DNA of 52,430 nucleotides from Candidatus Hodarchaeum mangrovi (GTDB lineage: Archaea > Asgardarchaeota > Heimdallarchaeia > Hodarchaeales > Hodarchaeaceae): positions 1 to 52,430 of the forward strand of contig JAEOUE010000138.1 in assembly GCA_016839515.1 (NCBI GenBank), given 5' to 3'. Position numbers and translations under genes: made by a program. The notes beneath the pieces were generated by a model. It saw nothing but the letters and a program-made list of their open reading frames with translations, ran no database searches and was not told the DNA's origin. Shown here piece by piece: positions 1 to 52,430 of the stretch (positions within the stretch are counted from its first letter, which is position 1; every line of letters starts with the position of its first letter).

Positions 1-66
1 AAAGCGAAATATACTAGAAAAACACATAGTAGAAAGATGAATTTTCCAACATTTGGTGAGAAAAAG

Positions 67-1257
67 ATGCGTGAAGTTGTAATAGTTGACTATCTTCGAA
101 CTCCATTCTCACGTTCACGACCAAACGACCCCGATCGTGATAAATTGAATGAATTTCGAATGGATGTACTAGCAGGGCGCTTAATTCGCGAGATGATCAA
201 TCGAAAAGGTATCGATCCTAAAGATATTGGAGATGTTCTTGTAGGTGCCGCTTTTCAAATCATGGAGCAGTGGTTATATGGAGGAAGACCTATTGTTGCC
301 TTAGCAGGTCTTCCTGAATCAGTTAGTTCTCAAGGTATTGACAGACAATGTGGTTCTTCGATGAACACGATTCATACAGGTGCAATGCAAATCATGACTG
401 GTTATTCCGATGTAGTTGTCTCTGCTGGTATAGAACATATGACTCATATTCCAATGGCCAACAATCCCAATATCGATCCTCCTACATTTCTTGCTGCTGA
501 AGAACAATATGCAAAATATGATTTTGCGACAGGATTTGTTATGGGATTAACAGCTGAAAAACTTTTCAAATTAGCTGCTAAAGAATATGGGTTAACTCGT
601 GACGATTTAGATCAATATAGCTTAGAATCTCATGAATTTGCAGCAAAAGCTCAGGACGAAGGCTTTTTCAAAGATGAAATCATGCCAATTAAACTTGCTA
701 ATGGAGAAATATTTGATATTGATGCCTCTGTACGCCGAGGAAGTACAATGGAAGCCATGCGAGGATTAATGCCGTCATTTGATTTTGAAGGTGTAATAAC
801 TCCTGGGAATTCGTCTCCTCTCAATGCAGGTGCCACAGCGATGATTTTAATGTCTAAAGAAAAAGCACGTACTTATGGATTAGAACCACTTGCAACCATT
901 AAATCATTTGGTTGGGCTGGTGTAAATCCAGGTATTATGGGTCAAGGTCCTGTACCTGCTTCAAAAATGGCTCTAAAACATGCGGGTCTTGAAGCAAAAG
1001 ATATTGATTTTTGGGAAATCAATGAAGCTTTTGCAATAGTTGCTCTAAATTGTATTAAGCAACTTGATATTGATAGGAACAGAGTCAACGTCAAAGGTGG
1101 TGCATTAGCTTTAGGACATCCTCTTGGTGCTACAGGAACACGATTAGTAGGAACATTAGCTCGTATTCTAAATTGGGAAGATGGAACATATGGATTAGCT
1201 AATGCTTGTATAGGTGGTGGTCAAGGAATCGCTACTGTATTACAAAAAGGAGGTTAA
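67..1257 (+). CDS. Thiolase (acetyl-CoA C-acyltransferase)
   Basis: Catalyses thiolytic cleavage of 3-ketoacyl-CoA (last step of beta-oxidation) or the reverse acetyl-CoA condensation; cytosolic. Numbered from the chosen start, the nucleophile is Cys95 (RQCGSSMN), followed by the NEAFA motif, His351 (GHPLGATG) and Cys381 (CIGGGQG), so the whole active site is present, and about 396 residues is normal for the family. An ATG lies 30 bases upstream at 37, but the ATG at 67 has GGTGAG eight bases before it and begins the protein with the usual MREVVIVDYLRTPF, so 67 is preferred. It lies 39 bases upstream of the dehydrogenase/hydratase fusion, suggesting a beta-oxidation operon. Substrate chain length cannot be read from the sequence. 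Confidence 0.95.
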   Translation: MREVVIVDYLRTPFSRSRPNDPDRDKLNEFRMDVLAGRLIREMINRKGIDPKDIGDVLVGAAFQIMEQWLYGGRPIVALAGLPESVSSQGIDRQCGSSMNTIHTGAMQIMTGYSDVVVSAGIEHMTHIPMANNPNIDPPTFLAAEEQYAKYDFATGFVMGLTAEKLFKLAAKEYGLTRDDLDQYSLESHEFAAKAQDEGFFKDEIMPIKLANGEIFDIDASVRRGSTMEAMRGLMPSFDFEGVITPGNSSPLNAGATAMILMSKEKARTYGLEPLATIKSFGWAGVNPGIMGQGPVPASKMALKHAGLEAKDIDFWEINEAFAIVALNCIKQLDIDRNRVNVKGGALALGHPLGATGTRLVGTLARILNWEDGTYGLANACIGGGQGIATVLQKGG

Positions 1258-1296
1258 TCATTTTTCAATAGTAAATAAAGGAATAGGTGAAATAAT

Positions 1297-3282
1297 ATGA
1301 AAGTAGATGATATTAAACATGTAGCAGTCATAGGAGCAGGCGATATGGGGCATGGTATAGCTGAAGTTTGCCTTATGACTGGTTATACTGTATCTATGTA
1401 TGATATTAAAGATGAATTTGTTGAAAAGGGTAAGAATCGGATTGATTGGAGTTTAAAAAAACTCGCGGAAAAAGCAAGAATTTCTGAAGGAGATCATAAA
1501 CGTTTCATGGCGAATTTAACGATTTCTACAGATTTGAAAGAAGTATGTAAAAATGCAGATATTGCAATTGAAGCAGCTCCTGAAAATCTTGAGTTAAAAA
1601 AGAAAATATTCAGCGATCTTGATAAATATTGTCCAAAACATGCTTTATTATGTTCTAATACTAGTAATATGAGTATTAAGGAAATTGGTGAAGCAACAAA
1701 GAGACCAGAGAAAGTAGCTGGTTTACATTACTTTAATCCTCCTGTATTAATGCAATTGATCGAAATCGTTAAAAGCAAGAATACATCTGATGAAACTATT
1801 CAATTATTAATTGACTTTGCCAAAAAACAGACAAAAGATCCTGTAGTTTCGCTAGATAACCCTGGATTTATTGTAAATCGTATTAATGCGATTACTATGC
1901 TACTCATTCATCAGATGTTAGACAGAAAGGAATACCCTCCTGCTGAATTTGATGCCGCAGCCCAAATGATGGGGATGCGAATGGGTCCTTATGAATTAAT
2001 GGATTTTGTAGGCTTAGATGTAGCTTATCACTCAATGAATTATCTTGCAGATCGACTGTCCCCTGATTACAAACCTACACCATTAATGCAAAGGTTAATT
2101 GATGAAAATAAGTTAGGTAAAAAAACTGGAGAAGGAATTTATAAATGGCCTTCTGACGGTGGACGTCCCGAAATTGATTTATCTAAGGCCTGTAACTTTG
2201 ATATCATGAATCTAATGCGAGTACAAATTAATGAAGCTGCAAAAGTTTTAGAAGAAGGTATTGCACCCCGAGGTGCAAAAGACATTGATACTGCAATGAA
2301 GAAAGGAATGAATAATCCTTTTGGACCCTTCGAATTAGCTGAAAATGCTGATTTTAAGGAACTTACTGAATATATGGACAGTTTAGCGGACAAATATGGA
2401 TTAGAAGTCTTTAAAGCTCATAAATGGGTTAGAGATGGATCATTAAATGAAAGAGCAAAAGAAGCAGTAAAAGCTGAAGCAGCTAAGAAAGCAGGACCAG
2501 AATTTGATAAAATTGAAATCGAAAAGGATCCTGAAAACTTTGTGACAACTCTGTGGTTAAATAATCCCCCAGTTAACGCAATCGGGGGTCAACTACTTGA
2601 TGAACTTAATAAGGCTCTTGATATTCTTGCTGAAGACTATGAAACTCGTGTTATTGTTGTTAGAGGTAAAGCTAATTGTTTTTCAGCTGGTGCTGACCTT
2701 GCAGGAGGCATTCCAGATAGTGCGTGGGCATTTAAAAACTATGTAAGAAAAGGTCAAACCACATTTAAGAGATTTCGAGAGATCCCAAAACCTGTTATTG
2801 CAGCTATTGAACGATATGCATTTGGTGGTGGTTTAGAACTATCCATGAGTTGCGATTTACGATACGCAAAGAAATCAGCAAAAGTAGGTCTAACTGAAGT
2901 AGGTCTCGGTTTAATTCCAGGGTGGGGTGGAACTCAATTGATGGTAAAACATATTGGAGTTGGAAAAAGTATGGAGCTAATACTTACAGCGGAACGGATT
3001 GAAGCTGAACGAGCGTTCAAAATGGGTTTAATCAATGGATACTTTGATGATGATGAGTTCGAGAAGAAAGTCTATGAAATCGCTAAGAGGATCGCTAAAA
3101 AAGTATCTCCTATCGCAGCAGGAATCGCAAAGCAAATGATCAATTACGGAAGTGAAATACCTCATGATATTGGTCTAATGCTAGAATCATACGGTGGAGG
3201 TCTAGTATTTACTACAGAAGATCTTCAAGAGGGAGTTTTTGCCTTCATGCAAAAACGAGATGCAGAATTCAAGGGACGATAA
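1297..3282 (+). CDS. Fused 3-hydroxyacyl-CoA dehydrogenase / enoyl-CoA hydratase
   Basis: Bifunctional beta-oxidation enzyme that hydrates enoyl-CoA and oxidises 3-hydroxyacyl-CoA with NAD. Residues 1-390 are the dehydrogenase: Rossmann motif GAGDMG (13-18), the catalytic pair His144 (HYFNPP) and Glu156, DNPGFIVNR near 187-195, and two C-terminal helical domains. Residues about 410-661 are a crotonase domain with CFSAGADL (oxyanion hole), Glu514 in GGGLELSM and Glu534 in LTEVGLGLIPGWGGTQ, the two acid/base glutamates of true hydratases. The order dehydrogenase then hydratase is the one known from archaea and is reversed relative to bacterial FadB. GGTGA precedes the ATG. It follows the thiolase, and the unit ends in a poly-T run. 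Confidence 0.95.
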   Translation: MKVDDIKHVAVIGAGDMGHGIAEVCLMTGYTVSMYDIKDEFVEKGKNRIDWSLKKLAEKARISEGDHKRFMANLTISTDLKEVCKNADIAIEAAPENLELKKKIFSDLDKYCPKHALLCSNTSNMSIKEIGEATKRPEKVAGLHYFNPPVLMQLIEIVKSKNTSDETIQLLIDFAKKQTKDPVVSLDNPGFIVNRINAITMLLIHQMLDRKEYPPAEFDAAAQMMGMRMGPYELMDFVGLDVAYHSMNYLADRLSPDYKPTPLMQRLIDENKLGKKTGEGIYKWPSDGGRPEIDLSKACNFDIMNLMRVQINEAAKVLEEGIAPRGAKDIDTAMKKGMNNPFGPFELAENADFKELTEYMDSLADKYGLEVFKAHKWVRDGSLNERAKEAVKAEAAKKAGPEFDKIEIEKDPENFVTTLWLNNPPVNAIGGQLLDELNKALDILAEDYETRVIVVRGKANCFSAGADLAGGIPDSAWAFKNYVRKGQTTFKRFREIPKPVIAAIERYAFGGGLELSMSCDLRYAKKSAKVGLTEVGLGLIPGWGGTQLMVKHIGVGKSMELILTAERIEAERAFKMGLINGYFDDDEFEKKVYEIAKRIAKKVSPIAAGIAKQMINYGSEIPHDIGLMLESYGGGLVFTTEDLQEGVFAFMQKRDAEFKGR

Positions 3283-3297
3283 GATTCTTCCCTCTTC

Positions 3298-3306
3298 TTT
3301 TTTTTT
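3298..3306 (+). terminator. Poly-T transcription terminator after the beta-oxidation pair
   Basis: Nine consecutive T in a pyrimidine-rich stretch, starting 16 bases after the stop codon of the dehydrogenase/hydratase gene and with no hairpin before it. Archaeal RNA polymerase terminates on such runs. The next gene is on the opposite strand, so an end is expected here. Confidence 0.6.
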
Positions 3307-3422
3307 ATTTCGAATAATAGAACACTTCTATCTGGGGTTTCAATTCCTCAAGTAATTTTTATAGGTATTTGATTTTTAATATAACCCTCTTTTAACTTTT
3401 GGAAATAGACTAGACATTTTAT

Positions 3423-4118
3423 TTAATCAATTTTACTATTAATCTCTTCGTTATTATTATGTTTATGTAATTTCTTTCCAAAAATTAGGGCTCGTGCTTT
3501 CGGTGCATTAGGCCACATTCCGAACCCCTCAGGGCTCTGATATAATAATTCAAATCCATATTTATAGTAGAATTGTATAGCTTTTTTGTTGTAAGAACTT
3601 GTTCCTAAATGGACTCCTTCAATATTGTGTTCACAAAGATGATTTTCAAATTTTTTCAATAATTTCGATCCAGTCCCTCTCCTTTGATAGAAGTCTAAAA
3701 TATCTATATGTAAATGTGCAGGGTACATCTTCTGGATGTCTCTTTCATTAGGAACAGGCGGAGAATTAGAAAATATTTTCCTAAAATGTAATACTGTTGT
3801 GAAAGTGCTTGGATGTCTCCAGATTGTGCTAAAAAATAATCTTCTAATGATTTTTGGCAGAATTAATTTTCTAAAAGCTTGATCTTGATCTTCTGAATCT
3901 AAAGATCCTAGAATATATCCAACAGCTTGCTGATGATTCTCTACTGCAATAAAACAGTTTTCCGGTTCATAATCCACATAATAAAGGCAGAATAATAAAC
4001 CAAATAAGTAGGGATCTTTAAAATACATTGAAGCACTCCTTCCCATATAACCTGTCTTAAAACAAATATTGATAATGTCCTCCCTAAATTGAGGTCTATA
4101 TTTAACTATCTCTATCAA
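3423..4118 (-). CDS. GNAT-family N-acetyltransferase
   Basis: Predicted acetyl-CoA-dependent acetyltransferase of unknown substrate. The 231-residue protein has a C-terminal GNAT core: a beta strand ending in LHIDILDFYQRRGTG (about 136-150), the acetyl-CoA pyrophosphate-binding loop, then the helix and strand GVHLGTSSYNKKAIQFYYKYGFELL. The N-terminal third (MIEIVKYRPQFREDI) is also typical. The start is TTG with AGGGGA upstream, 13 bases away. It lies 29 bases downstream of the GAF protein gene on the same strand and may be the last gene of a three-gene unit with it and the dipeptidase. Confidence 0.8.
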   Translation of the reverse strand: MIEIVKYRPQFREDIINICFKTGYMGRSASMYFKDPYLFGLLFCLYYVDYEPENCFIAVENHQQAVGYILGSLDSEDQDQAFRKLILPKIIRRLFFSTIWRHPSTFTTVLHFRKIFSNSPPVPNERDIQKMYPAHLHIDILDFYQRRGTGSKLLKKFENHLCEHNIEGVHLGTSSYNKKAIQFYYKYGFELLYQSPEGFGMWPNAPKARALIFGKKLHKHNNNEEINSKID

Positions 4119-4147
4119 GATAAGTTCCCCTGATCATTAAAATAAGA

Positions 4148-4633
4148 TTAAAGAGTTTTTAATCCTTTAACAATGAGATTTGCAATATCTTTAAGATTCT
4201 CATGATCTATTTCATTAAAAGCATTCACTAAATCAGAATCTACATCTATTTGGCCTATAATCTGATGATTATTTTTAATCAAGACTACAATCTCAGAGCG
4301 TGTCTGTAATGAACAAGCAAGATAATTTTCTTCATTTCGAACATCTGCTATAATTTTATCGGTATTTCCTGTTACTGCTGATCCACAGACTCCCACACCA
4401 ACTTTTATGGTAGTGTGTTCAGTTGGTTTCCCCACATAGTACTCCAATTCTAATTGATCTTCAGTAGAGTTTAATAGATAAATTCCAGTCCAGTTAAAAT
4501 AAGAAATATTGGCTAGCTCATCTACTATTTTTTTATAAAGACTATAAGAAGTTGAAAATTGTTTTTCTAGAATTGATTTTTCAAATCTTGATTTAATTTC
4601 ATCAAATACTTCTTGTTTCAATTTCAGTTCCAT
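4148..4633 (-). CDS. msrC: GAF-domain protein, free methionine-(R)-sulfoxide reductase-like
   Basis: Resembles the fRMsr family (E. coli YebR), which reduces free Met-R-sulfoxide using cysteine chemistry in a GAF fold. The family's signature segments are present: NWTGIYLL (about 47-54), GVCGSAV with Cys83, ACSLQTRSEIVV with Cys107, and IGQIDVDSD. Cys107 matches YebR Cys118 (catalytic) and Cys83 matches Cys94 (resolving); the third YebR cysteine (Cys84) has no counterpart. A longer frame begins with GTG at 4642, but that GTG is part of the GGTGA Shine-Dalgarno five bases before the ATG at 4633, so the ATG is used. Cytosolic oxidative-stress role inferred. Confidence 0.8.
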   Translation of the reverse strand: MELKLKQEVFDEIKSRFEKSILEKQFSTSYSLYKKIVDELANISYFNWTGIYLLNSTEDQLELEYYVGKPTEHTTIKVGVGVCGSAVTGNTDKIIADVRNEENYLACSLQTRSEIVVLIKNNHQIIGQIDVDSDLVNAFNEIDHENLKDIANLIVKGLKTL

Positions 4634-4649
4634 ACATTTCACCTTGTAT

Positions 4650-6104
4650 TCAAATTGATTCTATTTCATTAAATTTTTCAAGAACTGAACAAAGTACATT
4701 CCAGATTAATTCAACCGATCTAATATTAACACGTTCATCAGGTGAATGGGAGCCTTTAATTTCAGGACCAAAGGACACTATCTCAAGATCTGGTACAATT
4801 CCTTTGAATAAGCCACATTCTAACCCTGCGTGGATTGCTTTTAATTTTACTTCTTTTTGATATTCTCGGGAATACTCTCTTTGAACTAGTTTTAGAAGAG
4901 ATGAATTTAAATCAGGATTCCAACCTGGGTAAGCCTTTCCCAATTCGATTGATCCTCCTAACTTTTCACTTAACCGTTTAATTCTTGATCTGACATGATT
5001 TAATTCCGAATTAATTGAACTACGGCTACTTACTGAGATTTCTACAAAGTCTCCATTTGACTTTACTACAGCTAAATTGTTTGATGTTTCGACAAGATCA
5101 GGAATTGATTTTGAATATGTAAGAGGTCCATGTTCTATAGTAGATAAAAGTTCAATAATATTCTTTGATTCTTTTATGTAGGTCTTTATATTAGTCTCAT
5201 CTAGATTTATTACTATTTTTGGATCGATTTTTCTATACTGAATTATTTTTTCACGAATGATTTCAACTATGGCTTTTTTAGAATCTTTTTCACTTCTTAA
5301 TCCAAAATTAATTGTACAATCACGAGGAATGGCATTATGTGCACTTCCTCCCTGAATATTTTCAATGAATACATCTTTTCCTTGATTTTGAAGTTGTTCT
5401 ACAATATCTATACAAATTTTTATTGCATTCAATCTAGGCAAATGAATATCTATTCCTGAATGACCTCCTTTCAATCCATTTACTGATACTTGATAACCTA
5501 GAAGATCATTTGCTGGAAAAAGATTACAGGAGAAAGTCACTTTTGTGTCACCCCCACCAGCTGAACCTGTAGTAATCTCACCCTCATCTTCACTGTCTAA
5601 ATTTATTAAATTTTTAAATTGAAAAAAAGAGGATTTTAATGCAAAAGCTCCTGATAATCCTGTCTCTTCATCAACTGTTAGTAATATGTCAACAGGCCCA
5701 TGTTTAACAGTTGGATCTATTAAAACAGCTAAGATCATTGCCATACCAATTCCATTATCAGCACCAAGCGTGGTTTTCTCAGCCCTTACAAAATTTTCAT
5801 TTATAATTACTTGAATGGGGTCTTTATTAAAATCATGATTGGAATCAGGTGTTTTTTGTGCAACCATATCCATATGAGCTTGGAGAATTACTCCTGGAAA
5901 TGACTCAAATCCTTTAGTTGCATTTTGATGAAGAAGAAGGTTACCCACTTGATCTTCTTCAATTTTTATCTCGTTTTTCTTTCCCCACTCTTTAACCCAC
6001 ACTCGTATTAAATCCTCTTTCTTTGATTGTCTGGGAATAGAGGATATTTTTTCAAATAATCTCCATACATGATATGGTTTTAGCTCTGTTAATGATTTTG
6101 TCAT
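4650..6104 (-). CDS. pepD: Xaa-His dipeptidase (M20C aminoacyl-histidine dipeptidase)
   Basis: Cytosolic di-zinc dipeptidase that cleaves unblocked dipeptides such as Xaa-His. The 484-residue length is typical of PepD. Metal and catalytic positions are visible: His77 and Asp79 (QAHMDMVAQK), bridging Asp116 (GADNGIG), the catalytic Glu pair 146-147 (TVDEETG) and Asp170 (LDSEDEGE). A dimerisation (lid) domain occupies the middle, and HAGLECG near 425 holds the later catalytic region. The ATG at 6104 has GGTGA eight bases upstream. It is the first gene of the minus-strand group with the fRMsr-like and GNAT genes. The family is mainly bacterial, so acquisition by transfer is possible. Confidence 0.93.
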   Translation of the reverse strand: MTKSLTELKPYHVWRLFEKISSIPRQSKKEDLIRVWVKEWGKKNEIKIEEDQVGNLLLHQNATKGFESFPGVILQAHMDMVAQKTPDSNHDFNKDPIQVIINENFVRAEKTTLGADNGIGMAMILAVLIDPTVKHGPVDILLTVDEETGLSGAFALKSSFFQFKNLINLDSEDEGEITTGSAGGGDTKVTFSCNLFPANDLLGYQVSVNGLKGGHSGIDIHLPRLNAIKICIDIVEQLQNQGKDVFIENIQGGSAHNAIPRDCTINFGLRSEKDSKKAIVEIIREKIIQYRKIDPKIVINLDETNIKTYIKESKNIIELLSTIEHGPLTYSKSIPDLVETSNNLAVVKSNGDFVEISVSSRSSINSELNHVRSRIKRLSEKLGGSIELGKAYPGWNPDLNSSLLKLVQREYSREYQKEVKLKAIHAGLECGLFKGIVPDLEIVSFGPEIKGSHSPDERVNIRSVELIWNVLCSVLEKFNEIESI

Positions 6105-6236
6105 TATTTTTAATTCACCTTAGAATAATGTGGATATCCTTTTAATTCACTCATATTTGTTGGTAAATTCTCCCATCTTGTAAAATTTCAATAATAAAAT
6201 TTAATCTTTCCTTTGAATTTTTATGAATGTAGGTAA

Positions 6237-7451
6237 ATGGGTTTTAAAGTGTCCACGCTTCTTTCATTTAAACAAATTTCTGTTGTTAAGAATATTCCTG
6301 TTTATTATTTATCAAAGAATTGGGAATTACAACTATTAGCTGAAATTTTTCAGGATCCAACAAAACAATTAAGTAAAATTGCTATAGACCAAGAAAGAGC
6401 TTCATATCAATCAGTTTACTATCAAAGACCATGTCTTTTACAATTAGCAACAACTGAATATGTTTTTCTGATTGATCTTAATTCTATCAGGAGTTTAAAC
6501 TCATTATCCAATGTTTTAACATCATGCCAAATAACAAAAATATTTTTTGATTCACCATGGGATCTATTTTATTTTAAAGATTATCATAATATTGAAATAA
6601 GGGGAATTTTTGATATTCAAGCTGCTTCTTCACTTTTACAACGCTATCGCGCTACCATTAGTTTGGAAGACCTTGTTAATCAAGAATTAAAAATTCATTA
6701 TGTTAAACCTAAAAAACAACAAAAAAGTAATTGGTGTCAAAGACCTTTAACAAATTCTCAAATTAAGTATGCAAGCGAAGAAATCTATTGGTTTATTCCA
6801 TTATATAACAAAATATTAGATGAGATCATCAGGAAGAAAAGAGAATTATTTCTTTATTACATTCATAATCAAATTCAAGAAGATCTCCCATCTTTAGAGT
6901 ACAATCCTTTTTCCGTTATTCGAATCAAAGGTTTTAGTGAGTTAACTGAGATCCAAAAACTCCAACTCTTTAGAATAGCAAAAATTCGTGATGAAATCGC
7001 TTTAAAAAGGAATAAACCCTCCTTCTTTATTTTCAATAACCAAACTCTTATAAATTTAGTTATCGTGACTCCTGAAAAACGTAAAAAGTTACTACAACGA
7101 AAAAAATACCTATCTTCAGAGGACATAAAGGCAATTCATGAAGTTTTAGAGAACATAAAATCTCTCCCTTCTGAAACTTTTGAAGAAATAAGAGCAAAAC
7201 ATAACAATAATAATCCTCCTTTTAATGAATTGCCAGTATTAAAACAGCATTTATTGATTTGGAGAAATGAAATCAGTAAAGAGTTGAATTTACCAAAGCG
7301 CTTTATCCTCTCGAAAAGAGATCTAAACTTATTGGATTATTCAAATAAAAAGATACTTCTAGACTCAATTTGGTTTACAAAAAGATCTGATGAGATTGCT
7401 CAATACCTTACCAACTCTGTCACTACTTTTCTTTTGCAAGGTGATTCCTAG
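6237..7451 (+). CDS. rnd: RNase D-like 3'-5' exonuclease with HRDC domain
   Basis: Predicted exoribonuclease of the DEDDy superfamily. Residues about 30-195 form the exonuclease: Exo I Asp51 and Glu53 (AIDQER), Exo II Asp109 (SPWDLFYF), the FDIQAA segment at 125-130 (counterpart of FDTQIAA), and Exo III Tyr178 in KYASEEIYW. The last Exo III acid, normally Asp four residues after the Tyr, is Glu182 here. An HRDC-like helical domain follows (about 225-300), then a charged tail whose second HRDC-like half is less clear. The 404 residues match bacterial RNase D (about 375). AGGT precedes the ATG; the stop is TAG. RNase D is unusual in archaea. Substrates (tRNA or other 3' ends) are inferred from the family. 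Confidence 0.85.
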   Translation: MGFKVSTLLSFKQISVVKNIPVYYLSKNWELQLLAEIFQDPTKQLSKIAIDQERASYQSVYYQRPCLLQLATTEYVFLIDLNSIRSLNSLSNVLTSCQITKIFFDSPWDLFYFKDYHNIEIRGIFDIQAASSLLQRYRATISLEDLVNQELKIHYVKPKKQQKSNWCQRPLTNSQIKYASEEIYWFIPLYNKILDEIIRKKRELFLYYIHNQIQEDLPSLEYNPFSVIRIKGFSELTEIQKLQLFRIAKIRDEIALKRNKPSFFIFNNQTLINLVIVTPEKRKKLLQRKKYLSSEDIKAIHEVLENIKSLPSETFEEIRAKHNNNNPPFNELPVLKQHLLIWRNEISKELNLPKRFILSKRDLNLLDYSNKKILLDSIWFTKRSDEIAQYLTNSVTTFLLQGDS

Positions 7452-7527
7452 ATTTAATTATGATTAAAGTATTATTTCATGTTAACAAGGAGATAAATAC
7501 TTCAATGTCTTTAAATTGTGACTTATC

Positions 7528-8274
7528 ATGCTTGAATTTAATCATAAATGTCCTATATGTTTGGAAAATGTGCAATATTCTTTTAACGAGAAAAATATTC
7601 TATCGAATATTTCTGTAAAGGTAGAATCTGAGGGTATAACAGGTGTAGTAGGCCCTAGCGGATCTGGAAAGACTACATTCCTTAAATTGATTAATAGACT
7701 TATATCTCCTACAAAAGGTCGAATTTTATTCAATGGAGAAGATACCACATTCATACCTGTTAAACAATTAAGGAAAAAAATTGGTTTAGTTCAACAAAGA
7801 CCTTTTCTATTTCCAGGAACAGTAAAAGATAACCTATTATATGGACCAAATATTTGGAAAATAAAATATTCTCTTGACGAGCTTTATTCGTTTCTATCTC
7901 GTGTAGCTCTCCCTCCTGAATTCTTAAATCTAAATGTAGAGAATCTCTCTAGCGGAGAACAACAAAGAGTTTCTTTAGGAAGGACACTTGCTAATAATCC
8001 TCAAATATTGTTATTAGATGAACCCACTAGCTCTCTAGATATAGTTTCAGAAGAAATTCTCGAAACTACATTACGAGAACTTGCACGAGAAAAGATTAAG
8101 ATCATAATTGTCACTCATAGTTTAGAACAGACTAAACGATTGACAGATCAGCTACTATTTTTAAAAAATGGAAGATTAATTGAAAAAATAAACACTAAAA
8201 CCTTTTTTGATAGATATGACGAAAAAGAAATTCGTCGATTTTTTAAAGCAAAATCTATTCATGGAGAAAACTAA
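7528..8274 (+). CDS. fetA: ABC transporter ATPase, FetA/YbbL type
   Basis: Nucleotide-binding subunit that would power the adjacent FetB-like membrane protein. Walker A is GPSGSGKT (42-49), the signature is LSSGEQQ (from 140), Walker B LLLDE (161-165) followed by SSLD, and the switch His is in VTHS. The 248-residue length is usual for this family. An N-terminal HKCPIC stretch (6-11) places a Cys-x-x-Cys pair ahead of the ABC fold, which is not part of the standard domain. Only two bases separate its stop from the fetB start, so the two are surely cotranscribed. FetAB in E. coli is linked to iron homeostasis; that role here is inferred from family and pairing only. Confidence 0.85.
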   Translation: MLEFNHKCPICLENVQYSFNEKNILSNISVKVESEGITGVVGPSGSGKTTFLKLINRLISPTKGRILFNGEDTTFIPVKQLRKKIGLVQQRPFLFPGTVKDNLLYGPNIWKIKYSLDELYSFLSRVALPPEFLNLNVENLSSGEQQRVSLGRTLANNPQILLLDEPTSSLDIVSEEILETTLRELAREKIKIIIVTHSLEQTKRLTDQLLFLKNGRLIEKINTKTFFDRYDEKEIRRFFKAKSIHGEN

Positions 8275-8276
8275 AA

Positions 8277-9071
8277 ATGATGATCTTACCAGGAATAGAA
8301 ATAATAACTGAGATCCTTCAACGTTTATCGATTTCTATTATTCTTTTAATTCTTTTAATAGCCTTAACTAAATGGCAACAAATTGGATTAGAAAAAATGT
8401 TTATCTGGAGTTTTACACGGGGTCTAGTACAAATTCTTATTATGGCATTAATTCTCGTTGTTATTTTTGCGATAACTGAGATTTTTTTGTTGGTAATTGT
8501 GTTACTATTCATGTGTTTCTTCGCTGCTTACACTGTTAAACAACGATTTCCTTATCCTAAGGTATTTCCTATAGAATCGATTGCTATCACATTTGGTAGT
8601 CTTTCTATTATCTCTATGGCTGTTATCTTAGAGATAATTCCTTTAAAAGGAGAATATATCATTCCTATGGGGGGAATGGTTATTGCAAATGTCATGGTAA
8701 TGACAGGAATTGTATTAGAACGGCTTATTTCTGATGTAAAAAAGAGTCAAGGGAATATCGAAGCAGCATTAAGTTTAGGTGATTCTCCTTGGAACAGTAT
8801 TAAGAGTATAACAAAGGAATCTTATCGTGCAGCAATGATACCAACAACAAATCGTGTTGCGGTTTTAGGCATTGTGACTATTCCAGGTTTAATGAGTGGA
8901 ATGATTATTGGAGGTGCAAACCCACTAATAGCAGCAGCATATCAAATTGTTATTTTTTTGATGATATTAACTTCAGGTTTCATCGGATCAATAATTCTCG
9001 TATTCTTCTTTATAAAAGAATTATTCACAAAAGAAGAGCAATTAAACCTTTCCTTACTTCAAATGTCTTAA
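8277..9071 (+). CDS. fetB: UPF0014/FetB-family membrane permease
   Basis: Integral membrane subunit of a FetAB (YbbLM) type transporter, associated in E. coli with iron export and peroxide resistance. It has about seven hydrophobic helices in 264 residues and the family's conserved core: EAALSLG (about 161-167), the segment SYRAAMIPTTNRVAVLGIV, IPGLMSGMIIGGANPL and the helix YQIVIFLMILTSG. Two adjacent ATGs (8277, 8280) could serve as start. It sits directly after its ATPase. The substrate is not provable from sequence; iron, another metal or an unrelated solute are all open. Confidence 0.88.
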   Translation: MMILPGIEIITEILQRLSISIILLILLIALTKWQQIGLEKMFIWSFTRGLVQILIMALILVVIFAITEIFLLVIVLLFMCFFAAYTVKQRFPYPKVFPIESIAITFGSLSIISMAVILEIIPLKGEYIIPMGGMVIANVMVMTGIVLERLISDVKKSQGNIEAALSLGDSPWNSIKSITKESYRAAMIPTTNRVAVLGIVTIPGLMSGMIIGGANPLIAAAYQIVIFLMILTSGFIGSIILVFFFIKELFTKEEQLNLSLLQMS

Positions 9072-9126
9072 TTCTAAGATAATATTTTAAAAAATCTATC
9101 AGATTCATCACAAATAGATAAACACT

Positions 9127-9154
9127 AGATTATTCATTTTCAAATGAGTAATCT
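9127..9154. promoter_or_regulatory. 28-bp near-perfect palindrome upstream of the DUF47/ABC operon
   Basis: Arms of 13 bases, AGATTATTCATTT and AAATGAGTAATCT, are separated by TC; twelve of thirteen positions pair and the other is a T/G. It lies 55 bases after the fetB stop and 140 bases before the DUF47 start. The two-base spacer suits a dimeric regulator's DNA site better than an RNA hairpin, and archaeal termination does not need hairpins. Its function is inferred. Confidence 0.45.
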
Positions 9155-9256
9155 TACTATATAGAGTACTGTTAGGTAATTGATTTCCTTATTTTTCTTA
9201 TAGGAATTTTAAAAATCTCCTATTTTTTTGTTTTCCTGGTGGCATTATTTTCTAAA

Positions 9257-9270
9257 TTTTTTATATATTC
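9257..9270 (+). promoter_or_regulatory. Possible TATA box of the DUF47/ABC operon
   Basis: An AT-only stretch containing TTTTTTATATATT lies 25-38 bases before the ATG of the first DUF47 gene. This spacing would give a very short leader, in slight conflict with the clear Shine-Dalgarno (AGAGGAAA) just before that ATG, so the true box may begin a few bases further upstream. Confidence 0.35.
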
Positions 9271-9294
9271 AATAACCTGAAGAGAGGAAAACTC

Positions 9295-9984
9295 ATGGTT
9301 GAAAAGAGAAGTTTGCTACATTGGTTTAAAGCAAATAAAAATATAACAGTTAAGGGAATCTTAATTGAGCACACAAAAGCTGTGGAAAGAACATGTAGCG
9401 AATCTATTAACTTATACAAAGCATTGAAAGGTGAACTCACTCAAAATCCTGTCGAGATAATAAGTAAAATATCTGCATTTGAAGAACAAGCTGATCAGCT
9501 GCAAGATGTTTTGGCAGAAAGAGAGCTCATTCATGGGGAATTCCCACCAAATGTTCAAGAAGATCTGTTTAGGATGATACGAAGAATTGATGAAGCAGCA
9601 AATTGGATTAAAACAGCCTCCAAAAATGCAAATTTGGTTCTTAACTTAAAATTAAATTATCCTGATAAATTACACGATTATCTTATTCAATTATCAACAA
9701 TAACTAAAGATTCTGTTGAGATTTTTTCTAAAACCCTTCAATATCTAGGAGTAAATGATGATAAGGTTATTTCTAATAGAAATAAAATAGAAAAACTTGA
9801 ACGTCAAGGTGATGAGGTATATTACCTTGCCAAAGAAACAATTCTTAAACTAGGAACCCAGCTCGATAATGCAATTTTATTTCTTTCCTTAGATACAGCA
9901 AAAGCACTTGAGAATGCTTCTGATGCCTGTAGCAAGGCCTCAGATTATCTTTACTCTATTGTTATGGCAGCACCAGTAAGATAG
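9295..9984 (+). CDS. DUF47 PhoU-like protein (first copy)
   Basis: Helical-bundle protein of the DUF47/TIGR00153 family, distant relatives of the phosphate regulator PhoU, often found beside phosphate transporters. The 229 residues are almost all helical and contain the family pattern FEEQADQLQDVL (about 62-73) followed by FPPNVQEDLFRMIRRIDEAANWI (around 82-104), and a second PhoU-type acidic helix EKLERQGDEVYYLAKE (about 163-178). PhoU relatives bind metal through such E/D-rich helices. Strong Shine-Dalgarno AGAGGAAA. It opens an operon with a fused permease, two ABC ATPases and a second DUF47 gene. The stop is TAG. Likely role: modulator of the encoded transporter at the membrane face. Confidence 0.85.
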   Translation: MVEKRSLLHWFKANKNITVKGILIEHTKAVERTCSESINLYKALKGELTQNPVEIISKISAFEEQADQLQDVLAERELIHGEFPPNVQEDLFRMIRRIDEAANWIKTASKNANLVLNLKLNYPDKLHDYLIQLSTITKDSVEIFSKTLQYLGVNDDKVISNRNKIEKLERQGDEVYYLAKETILKLGTQLDNAILFLSLDTAKALENASDACSKASDYLYSIVMAAPVR

Positions 9985-10003
9985 TTTTAAAAGGCGAAAA
10001 GCC

Positions 10004-11701
10004 ATGACCAAAAATATCAAAAATTATAGGTCAATTAGTATTATTGACTATCTTTCTGCCCTAAGTAGTAATAAGAAAATTATAAATGCTTTCTATATCT
10101 TGATTCTAATTTTTTTTCTATTTCTAATTCTAACACCAACAATATATGTATTATTTTATCTTTTTGAGAAATTTGATCTTGTAATCGCTTATTTTCAAGC
10201 AGAACCAGAATCATTCACTATGATTGCTGAAGCTTTGTATTATTCAGTTAGTGTTGCAGTTATTGTTTCAATAACTGACCTGATATTTGGTATCCCTTTG
10301 GCTTGGATGTTAGTACGAGGAAAGCTTTCTGTACGGGTTCAAAATATCCTAAATACATTCATTGAGCTTCCTTTAGCTGTTCCAACAGCAGGACTTGGTC
10401 TTTCGGTTGCATTGTTTTGGGGGAAGGTGCCTGATGTTACTGCTCCACCTTTTTCTTTAGGAATTATCACTTCTGCTCTTCCAATACTCATTCTATTTCA
10501 TTTTACTACTACTTTTCCTTATGTAGTTAGATCATTAGCGGCAATTTTAGAGGAAATTGATGTCTATCTTGAAATAGCAGGTCGAACATGTGGAGCCTCA
10601 GCTTTTACTGCAGCTCGTACAATCACAATGCCATTATTTCGTTCAGGTGTTGTCACTGCTTTAATATTGAGTTTAGCAAAGAGTCTGAGTGATACAGGAG
10701 GGGTCATGGCAGTTCTATCTGCAACCCAGATTTCTGTATGGACTGGAACAGTTTTAATTGGAACCTGGAAACACGACATTGACATTGTTAAAGGAATTAA
10801 TCTTGATTTAATTCCCCCTTTAGCATTTTTATGTGTTACAATGATATTAATGGCACTTATTTTAATGACAGCATCACGATTAATTGTTAGAAAGGGAAAA
10901 GTTCCGGTAAAAAGAGTCTGGACAACAACTGAAAAAAAATTGAGTTCTGAATTTAGTGTAAAGTCTAGAAATATAATAACACTTCTTTTCCTCACCTTTT
11001 TTGTCATTGTTCCATCCTTCTTCCTAATATTATATATACCAATTGGAATAACTGGGCCTCCGTTAATCATTGATTGGGGACGATTTGTTCAGAGTATTGT
11101 CAATTCATTATTGGTAGGTGGTATAGCAACTTGTCTGAATGTCATTCTAGGAGTTCCTATGGGGATTTTTATTTCTCGAAGGAAAAGTAGATTCAGTAAA
11201 TTTTTTGATATATTGGTTGATGTTCCTTATGTTGTCCCATCGTCTGCTTTGGGTTTTTCTGTCGGATTATTTTGGGGTGGGCAACAATTAATTGTGAACG
11301 AATTATTCTTTGTTATAATGGCTCATTCAGCTATGACTTTCCCTTTCATTGTCAGAAATGTTATTGGAGGATTAGAAGATTTAGATTTATCCTATGAAGA
11401 TACTGCAAGAACCTTAGGAGCGAAATCTTTTCACATATTTACTTTAATTACTTTACCAATAATAAAATTCTCAATTATTGCAGGAATAATTATGTCTTTT
11501 ACACGAAGTGTAGGAGAAACTGGTGCAACTTTAGCTGTTGCTTCAAATTTTGAAACTGCTCCTATATTTATTGTAAGGTTGATTGGTGAAAATCAATATT
11601 TTGGAGCTTCTCTGGCAATAATCGTCTTAATCATAATTACTAGTCTAGTAATATTCACGTTACGAGCAGTTTTCGGACAGAAAAAGACTAAGAGGGAATA
11701 A
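10004..11701 (+). CDS. ABC transporter permease with two fused membrane domains
   Basis: Single polypeptide holding both transmembrane halves of an importer: about 12 predicted helices in 565 residues. Each half ends in an EAA-type coupling loop for an ATPase: the first around YLEIAGRTCGAS with TITMPLF, followed by SLSDTGG; the second around YEDTARTLGAKS with LITLPI, followed by SVGETGATLAV. The GETGAT motif resembles sulfate/molybdate/tungstate and, more loosely, phosphate permeases. Two different ATPases follow immediately, one possibly per loop. No substrate-binding protein gene lies nearby. The PhoU-like neighbours suggest an oxyanion such as phosphate, but the substrate is not settled. 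Confidence 0.88.
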   Translation: MTKNIKNYRSISIIDYLSALSSNKKIINAFYILILIFFLFLILTPTIYVLFYLFEKFDLVIAYFQAEPESFTMIAEALYYSVSVAVIVSITDLIFGIPLAWMLVRGKLSVRVQNILNTFIELPLAVPTAGLGLSVALFWGKVPDVTAPPFSLGIITSALPILILFHFTTTFPYVVRSLAAILEEIDVYLEIAGRTCGASAFTAARTITMPLFRSGVVTALILSLAKSLSDTGGVMAVLSATQISVWTGTVLIGTWKHDIDIVKGINLDLIPPLAFLCVTMILMALILMTASRLIVRKGKVPVKRVWTTTEKKLSSEFSVKSRNIITLLFLTFFVIVPSFFLILYIPIGITGPPLIIDWGRFVQSIVNSLLVGGIATCLNVILGVPMGIFISRRKSRFSKFFDILVDVPYVVPSSALGFSVGLFWGGQQLIVNELFFVIMAHSAMTFPFIVRNVIGGLEDLDLSYEDTARTLGAKSFHIFTLITLPIIKFSIIAGIIMSFTRSVGETGATLAVASNFETAPIFIVRLIGENQYFGASLAIIVLIIITSLVIFTLRAVFGQKKTKRE

Positions 11702-11702
11702 A

Positions 11703-12920
11703 TTGAGTAATGGAAACGAGGAATTATACGATAACGGAGCAACAAAACCATTAGTTAAAGAATACCTTCCTTGGGATCTTGCAGGACAGAGTGAATTCCG
11801 AAAATATCTATGGAATTTATATTCTAAAAATTCTATAAAGATCCGTAACCTAACTGTGAAATTTGGTAAGAAAGTTGTTTTGGATAACATTCATTTAACT
11901 ATCCATCCTCAGGAATATCTAGTTATTTTAGGTCCGACAGGTGCTGGAAAAACAACGCTGTTGAGAACAATAGCTGGATTAATAAACCCACACACGGGAA
12001 GAATTTCTCTGGGTGATTTTGATTTATTAAAATTACCACCTGAAGATCGAGAAGTGGCATATTTACCTCAGAATTATTCACTATTCCCCTATTTAAATGT
12101 ACGTGATAATATTTTATTTTCTCCAAGGGTTAAAAAGACGAAGACCGAAGAAGAAATGTCTCAATTAGTTACTGAAGTCTTAGATATGGTTGGACTAAAA
12201 GATCGTTATGATGCTTTTCCTAATGAATTATCGGGGGGAATGATGCAACGATGTGCGTTAGCACGTGCTATTGCTGCTGATACAAAAATCTTTCTATTAG
12301 ATGAACCATTAAGGGCTCTAGATGCAAGACTAAATATCCAATTAAGAACAGAAATTCGAGCATTGATAAAGGAACTAGGTATAACCACCTTACATGTGAC
12401 ACATGACCAAGATGAGGCTCTTGCTGTTGCTGATCGTATTTTAATTCTGAAAAATGGAAAAATTTCTCAAATGGGGAAACCATACAAAATCTATGATAAA
12501 CCTCAAAATTATTTTTCAGCTTATTTTATTGGAGAATCCACAATTTTTGAGGGAGAGGTTACAGAAGTCACTGAAGAATGTACATTTGTAACACTTGTTT
12601 CAGGTCATAAATTATTGTGTAAGCCCTCAGAATTAAAACCAGGAGATGTTGTTAAAGTTCTTGTGAAAACTGAAGATATTACAGTAAAGAAGTCGATAGA
12701 AGAAGTGGAAGATTTCACAGGTGATAATTCGTTTCAAGGGATAATTTCTGATCAAATTTTCCTTGGAAAATTTACAAATTTATTGATTCAAATAAAAGAC
12801 ATAACCCATCCAATTATTGCACGGATTTCCTCATACGATAGTGATATTTACAAAATTGGGGATGAAGTAATTGTATACATAAGTCCGCATAGCCTCAATC
12901 CTTATGAGAGGGAAAGATAA
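11703..12920 (+). CDS. ABC importer ATPase 1, with C-terminal regulatory domain
   Basis: ATP-hydrolysing subunit of the importer. Residues 1-44 are an extra N-terminal stretch before the ABC fold (KIRNLTVKFG). Walker A is GPTGAGKT (77-84), signature LSGGMMQR (from 176, with Met instead of Gln at position five), Walker B FLLDE (197-201), RALD and the switch His in VTHDQDEA. Residues about 270-405 form two small beta domains of the TOBE kind found in CysA/PotA-type ATPases. The start is TTG one base after the permease stop, with AGAGGGA before it; it overlaps the next gene by one base (TAATG). Together with the second ATPase it would form a heterodimer under the fused permease. Confidence 0.88.
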   Translation: MSNGNEELYDNGATKPLVKEYLPWDLAGQSEFRKYLWNLYSKNSIKIRNLTVKFGKKVVLDNIHLTIHPQEYLVILGPTGAGKTTLLRTIAGLINPHTGRISLGDFDLLKLPPEDREVAYLPQNYSLFPYLNVRDNILFSPRVKKTKTEEEMSQLVTEVLDMVGLKDRYDAFPNELSGGMMQRCALARAIAADTKIFLLDEPLRALDARLNIQLRTEIRALIKELGITTLHVTHDQDEALAVADRILILKNGKISQMGKPYKIYDKPQNYFSAYFIGESTIFEGEVTEVTEECTFVTLVSGHKLLCKPSELKPGDVVKVLVKTEDITVKKSIEEVEDFTGDNSFQGIISDQIFLGKFTNLLIQIKDITHPIIARISSYDSDIYKIGDEVIVYISPHSLNPYERER

Positions 12921-14014
12921 TGCCAAATATTATAATTAAAAACCTTTCCAAAACTTTTGGGCATGTAAAAGCTCTAATTAAAGTTAATTTAGAAATTCAG
13001 GACCAGGAGTATGTTGGCATTCTCGGACCATCGGGTTGTGGCAAAACTACTCTAATAAACTGTATTACAGGGATTGTAGAACCTGATGAAGGATCAGAAA
13101 TTCTTATAGATGGAAGGAATATAATAGATCTTCCCATTGAAGATCGTGGTTTTGCAATGGTATTTCAAAGTATTACTTTGTTTCCTCATATGACAATTAA
13201 AGAAAATGTTGAATTTCCAAGTAGAATGACCGAGGTTTCAAAGGAAGAGATTGATAAAAGGACAATTAAAGCGTTAGAACTGGTTAATATATTAGCAGAA
13301 AAGAATTTGTATCCTCGTCAATTATCGAGTGGTGCCCAACAGGCAGCAGCAGTAGCTAGAGCGATCGCAAAAGGATCCAAGCTATTAATTCTTGATGAAC
13401 CAATTTCTGCTTTAGATGCTAAAGTAAGAACAGATCTACGTTATAGAATACGAAGTCTTGTAAAAGATCTTGGATTAACTGCCATTCATATTACTCACGA
13501 CCAACAAGAATGTCTATCAATCTCTGATCGTGTAGTATTAATGAAAAATGGGCGCATTCATGAGATTAATACTCCAAAAAATATGTACGAATACCCTAAT
13601 TCACTATTTACTTTGAATTTTGTAGGAGAAACAAACTTTATTGAAGGCTATATCTCCGATAAATTTGATGGTTCTGTTCAGCTTAAATTAAGAAATGATG
13701 TTACTTTAAAAATGAAGAATCAAGAGAATAAAAATATTGGTGAACCATTAGTCTTGGCAGTAAGACCTGAGAATGTAAGAATAAGTAGGAGAAAAAGTGG
13801 TGAAGAAAGCATTAAAGGAAAAATAATTGACTCTAGGTTTGCAGGAAGTTTCTATAGATTACAAATTCGATTGAGAACTGATGATATTATACTAGCGGAC
13901 TTCAAAGGGCCATTAAAACTAAATACATTGGTATATGTGTCATTTGACCCTTTAAGAACACAATTATTCCCCGTTCCCGAAGATGGATTAATGGAGGAAA
14001 TTTCTCTTGAGTAA
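12920..14014 (+). CDS. ABC importer ATPase 2, with altered signature motif
   Basis: Second ATPase of the importer, 364 residues. Walker A GPSGCGKT (36-43), Q-loop VFQSITLF, Walker B LLILDE (155-160), SALD and switch His in ITHDQQE are canonical. The signature, normally LSGGQQQR, reads LSSGAQQAAA from 135, so the third residue is Ser and the usual QQR is AQQA. A C-terminal TOBE-like domain follows (about 235-364) with LAVRPENVRIS, typical of CysA/PotA/UgpC ATPases. It overlaps the preceding gene by one base and the following DUF47 gene by eight bases. The pairing of one near-canonical and one altered ATPase suggests functional asymmetry. Confidence 0.88.
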   Translation: MPNIIIKNLSKTFGHVKALIKVNLEIQDQEYVGILGPSGCGKTTLINCITGIVEPDEGSEILIDGRNIIDLPIEDRGFAMVFQSITLFPHMTIKENVEFPSRMTEVSKEEIDKRTIKALELVNILAEKNLYPRQLSSGAQQAAAVARAIAKGSKLLILDEPISALDAKVRTDLRYRIRSLVKDLGLTAIHITHDQQECLSISDRVVLMKNGRIHEINTPKNMYEYPNSLFTLNFVGETNFIEGYISDKFDGSVQLKLRNDVTLKMKNQENKNIGEPLVLAVRPENVRISRRKSGEESIKGKIIDSRFAGSFYRLQIRLRTDDIILADFKGPLKLNTLVYVSFDPLRTQLFPVPEDGLMEEISLE

Positions 14015-14723
14015 AAAAGAAAAAAGTATGCTGAAATGGTTTAAAGAAAGAAGAAATACAAAAATCAAGCAGCTACTTTTACAACATGCAATAAAGGTCT
14101 TTGATGCTACTGCAGCTGGACAAGAATATCTAGATATAATCACAAGAGAGAATAATCCTCAAGATCCAAGATTAAAATCTATAATAAATCGAATTATAAG
14201 TTTAGAACGTGATGCAGACAAAATCGAGATTAGGTTAGGAAATGAGATTGCAAAGGGTTTTTTACCCTCAACAATACGTCAAAATTTATTTCGATTGTTA
14301 AAATCTGATGATTCAACAATCAATTTAATGAAATCAAGTATGAAATCATTGCATTTGCTGAATAATACAGATGATGAAGTCCCTATAAAAATTTTGGAAT
14401 ATTTTAAACAACTTTTGAATTTAATTCACGATTCAATTAGAATAGTTTGGATTTCGATTGAAAATCTTGGAGAAAATGACGAAATTATACTCTCAAATAA
14501 AGAAACAATCCTTGAGAACGAAAAAAAAGCAGATACTTTATTTTTAGAAGCAAAAGAAAAGATTCTAATTGGAAGAACACGAAGAGAACCTTTTTCAGCC
14601 ATTTTAAGTTTAATAGAGATCGCCACTGATTTGGAAATAGCTACTGATTCAGTTCGTGATACTGCTGAATTCTTAGTCGTCATTGTGAAAATAGGAATCG
14701 CAATTAATAAAGAAATCAAATAA
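14007..14723 (+). CDS. DUF47 PhoU-like protein (second copy)
   Basis: Second DUF47 helical-bundle protein, 238 residues, paralogous to the first gene of the operon: both begin with a charged segment ending in a Leu-x-Trp-Phe-Lys motif (SMLKWFKERRN here, SLLHWFKANKN there). PhoU-type acidic helices are SLERDADKIEIRLGNE (about 69-84) and ENEKKADTLFLEAKE (about 170-184). The TTG start lies inside the end of the ATPase 2 gene and is preceded by GGAGGA at eight bases, so translation is coupled. Having DUF47 proteins at both ends of one transporter operon suggests they act as a heteromeric regulator, one perhaps for each ATPase; this is inference. Confidence 0.85.
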   Translation: MSKKEKSMLKWFKERRNTKIKQLLLQHAIKVFDATAAGQEYLDIITRENNPQDPRLKSIINRIISLERDADKIEIRLGNEIAKGFLPSTIRQNLFRLLKSDDSTINLMKSSMKSLHLLNNTDDEVPIKILEYFKQLLNLIHDSIRIVWISIENLGENDEIILSNKETILENEKKADTLFLEAKEKILIGRTRREPFSAILSLIEIATDLEIATDSVRDTAEFLVVIVKIGIAINKEIK

Positions 14724-14807
14724 ATAAAATGAATCATGATCTTTGGATATAATGAAAAGAAATTTAAAATTTTCTTCCTTATATCGAAGATAAATAGAGA
14801 AGAAACA

Positions 14808-15383
14808 TTATTGCTTTTTTAGAATTCTGGAAACAAAGAAAAGAATGATGAGGAACTCTGAAAGATAGAATGAGGGGAAATAAACCTCATGAGGGGAAGT
14901 ATAAAAAATGTAATCCTTCCATTCATCCCAATGGACATAAACCTTATTAACCTGACCATAAGCAATGACTTCTCCAACATCTATAGCTGTTTGATCTACG
15001 ATTAGAACAATTCTGATTCGAATATTATTAGAAGGACAGGTGATATTAACTATCATATAAGAATTAGGAGATAGAGAAACAGGTAATCCATCCTCCTTAA
15101 TCTGTTGTTGTTGTGTCGAAGCAACACATTCCGTTCCTAAAATAGTGAAATTAAGAATGATCTCCTCTATTTTAAACGTTTGAGAACCATTATTGGCAAT
15201 ACCTAAAGAGAATTTACTCGAGGAGTAGAAGTCACCGTGACCTCCTTCTCCAACTGGACATGAACCCCAGCTAATGGTATGATTAAAAATAACCAAATCA
15301 ATGTCAATCTCATTCGTAGAGGAGACACTACCAGAGAGAAGAACCAAGACAAACAAAAATATTGTGATTAAATATTTCATCAT
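14808..15383 (-). CDS. Membrane-anchored exported protein of unknown function
   Basis: Not recognised. The 191-residue protein begins with a signal peptide or anchor (MMKYLITIFLFVLVLLSGSVSS) and ends with a second hydrophobic helix (FLIILFFVSRILKKQ) and a positively charged tip, so most of it should lie outside the cell. The external part is beta-rich (NNGSQTFKIEEIILNFTI and MIVNITCPSNNIRIRIVLI), resembling small Ig-like or transglutaminase-accessory domains, with cysteines at the CPVG and ITCPS segments that could pair. It is alone, convergent with the DUF47 gene. Function unknown. Confidence 0.65.
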   Translation of the reverse strand: MMKYLITIFLFVLVLLSGSVSSTNEIDIDLVIFNHTISWGSCPVGEGGHGDFYSSSKFSLGIANNGSQTFKIEEIILNFTILGTECVASTQQQQIKEDGLPVSLSPNSYMIVNITCPSNNIRIRIVLIVDQTAIDVGEVIAYGQVNKVYVHWDEWKDYIFYTSPHEVYFPSFYLSEFLIILFFVSRILKKQ

Positions 15384-15731
15384 AGTTCAAACGGATAATT
15401 CTAAAGGAAATATGAAAAGACCTGTAGAATATTTGCTTTTTGCACTTATAAATTTTTATTTTAATAAAGCTCTAGAAATTACTAGAGTGGATGAAATTCT
15501 TAGTTAAAGCTAAATTAAAATGACTAAACGAGATAAATGAATTCATTTCTCTTTTTCTAACTGAAAAATGTAAAGGAATTCATCAAAAATTGTATATGGG
15601 AGAAATCTAAATTCTATACTATTAGCGAGAATTAAGGTAGATAAATAACTTTAAATCTAAGCGTGTAAGAGTCAGCCTATTAGACAATATTCAAGTCTAA
15701 ACTTAAAATAATGAGAAAAGGTGAAAAATAA
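15384..15731. other. Intergenic region upstream of the histone gene
   Basis: This 348-base stretch holds no convincing gene. A 31-codon reading frame at 15412-15507 has only a weak AAGGAA before it. A small inverted repeat, CTCTAG-aaatta-CTAGAG, lies at 15470-15487. An AT element around CTTTAAAT (15649-15656) could be the histone promoter with a leader of about 50 bases. Nothing resembling a tRNA was found. Confidence 0.4.
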
Positions 15732-15935
15732 ATGGGTGCATTTCAAAATGCTCGTGTACAAAAATTAATTCAGAATGCGGGTGCTTTTCGAATATCTAAT
15801 AAAGCAATTCTACAAATGAACGAAATTTTAACTGATTATGGAACAAAAATTGCTAAATATGCTGTTGAAATAGCTAATCATTCTGGCAGAAAGACAGTTC
15901 AAGAATCAGACATAATATTAGCCAGTAAAAGATGA
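15732..15935 (+). CDS. Archaeal histone
   Basis: DNA-wrapping chromatin protein. All 67 residues form one histone fold matching HMf-type archaeal histones: helix 1 ARVQKLIQNAGAFRIS (NAGA-x-R-x-S matches the family's DAGAERVS loop), the long helix 2 AILQMNEILTDYGTKIAKYAVEIANHS, then the GRKTVQESDI loop and a short final helix ending KR. It has no tail. DNA-contacting Arg and Lys at the AFRIS and GRKT loops are kept; the N-terminal segment is more polar than in HMfB. GGTGA lies before the ATG, and a poly-T terminator follows, so it is a single-gene unit. It is the clearest archaeal marker in the window. Confidence 0.95.
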   Translation: MGAFQNARVQKLIQNAGAFRISNKAILQMNEILTDYGTKIAKYAVEIANHSGRKTVQESDIILASKR

Positions 15936-15946
15936 ATTCTATCTTC

Positions 15947-15955
15947 TTTTTTTTT
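15947..15955 (+). terminator. Poly-T terminator of the histone gene
   Basis: Nine T in a row, 12 bases after the histone TGA stop and preceded by pyrimidine-rich sequence, with no stem-loop. This is the usual form of an archaeal transcript end. Confidence 0.6.
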
Positions 15956-16127
15956 GATTTTATGACTATGCATTAAATTAAACTAATTGAAAATAATTCC
16001 CTTCCTATCAATACTAATTATCTTCAAACTGATTTATATTTTAAAAAATGCCATTTATTGATAGCAAACAAAAAAGATATATACCTTCAATAAATCAAAA
16101 AGAGTTTCTAAGATAGAAGGAATTATT

Positions 16128-16808
16128 TTGAGTAAAGAATTTTTAATGATTATCCATAAAACTTATTTAGATATAAGAAAAAGATTATTAGGATCTTTTA
16201 AAGGTGTTTTACTAGGATTCTTTGTTATAATTTTATTTGGTTTTTCCGTTTTCTTAATAAAACCTGATTTCGATATTTTTGATAATAGAGAAATTGAGGG
16301 AGAGGAAAATGATTTTAGCAGAGGTCTTGGATCCCCTGCCCAATCCATTATAATAATTTCAATTGTACCATTTGTTATATGGATTTATTTTAAGGAATTA
16401 ATTCAATATTTATTCTCATTTATCATGAATTATACAAATGAAAATACATCATTGACGATATGGAAAGAAAAAGAAATTTCAAAATTATATAAAAGCTATT
16501 ATTTTAAAATTAAAAGTATTTTCCTAAATATTCATTGTATTGGATGCATAATTTCTGTTTGTTTAGTATTTTTACATATGTATGGGCTTTTTAGTAATCA
16601 TAATGGTATTTCTTTTCTTTTTGCATGGATTGGGTTATTATCAGGAATATATATTTCCTTAACAGGTCTTATTATGCGTTTCCCTTGGAAAAAAGAAGCA
16701 AGAATTATCAGGAGATTTAAGAGAATTAGTCGAATGATTCATTTACAATTATTTATAGCAATTTTAGGGATAATTTTGATTCAAATTCATACCTCGTTTG
16801 CTGATTAA
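16128..16808 (+). CDS. Membrane protein, possible di-heme b-type cytochrome
   Basis: About five hydrophobic helices in 226 residues: roughly 24-44, 72-97, 128-153, 160-182 and 202-223. Two helices each carry a pair of histidines near opposite membrane faces: His136/His150 (13 residues between) and His205/His221 (15 between). This spacing is what bis-His di-heme proteins such as ferric reductases, NOX and cytochrome b use to hold two stacked hemes between two helices. Cys137, Cys140 and Cys145 sit beside the first pair. A loop after helix 1 is acidic (EIEGEEND) and external. The start is TTG with AAGGA seven bases upstream. No flavin or NADPH domain is attached or adjacent. The heme assignment is inference. 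Confidence 0.6.
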   Translation: MSKEFLMIIHKTYLDIRKRLLGSFKGVLLGFFVIILFGFSVFLIKPDFDIFDNREIEGEENDFSRGLGSPAQSIIIISIVPFVIWIYFKELIQYLFSFIMNYTNENTSLTIWKEKEISKLYKSYYFKIKSIFLNIHCIGCIISVCLVFLHMYGLFSNHNGISFLFAWIGLLSGIYISLTGLIMRFPWKKEARIIRRFKRISRMIHLQLFIAILGIILIQIHTSFAD

Positions 16809-16950
16809 ATCTGTCCTTAAATCCAAAAGATTTTTTTAAATCCTCAATGAATAAAATATCAATGAAGACAGATTCTTGAACCTTTTCCATTGATTATGTC
16901 TCAAATGAACAGAAATTTATATCAGAACTAATAAATTAGGTGTACAAGAA

Positions 16951-18135
16951 TTGACATCACAATCCCCATTTTTTGAAATAAACCGTGAGGAATTTAATAA
17001 AGCTCTGCCATTATGTGCCGAATCAAGACATTTACAATTTACTATTGAAGCTGCTATGCATAAATCTCCTATGAGAATTTGGCTTGATAACCGAAATCAT
17101 CCTACGTGTGGTTTCATGTGGGATAATGCATGGATTTGCTATTTTATTGGAAAACCTTTAAATTCAACATTTATCATTGATTCTATTGAATTCATTAAAT
17201 CTGAGATAAAATCTCATAATCTAGCAAAAAATATTGCATATTTGAAAATTAGTTATTCTTCTCCAGAATGGGAAATATTTATTGAATCACAACTTCAAGA
17301 ATTAGTTCCTTTAAAAGAAGAACGGGTATTTTTAGTTTTAAAAGATTTAAAAAACCCAGAATGGAGTGATATGGTTCAAAATAATTATAAAATACAAAAA
17401 ATTACTCAAAAAATTCTTTCAAGTGATATTGATGGAGTAGAATCGATTAAAGATGAAATAAATCAAATGTGGGAAAATAGTAATGATTTCTTTAATTTTG
17501 GATTTGGATATTATTTACTTAAAGAAGAGGGCAATAAAAAGTCAATTGAAGGGTGGTGTACAGGAGAATATTTCAGACATTTAGGGAATTGTGGAATAGG
17601 AATAGAAGTATTTCCCGGATACCAAAAAAGAGGCTTTGGAACAGCTTTAGGCTCTGCATTTGTACAACATGCACTTTCTATAGGAATCAAGCCGTTCTGG
17701 GAAACATCACAATTTAATGAGGCCTCAATACGAACAGCTAAAAAAATCGGTTTTTCTCCTATTCAATATTTCAGTGTATACATATGTGCTTTTCAAAATA
17801 TCGAAGCTCATAGAGCTAATTACTATTTTAAACTTAAAGATTATAATAATGCTGCTCGTTGGTACGAAAAAGCAGCTGTAAATAATGAAAAGAAATTATG
17901 GTATTATTACAATGCTGCATGTTCATGGGCTTTAGTAGATGAATTAGATAATGCTTTTAGAAATTTAAAAGAAATACTAAAATTGGAATTTACATTAATA
18001 GAACTGAAAAAATTTACTAGATACCTTAAAGATGAAGTAGAATTTATTAATCTTCACAAGTCCCCAAAATGGAATATCCTTCTTGAAGAAATCGAGAAAA
18101 AGGAAATTTCCTATGAAAAAGAGAAATCGAGATAA
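16951..18135 (+). CDS. GNAT acetyltransferase fused to TPR-like repeats
   Basis: Two-part protein of 394 residues. Residues about 150-275 form a GNAT domain: GIEVFPGYQKRGFGTALGSA carries the acetyl-CoA loop (Q/R-x-x-G-x-G/A), followed by the strand and helix with NEASIRTAKKIGFSP. The first 140 residues may be a degenerate N-terminal GNAT half. Residues about 285-380 are helical repeats: RANYYFKLKDYNNAARWYEKAA and WYYYNAACSWALVDELDNAFRNL match TPR pairs, a protein-docking module. The TTG start has GGTG nine bases before it, and an AT element (AATTTATATC) stands about 30 bases further up. Substrate unknown; the TPR part may recruit a protein target. Confidence 0.78.
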   Translation: MTSQSPFFEINREEFNKALPLCAESRHLQFTIEAAMHKSPMRIWLDNRNHPTCGFMWDNAWICYFIGKPLNSTFIIDSIEFIKSEIKSHNLAKNIAYLKISYSSPEWEIFIESQLQELVPLKEERVFLVLKDLKNPEWSDMVQNNYKIQKITQKILSSDIDGVESIKDEINQMWENSNDFFNFGFGYYLLKEEGNKKSIEGWCTGEYFRHLGNCGIGIEVFPGYQKRGFGTALGSAFVQHALSIGIKPFWETSQFNEASIRTAKKIGFSPIQYFSVYICAFQNIEAHRANYYFKLKDYNNAARWYEKAAVNNEKKLWYYYNAACSWALVDELDNAFRNLKEILKLEFTLIELKKFTRYLKDEVEFINLHKSPKWNILLEEIEKKEISYEKEKSR

Positions 18136-18141
18136 AAGGGA

Positions 18142-18885
18142 TTAAAGTAGATAGTTCTTTTTGGTTCCATAAATTATATCTTTAGCTTCTTCTAAATGAG
18201 ACTGAAAAAAAATCTCATCATATTTAGGTTCAGAAGAAGCCATAATCTGAAGAACACCTGTTGTCCGAAATCCCCCACGATTCAGGGCTGTAATTAGTTC
18301 CCGATCAATTGATGGACAAACAATGGAATAAAAAATGATTTCATCAAGAGAATAGGCATATCGTTCCCATATTTGGTTTTTTTCAAGAGAATTAATTACT
18401 CTTTTTCTTACATACTTCCAATTTTGGGTAAGTTCAAGCTTTATACGATCGATTAATAATATTAAAAGGTCAATATTACTATATATTGTCCGAAATGAGG
18501 AAATAACAGCAATAGGATAACATGGAGTATTTTTTTCATCGTGATAGACTTCTAACTCATCTTGACTAAAACTAAAGGGAACTAAAATATAATAACCCCG
18601 TATAATAACTATAATTTCACTTGTTTCTGGATCCTCACCCCAAAGAGTGAAAAGACGCGCACTTTTAGGATCAATATCAGGTATATCAGTAGCCCAACTT
18701 TGAATATTGGTAAAATCAAGATGGATTGGTCCTAAATCGGCAAGAACTGTTGCAGCATCGACACTTTTCGTTTGATAATATCTATCGATAACCGATTTAA
18801 GCTCAAATCGAACAAGACGATCCCTTTCAATGGAATGCTGACGCCCATCATAAAACCGTAGATTTTTAATTGTTTCCGTACTCAT
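18142..18885 (-). CDS. Hypothetical protein
   Basis: Not recognised. A cytosolic protein of about 247 residues with no signal or membrane helix. Features: a basic N-terminal part (RFYDGRQHSIERDRLVRFELKS), a central beta-rich part (ARLFTLWGEDPETSEIIVIIRGYYILVPF) and a helical C-terminal half (DLLILLIDRIKLELTQNWKYVRKRVI). A longer frame opens with TTG at 18930, but that codon abuts the start of the divergent phosphoesterase; the ATG at 18885 leaves about 48 AT-rich bases between the two genes and is preferred. Its 3' end is six bases from the convergent GNAT-TPR gene. Confidence 0.6.
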   Translation of the reverse strand: MSTETIKNLRFYDGRQHSIERDRLVRFELKSVIDRYYQTKSVDAATVLADLGPIHLDFTNIQSWATDIPDIDPKSARLFTLWGEDPETSEIIVIIRGYYILVPFSFSQDELEVYHDEKNTPCYPIAVISSFRTIYSNIDLLILLIDRIKLELTQNWKYVRKRVINSLEKNQIWERYAYSLDEIIFYSIVCPSIDRELITALNRGGFRTTGVLQIMASSEPKYDEIFFQSHLEEAKDIIYGTKKNYLL

Positions 18886-18933
18886 AGGCTTCAACCCCAA
18901 AATATTTAATTTTAAATTAATCGATTCCAATTG

Positions 18934-19518
18934 ATGAAAATACTTCTAAGTGCTGATTTCCACGGAGATTTTACACGACTTTTTCAGATTGCCAAGAATG
19001 CGGATATTTGCCTCTGTACTGGTGATATATTTGATTATCATCAATATCCAAAAAATTTTTCCTTTCCTATACCTTTTTATAGTATTAGAGGTAATAAAGA
19101 GATTTGGGGGGCCAATAACTTGGAAAGCAGATTGCATTCTTATAATAATTTCCATTGGTTACAAGAGTCTTATGATGAATTAATCGAATTAACTGGAATG
19201 TCTTTATTAGGAATTAATCACAATGAAACAAATAAATTACCTTCAAAAGAATATGATATGGTAATCTCTCATCAACCTGCGTACGGGTTTGCTGATCAAT
19301 GTAGTGATTCTTTCCATATAAAAATGATTAAGAATTGCGGAAGCAAAAATATTCGAAGATTAATAGATGAAAATCCTCCCAAGCTTTTTATTGCAGGTCA
19401 TGTGCACTATTTTCAACACCAAATAACTGATACGACAATATTTTATACTCTCGGACCAGCATTGACAAATCCTGTTTTAATACTTGATAAAAACAAGATA
19501 AAATTGTTTAATTATTAA
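18934..19518 (+). CDS. Calcineurin-like metallophosphoesterase
   Basis: Di-metal phosphoesterase, 194 residues, cytosolic. From the ATG start all family motifs are present: Asp8-x-His10 (SADFHGD), Asp31 (CTGDIFD), Asn54 (RGNKE), His in ISHQPAYG and the final Gly-His-x-His (AGHVHYF). Length and order match small YfcE/YkuE-like or archaeal 2',3'-cyclic phosphodiesterase-type members. A TTG three bases upstream is a possible start, but the ATG gives the family's usual MKILLSADFHGD. It is transcribed away from the hypothetical gene at 18142-18885, and its stop touches the stop of the convergent small membrane protein. The substrate cannot be inferred. Confidence 0.88.
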   Translation: MKILLSADFHGDFTRLFQIAKNADICLCTGDIFDYHQYPKNFSFPIPFYSIRGNKEIWGANNLESRLHSYNNFHWLQESYDELIELTGMSLLGINHNETNKLPSKEYDMVISHQPAYGFADQCSDSFHIKMIKNCGSKNIRRLIDENPPKLFIAGHVHYFQHQITDTTIFYTLGPALTNPVLILDKNKIKLFNY

Positions 19519-19806
19519 TTATGGTTGGTTTTTAAGGTCACGATAATATTTAAGAATTTCATCTATTGTATCTTTTCCACCAAAACCGAGAAGGAAACCA
19601 ATAAAAAGCCCAATTAGGGGATCCGTTAGTTGTAACCATGTACTAATAATCAATCCGAGGATAATAGCTAAAACAGCTGAAACAGCGAATTTTGCTTCGA
19701 ATTCTAACTTTTCTTGCTTTATTTTAGTTTTACGTAGATATTGAGAAAGAAATCCTCCAACTGCTCCTATAACTGATCCAATAATAATTGATAATTCAAA
19801 TTCCAT
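19519..19806 (-). CDS. Small two-helix membrane protein
   Basis: Unrecognised membrane protein of 95 residues. An N-terminal hydrophobic segment rich in Gly (IIIGSVIGAVGGFLSQYL, about 7-24) is followed by a charged stretch, then a long hydrophobic hairpin (AVLAIILGLIISTW and LIGLFIGFLLGFGG, about 44-77), and a soluble tail DTIDEILKYYRDLKNQ. GGTGA stands six bases ahead of the ATG, which supports translation. Its stop codon directly abuts that of the convergent phosphoesterase. Function unknown; the Gly-rich helices suggest oligomerisation. Confidence 0.65.
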   Translation of the reverse strand: MEFELSIIIGSVIGAVGGFLSQYLRKTKIKQEKLEFEAKFAVSAVLAIILGLIISTWLQLTDPLIGLFIGFLLGFGGKDTIDEILKYYRDLKNQP

Positions 19807-19946
19807 ACTTTTTCACCATTTTATGATGCATATTTAGAGATTTATGACAAATTCATCCTTTTTTAAAAGAAATTTATTTCTAGGAGAAGCTTTTTATCCT
19901 ACTTAATAAGATCCTCAGTAAGATATGCGAAGTATACGTATTAAAA

Positions 19947-20165
19947 TTACAATTTTTTATTAAAAACAAGTTCTAACGTATGTTCTATTCCAAATTCAGG
20001 AGAGGTTCTAATTGATCTTTGAACGTTTAATAAAGAAAGTCCTAAGGGTATAAAAATTTTACATATTTCCTTCTCTGAGTATCCTCGAGAATACATTATT
20101 TTACCCATAATATTAACAATAGTTTTTGTATCTAGATCCTCTTCAGGCTCAAATGGTTCATTCAA
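19947..20165 (-). CDS. Small hypothetical protein
   Basis: Unrecognised 72-residue soluble protein with an acidic beginning (EPFEPEEDLD) and helical remainder; the segment TIVNIMGKIMYSRGYSEKEICKIFIPLGLSLLN looks like a helix-turn-helix-like pair but lacks a clear match. No good Shine-Dalgarno precedes the ATG, which lies directly after the decayed methyltransferase. It may be real or a fragment of the same decayed region. Confidence 0.4.
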   Translation of the reverse strand: MNEPFEPEEDLDTKTIVNIMGKIMYSRGYSEKEICKIFIPLGLSLLNVQRSIRTSPEFGIEHTLELVFNKKL

Positions 20166-20293
20166 AGATAGATAGAAAAAACCTTAATGTTGTAAGGAAT
20201 GTACAATTCTTTTTGCTGCAGTATTGAATCTTGGGGTGTCAAATAGAACCATTGAACACTATGTTAAAACGCCTCCAAATTTGGCTTCAAAAT

Positions 20294-20584
20294 TCATTTC
20301 CAACCTAGATAATTCCGAAATTCTGCATTTGGAACATTCTATCTAGCAATTTGAATCATACAGGAAGATATATCAATTCCAATAACAGAAAAGTTACTAT
20401 CGACAAGAACTTTAGCAAAATGAATTCCAGTACCTAAACCGATACCTAGAACTCGACATTTTGGTTTCAATTGGCCATAAAAATAGTCAAAAGTTTTAGT
20501 AAGTTTACTATGTCCACTTGTAGCATAATGATCTGCAACACGATTCCATGCGATTCGATTTAATTCCACAATATCTTGTTTCAT
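20294..20584 (-). pseudogene. Broken class I SAM-dependent methyltransferase
   Basis: An N-terminal methyltransferase fragment (MKQDIVELNRIAWNRVADHY, then motif I VLGIGLGTG and motif II VIGIDISSCM) is cut by TAG at 20339-20341 after about 81 codons; such enzymes are usually 200-260 residues. Reading past the TAG in the same frame gives NVPNAEFRNYLGWK, exactly the segment expected next in this family, before a TGA at 20294. Further remnants such as FNIVFNGSI can be read in another frame downstream. So this is a decaying gene with several lesions, not a short functional protein. Start chosen at the ATG before KQDIVEL. Confidence 0.7.
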
Positions 20585-20620
20585 GATAATAAACTTAATC
20601 AGAATCAATCAAAATGCTAG

Positions 20621-22855
20621 TTACCAGGTAGAAACTACTTTTTTTAGATTGTCAATATTCAAATAATCAGTTGTAAATGCTTTTTGCTGCATTTTTTTCG
20701 ATAAATAATGGTCATAGCGTTCTAATAGAAACTTCTCATTTGAATCAATAAGGTCTTTAGGGGAATTAACTGATTTTACAATGTTTTTGAGAAGCTCTGT
20801 TAATTCAGAAGGATTATTGATATCCTCAGAATCAAAGGTTATGAAATACGGTTCAGGATCAATTCTGGGAGGTGGACGAACATGAGAAATACCATAATCC
20901 TTTCCAATAAATCGCAATATACGATGTAAAGTTTGGTACTCTATAGTCCCGACCCAAGGAAATAAAGCAAACCGTTTTCCAGACAATTTGAACACAACCT
21001 CAGTGTCCAAATGATTTTTCGATCCCCACGTCCGAGCTTCAGTAATCCGTCTTTTTGCACCATCTTGAAGATAACCATAAAGGGTATTTTCAAGTAAAAT
21101 CGAACGCATTTTTTGCAGAACTTTAGTGTGAGTATCAGGACGGCGGCCAGGCCAGACATAGAAAGCACGTTCAATTTTTTTTACCAAAAGAAGCTTTTGA
21201 TGAGGATGAATTTCCGTTACTTCCCATGCATCACCAGCAATGAGAACAGTTTCACCAGGAAATAACATTCGATCAATGTGACCGAGTTCTCGTAAAGTGA
21301 CTTCTTCTTTAATGCTGAATTCCACAGAATAATCACGAAAAACAGCATAAAAACGAAAATTTCGAACAATTTTTTCTCCTGTTAATCCAACAATTAACCC
21401 GCCATCTTGTAATTGTTCAATATGATTGATAGAAATCAGATGTTGGATTAAATCACGGAAAGTATTTTGATTGACATATTTGAAGGGTGATAAAGTTAAA
21501 ACACGGTGAGCTAAGCTTGCAGGTGATAGCTCCCCACTACTGGCAAGAATACTCATGGTTTGATGATACAATAGACTAATCGGAAATTTTAGCTGAATCG
21601 CAGGTTCAATCCATTTTTCTTCTAAATAGAGCTGAATTATACTAATTGTCTGTAAAAAATACCATGGAAGTGTTCGGGTAAAGGAAACTTTCTCTGAAGG
21701 AGGGTCTTCTGATATGACAAACATCATTTCAGAAGGCTGATTCAAGCGTCGTCCCGATCGCCCAAGGCGTTGTACAAAGCTTGATACGGAAGAAGGAGCA
21801 AGCAGTTGAATAATTCGTTCGATTCCTCCGATATCCATACCTAATTCAAGAGTTAAGGTTGCAGCAGTAACATGAGGTTCATCATCATCTTTCATAAAGG
21901 TTTCAGCTGATTCACGAAGCAAATTAGCGATGCAAGAATGATGAACGTGGTATCTATCAGGATATCCACGGTGTAAAGCAATCTCTCGAAGTCCTCGTGT
22001 TACCAATTCTGTTGCTTCTCTTGTATTAGAAAAAATAATCACTTTCTTACCCAATGTATTTTCAAAAATATACCGATGTGAAGGGAGAGCCTCCCCAAAA
22101 ATAGGTAGAGTTTCTCTTGTGGTGGCTCCGATCCAAGTTGGTTCAAGAAAGTGTTCTACTGCCAATCTAATCTTTCGGGGTGGTTCAACAATATCAGGAA
22201 CAATGACTGGAATATTTGTGCCTGAAGCGAGCCAATTTGCTGCATAGGAAGGATCCCCAATTGTAGCTGATAAACCGATTCTACGGGGAATACGGTCAAT
22301 TTCCCGTGAAACCCTCTCCAATTGAGCTAAAATTTGTCGGCCACGATCACCACCCATAAAACTATGAACTTCATCAATTATTATAAATCGTAAATCCCCG
22401 AAAAGTCTGCATATTTCTAGTTTTTTGTTAATCAAGATACTTTCGAGGCTTTCAGGAGTTATTTGTAGTATGCCACGAGGATTTGCCATTAATTTATTCT
22501 TATGACGTTGATCAACATCACCATGCCATCTATATACAGGAATATTAGCCTCTTTTAAAAGGTTTTCAACTCGTTTAAATTGATCATTAATCAATGCTTT
22601 TAAAGGTCCAATATATAAAATACCAAGGCTAGAAGCTGGGGAAGCATCTAATAATGTTAATGCTGGAAGTAATGCTGCTTCTGTTTTCCCTGAAGCGGTA
22701 CCAGAGCATAATAATAAGTGTGAATCCGAGTCAAAAATGGCTTTTGCAGCTTCAATTTGGATTGGACGGAATTCTTCCCAACCCTCTTGATAAATCCATT
22801 CTTGAATCCAGGGTGTAAGACGGGAAAATTGTTCAGAACCAGCCAAATTTACCAA
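20621..22855 (-). CDS. Lhr-type superfamily 2 helicase, copy 2
   Basis: ATP-dependent nucleic-acid helicase of the Lhr/BrxHI kind, 744 residues. Motifs in order: Q-like region WEEFRPIQ (27-34), Walker A SGTASGKT (51-58), DEVH followed by SFMGGDRG, motif III GLSATIGD, motif IV IFSNTREA, motif V AATLTLELGMDIGG and motif VI QRLGRSGRR. The C-terminal 300 residues contain the Lhr-core hallmarks: GLTGEKIVRNFRFYAVF and LIAGDAWEVTEI. It is closely similar along its full length to the helicase just upstream, with all ATPase motifs intact, and overlaps that gene by seven bases. It is the last gene of the TerB/ATPase/helicase operon. Confidence 0.9.
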   Translation of the reverse strand: MVNLAGSEQFSRLTPWIQEWIYQEGWEEFRPIQIEAAKAIFDSDSHLLLCSGTASGKTEAALLPALTLLDASPASSLGILYIGPLKALINDQFKRVENLLKEANIPVYRWHGDVDQRHKNKLMANPRGILQITPESLESILINKKLEICRLFGDLRFIIIDEVHSFMGGDRGRQILAQLERVSREIDRIPRRIGLSATIGDPSYAANWLASGTNIPVIVPDIVEPPRKIRLAVEHFLEPTWIGATTRETLPIFGEALPSHRYIFENTLGKKVIIFSNTREATELVTRGLREIALHRGYPDRYHVHHSCIANLLRESAETFMKDDDEPHVTAATLTLELGMDIGGIERIIQLLAPSSVSSFVQRLGRSGRRLNQPSEMMFVISEDPPSEKVSFTRTLPWYFLQTISIIQLYLEEKWIEPAIQLKFPISLLYHQTMSILASSGELSPASLAHRVLTLSPFKYVNQNTFRDLIQHLISINHIEQLQDGGLIVGLTGEKIVRNFRFYAVFRDYSVEFSIKEEVTLRELGHIDRMLFPGETVLIAGDAWEVTEIHPHQKLLLVKKIERAFYVWPGRRPDTHTKVLQKMRSILLENTLYGYLQDGAKRRITEARTWGSKNHLDTEVVFKLSGKRFALFPWVGTIEYQTLHRILRFIGKDYGISHVRPPPRIDPEPYFITFDSEDINNPSELTELLKNIVKSVNSPKDLIDSNEKFLLERYDHYLSKKMQQKAFTTDYLNIDNLKKVVSTW

Positions 22856-25056
22856 TCCTTCACCATTTGTTTGAGATGTGGTAAATCTAAGTGATCAAAA
22901 ATGAATGATTTTTGTTGGAGAGTTAATGGAAGATATTCATCAAATTTATTAATCAATAATTTTTCTTTTTCATCATAAAGCATGTGTTCATTTGTGGTTA
23001 TGACTAATGATTGAATATATTCTTCTATTGTTTTAAGATCCATTGGTTCACACTCGAAACGCAAATAATAAGGAGATTGTCCACTAATTTTTGAAAATTC
23101 AAGAAAATTTGGATCACTAGTCTTTAAAACACGTTCAAGAGTCCTATATGCAGTAGTTCCAAGCCAAGGAAATAGGCAATATTTACCTTCTGCTAGCATG
23201 TATAGGTATTGAGAATCAAGATTGACTTCTCGGGCTAATTTTCGAGCTTGATTTAGACGTAAACTAGCACCAGGCTGGAGATAACTATATTCGTTAATTT
23301 CAAAAAGAATCTTACGGATTTTCTGAACAACTCTTGTGTGAATCGGAGCTACATCGCCAGGCCATATATAACGCATTCTACCAGCAACTTTTTTAACTAG
23401 CATTACTCTTTGTTTCGGTAAAGCTTCTTGGACTTCCCACATAAATCCTGCAAGTGGAAACCGTTCTCCTGGAAGTAAAAGGCTTCCTAATTTTCCTATT
23501 TCATTTGCACCTTGTTTAACAGTCCATTCCACAGAGTCCTGAAAAACTGCATAGAAATGATAATTTCTAATGATCTTTTCTCCTTCAAGTCCGACTATTA
23601 ATCCCCCATCCTCTATCTGTTCAATATGCTGGATTTCAAGTAAATGTTGGATTAATTCATTGAAATCATCCTGTGTGATTTTTCGGAAGGGAGGTAATTC
23701 AAGAAGTCGTTTAGCCAATCCTTGAGATGATAGTTCTCCGCTACTAGCCAAAATGCTCATAGTTTGATGATATAATAAACTAAAAGGATAGCTAGGTGGG
23801 GGTAATGGCTCAATCCATTTTTCTTCAAGGTAAAGTTGAATTATTGCAATGGATTGTAGAAGATCCCAGGGAAAAAGATAAGGTAAAGGTTTATTGTCAG
23901 AGGGTTCATCCTCTGAATGTACAAAAAGTATTTCAGAAACATTTGATCGTCTGCCTGATCTGCCTAACCTTTGTAAAAAACTGGTAACAGATCTAGGAGC
24001 ATTAAGTTGAATGATTCTTTCTAAAGTACCAATATCTATCCCTAATTCTAAAGTAATGGTGGCAGCGGTCGTTGTAGGATATATATCTTCTCTCATGCTT
24101 GCTTCAGTACTTTCTCGTAAAGCTCCTGCAATGCTTCCATGGTGTACATGATAATTATCTGGTTGACCTTTTCGTGCAGCTACATCTCGTAATGTAGCAA
24201 TCACACTTTCAGCTTGTTCTCTTGAATTTGTAAATATCAAGCTTTTCTTACCTAAGGTCTGTTCGTATAGAAAGTCAATTGCTGGAGGAATATTCTTAGT
24301 AGATTTAAATATTCGTGTAGCATAAGGATTTAGTTGAGAGGGTATTGGATTAGGATTTATAAAATGCTCTACAGCAAGCCGAATCTTCTTTGTTCCTCCC
24401 CCTACTATTGGAGTCTGAACCTTTTCACTTGTACCTGAGGCCAACCATGTTTCAGCAAGAGAATAATCACCAAGTGTAGCAGAAAGTCCAATTCTCCGGG
24501 GATGATATCCAATTATGGAAGCAATTCTTTTCAATTGACTTAAGATTTGGCTACCCCTATCACTATTCATAAATGAATGAACTTCGTCTATGATTATAAA
24601 TTGGAGATCGCCTAACATTCTTCTTATTTCAAGGTTCTTATTTATTAGAATGCTTTCGATTGACTCTGGTGTTATTTGCAAGACCCCAGAAGGATTTTTC
24701 ATCAGTTTCTGTTTTCGATCTTGGGGAACATCTCCATGCCATCTCCAAACACGGATATTCGCGTCTTCTAATAGACCTTCCAATCTACTAAACTGATCAT
24801 TTATCAGTGCTTTCAACGGGGAGATATATAAAATACCGATTGTTGAGGAGGGTTTTTCATACAATAGAGTTAAAGCTGGTAAGAATGCTGCTTCAGTTTT
24901 TCCTGAGGCAGTACCTGTTGATAGAAGTAAATGATCACTTGAATTAAAAATAACATCAGCTGCAGCAACTTGAATCTCTCGTAACTCTTCCCACCCTGAG
25001 GAATATATCCATTCTTGAATAAACGGAGCAAAACGATTAAAGAGATTATTACTCAT
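22849..25056 (-). CDS. Lhr-type superfamily 2 helicase, copy 1
   Basis: Paralogue of the downstream helicase, 735 residues. Motifs: WEELREIQ (22-29), Walker A TGTASGKT (47-54), DEVH with SFMNSDRG, GLSATLGD, IFTNSREQA, TAATITLELGIDIGTLER and QRLGRSGRR; the Lhr-core segments GLEGEKIIRNYHFYAVF and PLAGFMWEVQEA follow. Its start overlaps the ATPase stop by four bases (ATGA arrangement), and its end overlaps the second helicase, so all are one transcript with coupled translation. Lhr-type helicases translocate 3' to 5' on single strands; here the partner ATPase and TerB protein probably load or direct the helicase. Two copies side by side in one such cassette is unexpected. Confidence 0.9.
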   Translation of the reverse strand: MSNNLFNRFAPFIQEWIYSSGWEELREIQVAAADVIFNSSDHLLLSTGTASGKTEAAFLPALTLLYEKPSSTIGILYISPLKALINDQFSRLEGLLEDANIRVWRWHGDVPQDRKQKLMKNPSGVLQITPESIESILINKNLEIRRMLGDLQFIIIDEVHSFMNSDRGSQILSQLKRIASIIGYHPRRIGLSATLGDYSLAETWLASGTSEKVQTPIVGGGTKKIRLAVEHFINPNPIPSQLNPYATRIFKSTKNIPPAIDFLYEQTLGKKSLIFTNSREQAESVIATLRDVAARKGQPDNYHVHHGSIAGALRESTEASMREDIYPTTTAATITLELGIDIGTLERIIQLNAPRSVTSFLQRLGRSGRRSNVSEILFVHSEDEPSDNKPLPYLFPWDLLQSIAIIQLYLEEKWIEPLPPPSYPFSLLYHQTMSILASSGELSSQGLAKRLLELPPFRKITQDDFNELIQHLLEIQHIEQIEDGGLIVGLEGEKIIRNYHFYAVFQDSVEWTVKQGANEIGKLGSLLLPGERFPLAGFMWEVQEALPKQRVMLVKKVAGRMRYIWPGDVAPIHTRVVQKIRKILFEINEYSYLQPGASLRLNQARKLAREVNLDSQYLYMLAEGKYCLFPWLGTTAYRTLERVLKTSDPNFLEFSKISGQSPYYLRFECEPMDLKTIEEYIQSLVITTNEHMLYDEKEKLLINKFDEYLPLTLQQKSFIFDHLDLPHLKQMVKDW

Positions 25057-26387
25057 ATTTGAAATTCCTCATATTCTGTTCCACTTACTTCATCATCTTT
25101 ATTGAGTGTTTCCTGAGGTCTAAAATCTTCACCACTAATCAATTCTAACAATGTTTTTTTATCTGCTTGTTTTCGTAATTGATTAAGCAAAAAAATGAAT
25201 TCTCTAACGAATTCACGTGGTGTCAGTAATTTATCAGCTCCAATACGGCTGACCATGATTTTTATAAATTCTTGAATCTCTGAATCATTGATTAAAGATT
25301 TATAACTATAATATTTTTCATGAATGACGATAATTTTTGTTAGTAAAACAAAAATTTCTTCTAATGTTAATCTTTCAAGTTTTATAACAGGACCAGAAAA
25401 ATCCTGAATTCCTTCTTTTAAAAAACGACTGCCAACAAGGCGGGAATGTAGTGCTTTGTAGGAATAAAGTCCTCGGCGCTTATCCTCTAAAAATTGGGGT
25501 GTACCTCCAATAAAAACTCCAAGATATTCAGCTTTTCCCTGAAGAGTATCATTATACATTGTAAGTAATTTTTCGTAGTTGTTTACTCTTGATGTAGTAT
25601 GAGTGATCTTATAAAGATTTACTGCCTCATCAAAAAAGACCAATAATCCTTTATATCCTATCTCGGTAACAAAACGAGCCATTAGCTTAATATAATCATA
25701 CCAATTATCATCAGTGATTATAATACTCAAACCAGGAATAGCATTTCGAGCTTCTGTTTTTGTTGGATATTCTCCGCGTAACCACTTTAATGCTGCCTCT
25801 TTAATGCTATCATCTTGTGTTCTGTGTCCATGCCAATAAGTTGAAATGACATTTGCGAAATCAAATCCATGAACTAAATCTTTAATAGTTGATATTGCTT
25901 CGAGAATTTTCTCATCAACTTTCTCTGTAAATAATGTATCTTGTGGTTTAATTCCTTTTGCTACAACTTCACTTTGAATTGAAGATATCCATTTTTCTAA
26001 AATTGCTGTTAAAGCTCCTCCATTGGGTCTTGTTTTTGTCGAAAGGTTTTTCATTAATTCACGATACGTTGCGACTCCCTTTTCCCCTGCTCCAATAAAT
26101 CGTCGTTCTGGGGAGAGATCTACATCACAAACAACAAATTCCTGTTGCATAGCGTAATTTCTGATTAATTGAATCAAAAAACTCTTTCCAGAGCCAAATC
26201 GGCCTATGAAAAACCGAAAACCAGCTCCACCCATTTTGATATTCTCTAAATCTTCAATAATTGATTCAATTTCCTCTCTTCGCCCCACTGCGATATGTTC
26301 TAATCCAATTCTTGGAACGACTCCTGCTGATAATGCTTTAAGAATAGTAGCTGAGACTCGTGATGGAATACGTATATCATGCGACAT
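25053..26387 (-). CDS. DUF2791/BrxD-like P-loop ATPase
   Basis: AAA-like ATPase of 444 residues matching the DUF2791 family, which includes BrxD of type 2 BREX loci and the ATPase of TerB-linked helicase cassettes. Walker A GRFGSGKS (62-69), Walker B LLVFFDE (248-254) running into AVNLYKI, then NNYEKLLTMYNDTLQG and FIGGTPQFLEDKRRGLYSY (around 290-315), all characteristic of the family. The N-terminal VPRIGLEHIAVGRREEI is also typical. It lies 15 bases after the TerB gene and overlaps the first helicase gene by four bases. Likely role: energy-dependent assembly or loading of the helicase-TerB complex on DNA. That role is inferred, as no mechanism is visible in the sequence. Confidence 0.88.
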   Translation of the reverse strand: MSHDIRIPSRVSATILKALSAGVVPRIGLEHIAVGRREEIESIIEDLENIKMGGAGFRFFIGRFGSGKSFLIQLIRNYAMQQEFVVCDVDLSPERRFIGAGEKGVATYRELMKNLSTKTRPNGGALTAILEKWISSIQSEVVAKGIKPQDTLFTEKVDEKILEAISTIKDLVHGFDFANVISTYWHGHRTQDDSIKEAALKWLRGEYPTKTEARNAIPGLSIIITDDNWYDYIKLMARFVTEIGYKGLLVFFDEAVNLYKITHTTSRVNNYEKLLTMYNDTLQGKAEYLGVFIGGTPQFLEDKRRGLYSYKALHSRLVGSRFLKEGIQDFSGPVIKLERLTLEEIFVLLTKIIVIHEKYYSYKSLINDSEIQEFIKIMVSRIGADKLLTPREFVREFIFLLNQLRKQADKKTLLELISGEDFRPQETLNKDDEVSGTEYEEFQI

Positions 26388-26402
26388 TTTGGACTACCTA
26401 TG

Positions 26403-29400
26403 TTATGAAATAATAAATTCAAATTCCTCTTTATATTCCTCTATCAAGGTAAAATGTTCTGAATCAATAATTAAATCACCAATGATCTCAAGGGCAATTT
26501 CATTCATCTGCTCTATCATCGTTTGGGGTAGAAGTAATTGTTCATCAGCTATTTTTGTTATCAATTCTATTAAATTTTCAGCCTTAAGGATAATTTTGAT
26601 TATTTGCTGCTGATTGGAAGTCAATGAATGCCAAAGTTCAAGTAATGATTCTCTAATACTGATATTTTCATTAAGAGGGGTTTTCAAGTTTTCTATAGAA
26701 GTATGCTTGGCCTCTTGTAATAAATTCTTGGTTTCTTTGTCATCTAATTCTTCAAATTCCTCACTAGTACTTAATAATGATTGAACTACTTCTGAATCTT
26801 TAGTTAATTTTCTAACTTGGGTTCGATCTAAATTTATTGTACCTGATTGAACTTCTAATGCAATTTGCGAAATTTCTGGGGTCAGATCTAAATTAAAAGC
26901 TTCTAGGCAATAGTGATCTATTATTGCTCTTATCTCTGGTATTTCAAGATTTACTTTTAATGAACCTTTGGTTGAATCAATAGCTGCTTCTCTTAATCTA
27001 TTTTGAATATATTTAAGGATATTAATGAGTATTTCCTTTAAAATAGGTGGATAGGAAGTAAAAGTAATTATTTTGTTTTCGCCATAATATCGTGCTCTTG
27101 AAAAAGGTATTCGTTTCTCTAAAACAGCATTAAAATATTGAAAAAGGTTTTTTTCAAATCGGTTTTTATAATAAGAGAGGATTTTTTTCATAATTGCCTT
27201 AACATGCCGATTAAAAGTTTGTTTATCAAGACGTTGATAATATGGAGTTTTGGAATATCCCAGCCAATCATAATAAAGATCCAAGTCAATTTCAAATTCA
27301 TTGGTTAATGTTTGTGATATTAATAACTCTCTGAGTTCGTCAACTATCTTCTTAAGACGTTTAGTGTTTAACCATTTATCAAATTTTTTTAATACGGCAA
27401 ATTGAATATCTACTGGAGTATCTTGTACAATTAGATATTCAATTATCCACTCTGGAAGTAGTTCATCAAGTTGTGAATATTCATTTCGATAATTAAGCCA
27501 TAATACAAGTAAATTTTGATAACCTGATAAAACAGATTCAATTCCTAGATTATTTATAATTTCATAGGCATAGAGTAAGATATATCCTAATTGAGTTTCA
27601 ATATACCGTTCTTTTCTAATATTAGCGCGAAAAAAATAATAATACTTTAATTGTGATTCTGTCATCTCACGAAAATCTGGTCGATAAGCATAAAGAGGAA
27701 CAAGATTTATTGGTTGATCTATACTGCCTTTTTTAATATTTTTTTTCGCAAATTCGATAAAGGATAATGTCTCTTGAGGTTCTCGTTCTTTATAATATAA
27801 TAAAAATCTCGTTACTTGGTTTTCTATAATCTTCTCGATATCTTTATCCAAAAAATTACTTTTTCTAATGTCCTTGAATCTATAATATAACTTTAATTTG
27901 TTTTCTAGCTGCCTTATAATATCACTAATAAATGACAGTAGAGGTATATGTTTAGAATATGGATATAATTCTACTACTCTAGTTGGTTTTAATGCTGCTC
28001 TCTCAAAGGCAAATCTTGGTTTTTTAGATGGTTGGAATTTCTCTAAAATTCCTCCTCCTTCAATATCTATTAAGTATTTATCAATTTCGTTCAAAATTTG
28101 AGGAATAAGATCATTTAAAATATCAGTTTTTATAAGATAAAATGGTGAATTAAATAAATCATTATTTCCAAGAGTATTTATCCATTCAATTGGCATTTTG
28201 TTAAATGAGACCTTAAAGATATTTAAGATTGAATCTAATCCCTCAATAATATACTCTGTAGGATTTACTAATATCTCTGTTAAAATGTCTGTACTTAGAT
28301 CTTGAATTTCATATAATAAAACATAATCTGTTATCCATTGAATCAGATACCTATCTAGTTTAGGAAAATGTTTTCGATAGTTGATCCAAATGGTAGTAAG
28401 TTCATTAAATCCTTCTCTATTTCCCTTCTCCAAAATATCATAAATTAAGACAAAAATATAGGACAAATCTGTTCTAATGAAATTGTTTGCACGAATTTCT
28501 TCAACCCAATAGTCGTACCATGTTCTCTGATCTTCTGTCATTGATTGAAGAGTAGGCCAATATTGTTTAAAGGGAACAAATCTTGGTTTTTTTGATATTG
28601 GTTCTTGTTCTTCTTTTTGGAGAATAGTATCAAAATTATTTTTAGTGCTTTCTTGAAAAAAAGCCTTTTGATTTGTAATATTTTTCGACATTGTCTTCAT
28701 TTTATAATCTAATAAAGTCAATTCCTTTTTAAGATCAAGAGGTTGAATATCAACCCCAGAAAAATTGGTAGATTGTGAATTTAAATTTATTTCATATTCT
28801 GCAAATCTAGGTTCCATTTTAGTATCGTTAGATTCTTGAATATTCTCAAAGGTATTGTGGAAGAAATTATTGATTATAGTTTGAATTTCTAAATCGAGGA
28901 ATAATTTCTTAATGATTGGTCGTCTTTGAATTTTTAATTCAATATAGTTTAAAATTTCTGACAGAATCCTCTTTAATTCTACGTTTGATGCTAACCATTT
29001 GAAATATTGGTCAATTAAAATTGTTGGAGTAATTTGAGGAGAAACTATTAGATTAAATTTCGAATTAGGTTGATAAAATTGAAAAATTCCAACATTCTCT
29101 GTTTTTTCATAGTGTTCATTAATTTTTTCAATAATTGGAGTTACAATTTGTTGCATAGTATGGAAATTTCCACTTTTACAATAATCACTCCCATAAACTG
29201 ATGAATAGACTATATAATTTAACATTTTAAGAGGAAATTGAGTTCTAAGGCATTCCAAATACTTAAAGAGAAATAATTTAACCTGTCTATCAGATATGGA
29301 ATATCCTTCAGTACCAACTAGAGTTCCTTTAGGATTTAAAATGAATTGACCTTTTGAGTGAAAATATCCCCAAATCATTACTTCTACTATAATTTTTTGA

Positions 29401-29549
29401 GGAGCCGTGCTATCTTGTGCACTTTTTTTGTATACGTGCCCTATAACTTCAACTGTTCTTGCTTCTTCTCCTTGATCTTCGAGAACTGGGACTTTTATTA
29501 TGATTGAAAAAAATTCTCCTTGATTGACTGTCTTTCCAGGATGAACCAA
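26403..29549 (-). CDS. Large TerB_N/TerB_C-domain protein
   Basis: First and largest gene of the operon, at least 1048 residues. Residues about 322-410 match TerB_N (PFKQYWPTLQSMTEDQRTWY, DLSYIFVLIYDILEK, WINYRKHFPKLD). A second, diverged copy is at about 613-710 (YRPDFREMTESQLKYYYFF, LGYILLYAYEIINN, WLNYRNEYSQLD). The C-terminus (about 890-1048) matches TerB_C, with INLDRTQVRKL and MIEQMNEIALEIIGDLII. TerB_N and TerB_C flank a metal-binding TerB domain in many stress-response proteins; no TerB core is obvious here. The visible frame begins with a poor TTG, and coding sequence clearly continues upstream (29550-29676), so the true N-terminus is longer. No nuclease motif seen. Confidence 0.85.
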   Translation of the reverse strand: MVHPGKTVNQGEFFSIIIKVPVLEDQGEEARTVEVIGHVYKKSAQDSTAPQKIIVEVMIWGYFHSKGQFILNPKGTLVGTEGYSISDRQVKLFLFKYLECLRTQFPLKMLNYIVYSSVYGSDYCKSGNFHTMQQIVTPIIEKINEHYEKTENVGIFQFYQPNSKFNLIVSPQITPTILIDQYFKWLASNVELKRILSEILNYIELKIQRRPIIKKLFLDLEIQTIINNFFHNTFENIQESNDTKMEPRFAEYEINLNSQSTNFSGVDIQPLDLKKELTLLDYKMKTMSKNITNQKAFFQESTKNNFDTILQKEEQEPISKKPRFVPFKQYWPTLQSMTEDQRTWYDYWVEEIRANNFIRTDLSYIFVLIYDILEKGNREGFNELTTIWINYRKHFPKLDRYLIQWITDYVLLYEIQDLSTDILTEILVNPTEYIIEGLDSILNIFKVSFNKMPIEWINTLGNNDLFNSPFYLIKTDILNDLIPQILNEIDKYLIDIEGGGILEKFQPSKKPRFAFERAALKPTRVVELYPYSKHIPLLSFISDIIRQLENKLKLYYRFKDIRKSNFLDKDIEKIIENQVTRFLLYYKEREPQETLSFIEFAKKNIKKGSIDQPINLVPLYAYRPDFREMTESQLKYYYFFRANIRKERYIETQLGYILLYAYEIINNLGIESVLSGYQNLLVLWLNYRNEYSQLDELLPEWIIEYLIVQDTPVDIQFAVLKKFDKWLNTKRLKKIVDELRELLISQTLTNEFEIDLDLYYDWLGYSKTPYYQRLDKQTFNRHVKAIMKKILSYYKNRFEKNLFQYFNAVLEKRIPFSRARYYGENKIITFTSYPPILKEILINILKYIQNRLREAAIDSTKGSLKVNLEIPEIRAIIDHYCLEAFNLDLTPEISQIALEVQSGTINLDRTQVRKLTKDSEVVQSLLSTSEEFEELDDKETKNLLQEAKHTSIENLKTPLNENISIRESLLELWHSLTSNQQQIIKIILKAENLIELITKIADEQLLLPQTMIEQMNEIALEIIGDLIIDSEHFTLIEEYKEEFEFIIS

Positions 29550-29676
29550 ACCAAAGGCAATCCGTGGTGGAGCAGGAAAAATGTCATTAAATGGTTCAAA
29601 AATGTCTGATGAACTTTCTGTATTCTCTAGTTCAGAAATTATCCTAAAAAGTGGTTCCGTTAGGGGGTTCCTCCAT
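29550..29676 (-). other. Frame-shifted 5' coding extension of the TerB gene
   Basis: Upstream of the TTG at 29549 the same frame stays open and reads like protein (LFRIISELENTESSSD, then DIFEPFNDIFPAPPRIAFG), but has no start codon before a stop. An ATG at 29676 lies one frame away. Removing one base from the five-C run (G5 on the plus strand, 29663-29667) joins them as MEEPLTEPLFRIISELENTE. Either an indel in the genome or assembly, or a programmed shift, would explain this. A TTTTAAAG element stands 14-21 bases upstream of that ATG. Confidence 0.55.
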
Positions 29677-29920
29677 GATTAGATTATAACTTTAAAATTC
29701 TTTACTATAGAATAACAAATTATAGAGCTTAAATAATTGTCAACATTCTTATATTTCTTTTAATCCCTTTCTTCAAAAATATATGAGTTTCATTTTAATC
29801 TTTCAAATATCCTATCTCATTTTTTAGATTATATAATAATATTTTACTATGAGACAAGAGATAAGGCCCTGATAAAAACCTGAAACATCTGAAAACGACT
29901 TTCACTTCATCTATAACATT

Positions 29921-30184
29921 TTATTCAGCTATAACATCTTCATTATTATCATAAGGTCTATTAACCGTGGGATTGAGGGAGATTCGTTTGATTTTCCCTT
30001 TTTGAGGTTCATAAAGCACACCTCTTCGAATAAGAATCCTCAAAACATTAAGGATCGTATTTTCAGAATAACCTAGCTGTTTTATTTCGCTGATAATTTG
30101 AAGACTTTCAATAGACTTATTTTTTGATCGATTAAAAATAGCATTCAGATGTTTTTCTATTTGTTGAAAATCAGGGATACTCAA
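29921..30184 (-). CDS. Small winged-helix protein resembling the MCM C-terminal domain
   Basis: Protein of 87 residues, one winged-helix fold. The core, LQIISEIKQLGYSENTILNVL followed by RILIRRGVLYEPQKGKIKRI, has the pattern of the winged helix at the end of archaeal MCM helicase (helix, G-hydrophobic-S/D-E turn, recognition helix, then GxxYEPxxGxxRR wing). No MCM ATPase is attached. The TTG start has AAGGATG further upstream. It is read in the same direction as the TerB/helicase operon and ends about 245 bases before it, so it could be a regulator or accessory factor; alternatively a free-standing domain with another role. The similarity is judged by eye. Confidence 0.6.
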   Translation of the reverse strand: MSIPDFQQIEKHLNAIFNRSKNKSIESLQIISEIKQLGYSENTILNVLRILIRRGVLYEPQKGKIKRISLNPTVNRPYDNNEDVIAE

Positions 30185-30427
30185 CTTCCAACATCCTTTA
30201 AGAATAATAATCTACAAAATAGTTCTTTTCACTTTCTTAAAAATTCATCTATATCATGACAAACAATTTATCTACTTTAGGTGAATCAAGAAGCTATTTG
30301 CCATAAAAAAAGTCTATTTAACTAATTGAATATAGTTATTCATAGAGAGAAATTATTGGCTTTTAGGAATTAAATTAATTTAACTGAATGCAATACGAGC
30401 TAGAATTTCAATTAGGTGCTTATTCTT

Positions 30428-32356
30428 ATGCCTGAGGAGCCGAAAATAGAAAGAGAAAAGCAGAGAAAAGATGTTGATATAGATTTAGTTAAAATTACTG
30501 AACGAATTATTAAAGGCGATCCTAAAAGTAAAGAAGAACTAAAAAAACATATAAAAATGCTCAAGGCTGATATTCAACAAAAAGAATGTGAATCTACCTT
30601 AAGTAAGAATATAAGTATTAATCCAACATTAGCTGTACAAGTAAATGATTTAATAAAGAGATTAAAGGCTTTTTCCAATATAGAACCCCAGACAATTGAT
30701 GCATTAGTAAATCAGTTTAACTCAAGTCTTATAACATTAGAAAAGGATATAGAGAAAGGAGTTAACGAAATAACTCAAGAATTTATAGTAGAAACTCCCA
30801 AATTAATAAAAAATCAACTCGATATTGTGAAAACGATCATTCTCAATCTTAAAAATGCTAGTACTAAAGCTATTGAAGAACAATCATATGATAAAGCAAT
30901 AGCTATACTTAATGATACCAAAATGAATATTTTACCCCTAATAGGTAATACTCAAGATATTCCAGAGCAAGAGAAAATAGACTTAAAAAGATCAATTCTT
31001 AATGAATTAGGTAATGCTCTTATTGAAAAAGGAATGATCGATGATGCAATTTGTGTTCTTGATGAGACAATTAAGACATTAGAACCTCAGATAATTGTCT
31101 CAAAGAAGGAGATCAATTCATATTTAGAAGTACAAGTAAAAAAAAGTCTGTTGTTAGTTCAATCAGGCGATTTTTCAAGAGCAATCGAAATTTTGAGTTC
31201 ATTACATGACAATTGCTGTGCTGATGAAGGAAACCCATCCATTTTGGGGGAAATTCAACGAGGCTTGGGAATGGCATATCGGGGGATGGGATCCTATGAT
31301 CTTGCCTTAAAGCATTTTTTAGCAGCTCAAGATCATTTTACACAAAACAACGATTTTGAGGGATTCAATTCAGCGTTATGGGGGCAAGGAATTTTACATT
31401 ATCTTCGAGGGGAGTGGAATGAGGCCCAAGAAATCTGGCGGAAATTAAAAGATTTTTATGAAAAAAGATCCCCAAAAATGCTTTATAAGTTATATTTTGA
31501 GTATACACGAACACTTCAGTTATCTGGTGATTTTACTACGGCGGAGGAAATGTTAAAGAAAGCAGAAAATATTCTAAATGATAATTCTATCAGTTTACAT
31601 CATTCATCTAGAGCTTATATATTTTTAGCTTTTGCAGAGCTTTTTCTTATACAGAATCGTGTCTCTGAAGCCTTAAATGCTATTGAATCGGTTAGATCTT
31701 ATTACCAAAATGCTGATACTGAAACACTCAAAAAACTTCCTAATGAATTGAAAATACTTGATATCGAAACAGAAATTTTATGTAAACAAGAAAAAACTAT
31801 CTTAGCACGAGAAAAATTAGTGAAAGCATTTTCAACATGTAAATCAAATTGGGATTATGCCAAATATTTTCGAATCCTTTCTCGTATTGAAAAGCATGAA
31901 ATGAATTATGGAGAAGCTATTAAAGCTTTGGAATCTTCAATTGATAAAATAAAAGAAATTGGAGCCACAACTTATTCTGATCAGCTTTTGTTAATAGAAT
32001 TGCTTATAGATATGGCACGAATCGGAAATCAGAAAGCATACAGCAAAGCAGTAAATCTTCTTCAAAAGATTGAATCTGAAATTACCAATAAAAATCTCCC
32101 AGTAATAGATTTAGAGTGTAAATTGATGAAAGGCTTACTGACATGGAGTCAAAATGAATCAGAAAAAGCATTTTCTATTTTCACCCAAGTAGTAGATTCA
32201 GCAGAACAACTTAAATTATACAGGCTTAAGAGTAAAGCTATTGAAAGTATGAATGCAATTGAACATCAAGATCAGCAATTAAGTTCCTCTACGAGGGAAA
32301 AATCAGTATTTCGTTATTTAGATGATGCTCGTCGTATATTAGGAGAATATTCCTGA
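30428..32356 (+). CDS. TPR-repeat protein with N-terminal coiled coil
   Basis: Cytosolic scaffold-type protein of about 642 residues. Residues 1-150 are highly charged and helical (KITERIIKGDPKSKEELKKHIKMLKADI), consistent with a coiled coil. From about 150 to the end it is a run of TPR-like helical pairs, e.g. KAIEEQSYDKAIAILNDTK, GLGMAYRGMGSYDLALKHFLAAQ, YFEYTRTLQLSGDFTTAEEMLKKAE and SRIEKHEMNYGEAIKALESSI. The frame could begin at a GTG (30416), but that GTG belongs to the Shine-Dalgarno GGTG nine bases before the ATG at 30428. The 3' end is one base from the convergent malQ. No enzymatic motif; partner unknown. Confidence 0.75.
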   Translation: MPEEPKIEREKQRKDVDIDLVKITERIIKGDPKSKEELKKHIKMLKADIQQKECESTLSKNISINPTLAVQVNDLIKRLKAFSNIEPQTIDALVNQFNSSLITLEKDIEKGVNEITQEFIVETPKLIKNQLDIVKTIILNLKNASTKAIEEQSYDKAIAILNDTKMNILPLIGNTQDIPEQEKIDLKRSILNELGNALIEKGMIDDAICVLDETIKTLEPQIIVSKKEINSYLEVQVKKSLLLVQSGDFSRAIEILSSLHDNCCADEGNPSILGEIQRGLGMAYRGMGSYDLALKHFLAAQDHFTQNNDFEGFNSALWGQGILHYLRGEWNEAQEIWRKLKDFYEKRSPKMLYKLYFEYTRTLQLSGDFTTAEEMLKKAENILNDNSISLHHSSRAYIFLAFAELFLIQNRVSEALNAIESVRSYYQNADTETLKKLPNELKILDIETEILCKQEKTILAREKLVKAFSTCKSNWDYAKYFRILSRIEKHEMNYGEAIKALESSIDKIKEIGATTYSDQLLLIELLIDMARIGNQKAYSKAVNLLQKIESEITNKNLPVIDLECKLMKGLLTWSQNESEKAFSIFTQVVDSAEQLKLYRLKSKAIESMNAIEHQDQQLSSSTREKSVFRYLDDARRILGEYS

Positions 32357-32357
32357 T

Positions 32358-33854
32358 CTATCTTCCATATAACTTACTCATTGTTTCTAGTTCTTCTCCG
32401 TATTCAGGAGTGAGCTGATCCCATTTAAACCTCCATTGCCAATTTCCAGTTTCACGACCAGGTAAATTCATCCTTCCCTCCGTATTGAGTCGCAGTAGGT
32501 CTTGTAAGGGAATCACACTCATATTAGCAACTGAAGCCCATGCTAGGCGAATTAAATCACCTGTTATATCCTTCCCATTTGATTTTAAGTAATTCAAAAC
32601 ATGATCTTGGACTTCTGAAGGAGCAGATTCAAACCAGCTTTTGGTAGTATCATTATCATGTGTACCTGTATATATAATACAATTTTTCGTATAGTTATGT
32701 GGGAGATATCGATTCTCAAAATATTCCGATCCAAAGCCTCCAAAGGCAAACTGGAGGACACACATCCCTGGGAATCCTGTTTTTTGAAGCAATAATTCTA
32801 CAGCAGTAGTAATGACTCCTAAATCCTCTGCTATAATTGGTAAAATACCATATCGCTGTTTTAACCGTTTAAAGAAGTCATAACCTGGTCCCGAAATCCA
32901 GTTACCATTGGTTGTTGGTTCTGAAGTAGGAATACGCCAATAAGCTTCAAAACCACGAAAATGGTCAATTCGTAATATATCAACAAAGGAAAATGAATGT
33001 AAAATTCTTAAAAACCACCATCGATATTTTTGGCGTTTATGTACATCCCATCTGTAGAGAGGATTACCCCATCGTTGTCCTTCGGTTGAAAAATAATCAG
33101 GAGGTACTCCTGCTATATATGTCATTTCTCTCTGTTTATTTAATATAAATAAACTTGGGTTTGCCCAGACATCAGTTGAATCAAAGGCAACAAATATTGG
33201 GATATCGCCAATAATTCGAATATTTCTTTGATTTGCATAATTTCGTAAATCACTCCACTGTTTAAAGAAAATGAACTGCACAAACTTCTGAAATAAAATT
33301 TCTTCATGATATACTTTAGTCCAAGAATCTAATGCCTTTGATTGGCGATATTTTAAAGAATCTTCCCAAATATTCCAAGGTTTAAAATTATTCGATTCCT
33401 TTATCGTCATAAAAAGAGCAAAATCATCTAGCCAATGTTTTTGCTTCTCTTGGAAAGAAACAAATTCTTTATGTAAGAAATGACTTGAATTGTGAGAGAA
33501 ATTATGAAATGCTTGCTTTAATAATTCCCATTTGTAAGGAATAACTATACCATAATCGACCTTTAATTGGGGAAATCCTTTATCTTCTATTTCAGATAAA
33601 GAAAGAAGTTTAACTTCTATTAATTTCTCAGGGCTAATTAAAAAAGGATTTCCTGCATAGGATGAAAAAGAGCTGTAGGGAGAGTCTCCATATCCAGTAA
33701 TTCCAAGTGGTAAGACCTGCCAAAGACGTTGTTTATATTTATACAAAAAATCAATAAAAAGGTAGGCACTATTTCCGAGATCTCCAATACCGAACTGGCT
33801 AGGAAGGGATGTGGGATGTAATAAAATTCCACCAGAGCGATTATTATTCCACAT
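32358..33854 (-). CDS. malQ: 4-alpha-glucanotransferase (amylomaltase, GH77)
   Basis: Transfers alpha-1,4-glucan segments between maltodextrins; cytosolic glycogen/maltodextrin metabolism. The 498 residues match MalQ in length. The N-terminus has SGGILLHPTSLPSQFGIGDLG and YGDSPYSSFSSYAGNP; the three catalytic acids are in ILRIDHFRGFEAYW (nucleophile Asp), IIAEDLGVIT (acid/base Glu) and TGTHDNDTTKSW (Asp). The ATG follows the stop of the upstream YkgJ-type gene without a gap, indicating translational coupling. The stop is TAG. No other starch or glycogen gene lies nearby. Confidence 0.95.
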   Translation of the reverse strand: MWNNNRSGGILLHPTSLPSQFGIGDLGNSAYLFIDFLYKYKQRLWQVLPLGITGYGDSPYSSFSSYAGNPFLISPEKLIEVKLLSLSEIEDKGFPQLKVDYGIVIPYKWELLKQAFHNFSHNSSHFLHKEFVSFQEKQKHWLDDFALFMTIKESNNFKPWNIWEDSLKYRQSKALDSWTKVYHEEILFQKFVQFIFFKQWSDLRNYANQRNIRIIGDIPIFVAFDSTDVWANPSLFILNKQREMTYIAGVPPDYFSTEGQRWGNPLYRWDVHKRQKYRWWFLRILHSFSFVDILRIDHFRGFEAYWRIPTSEPTTNGNWISGPGYDFFKRLKQRYGILPIIAEDLGVITTAVELLLQKTGFPGMCVLQFAFGGFGSEYFENRYLPHNYTKNCIIYTGTHDNDTTKSWFESAPSEVQDHVLNYLKSNGKDITGDLIRLAWASVANMSVIPLQDLLRLNTEGRMNLPGRETGNWQWRFKWDQLTPEYGEELETMSKLYGR

Positions 33855-34379
33855 CTAAGCTGATTCCTCTAGAAGCTTTTTAATATCATCCCAAAACCAA
33901 TCATTTTGATATATAGGATATTTCTTTTGTAATTGTTGAATTTCAGATTTTATATTCTCAGTTAACTGGTATTCTGTAGATAAATGAATTGGACAGTTAT
34001 CATCAAGAAAAATTTTACCAGTAATAAAAATTGGGTAGTATTTGCAATAAAGTGGTTTTTTATCGTGAATTTTACAAATCAATTGAGAATTCAAATACGG
34101 ACATTTAATTTCATGATAAAAAATACCCCCTCCTTCAGTTAAATATAAACCTCGATAATCTTCAAATAAATATAATTCATCTGGATTCAAAACAATGTAC
34201 ACATGTTTACAGCACTCATTCTCGGTAAAATCTATGCAATTATTACAAGGATTGGAGTCCTTCAATTTCTTCGAATCCAAGAATTTTACCTTCTTCGAAA
34301 TAATTTTAATAATAGTCAATAGAGGATTAGAACGACCAAACTTGAAAGATGTGGTTTCAACTAATCTGTCTCGAAACAT
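33855..34379 (-). CDS. YkgJ-type CxxC-cluster protein
   Basis: Member of the YkgJ (UPF0153) family of cysteine-rich, presumed zinc or iron-sulfur binding proteins, 174 residues. Cys pattern: CNNC and ECCKH at about 43-58, CPYL near 93, CKIHDKKPLYCKYYP at about 102-117 and a later CPIH. The family's RP-x-x-C-R-x-FP motif appears as KPLYCKYYP. It lies directly upstream of malQ, sharing a TAG-ATG junction. Its role is unknown across the family; a metal-site function is likely. Confidence 0.8.
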   Translation of the reverse strand: MFRDRLVETTSFKFGRSNPLLTIIKIISKKVKFLDSKKLKDSNPCNNCIDFTENECCKHVYIVLNPDELYLFEDYRGLYLTEGGGIFYHEIKCPYLNSQLICKIHDKKPLYCKYYPIFITGKIFLDDNCPIHLSTEYQLTENIKSEIQQLQKKYPIYQNDWFWDDIKKLLEESA

Positions 34380-34446
34380 TATTGGGTTTTTATATAAAAA
34401 GCTAATTCTAATTTTCTGGATTCATATGCTTTTTTAGGTGGATAAA

Positions 34447-34791
34447 ATGTCAAAAGTTGATGAATTTAATCAATATCGTGAGAAATTAAATGAAATAATC
34501 CTATTAAAAGGAAATAAAATTACTAAACGATTTTTCAATCTTGATACCAATACCTACCAAGATGGTGCACTTACATCAAAAACTAAGGAACTATTAGGCC
34601 TTGTGGCTAGTCTAGTACTGCGTTGTAATGACTGTATAAACTATCATATCCTTCAATGTCATAAATTAGGAGTGACAGAAGCAGAATTTTATGAGACATT
34701 TAATGTTGGGCTAATAGTGGGTGGTTCTATAGTTATCCCTCATCTTCGTAGAGCGGTAGAAATTCTAGAAGAATTAGTTCAACAGGAGTAA
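34447..34791 (+). CDS. Carboxymuconolactone decarboxylase/AhpD-like protein
   Basis: Small helical protein of 114 residues in the CMD/AhpD family. The segment LVLRCNDCINYHILQCHKLG holds a redox-type Cys-x-x-Cys followed by the conserved Y/H pair, as in AhpD-like peroxidase or disulfide reductases, and the rest (TEAEFYETFNVGLIVGGSIVIPHLRRAVEIL) forms the typical second half. An apparent GTG start at 34438 is part of the Shine-Dalgarno AGGTGG; the ATG at 34447 is chosen. It is divergent from the YkgJ-type gene and convergent with the methyltransferase gene. Probably a peroxide or disulfide defence protein; the true substrate is unknown. Confidence 0.82.
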   Translation: MSKVDEFNQYREKLNEIILLKGNKITKRFFNLDTNTYQDGALTSKTKELLGLVASLVLRCNDCINYHILQCHKLGVTEAEFYETFNVGLIVGGSIVIPHLRRAVEILEELVQQE

Positions 34792-34800
34792 GAAAAGTCC

Positions 34801-35574
34801 TTAAAGTTCAATCTTGTAGTAAACTCGTTGACGAGTTCCAATAGAAATGGTCTCAGTAGAAAAATTAAAATTAGCCTCATTAAACAATTTATTTATCTCC
34901 TCAACTAAACTAGGTATTGTTAATTGAAAATAGACTTTAGGAGGAGACTTAAAAGATTGAACTTCGTCTAGTAGGTTTACAATAAACTCATGGCCTTTTT
35001 TCCCACCAACAAGTTCAATTTTTTGGCCAGAGAAACCTTTCTTTGATTGAAGCGCATTATAATATTCCTCATCATACTGAGGAGGATTTGTGACTATAGC
35101 ATCAAACTTGTCAAGGGATTCAAACAAATGTGTTAATATATTTCTTTCAGAATTAGAGTATATTATTGAAATTTTGTTTTCTAAATTATTTAACTTAATA
35201 TTACTTATTGCAGATTCATAAGCCAATGGATCAATCTCTGTGGCGACGACAAAACAACCAATTCGAGCTAACATTAAAGCTAGTATCGCAGAAGCACCTG
35301 TACCAATCTCTAAAATATTAATAGGAGAGAATTGAAGAATCCATTCAATAAAAGACCATCTACTACAAATTGTTGGAACCAAAAATCCTTGAGGAATAGT
35401 AAATTCTAATGAAAGAAAATCTCGTAAAATTAATTGATTATAGAGAAGCAAAGATTCAGGATTTCCTAGATTAAGTCGATTATTCTGAAGATACTTTCTA
35501 AATTCAGGATATTTTCTCGCAGCCTCCTTGATGGGTAATCCACAAGGTTTGGCTGGAAGTCGGTACTTCTCCAA
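34801..35574 (-). CDS. RlmF/METTL16-like methyltransferase
   Basis: Class I SAM-dependent methyltransferase, 257 residues, likely acting on adenine N6 in RNA. Motif I is ILEIGTGASAILALML (about 92-107), motif II VVATEIDPLAYESA, and the catalytic motif IV reads NPPQYDEEYY (NPPF in RlmF and METTL16). The following GGKKGHEFIVNLLDEVQ matches the METTL16 segment after the active site, and the C-terminal GTRQRVYYKIEL is also reminiscent. The N-terminal 60 residues (PESLLLYNQLILRDF) fit the RlmF/METTL16 substrate-binding region. The start is TTG with a distant GGAG. It is the third gene after the acyl-CoA synthetase and hydrolase, 40 bases downstream. Target RNA not known. Confidence 0.78.
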   Translation of the reverse strand: MEKYRLPAKPCGLPIKEAARKYPEFRKYLQNNRLNLGNPESLLLYNQLILRDFLSLEFTIPQGFLVPTICSRWSFIEWILQFSPINILEIGTGASAILALMLARIGCFVVATEIDPLAYESAISNIKLNNLENKISIIYSNSERNILTHLFESLDKFDAIVTNPPQYDEEYYNALQSKKGFSGQKIELVGGKKGHEFIVNLLDEVQSFKSPPKVYFQLTIPSLVEEINKLFNEANFNFSTETISIGTRQRVYYKIEL

Positions 35575-35614
35575 GAAAACAATTTCTCCATAAAATTTAT
35601 CTATTTAAAATATA

Positions 35615-36526
35615 TTATTCTATATCTGATAGAAAATTCGAATATTCTGACATAATTGCTTTAGCTTGCTTTTTCTTAATATTTGGGCTAGTATGGTCAA
35701 ATCCTTCAAATTCAATAAGTTTTGCGCTTTTAAATCTAGAATTAAGATCTCTTGCAAGTTCAATCGGAGTAGTTTTATCATGAGTACCATTAAGTAATAA
35801 TATAGGTAAATTTTCTATTGATTTGATACAAGAAGCATAGAAGGGAATTTCTTCTTGTATATCTTGAGCATAATATCTAAAAAGTAGCTCAAGTGTTCTA
35901 ATTGGTGTTCCATCAAGCAAAGGTAAGATTCTCCGTTCCAATATCCAATGCATTATTTTTTCTTTTAAACTTAAATCTGAATATTCCTTTTGAAATACAG
36001 CAGGAGTATATATTGTCCTTACAATTCGTTTATAATTCATTGAATTGATATTTTCAGAGAATATGTCATTTAATGTCTTTAAACTTTCATAACGTTCTAT
36101 AAAAAGATTATCATCTGAATTAAGTTTAGGATAAAGAAGGTTAACAATTCCATATCCTGCAAGACTCACTACTCTCTTTGGATATAATCCTGAAAAAACT
36201 TGAGCTACCATGGATCCTTTACTTACACCAAAAAGGTGAGCTTTTGAAATTTCTAGAAAATCTAATAACCCTAGAAGTTCGTCTGCAAGACCTTGAAGAG
36301 TAAATTGTTCGTTTTTTGGGGAAGACTTACCAATTCCTTGATAATCATAGAGAATATAAGGGTAAATGTCTTTTGTTAATTCACGAAATGCAGGTAAATA
36401 CGTGGATAGCCATTGCTGATAGTTGAATATTGAACCATTGAGAAAAATAACTGGAATTTTGCCTTCCTTATCATTTTTGTAAAAGTAATCAATCTCAATT
36501 TCACATTTAATATTGGCTATTGGCAT
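35615..36526 (-). CDS. Alpha/beta hydrolase
   Basis: Soluble alpha/beta-hydrolase of 303 residues. The oxyanion segment is VIFLNGSIFNYQQW (about 25-38), the nucleophile Ser is in LFGVSKGSMVAQ (G-x-S-x-G), the acid is the Asp in LLNGTHDKTTPIELA and the catalytic His is in FEGFDHTSPN, so the triad is complete. GGTGA precedes the ATG. It lies 26 bases downstream of the acyl-CoA synthetase gene, so it is probably cotranscribed; an esterase or lipase releasing fatty acids for activation would fit, but no substrate can be inferred. Confidence 0.87.
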   Translation of the reverse strand: MPIANIKCEIEIDYFYKNDKEGKIPVIFLNGSIFNYQQWLSTYLPAFRELTKDIYPYILYDYQGIGKSSPKNEQFTLQGLADELLGLLDFLEISKAHLFGVSKGSMVAQVFSGLYPKRVVSLAGYGIVNLLYPKLNSDDNLFIERYESLKTLNDIFSENINSMNYKRIVRTIYTPAVFQKEYSDLSLKEKIMHWILERRILPLLDGTPIRTLELLFRYYAQDIQEEIPFYASCIKSIENLPILLLNGTHDKTTPIELARDLNSRFKSAKLIEFEGFDHTSPNIKKKQAKAIMSEYSNFLSDIE

Positions 36527-36552
36527 TTAATCACCTTTTCATTCAAGAAAAT

Positions 36553-38256
36553 CTATGAATCCCATTTTCCTTCAGATCTTAGTCTTTGAACAATTTCCTC
36601 ACCTTGTTGTTTTAAAGCCATATAATCAGTTTTACCAACTCGTGTAAGAGGAAGAGTGCCTGTCTTTACGATTTCAAAATGGCTAGGACGCTTATATGCT
36701 GCAATATTTTTAACTGCCTCTTCTAACTCTGTTATTGAAAGATCCTGTTCTTCGTTTTTTTCAACAAAAGCCATAATTCCTTCAGTAAAAACCTCATGAG
36801 GAATTCCCACGCAAGCAATATTACCTACTTTTCCTTTGAAAGATTGGGCAATAAAATCCTCAACTTCAGTCGGAAATACATTATAACCTTTTGGTTTAAT
36901 TATAAACTTAGCACGTCCAGCAAACTGAAGTCCTTTGTCATCATAGGATCCTAAATCACCAGAGTAACAATAACCATCAGTTGAAATGGTTTTTCTTGTA
37001 TTTTCTTCATCATCGAGATATCCAAGGAATACTTGGGGTCCCGAAAAGCAAATCTCCCCAACTTCTCCAGGATTTTTTTCATCACCAGCTGATCCATCAG
37101 AATTCATAGGATCTCGAATTGAAATAGGACTAATAGGCATGTCATAACCAATACTAGCTAAAATTTCATCAACAGTGCCACCATGAGGAGTATAGGTCAG
37201 AAAACCAGCGCCTTCAGTCAATCCAAACCCGGATCCAAATTTAGGAGCCATGGTTGATAATTTTTCAAGGAAAGGGCGAGTTACTGCTTGGCCTCCATAA
37301 ATTGCAAAACGTAAAGATGAAAGATCAAATGTTTCATAATTCAGTAAACGCCATTGCATGGCAAAAAGCGCTGGAATCTGCCCTAAAACAGTTGCTTTAT
37401 ATTTTTGAACTGCATCTAACGTTTTTTCAGCATCAAAGATATGAAGGATCAGACTTATCCCTCCTCCATAAATAGTTGTGGCTAATTGTTCCGTAGTACA
37501 ACCAACATGGCTTGGAGGAAGGTTTACACACATAATATCATTTTCATCCATGCCAAAACCAACTGCCAGCCCTATATTTTGTACTAAAATATTCTCATGA
37601 GAAAGTAGTGCAGGCTTAGGAAATCCCGTGGACCCAGTTGTAAAAATAATTAAACATGGATCCTGCTTATATACCTGTTTTTGAGCATTCCTCAATTTTC
37701 CTGTAAGTAATGCTTTAATATAAGTTCCTTTAATTCCCTTAATAAATTCTGAGATCCCAATTGCTCCATCCATAATCAGATCTTCTTCTTTTTGGAATTG
37801 TACCCAGTACTGGCAGATATTTTTATGTTCTTTCATCACCTCAGCAACTATTGGCCGAAAATCTGCTCGTTCAGTTTTTCCTAAAAAGAAGTATACCTTT
37901 GGTTTTATTTTTTCGAAATTTCGACTAATCTCTTGAGTTTTTAACCTTAGATCTAATGGAGCAATAACAAGGCCAATCCGGTAACAGGCGTACATCAAAT
38001 AGATATGCTCTTTCAGGAGAGGAAGTGAGGTTGCAATAATATCTCCTTTAGATAATCCCAGCGAAAGAAGTTTTGCAGCAAAAGCTTTAGATTTGGTGGC
38101 AAAATCCTTCCATGTAACTTCTTCCCCAGTATCATATTCTATTAATGCAATTTTGGAGCCTTTTTGTTTGGCATAGAGATCTACATAATCAAACATCCGT
38201 GGAAGTAGTTCTTTATGTCTTTTCTGACATTCTTCATCCATTTTTGGGTCTTTCAT
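36553..38256 (-). CDS. AMP-forming acyl-CoA synthetase
   Basis: Acyl-CoA ligase of the ANL family, 567 residues, activating a carboxylic acid (probably fatty acid) through an acyl-AMP. The P-loop is IFTTGSTGFPKP (about 208-219), the A5 motif GLTEGAGFLTYTP, A7 YSGDLGSYDDKG, the A8 hinge region GRAKFIIKPKGYNVFPTEVE and the A10 catalytic lysine in PLTRVGKTDYMALK. GAGG precedes the ATG by eight bases. It heads a minus-strand group with the alpha/beta hydrolase and methyltransferase. With the thiolase and dehydrogenase/hydratase it could supply substrates to beta-oxidation. The stop is TAG. Chain-length preference unclear. Confidence 0.92.
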   Translation of the reverse strand: MKDPKMDEECQKRHKELLPRMFDYVDLYAKQKGSKIALIEYDTGEEVTWKDFATKSKAFAAKLLSLGLSKGDIIATSLPLLKEHIYLMYACYRIGLVIAPLDLRLKTQEISRNFEKIKPKVYFFLGKTERADFRPIVAEVMKEHKNICQYWVQFQKEEDLIMDGAIGISEFIKGIKGTYIKALLTGKLRNAQKQVYKQDPCLIIFTTGSTGFPKPALLSHENILVQNIGLAVGFGMDENDIMCVNLPPSHVGCTTEQLATTIYGGGISLILHIFDAEKTLDAVQKYKATVLGQIPALFAMQWRLLNYETFDLSSLRFAIYGGQAVTRPFLEKLSTMAPKFGSGFGLTEGAGFLTYTPHGGTVDEILASIGYDMPISPISIRDPMNSDGSAGDEKNPGEVGEICFSGPQVFLGYLDDEENTRKTISTDGYCYSGDLGSYDDKGLQFAGRAKFIIKPKGYNVFPTEVEDFIAQSFKGKVGNIACVGIPHEVFTEGIMAFVEKNEEQDLSITELEEAVKNIAAYKRPSHFEIVKTGTLPLTRVGKTDYMALKQQGEEIVQRLRSEGKWDS

Positions 38257-38413
38257 TTAGAAAACCTCATATTGATACGCTTTAACTACATATCCTTTCA
38301 TTAATCATCTTTAAGCTTTTTGATGAACAAAAATTTAGTATCAGAAATAATTCTAGACCAACTTGTCTAATCAATAAAAGTCAAAAAAAGAGCATAAAAG
38401 AGAGAAATCGTAG

Positions 38414-39469
38414 TCAAATTTTTTTTTCGGAATCAATGGTCTGAATGAGCTGATCAACAGAAAATTTATATCCAACCCATATTTTATAAGGTTTAAAACC
38501 CAAACGTCGATTAATAGAAATCATTGGTTCATTGACCAGGGCAAAATCAGTACCTATGGTAGTTGCTTTAGGAAAATTTTCTTTAATATAAGTAAGCATT
38601 TCTGCTTTCAACCATTTCCCCAGTCCTCGACCCCGATATGCTACTTTTACTCCTGTAAGTCCTTGAAAAACAATAGTTTGACGATCAGGATAATAATATG
38701 TCTCAGTTAAGCCACTAATTGTCCCATCTCCTTCTCGTGAAATTATAGTCGTCCAAATAGTACCTAGCTTTTTATGCCGAGCTTCGTGATTTCTTCTAAC
38801 TTCAGGAGTCTCATTGACTTCCCATTCCAGATCTTCCTTAGGAACTTGGTTCATTACTTCTGTGTAAATCTGGCTAAACTCCTTAATGTCTTGTTCCGGT
38901 ACAGTTTCAAAATACTCGAGTTTTACATTTTCAGTTCGTTGTTTACCTTCAGAACACCATGTTTGTACCATTTGCCAATCAACATCAGATAATTGAAGGC
39001 GATTTTCTTCTTCTTTAGAGGCTTTTTGACCACCTAAGTGCTCAAAAAAAGAACTAGAATTGTTTGGAGTGCCCCAGCTCTGAAAAATAGATTTTCCTTC
39101 TGTTTTTGCTTTCATTACCATATTCCGTAATAATTCAGTTCCAAATCCCCTTCTTCTATAATTTTTACGAATAGAAATGTCAGCAAAAGCAATATTTTTA
39201 TTTGCATCATATGCAGGTGAAGTTTTTTTGTCAAATTCTAATCTTCCTATCCCTACTAAGTGCTTTGTTTCTTGATCATATGCTAACCAATGATAATACT
39301 GATAATGAGGACTAGGTATAAGAATAAGCTTTTGGAGCATTTCAATTGAGGGACAGGGATCATCAGGAGATAATTCTTGAAAGATTTCAATATAATGACT
39401 ATAATAATCGTCCCAAATCTTCTGTGAAGCATTCGGTGGATCAAAAAGCTCAATTGAAAGTTTTACCAT
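38414..39469 (-). CDS. Tandem GNAT acetyltransferase
   Basis: Protein of 351 residues with two GNAT domains. The first has DISIRKNYRRRGFGTELLRNMV (acetyl-CoA loop RRRGFG, near 98-108), then FFEHLGG; the second has GVKVAYRGRGLGKWLKAEM (loop RGRGLG, near 280) and TDFALVNEPMISINRRLGFKP. This double architecture resembles mycothiol synthase-like and related proteins in which one domain is catalytic; both loops look intact here. AAGGA stands seven bases ahead of the ATG. Stand-alone gene; substrate unknown. Confidence 0.85.
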   Translation of the reverse strand: MVKLSIELFDPPNASQKIWDDYYSHYIEIFQELSPDDPCPSIEMLQKLILIPSPHYQYYHWLAYDQETKHLVGIGRLEFDKKTSPAYDANKNIAFADISIRKNYRRRGFGTELLRNMVMKAKTEGKSIFQSWGTPNNSSSFFEHLGGQKASKEEENRLQLSDVDWQMVQTWCSEGKQRTENVKLEYFETVPEQDIKEFSQIYTEVMNQVPKEDLEWEVNETPEVRRNHEARHKKLGTIWTTIISREGDGTISGLTETYYYPDRQTIVFQGLTGVKVAYRGRGLGKWLKAEMLTYIKENFPKATTIGTDFALVNEPMISINRRLGFKPYKIWVGYKFSVDQLIQTIDSEKKI

Positions 39470-39563
39470 AAGAAAGTCCTTCTGACTTATAATCTTGAAA
39501 GTTCTTGAAAAATAAAATTTTTTGGTTTTACTTTAGATCACATTAAGATTTTCTGAATCTTTC

Positions 39564-40070
39564 TTAAACATTCTTAATAATAAAAAATTGTCCTCTTTGG
39601 TACTTTACTACCTGATAACCTAAGTTTGCAAAAATTATAGCGAATATTAAAGATATTCCTGCAATTGGAAAAAATATAAATGTAAAAATGAGTTCAAATA
39701 AAATGAGAATTGCCGCTCTAGGAGCAGATTCATATAAATCACGAGGAGGAATAGTCAATAGATATAAGAGATAAATAAAGAATAAAATAGCATGAACAAT
39801 CCCGATAATCAACCCAGAAATGAAAACAGTACGTAATCCTTCTCTTCGATCATGACTCAAATAACTAGCTACAAATGAACTTAGTGCAGCAGGCAATGCA
39901 CATAGGAAAAATGTAAGGAAGATAATAGCTAAATTATATAGACCTGCTAGATTCCACTTCAGTATGAGTATGATGATAAACCCTAGATTAAAGATTAATG
40001 TTGTGTAGAATAAAATTATTCCAATTAATCGAATACGAATTTTTTTTGACAATGTAAGGTGACATACCAT
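39564..40070 (-). CDS. Four-helix membrane protein
   Basis: Unrecognised integral membrane protein, 168 residues. Helices at about 11-33 (LIGIILFYTTLIFNLGFIIIL), 40-67, 82-104 (FISGLIIGIVHAILFFIYLLYLL) and 121-150 (FELIFTFIFFPIAGISLIFAIIF). A loop with SHDRREG sits between helices two and three. No clear Shine-Dalgarno precedes the ATG. Function unknown. Confidence 0.6.
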   Translation of the reverse strand: MVCHLTLSKKIRIRLIGIILFYTTLIFNLGFIIILILKWNLAGLYNLAIIFLTFFLCALPAALSSFVASYLSHDRREGLRTVFISGLIIGIVHAILFFIYLLYLLTIPPRDLYESAPRAAILILFELIFTFIFFPIAGISLIFAIIFANLGYQVVKYQRGQFFIIKNV

Positions 40071-40260
40071 TTTATAGACTATTTTTGGAATGTCAACTAT
40101 AAATACCTTCTTATCTGTATAGTAAAGTATAATACAAAGCCTAGTTGATTATTTGAGGTACGATCTTTTAATATAATCAAATTTGTCCAAAAAAAGGATT
40201 ATTCAAGGGTAATAGAAGTATCCTCTTATAATACTAAAAAGGATTCAATATTATTTTGGA

Positions 40261-40277
40261 AAAGTTTATATATACCA
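40261..40277 (+). promoter_or_regulatory. Strong archaeal promoter before a small-protein gene
   Basis: The AAAAG-TTTATATATACC element combines a purine-rich BRE-like stretch with a textbook archaeal TATA box. A start about 25 bases downstream would leave a leader of roughly 40-45 bases before the ATG at 40339, which has GGG shortly upstream. Confidence 0.55.
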
Positions 40278-40338
40278 TTAATTTTGATATTATTAACATA
40301 GTAAAAAACACATTATTTTTATATAAAGGGTAGAAAAA

Positions 40339-40458
40339 ATGATCCAAAATCAAGTTATCGAAATTAGCCCTTCAGAAAAGCAACCATTGATTTCAGGTAT
40401 TATCCCATTATTGATTGCTTTACTCACAACGAAATCTGAAGACCCTGATAAAAATTGA
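40339..40458 (+). CDS. 39-residue small protein with one hydrophobic segment
   Basis: Not recognised. It encodes MIQNQVIEISPSEKQ, then a hydrophobic stretch PLISGIIPLLIALLTT (16-31) and a charged tail KSEDPDKN. The length of the hydrophobic part (about 16) would suit a short membrane helix or amphipathic peptide. The evidence that it is a gene is its surroundings: a strong TATA element about 65-78 bases upstream, GGG before the ATG, and an eight-T run 16 bases after the stop, i.e. a complete small transcription unit between two minus-strand genes. Confidence 0.5.
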   Translation: MIQNQVIEISPSEKQPLISGIIPLLIALLTTKSEDPDKN

Positions 40459-40473
40459 AAATAATAGTGTACA

Positions 40474-40481
40474 TTTTTTTT
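40474..40481 (+). terminator. Poly-T terminator of the 39-residue gene
   Basis: Eight T in a row starting 16 bases after the TGA, with no hairpin, as expected for archaeal termination. Confidence 0.5.
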
Positions 40482-40757
40482 ATAATTTTAACTATCTTAA
40501 ATTATACTTACTACTTTAGCGCACCTATTCAAACTATCGAAAGAATAAGAAATTTTTATCCGAGAACAGAAAATAGTGAACAGTTATCAGATCAGAGATG
40601 TTTTTATCTTAAATCTAGATGAAGAATTTTGTTTCTCTATTGTCTATTAGATTGTTTGAGTATTTATTCTCAAGTTCTTTTCATCTTATCATCTTTATTA
40701 CATTAATTTCAAATATTTTTAATTAAATATATGAAAGACCATCCTAGATGTTTTTTG

Positions 40758-40765
40758 AAAAAAAA
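40758..40765 (-). terminator. Poly-T terminator of the RuBisCO gene
   Basis: On the minus strand eight T begin 11 bases after the RuBisCO stop codon (A8 on the plus strand), without a stem-loop. Confidence 0.55.
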
Positions 40766-40776
40766 GATAATAGGAA

Positions 40777-42084
40777 TTAAACTGGTTTCAGATAACCCCA
40801 TTTCTCTAATGCCCGTTTTAATTCAGGGCTAGAGCGAGCCTTCTCTTCTAGTGTTATGTTTTCTTTCCATGCTTCAATTGCTTGAACTGTTGCTTTACTC
40901 CCAGCATATGTACCATCTGGATGACCATGAATACCTCCACCAACCTGTAATACCATGTCAGTCGTTCCATACACGGTTAAAACTTCGGGTAACACTCCTG
41001 GATGCAATCCTCCTGATGCACAGGGCAATGTTGCTTTCATCGTTCCCCAAGATTGAGATAGGTGTCTTCCTTCATCTTCTAAGATTTCTTGATTAAGTAA
41101 TAAATCGCGCATATCAAGAACATCCTGTTTTGGGCTATCTAATTTACCTACCACGGTACCAATATGGATAGTATCCACTCCAATTAGTCTCATTAATTTT
41201 GCAAGAAAGTACATACTAATTCCATGATTAGAATGCTTTGTAAAAGTTGCATGCATAGCACGATGAGCGTGAATTGCCATATCTAAATCCCCGGCTAGAT
41301 TACGCATTGTTTGTACAGCAGAAAATCCAGTTGTTACAATATCAACCATGAAGTATTTAAAGCCATTTTCATGAATGATTTCCACTCTTTTCTCCATTTC
41401 ATGTGTTTCAGCTGTTACGTTGATCAAAGCATCTTTAATTTCTCCAGTTTCTTGTTCTGCTTTATCACGGGTTTTAGCCAGTTGCTCAACTCGATCTTTA
41501 AATTTATTAAACGATTGAGAGGTTAAATTTTCATCATCTTTAATTAAGTCCACTCCTCCAGTCCAGGCATCCCACCCTACTTTACAATGTTGTTCAACAG
41601 TCATTCCAATCTTAGGTTTAGGGACACAGGCCAATAAAGGTCCTTCTTTTTTAAATATTCGTTCAATTGCCTCAACTCCCATATTTGGACCAGGTGATCC
41701 TTTAATATATTCAATAGGTAAAGAAGTATCAATTAAGCGTAAATTCTTAACCGCTTTCATCCCAAAAATATTACCTGCAATACCTGACATGAGTTGAGGA
41801 ATATTATTAAGTTCCCATAATACCAGAGGATAGGAGATCTTAACCAAGTTGTCAGTATTCCAGAACGATCTCCCTCTCATGCTATAAATTCGATCATCAA
41901 GAGTTTCTAACGTAGTCCAAGTCCCAATTGAGGATTCAGAAGCTAATCTTCCTATTGTATCATCAATTGTAATCTCATCTGCTTTATCAAAGTAATAAAG
42001 CGCAATTAATTCATCGCTTTTTGGTTTATATCCCCGATCGATGAAATCATGATACCATTCAATTTTTTCTTTGTCATTGGTCAT
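40777..42084 (-). CDS. rbcL: RuBisCO large subunit, form III type
   Basis: Carboxylates ribulose-1,5-bisphosphate to two 3-phosphoglycerates. All residues that define an active enzyme (spinach numbers in brackets) are present: Glu50 (60), Thr55-Trp56 (65-66), Asn105 (123), Lys156 and Lys158 (175, 177), carbamylated Lys182 with Asp184-Glu185 (201, 203-204), His274-Arg275 (294-295), His307 (327), loop 6 Lys314 (334), Ser357 (379) and GGG at 382-384. The 435-residue length and N-terminus fit archaeal form III, which works in AMP/nucleoside salvage. Loop 6 reads GKLDSPKQD rather than the usual GKLEG. GGAG precedes the ATG. No small subunit, phosphoribulokinase, AMP phosphorylase or R15P isomerase gene is in the window. 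Confidence 0.93.
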   Translation of the reverse strand: MTNDKEKIEWYHDFIDRGYKPKSDELIALYYFDKADEITIDDTIGRLASESSIGTWTTLETLDDRIYSMRGRSFWNTDNLVKISYPLVLWELNNIPQLMSGIAGNIFGMKAVKNLRLIDTSLPIEYIKGSPGPNMGVEAIERIFKKEGPLLACVPKPKIGMTVEQHCKVGWDAWTGGVDLIKDDENLTSQSFNKFKDRVEQLAKTRDKAEQETGEIKDALINVTAETHEMEKRVEIIHENGFKYFMVDIVTTGFSAVQTMRNLAGDLDMAIHAHRAMHATFTKHSNHGISMYFLAKLMRLIGVDTIHIGTVVGKLDSPKQDVLDMRDLLLNQEILEDEGRHLSQSWGTMKATLPCASGGLHPGVLPEVLTVYGTTDMVLQVGGGIHGHPDGTYAGSKATVQAIEAWKENITLEEKARSSPELKRALEKWGYLKPV

Positions 42085-42314
42085 TTCTTAATACTCCATA
42101 GACATAATCATTAACTAAAAATAATGAATGTATATTTAATTAACAATCTTAAGCAATTTTTGAATCAATTAAAACATATTTTGTTGGAAATTAGCAAATT
42201 ATTTGAGAATGAGGTATAAGAACACGACCAAAATTACAATTATAAGGGAAAAATATAATGAAATTGTCTGGTTTATCGAATATTCTTATTAAATAATTGT
42301 CGAAATGAAAATTT

Positions 42315-43373
42315 GTGAAAACGATTCATCAAATTTTTTATCAAAATGCTCAGGATATGAACCAGATCCCAGAAGAGAGCGTTGATCTGGTTATCACCTC
42401 TCCACCTTACCCAATAATTGAAATGTGGGATGATCTTTTTGGAAATTTAGATTCAAATATCAGATATGCACTCAACTCTGGAAATGGTGATCAAGCTTTT
42501 AAGTTAATGCATCAACAGCTGGATAAAGTCTGGAGAGAACTTTATAGAGTCTTAAAAAAGGGTGGTATCGTCTGTATTAATATTGGTGATGCTGTAAGGA
42601 CATTTAACAAAAAATTTTCACTTTATCCAAACCATTCCCGAATTATTCAAGTTTTTCGAGAAATTGGGTTTAATAGTCTCCCAGTGATCATCTGGACTAA
42701 ACCAACCAATGCTCCTAATAAGTTTATGGGGTCTGGTATGCTCCCTCCAACCGCCTATGTTACTTTAGAGCATGAATACCTACTAATATTTCGTAAAGGT
42801 AATAAAAGAGAATTTCTTCTTTCTACTGATAAAGAGCGGCGAAGAAGTAGTGCCTTTTTTTGGGAGGAGAGAAATGTATGGTTTAGTGATCTTTGGGATT
42901 TGAAAGGAGTTTCACAACAGATGTCCTCAGCTTTAGGAAGAGATAGAAGTGCTTCTTTTCCTTTTGATTTAGCCTATCGTTTAATCAATATGTACTCAAT
43001 TCAGGAAGATTTAATTTTAGATCCTTTCTTAGGAACAGGAACTACAAGTCTTGCAGCTATAGTATCTGGGAGAAATAGTATTGGATTTGAATTAGTTGAT
43101 GAATTAGCTCCAATAATCACAGAAAAACTCCAAAGTGCTAGAATGATGTCTAAGTCTATAATTGAGCAGCGGATAAGAAATCATAAACTCTTTATTCAAC
43201 AACAAATTGAAAATGGTAAAATAATGAAGTATATAAATGAAGTATATAATTTTCCTGTAATGACGAAGCAAGAAGACCAAATTCGATTTCAAATCGTCAA
43301 TGAAATTTTAGTCAAAGCCAAGAATACTTTTGAAGTATTCTATGAATCTTACAAGATGCTTTCAGATAATTAA
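42315..43373 (+). CDS. DNA methyltransferase, SPPY type (probable N4-cytosine)
   Basis: SAM-dependent DNA methyltransferase of 352 residues with beta-class order: the catalytic motif TSPPYP (28-33) comes first and the SAM-binding motif DPFLGTGTTSLAA (about 237-249) last, with the target-recognition region between. SPPY usually marks N4-cytosine, less often N6-adenine, enzymes. LYRVLKKGGIVCINIGDA is the conserved strand after motif IV. The C-terminal about 90 residues are helical. The start is GTG. No restriction enzyme or specificity subunit adjoins, so it is a solitary methyltransferase with a likely housekeeping or epigenetic role. Confidence 0.88.
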   Translation: MKTIHQIFYQNAQDMNQIPEESVDLVITSPPYPIIEMWDDLFGNLDSNIRYALNSGNGDQAFKLMHQQLDKVWRELYRVLKKGGIVCINIGDAVRTFNKKFSLYPNHSRIIQVFREIGFNSLPVIIWTKPTNAPNKFMGSGMLPPTAYVTLEHEYLLIFRKGNKREFLLSTDKERRRSSAFFWEERNVWFSDLWDLKGVSQQMSSALGRDRSASFPFDLAYRLINMYSIQEDLILDPFLGTGTTSLAAIVSGRNSIGFELVDELAPIITEKLQSARMMSKSIIEQRIRNHKLFIQQQIENGKIMKYINEVYNFPVMTKQEDQIRFQIVNEILVKAKNTFEVFYESYKMLSDN

Positions 43374-43603
43374 TTAACATCTTTCATTAATCTATCAGAT
43401 AAATTGATTTATAATTTCCTCTATGGAGAAGAATGAGTCACACGAATCTTTAAAATATCCATCAATAAGACTCAAAATTTGATTTATCAAAAAACCTCTT
43501 AGTTATCATTCTTTTGAGGCTTATATTTTAAATAAACATATAAAAATGTACTATCTTATCGAAGTTCCTTTTTTTGTAATTAAAATTAGTATTGATTATT
43601 TAA

Positions 43604-44491
43604 TTAAGCGTATTCTGGGAATAAAGGATTTGCATCCATTCTGGCAAGATTATTTATTAAAGAGACCTGTGCTTCTTTAGCCATTGAACCATAGTTCTCG
43701 TGTTTCCTTAATATTAAAGGCCATAAATCAACATCACATGCAATTGAATATGTTGTAACCCCATTTTGAGAGAGGGTAAAATTTATTGCTCTTTGAATTA
43801 ACTGTTCTTCTTCTAGGGGTTTATACCACGTTCCATAATTCTTTGGTCCCTGCCATCGTGAAAGAGTAATTGCTTTAATTGCGATTAATCCTAAATCAAG
43901 CTCTTGAACCTTTTTTAAAAGTAAGGAGTAATCGTTTTGAGGTGTGGGTTTTATCATAGCTGTAGCATAAACTGGAAATAGGACTGTACTGAAATCGTCA
44001 AATAAATCTAACGCTTTTAATAGAATTTGTACATCATTATGTCCTGTAATTCCAATATGTTTTATAAGGCCAGTTTCTTTAGACTCTATAAATGCTTCTA
44101 TGGCCCCATTTTTTTCCATTATTTGGTTCAATTCTTCAAAAGTAGAAACTGCATGGAATTGATATAGATCAAAAGATTTTACACCCAATCGGTTTAGTGA
44201 TTGCTGAAGTTCCTTTTCTGCTCCTATTTTTGTTCGATCCATAGTTTTTTCTGCAAGGAAAATCTTTGATCGGATTTTCGGCATCCAAGGTTGTAAGCGT
44301 AATTCTGCTTCTCCATATGTCGGTGCAACATCAATGAGATTGATACCAGCATCAAGCGCACCTTGAATTGCTAAATCTGCCACTTGTTGATGTGTTTCTG
44401 GATATTTTTCATGTAACCAACCTAAACCACATCCTCCTAAGGTCAAATAACTAGCATTAAATCCTGTTTTTCCGAAACGTCGAAAATGCAT
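43604..44491 (-). CDS. Aldo/keto reductase
   Basis: NAD(P)H-dependent oxidoreductase with the AKR barrel, 295 residues. The catalytic tetrad can be placed: Asp and Tyr in INLIDVAPTYGEAE (near 56-61), Lys in FLAEKTMDR (near 82) and His in LYQFHAVSTFEE (near 113). GLIKHIGITGHN and the C-terminal region match the subgroup of archaeal and bacterial AKRs similar to predicted aldo/keto reductases of COG0667/COG1453; no ferredoxin extension is attached. Stand-alone gene. Physiological substrate unknown. Confidence 0.9.
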   Translation of the reverse strand: MHFRRFGKTGFNASYLTLGGCGLGWLHEKYPETHQQVADLAIQGALDAGINLIDVAPTYGEAELRLQPWMPKIRSKIFLAEKTMDRTKIGAEKELQQSLNRLGVKSFDLYQFHAVSTFEELNQIMEKNGAIEAFIESKETGLIKHIGITGHNDVQILLKALDLFDDFSTVLFPVYATAMIKPTPQNDYSLLLKKVQELDLGLIAIKAITLSRWQGPKNYGTWYKPLEEEQLIQRAINFTLSQNGVTTYSIACDVDLWPLILRKHENYGSMAKEAQVSLINNLARMDANPLFPEYA

Positions 44492-44608
44492 TTTTTTTCC
44501 TCTAGTAATGAAACATTTACTGATTTGAATATCAGATGAAATAAAATAATTTATTCTAGTTCAAAAACCTTATTTGATGTATTATTAGTCAAAACTTGAG
44601 TGAGGTTA

Positions 44609-46288
44609 ATGAGACATATTCTGCTATTCAGACCATTCTTTGTTGTATTTTTTTATTTAGCTATTGTAATGCCCTTTTTTTCGAGCTTAAATATCCAATC
44701 CGGTGTATTTATCGTGGAAGCACAAATTAACAAACAGGAAATTACTTTAACTAATCCTATCTCATTACTTTTTGAAAATAAATATCACAATCTTTCAGAG
44801 GTATATATGGAGCTTGAAAATTTTAACAACTCTGCTCCACAGTTAATAGATTATGGCAATATTGGTTCATCATATTATAATAAAAGTATCCCTTTAATTA
44901 CTCTTACTAATGAGCAAATTCCATCCTATAGTAAGGGTAAAACCTATATTGTTGCTCATCACCATGCACGTGAGCACTGTACAATCGAACATGTACTACG
45001 ATTAATTCGTGATCTGGTAAATGGTTTTGGTACTGATCCTCAAATCTCAGAACTTTTTAATAAATATATTATATATATTATTGTAACTTTAAATCCAGAT
45101 TCACTTGATATCGTAATTTATGACAATGAATGGATTCGAAAGACCGCTAAACCAATTGACGATGATGGGGATGGTTTAATTGATGAAGATGGACCTGATG
45201 ACCTAAATGAGGATGACCGGATTACAGAGTATGCAGTTAGAAGATATGATGAGGATTTTTGGACTTATTTTACTGAAGGGATAGATAATGATGGAGATGG
45301 AAAGGTAAATGAAGATTGGATTGGGGGTGTGGATCTAAACCGAAACTATCCATTTCATTGGAATGATTCTAATGCAGATTCAGGAGCAACAAGCGATAAA
45401 TCCTCCTTCACTTATCCAGGAGAGAATCCTGCCTCTGAAAAGGAAACACAAGCATTAATGGATTTTGCATCAAAACATAACTTTACTCATGCTCTTTCTT
45501 TACACTCTGGAACAAATACCTCTGTTTTTGATTAGGGATGGACATATGATATCCATCAAGCTGAAGCATCAATGTATACTTCCATTCTATATGAATTTCA
45601 ATTAAGAAAACTACTTCCTGAATCTTTTTTTTTAAAAGAAAGTGAAATCTCATATACTGTTGCAGGATCATGGGATGATTGGACATATGCTACACAGCAT
45701 ACTATTCCAATGACACTTGAGATGTACCATCAAAAGGATTCGGAGGTTTACACTTATCAGGGATATAATGGAACTCACCATATTTTTGAATTTAACACCA
45801 TGTTTGAATATTTTGCTCCACCCTCGGATAAATTAGATACATTACATGCTGATATCATAAATTTTGAACTATTTTGGCTTGGATTAACCCCTTTTATTGA
45901 TTTAGATAAATATGACAATTATTTAGAGAGTAATGGGGATAGTCGGATGGTTTTACACTTATTCTCTAACTCACGGTTCTTTAATACAACTGATATTCCC
46001 CAAGTTGTGATTACTCCCTCACATACTGGGATCATAAAGGAGTATCCTACTTCCTTAACCACTCTTATGCCTAAAACTGTTACCCTTCTTCCAATCATAA
46101 TATCAAAGGATATTCCAAAAGATTGCTATTTTGATATAAACGTAACTTCAGAATGGGCGGGGGATTTTCACATGCGTTTTTTGTTAAAAGAATCCCAAGA
46201 AAAGATCTCAGGGTTTTCTACAGCTTTAAACACTGGTGCTCTAATAACTCTAGTTTTTTATGTGAAGAAAAAGGTAATTAAAGGCTAA
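44609..46288 (+). pseudogene. Secreted zinc carboxypeptidase (M14) interrupted by one in-frame TAG
   Basis: Exported metallocarboxypeptidase: signal sequence at the start (LLFRPFFVVFFYLAIVMPFF), zinc ligands in HHAREH (His-x-x-Glu) and in ALSLHSGTN, VDLNRNYPFHW for substrate binding, and two DxDxDG calcium-loop-like stretches (DDDGDGLIDEDG, DNDGDGKVNED) normal in this secreted group. TAG at 45533-45535 cuts it after SVFD; the same frame then runs on for about 250 codons, beginning GWTYDIHQAE and holding the catalytic Glu in IPMTLEMYH. Related enzymes read PWGW here, so TGG to TAG is a likely change. The two halves cannot work separately. Start ATG chosen over a GTG nine bases upstream. Confidence 0.75.
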
Positions 46289-46416
46289 GTCTAAATCAAA
46301 TAATCGTTATCGTTATTAGAACCATAATAGATTTGTAGAATTTATAGTATTATTTTAATAAAAGAAAAAGGGGAAAAGAAAGGAATTATCCTTTCATGAA
46401 AATCTGATAATCTGTT

Positions 46417-48885
46417 TTATAATCCTCTGTGAGTCTTAAAGTAGTAGAAAGCACCAGCTCCTCCAGCAGCAACAACAACCACTATAGCAACCAAAAATAT
46501 AAAGGAAAGATCAATTGCTCCAGAAGGAAATTCAGACGGTATTATTTCTTCGAATAGAAAATCAGAACTTTTTGTTTCTCCTGTGAGACGTTCTGGATTC
46601 CAAATTTGAACATCAGTCAAATTAAACGTCAAAGGGTTAACTGAAAGCGCTTTAATATCAATTTCTAATGTACAATTAGCAAATTCACCGCCTCCGAGAT
46701 CAGTTCTTTGAATATCTGCATACAAATATGATGTAGGAGAAACAGTAAGAACTAACAAGTTGATCCATTCATATGTTTCAGTAGAACCAGATGTTTCAGA
46801 ATTAAAAACTTTAATATTTCCCAAGTTACCTCCATTTATGTTTATTCCCATGAATGTTGCATTCAAGTCACCAACACTTGTGTAATTACCCTTTAAATAT
46901 AGAGTTATGTTATAGAGTCGGCCCTGATTCATTGATAACGGGATACCTAACACTTGATCATTATCTGTTGTAAAGTCATCATTTATGTTAGATTGTCCGT
47001 TTCCAGAAACTACAGGAAGATTGGAAATAATTGTTCCTGTACCAAGGTATGTTCTTGCCATGATATCATCATGGAGAGGGTAGTAATTTAGAGGATGACT
47101 TAAAGTAAAAATTAAGTTTGCAGAAAAAGATGAAATGGATCCGCTTAGGTTTACAGCGTTACTTGGTCTAACGACAATAATTGGAATTTCCTTTGGCCTA
47201 CTAGGCATAAATTCTAAGATTTCAGTATTGTTTACGGCATAAGCTATCCATGTATCAGGAGCTGATTCTCTATTTCCCATGGCAACACTTGTAATGCCTT
47301 CTGAAATTAATTCATTATATTTAGCAACTGTTTGAAATTGATAGGTAATTGATTCATTTTTGTGGTCAAAAGTTGATACATTCACCCGATTAATGCGGTT
47401 AAATAGTACAAGTGATTCAGGAATTTGGAATGCGATTACACTCTTTTGATTCATTCCCAATGATAGGGAAGAGGACAATGTTTGGACTGGTACAACATGG
47501 AACATTATTACATCACTCAATGTATAGGGATCTAGGGCGTAATTTCCAGCAGGAACATATATCCAATTTATTCCTGACAATCCAGGGTCATATAAATTAC
47601 CTGATTCACGATAGAAGTCTCCTTGATCTGCAATATAAACCCAAGGGGTTTCAGGAATACCACTTTCTGCAAATATGTCAAAAGTGGGACTTAATCCTGT
47701 ATAGTTAATAGCCATCATTGATGGACTGTTTAAAGTAAAAACATATCGTGTCCCGCTTACAAGGGTTGTATTAACATTTAATTCTAAATCTGCAGTACCA
47801 GCAGTTACTGCAACATTTCGAAGATAAATCGTATATTCCTGATTTGTATAACCTTTAGAGTATAATACAAGAGTCAGTTTTGTATCTAGTACAGCTCGAA
47901 CTAACAGTCCATTTTCATTTAAAGACCCACTAATAACTTGAAAATTATCACCTAAAAGGAAGGGAACTGTTTGATTTGTTGATGGATCTAGATCGTTCGT
48001 AAATAAATAAATTCTATAATACTCTCCTTCAAGCAAAGGAAGCGAAAATTGACGTAAACTGAATCCAATTTTCTTATTGATATCTTCTGCTGTTAGTTCT
48101 TTATCAGGTAATGGACTAGGAATGTCTTGAACAATTTCAGATCCAAATGTACTATTCACTGGTATCGTTATACTTGACCGTGATCCCATTTTGTGAGGTG
48201 TTAATGATACAATCGTGTTACTATCTACCTCGAAAGTGAATCGTAGAGTCATTTCGTCAACTGGAAAGACAGGAATAGTTTCCTTCCATACACCTGTTAA
48301 AGGACTTCCAGGATAAGGGAAAATTGATGTCTCAAAGGTTAGAGTTCCCTCAGCGGAATCATCTTTGATGTCAACATCTAAATAAAATGGACTACTCGAA
48401 TTTATCATCCCAATATATTCAACACTGTCTTCTGCTAAGAATGTAAACTTATAATTCATGTGTAAACTTATTGGCATTAATTGCTTTGTACTATAGCTTG
48501 CCTCATCGTCAGTTGAAGTTCTTACTACACGAGACAATTCTTCATCTTCATAGAATGGATGTAATGAGTTACGAGAATCACTAGATTTTAAACTATTAGG
48601 TAAAAGTTGACCTGGGTCACGATTAGTGGTCAGAGTATTAAAAATACTTGACGAAGCGGATGAATACTGCAAAGTCGTTGGTAATCCTCGATAAGTTATA
48701 TCAGGAAAAACCGAACCAGGATTTATTATGTAATAATCCCAGTCATCAGGCATAGAACTAGGAGTAAAAGTATCCTGTTCTTCTGAAATATCAATTATTG
48801 GTGTTTGTGCCGAAATTTTAATAATAATAAAAGAAGAAAATATTGTTATAACAAATATGCAAAAAATAAGATTTTTAGATTTCAT
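46417..48885 (-). CDS. Large exported surface protein with C-terminal membrane anchor
   Basis: Unrecognised 822-residue protein. A signal peptide (LIFCIFVITIFSSFIIIKISAQ) opens it; a Ser/Thr/Asn-rich, beta-structured ectodomain follows, with many N-glycosylation-type Asn-x-Ser/Thr sites (NSSSP, NQTVP, NYTGL, NLSGS); the end is a single transmembrane helix (LSFIFLVAIVVVVAAGGAGAFYYF) and a short basic tail KTHRGL. This is the layout of archaeal surface-layer or surface-adhesion proteins. GAGG stands eight bases before the ATG. Alone on its strand; partner and ligand unknown. Confidence 0.75.
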   Translation of the reverse strand: MKSKNLIFCIFVITIFSSFIIIKISAQTPIIDISEEQDTFTPSSMPDDWDYYIINPGSVFPDITYRGLPTTLQYSSASSSIFNTLTTNRDPGQLLPNSLKSSDSRNSLHPFYEDEELSRVVRTSTDDEASYSTKQLMPISLHMNYKFTFLAEDSVEYIGMINSSSPFYLDVDIKDDSAEGTLTFETSIFPYPGSPLTGVWKETIPVFPVDEMTLRFTFEVDSNTIVSLTPHKMGSRSSITIPVNSTFGSEIVQDIPSPLPDKELTAEDINKKIGFSLRQFSLPLLEGEYYRIYLFTNDLDPSTNQTVPFLLGDNFQVISGSLNENGLLVRAVLDTKLTLVLYSKGYTNQEYTIYLRNVAVTAGTADLELNVNTTLVSGTRYVFTLNSPSMMAINYTGLSPTFDIFAESGIPETPWVYIADQGDFYRESGNLYDPGLSGINWIYVPAGNYALDPYTLSDVIMFHVVPVQTLSSSLSLGMNQKSVIAFQIPESLVLFNRINRVNVSTFDHKNESITYQFQTVAKYNELISEGITSVAMGNRESAPDTWIAYAVNNTEILEFMPSRPKEIPIIVVRPSNAVNLSGSISSFSANLIFTLSHPLNYYPLHDDIMARTYLGTGTIISNLPVVSGNGQSNINDDFTTDNDQVLGIPLSMNQGRLYNITLYLKGNYTSVGDLNATFMGININGGNLGNIKVFNSETSGSTETYEWINLLVLTVSPTSYLYADIQRTDLGGGEFANCTLEIDIKALSVNPLTFNLTDVQIWNPERLTGETKSSDFLFEEIIPSEFPSGAIDLSFIFLVAIVVVVAAGGAGAFYYFKTHRGL

Positions 48886-49135
48886 CTTGTATCCTCATAC
48901 CATTATAAGAATTTTTTAAACAGGTAGATTTAGGACTCCTCTTTTATATAGCTTGAGAAATAAAATTGTAATTCTGGTCTCTGATCGATTTTTCTCAAAT
49001 TGCCCACTTAGAATATAGAATAATCAAAAATAAGTCTTGAATTAGAAACAATACTTCCTTCATGATAAAGTGGAATGACTCACTAAAAATGAAAATATTT
49101 CAATCATTTAGTAATGGGAATATTTCTCCTATATT

Positions 49136-50104
49136 TTATCTCGTTATTTTACCTGGTAAATAAAAATGATATCTTTTTCTAAATAATTTAGTCAATATCC
49201 ACCGATCTAAACGACGGGCATTTTGAAAAATAATCCAGATCTGTTTGTCCTCATCGTAATAGCTTTTAATTTCTCTATATGATAATGGTTTAACATTTAG
49301 TAAGGGATTTTGAGCTAGAAAATCATTCACAACCTTAATTATAACGGGAATAATGTCTTTTCGCTGTTCTTTGAAGAAATTAGCTATTAAATCGATAATA
49401 ACTAATCTTAGATCATAATATCGTCCAACAACATCCTCTAAAAACAGTGCTTTTAATACAAAACGCAAATATGTAGGTGCTGATCTCAAAAATAATACTG
49501 GTTCCATAGCATCAACCCCATTTATACGAAACAGTGGAGTTGAAGTGTCTAAATATGATAATTCTGATTTTAAAGTAATTTTAGGATCATTTGCATTATA
49601 TCCAATGATACTCCAATTTGAAATCTGGCCATCAATTCCGATTTTTAATCTTGTGTGCTTCTGGTTATTATAGAACCAAATTTTAGCTAATTTTTGAAGA
49701 ATTAGCAAAATAAAAATCCTTACTTCCTCATTCGTGGCAACATGGATAATTTTATTCCCAATTGAATTAGGATCTATTTTTTGTTGAGCGCAGTAAAGGC
49801 AAATCGGACCGTTATAGTGAGGTTTTAACCAATAGGCATCATAGGAAGGAACAGGAATGTCAAGGCGTGATAAGATTTCATTATATAACCGATAAGCTTT
49901 CACATGTCTTTTAACCTGTTGGATACTTTCAAATATAGGTAATCGTTTGTATGCAATACTTGGATTATCCTGAAACTCAAATACTAAGGAAATTTCTCCA
50001 TACCCTAAAATATTAATCGGAATTCTACTTTTATCAGGATTCAAGGTATCAATTGTGTTTTCGAACTTTCTAATAAGATTTTGATTAATATTCAAGCAGA
50101 ACAC
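49136..50104 (-). CDS. Kinase-like (APH-fold) hypothetical protein
   Basis: Protein of 322 residues with a pattern suggestive of the aminoglycoside-phosphotransferase/protein-kinase fold. ILGYGEISLVFEF then AYKRLP (about 32-56) resembles a glycine loop followed by the ATP-anchoring Lys; IGIDGQISNWSII (about 164-176) resembles the catalytic loop with Asp and Asn; and SELSYLDTSTPLFR (about 185-198) resembles the metal-binding DFG equivalent. CLYCAQQ has a CxxC. Start is GTG, without a good Shine-Dalgarno. It lies downstream of the ABC exporter. The kinase assignment is inference; substrate unknown. Confidence 0.5.
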   Translation of the reverse strand: MFCLNINQNLIRKFENTIDTLNPDKSRIPINILGYGEISLVFEFQDNPSIAYKRLPIFESIQQVKRHVKAYRLYNEILSRLDIPVPSYDAYWLKPHYNGPICLYCAQQKIDPNSIGNKIIHVATNEEVRIFILLILQKLAKIWFYNNQKHTRLKIGIDGQISNWSIIGYNANDPKITLKSELSYLDTSTPLFRINGVDAMEPVLFLRSAPTYLRFVLKALFLEDVVGRYYDLRLVIIDLIANFFKEQRKDIIPVIIKVVNDFLAQNPLLNVKPLSYREIKSYYDEDKQIWIIFQNARRLDRWILTKLFRKRYHFYLPGKITR

Positions 50105-50162
50105 TTCACTAAGAACTTTTCATTTGAAATCAATTGAGCTTTTACAAACTTTGCTCCCACAA

Positions 50163-51950
50163 TTATCCAGATGAAGTTTTCTCAAAAGATTCTTTCCATA
50201 ATTGTTGCATCTCAATACTTGTCTTTAACAATTCCATCAAAGACCCTGAAGCATCAAGATGTCCATTCTTTAAAACTAATATTTGATCTGCTTTCGCAAG
50301 AACATTTTTTTTGTGGGAAACAACTAGAAAAGTTTTATTCAATTTTCTTTCAAATAATCTTTTCCATAATAATTCTTCTGTTTCAACATCTAATGCACTT
50401 GACAAATCATCTAATACAAGTAATTCCGCATTACTGAAAAGCATTCGTGCAGCAGCTAATCGTTGTTGTTGACCACCAGATAATTTTTTTCCTTTAGGGC
50501 CTACTAAGGTATCTAATCCATTTTCTAATTCTGTTAAATCCTCTTCAAAAACAGCTAATTCTAATATTTCAGATATTTTTTGATCCGTGATTTGAGATCC
50601 AAGCATTAAATTATCTCTTACAGAAGCTGAAAGTAGTATCGGAACTTGTGGGGTGTATGCAGAATGGGGGGGGACAAAAAAATCTGAAGGATGGTCTACC
50701 TGCACATCATTCCAGAAAATATTTCCCTGTGCAATTGGTAATAGACCTAATAAAGCTTTTATCAAGGTAGATTTTCCAGAACCTACACGTCCTGTGATCA
50801 CGGTTAGAGTACCTCTTATAATCTGAAAAGAAACATTCTCAATCCCATGACTTGTACCTGGATAAAGAAATGTCAAGTTTTTAACTAAAATGCTTTTTAA
50901 CTGATTGTTCTCTGTAATTTTCGGGACAATAATCTCTGGAAATGATTTTTTTAGGAAAAGTTCTTGGTCCTTGACTATATCATCACTTGGAATATTTTGT
51001 TCATCACTGACCATAAAAGTAATCATTCGTTGATAGGCTACTTTAGTTCTATGATATCTTGCTATTGATTCACCAATATAATTAATAAACGCGGTAATCC
51101 ATCCTAATAAATACTGAAATAATGCAAAATCACCGATATGAAATGTACCAGCAAGCATAGGTTCCCTAATAAGGATAAACATTATTCCAGTGGCTAAAAA
51201 AACAATAAAAGTACGTAAAGCCCTCAATAATCCACCAAAAAATTCATCATTAATTCCTGCTTTCGCTCGTTTATCATTGATCCCTTCAAATTGCTTTAAA
51301 ATATTCTCTTCTGCGGTATTTACCTGAATACTTTGAATAGAGGTAAATATTTCTCTTATCGTACTTGTAACTTCTCCAGTAGCCTTTCTATGTTCGTTGC
51401 GGTAATAAACAACTTTTTTACGCAATGAATTGACAAAAACTATTACAAAAATAAACGGAAGGAACACAAAAAAAGTGACTTGGACATTTATTTGAAGCAT
51501 TAAGAAAATAGCAATAATACCAAACAAAAAGAAATTCGAAAGATCAGCTATGGCAATTGGAAAATAAGCAGCTTCACTTGCGTCTTGACGAAAGCGTGAA
51601 ATAGCTTCTCCAGCTGCGAAAGCTGGAGGTAAAGCGCCATATTGACTGTACAATCCCTCCATCATATTTTTTCGTAATAAAAGACGATTGGCCAGGAAAA
51701 ATCTATTCTGTAAAATAACCCATGTGACATCAAAAAAGATTTGGAGAATATTATTGACAAAGAAAATGATTATCAAGATCCAAATATCTAAAGTAAAGAA
51801 ATTATTAGCTTCTAAGATGTTAAATATTTCGCGGACTAATAATGCTCCAAATAATGGGGTTATAAAAAACAAAAATGATTGTAACCAGACAAAAAAGTAA
51901 AGTTTTGGCATAAAGAGGATTTGCTTTTTCATATATTGAAGAAGATTCAA
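50163..51950 (-). CDS. ABC exporter half-transporter (degenerate catalytic site)
   Basis: Fused membrane and ATPase half-transporter, 595 residues. Residues about 15-310 carry the six exporter-type helices; the ATPase follows: Walker A GRVGSGKS (near 396), Q-loop YTPQVP, signature LSGGQQQR, and Walker B LLVLDD then SSALD and the switch His in VVSHKK. The catalytic Glu after Walker B is Asp, which makes this half the degenerate site of a heterodimer. A TTG start overlaps the stop of the upstream exporter gene by four bases; an ATG at 51932 (codon seven) is a possible alternative. Together they form a heterodimeric exporter of lipids, peptides or drugs; the substrate is not known. Confidence 0.88.
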   Translation of the reverse strand: MNLLQYMKKQILFMPKLYFFVWLQSFLFFITPLFGALLVREIFNILEANNFFTLDIWILIIIFFVNNILQIFFDVTWVILQNRFFLANRLLLRKNMMEGLYSQYGALPPAFAAGEAISRFRQDASEAAYFPIAIADLSNFFLFGIIAIFLMLQINVQVTFFVFLPFIFVIVFVNSLRKKVVYYRNEHRKATGEVTSTIREIFTSIQSIQVNTAEENILKQFEGINDKRAKAGINDEFFGGLLRALRTFIVFLATGIMFILIREPMLAGTFHIGDFALFQYLLGWITAFINYIGESIARYHRTKVAYQRMITFMVSDEQNIPSDDIVKDQELFLKKSFPEIIVPKITENNQLKSILVKNLTFLYPGTSHGIENVSFQIIRGTLTVITGRVGSGKSTLIKALLGLLPIAQGNIFWNDVQVDHPSDFFVPPHSAYTPQVPILLSASVRDNLMLGSQITDQKISEILELAVFEEDLTELENGLDTLVGPKGKKLSGGQQQRLAAARMLFSNAELLVLDDLSSALDVETEELLWKRLFERKLNKTFLVVSHKKNVLAKADQILVLKNGHLDASGSLMELLKTSIEMQQLWKESFEKTSSG

Positions 51951-52430
51951 GCTAATACCTCCTGAAGCCCAGTTTTTAATAATTGAGAATATTTTGAATT
52001 AAGGTCTTGCTTTAATTCCTCACGAGCACCATATTCAACAATTTCACCCTTTTCAAGGAGGAGGATTTCATCAACCTCTTCTAAAGTACTTAATCGATGT
52101 GCAATTATTATGGAGGTTCGTTCTTTCAATAAACGAGAAACAGCTTGATCAATCAAATTTTCTGTTACAGGGTCTAACCGAGACGAAGCTTCATCTAATA
52201 TCACTATCTTAGGGTTTTTCAAGAATACACGTGTCAAAGCAATTAATTGTGCTTCCCCAGCTGAGAACCCAGATTCCCCACTCAATAATTCAGTATTTAA
52301 TCCTTCAGGAAGCTGGTTATACCATTCTGTCAGCTTTAATTCATGAATAATTTGAAGAATCTGAGTATCACTGATTTTAGGATTGAAAAAACTAATATTA
52401 TCCCGTAATGACGCTTTAAACAATTCAACC
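51947..52430 (-). CDS. ABC exporter half-transporter, partial (5' end beyond window)
   Basis: C-terminal ATPase portion of a second half-transporter whose start lies outside the window; the frame remains open to the edge (VELFKASLRDNI). Visible parts: the Q-loop-adjacent ASLRDNISFF, signature FSAGEAQL (diverged from LSGGQ), Walker B IVILDE with catalytic Glu, SSRLD, and the switch His in IIAHRLSTLEE. Because the downstream partner has Asp for the catalytic Glu, this subunit supplies the intact Walker B of the pair. The two genes overlap by four bases, so they are cotranslated. Confidence 0.85.
   Translation of the reverse strand, partial: VELFKASLRDNISFFNPKISDTQILQIIHELKLTEWYNQLPEGLNTELLSGESGFSAGEAQLIALTRVFLKNPKIVILDEASSRLDPVTENLIDQAVSRLLKERTSIIIAHRLSTLEEVDEILLLEKGEIVEYGAREELKQDLNSKYSQLLKTGLQEVLA

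Follow-up and report, generated by a model that had tools for sequence, protein, structure and literature searches.

In bacteria, regulators of the DUF47 family (PF01865; PitR) are tied to the PitA carrier and PhoU is tied to the ABC importer Pst; PitA occurs in 97.8% of the bacterial genomes having PitR (PMC13170248). A first-pass annotation of the DNA analyzed here had likewise taken DUF47 proteins to be normally linked to Pit carriers, in agreement with that work. In E. coli, PhoU binds PstB, and the conformation of Pst signals phosphate (PMC5775613). Among Asgard archaea, SulT homologs were assigned to tungstate or vanadate in an earlier survey (PMC7997004). In the literature that we searched, which lay mostly outside subscription journals, nothing describes a DUF47 protein paired with an ABC importer.

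The Hodarchaeal operon described below resembles several known systems in part. With PstSCAB-PhoU it shares an ABC importer core, a predicted PhoU-fold regulator encoded last in the operon, and two ATPase genes, as in the tandem pstB genes of some Firmicutes pst-phoU loci (PMC12096839); unlike that system, it has a fused permease scoring far below the PstA and PstC cutoffs, lacks PstS, and carries a regulator of PF01865 instead of one with two PF01895 domains. The regulator family is the same as in PitA-PitR (PF01384 with PF01865), but here the partner of DUF47 is an ABC importer, and the Pit-DUF47 pair of the same genome lies on another contig (C148). ModBC, WtpBC, and CysTW represent the nearest sequence families of the permease, and ModB is among its nearest structures; the present locus differs from them in having fused halves, two distinct ATPases, an extra DUF47, no substrate-binding protein (SBP) found, and scores below the cutoffs. 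The ferric importer FbpBC of Thermus (PDB 9j4r) is a one-chain double permease and thus a solved precedent for the fusion, but it is 18% identical to the permease here and, to our knowledge, has no DUF47 protein. An ABC importer with a PhoU-like regulator is a known kind of system; the points of interest are that DUF47 accompanies this importer family and that the Hodarchaeal branch has no recognizable SBP.

The Hodarchaeal operon and its DUF47 genes

The window (i.e., the whole stretch of DNA analyzed; 52,430 nucleotides) is contig C58 of a metagenome-assembled genome (MAG) of a Hodarchaeal (Asgard) archaeon, which is 91% complete with 6% contamination. The operon comprises five genes, all on the + strand, listed here from 5' to 3':

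9295 to 9984, +: DUF47-A (PhoU_div, PF01865), the 5' copy, 229 aa; Pfam score 51.3 bits (cutoff, 24.4 bits)
10004 to 11701, +: fused double permease with two type I importer transmembrane halves, 565 aa; BPD_transp_1 matched twice
11703 to 12920, +: ABC ATPase 1, 405 aa; assigned by ABC_tran and catalytic motifs
12920 to 14014, +: ABC ATPase 2, 364 aa, with a C-terminal TOBE domain; assigned by ABC_tran, TOBE_2, and catalytic motifs
14007 to 14723, +: DUF47-B (PhoU_div), 238 aa; Pfam score 39.9 bits (same cutoff), with placement from the tree and gene distances

This order, with overlaps of 1 base between the ATPase genes (position 12920) and 8 bases between ATPase 2 and DUF47-B (14007 to 14014), is as the first-pass annotation described it, and seven relatives (L042 to L046, L049, and L050) share the 8-base ATPase/DUF47 overlap. 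Directly upstream of the operon (7528 to 9071, +) lies a FetA/FetB-like iron-efflux ABC pair, which was not seen upstream of orthologous operons. In seven Hodarchaeal genomes, the upstream position is taken by a divergent gene for a DUF389 membrane protein (L043, 5930 to 6934; equivalents in L044 to L047, L049, and L051), which is absent in the window and in G002.

A permease ortholog was identified in 12 of the 14 genomes of the order. The five-gene form with two DUF47 genes recurs in G002 and G008 but not beyond them; seven genomes (G001, G003, G004, G005, G007, G010, and G011) carry a four-gene form, permease-ATPase-ATPase-DUF47, without the 5' DUF47 gene. The 5' side of the operon is off the contig in G013, as is the 3' side in G012. 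The permease of G008 (CP070760) appears split, but both breakpoints are 100-base runs of N, pointing to a scaffold gap and not to gene fission. DUF47 adjoins the transporter in all 10 Hodarchaeal loci in which the relevant end is visible and lies within 2.1 kb of it in 31 of 32 related Asgard loci (see below); this gene order is therefore not due to chance. Poor conservation of DUF47 with the transporter, which the first-pass annotation had named as evidence against its reading, was thus not what we observed.

The DUF47 profile matches the PhoU-like structures 3l39 and 2iiu/2olt and, weakly, PhoU 1sum. The ExxxD motif that characterizes PhoU metal sites is retained in both copies: positions E63/A66/D67 and D99 show no variation (15 of 15), and E169/D173 are conserved at 90% or more. 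A PhoU-like fold is supported for these proteins at the sequence level. A maximum-likelihood tree resolves the operon DUF47 proteins of the window, G002, and G008 into two sister clades (joined at 99/84), one of 5' copies and one of 3' copies, and both neighbor the lone DUF47 found in four-gene operons; the DUF47 that accompanies Pit in the window genome (contig C148) is a separate gene on a distant branch. These positions indicate that the pair stems from a duplication within the DUF47 lineage of the operon itself. A design of one DUF47 per ATPase, as first proposed, is therefore better described as a recent and local state: two DUF47 genes occur only in the window and two relatives, the second being a lineage-specific duplicate, and in seven further genomes of the order a single DUF47 gene accompanies two ATPase genes.

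Permeases and ATPases of the two branches

A search of 228 Asgard genomes across the phylum revealed fused permeases of this family in 75 genomes. Most of the loci that we retrieved represent a sister system, encoding an anchored SBP, a fused permease, two ATPases, and DUF47. The SBP is SBP_bac_11-like (374 aa in L053), and its profile matched 62 genomes belonging to 26 of 62 genera. It scored above the cutoff of no named NCBIfam family (best weak match, thiosulfate/sulfate CysP), its model is about equally similar to sulfate- and polyamine-binding proteins, and a sequence search of the PDB gave no matches. Among the 32 sister loci with an SBP, a permease, and both ATPases (contig C73, discussed below, was left out), DUF47 is at most 124 bp away and in the same orientation in 26 (3' end, 23; 5' end, 3), and in 5 it is encoded on the other strand at a distance of up to 2.1 kb; it was not seen in the remaining locus. 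This near-constant linkage marks DUF47 as a conserved trait of the importer family. Because many Asgard lineages pair PF01865 with an ABC importer, the Pit-only rule fails in these archaea. Having two ATPase genes is usual for this family and is no by-product of two regulators; the first-pass annotation had taken one ATPase gene to be the norm for ABC importers.

Other arrangements of DUF47 were also seen. In family f19, Pit (PHO4) genes have DUF47 on both sides (L118, L132, L134, L136, and L112), one copy being related to the ABC-linked DUF47 and one not. A 650-aa fusion of an MFS transporter with a C-terminal DUF47 domain (L055, 9705 to 11657, −; contig C41 of the same genome as the window) represents another transporter type joined to DUF47.

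The Hodarchaeal permease matches BPD_transp_1 in two stretches, with intact EAA coupling loops in both halves. Its closest named families transport sulfate, molybdate, and tungstate, and every score is below the curated cutoff (WtpB, 150.5 versus 340 bits; ModB, 141.8 versus 182.6 bits; PstA, 47.7 versus 193.45 bits; PstC, 34 versus 196.45 bits); we therefore rejected its assignment to any named sulfate, molybdate, tungstate, thiamine, or phosphonate family. The permease was also modeled with AlphaFold2 (24-sequence alignment; pLDDT, 85). The model consists entirely of helices and lacks any additional extracellular domain able to stand in for a binding protein, and its best full-length Foldseek match in the PDB is FbpBC of Thermus (9j4r), followed by ModB and PstA. 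In a permease tree without the long-branched f23 copies, the Hodarchaeal permeases join sequences of the same class (76/90; node not starred). GETGAT motifs had been read as a sign of an oxyanion substrate; the permease is indeed of oxyanion type, but in the window the motif is confined to the second half, the first half having SDTGGV. In all 11 Hodarchaeal permeases, the first half reads AKSLSDTGGV and the second TRS[VI]GETGAT, versus [TA]RS[LI]GETGA[TS] in the first half of all 34 sister-branch permeases; the Hodarchaeal first half is changed in a lineage-specific and invariant way. Judged by these features, the operon is assigned as encoding the core of a type I ABC importer of the sulfate/molybdate/tungstate/phosphate group.

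Both ATPases match ABC_tran and TOBE_2, and the Walker A and B motifs, Q-loop, signature, and H-loop expected of an importer are present in both. ATPase 1 is consensus throughout (Walker A, GPTGAGKTT; signature, LSGGMMQ; H-loop, VTHDQ). ATPase 2 has GPSGCGKTT, LSSGAQQ, and ITHDQ, with LSSG in the window versus LSGG in most relatives. All 11 Hodarchaeal pairs, like L109, have consensus or near-consensus motifs in both ATPases, and so does L148 apart from a divergent Walker A in its first ATPase. With intact EAA loops and catalytic motifs of this quality in all 11 orthologs, the genes are under selection as an importer core.

The SBP-bearing branch differs in this respect. In its first ATPase, the LSGG signature is lost in 34 of 34 readable sequences (FGNPGLQ, LSAPDWQ, and others), with Walker A/B, Q, and H kept; in the second, the signature is kept, but every sequence (34 of 34) lacks the Q-loop Gln, and 26 of 34 lack the H-loop His (these counts include C73 and L145, the upstream end of which is off the contig). 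From these complementary losses, the sister branch is predicted to have one composite ATP site of consensus type and one that is degenerate, versus two consensus sites predicted for the Hodarchaeal importer. In the literature searched, complementary ATPase degeneracy is found mainly in exporters, and here it is seen in an importer. The sequence grouping also appears to be swapped, Hodarchaeal ATPase 1 clustering with sister ATPase 2 and vice versa (support, 91/90; p-AU of the unswapped tree, 0.06). With the sister ATPases degenerate and the order apparently swapped, a derivation of the Hodarchaeal operon from the modern sister operon by loss of the SBP is weakened; because lost catalytic motifs are unlikely to be regained, two sister branches are the better reading.

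Search for a binding protein

The first-pass annotation had noted that the operon lacks a binding protein, and this observation holds: no such gene lies inside or beside the operon in the window, and no conserved partner emerged from the families searched. The search covered three Pfam families (SBP_bac_11, SBP_bac_8, and PBP_like_2) and a custom profile of the sister-type SBP, and within these no cognate SBP was found. The sister-type profile is absent from 13 of the 14 genomes of the order; its sole match is on contig C73 of the window's MAG, which is probably foreign (see below). Two further lineages (G014 and G165) have a related permease with neither an adjacent SBP nor a match to the sister-type SBP profile.

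A binding protein might nevertheless be encoded elsewhere, or the permease might borrow one from another ABC system. The range of families searched, the incompleteness of most genomes (MAGs), and SBP hits without a listed permease in some relatives (e.g., G005:C183, G006:C222, and G013:C124) leave room for such an arrangement. On the other hand, none of the three Pfam families is present in all operon-bearing genomes: SBP_bac_11 was not found in G007 and G008, SBP_bac_8 was not found in G000, G008, and G013, and PBP_like_2 was not found in 9 of the 12. Many of the proteins that were found adjoin their own permease, and the sister-type SBP is restricted to C73. We therefore consider a remote or borrowed partner possible but somewhat unlikely. 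The Hodarchaeal branch provides a natural setting in which to ask if the core of a type I importer can work without a binding protein.

Substrate and proposed mechanism

Evidence on the substrate comes from the sister branch. In 10 of the 16 f19 genomes, a Pit (PHO4) or PstC gene is found no more than 12 kb from the operon, whereas random placement would give 0.23; the genomes are related by descent, and the 10 cases therefore correspond to fewer independent events. Two f18 genomes have PstC within 12 kb of the operon, and phosphodiesterase genes flank eight f19 loci. This Pit/Pst neighborhood was not seen in the Hodarchaeal branch, and no Pit carrier (PF01384) occurs among the scanned neighbors in the window. 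PstC was not found in 13 of the 14 genomes of the window's order, which we count in favor of the reading proposed below. Phosphate or another phosphorus oxyanion is the most likely substrate, an assignment extended to the Hodarchaeal branch from its sister. Sulfate and tungstate, which had also been put forward, are less well supported than phosphate by the sister-branch gene neighborhood. Uptake of tungstate, molybdate, or sulfate would fit the nearest named permease families, the earlier assignment of Asgard SulT homologs to tungstate and vanadate (PMC7997004), and the weak match of the sister SBP to CysP. However, all permease family matches are below the curated cutoffs, DUF47 is a regulator of phosphate systems (PMC13170248), and the f19 operon lies among Pit, Pst, and phosphodiesterase genes; a substrate other than a phosphorus compound thus seems unlikely to us. 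A possible Asgard phosphate system, perhaps annotated as tungstate or sulfate uptake, becomes testable, in archaea that belong to a group related to the ancestors of eukaryotes.

The reading that we favor, and that we are about as ready to doubt as to accept, is that of a type I ABC importer that takes up phosphate or a related oxyanion, in which DUF47 plays the role that PhoU plays for Pst and which in the Hodarchaeal branch has no recognizable SBP. The core would consist of one fused permease, supplying both halves, and an ATPase heterodimer driving import with ATP. The PhoU-like DUF47 proteins would sit on the cytoplasmic, ATPase side and, by analogy with PhoU, would regulate the importer, either throttling uptake or reporting on it. 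The family is Asgard-wide, with an anchored binding protein in the other branch; the Hodarchaeal branch would import without one or with one of an unrecognized type, and in the sublineage of the window DUF47 was duplicated, with one copy at each end of the operon. In its boldest form, the proposal would be an SBP-free ABC importer whose gating depends on a pair of paralogous PhoU-like proteins, one for each ATPase, derived within a third, Asgard-wide pairing (PitR-type regulator with ABC importer) that breaks the scheme of "PhoU with Pst, PitR with Pit"; we consider that full combination quite unlikely.

The SBP-less complex could instead serve as a sensor, its conformational cycle reporting ATP/phosphate status via the two DUF47 proteins with little transport. 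The lack of a substrate-capture subunit, the duplicated regulator, the invariant change from TRSLGETGAT to AKSLSDTGGV in the first permease half, and the conformational signaling of Pst itself (PMC5775613) are consistent with this role, but the conservation of both ATPases and both EAA loops argues for transport, and no kinase was noticed in a non-systematic inspection of the genes beside the operon. We regard a sensor with little transport as very doubtful.

Contig C73 (L053; 6.6 kb) carries a full SBP-permease-ATPase-ATPase-DUF47 set, and it was considered and rejected as the source of the missing partner. Its SBP is 72 to 73% identical to the closest f19 proteins, its permease, ATPases, and DUF47 nest inside f19 in the trees, and its 4-mer profile correlates with that of the window at 0.28, versus 0.39 to 0.57 for equally sized pieces of the window; sequence identity, placement in the trees, and composition mark C73 as probably foreign to the MAG. 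That C73 is the genome's own complete copy, making the five-gene operon merely a paralog, is highly improbable: the same evidence, the absence of this SBP from all other genomes of the order, and the 6% contamination listed for the MAG speak against it. A recent transfer is possible.

Elsewhere in the window, a Shango-type anti-phage operon occupies positions 20621 to 29549 (−) of this Asgard genome:

26403 to 29549, −: SngA
25053 to 26387, −: SngB
22849 to 25056 and 20621 to 22855, −: two SngC helicases in tandem

A homolog of the RuBisCO large chain is encoded at positions 40777 to 42084 (−).
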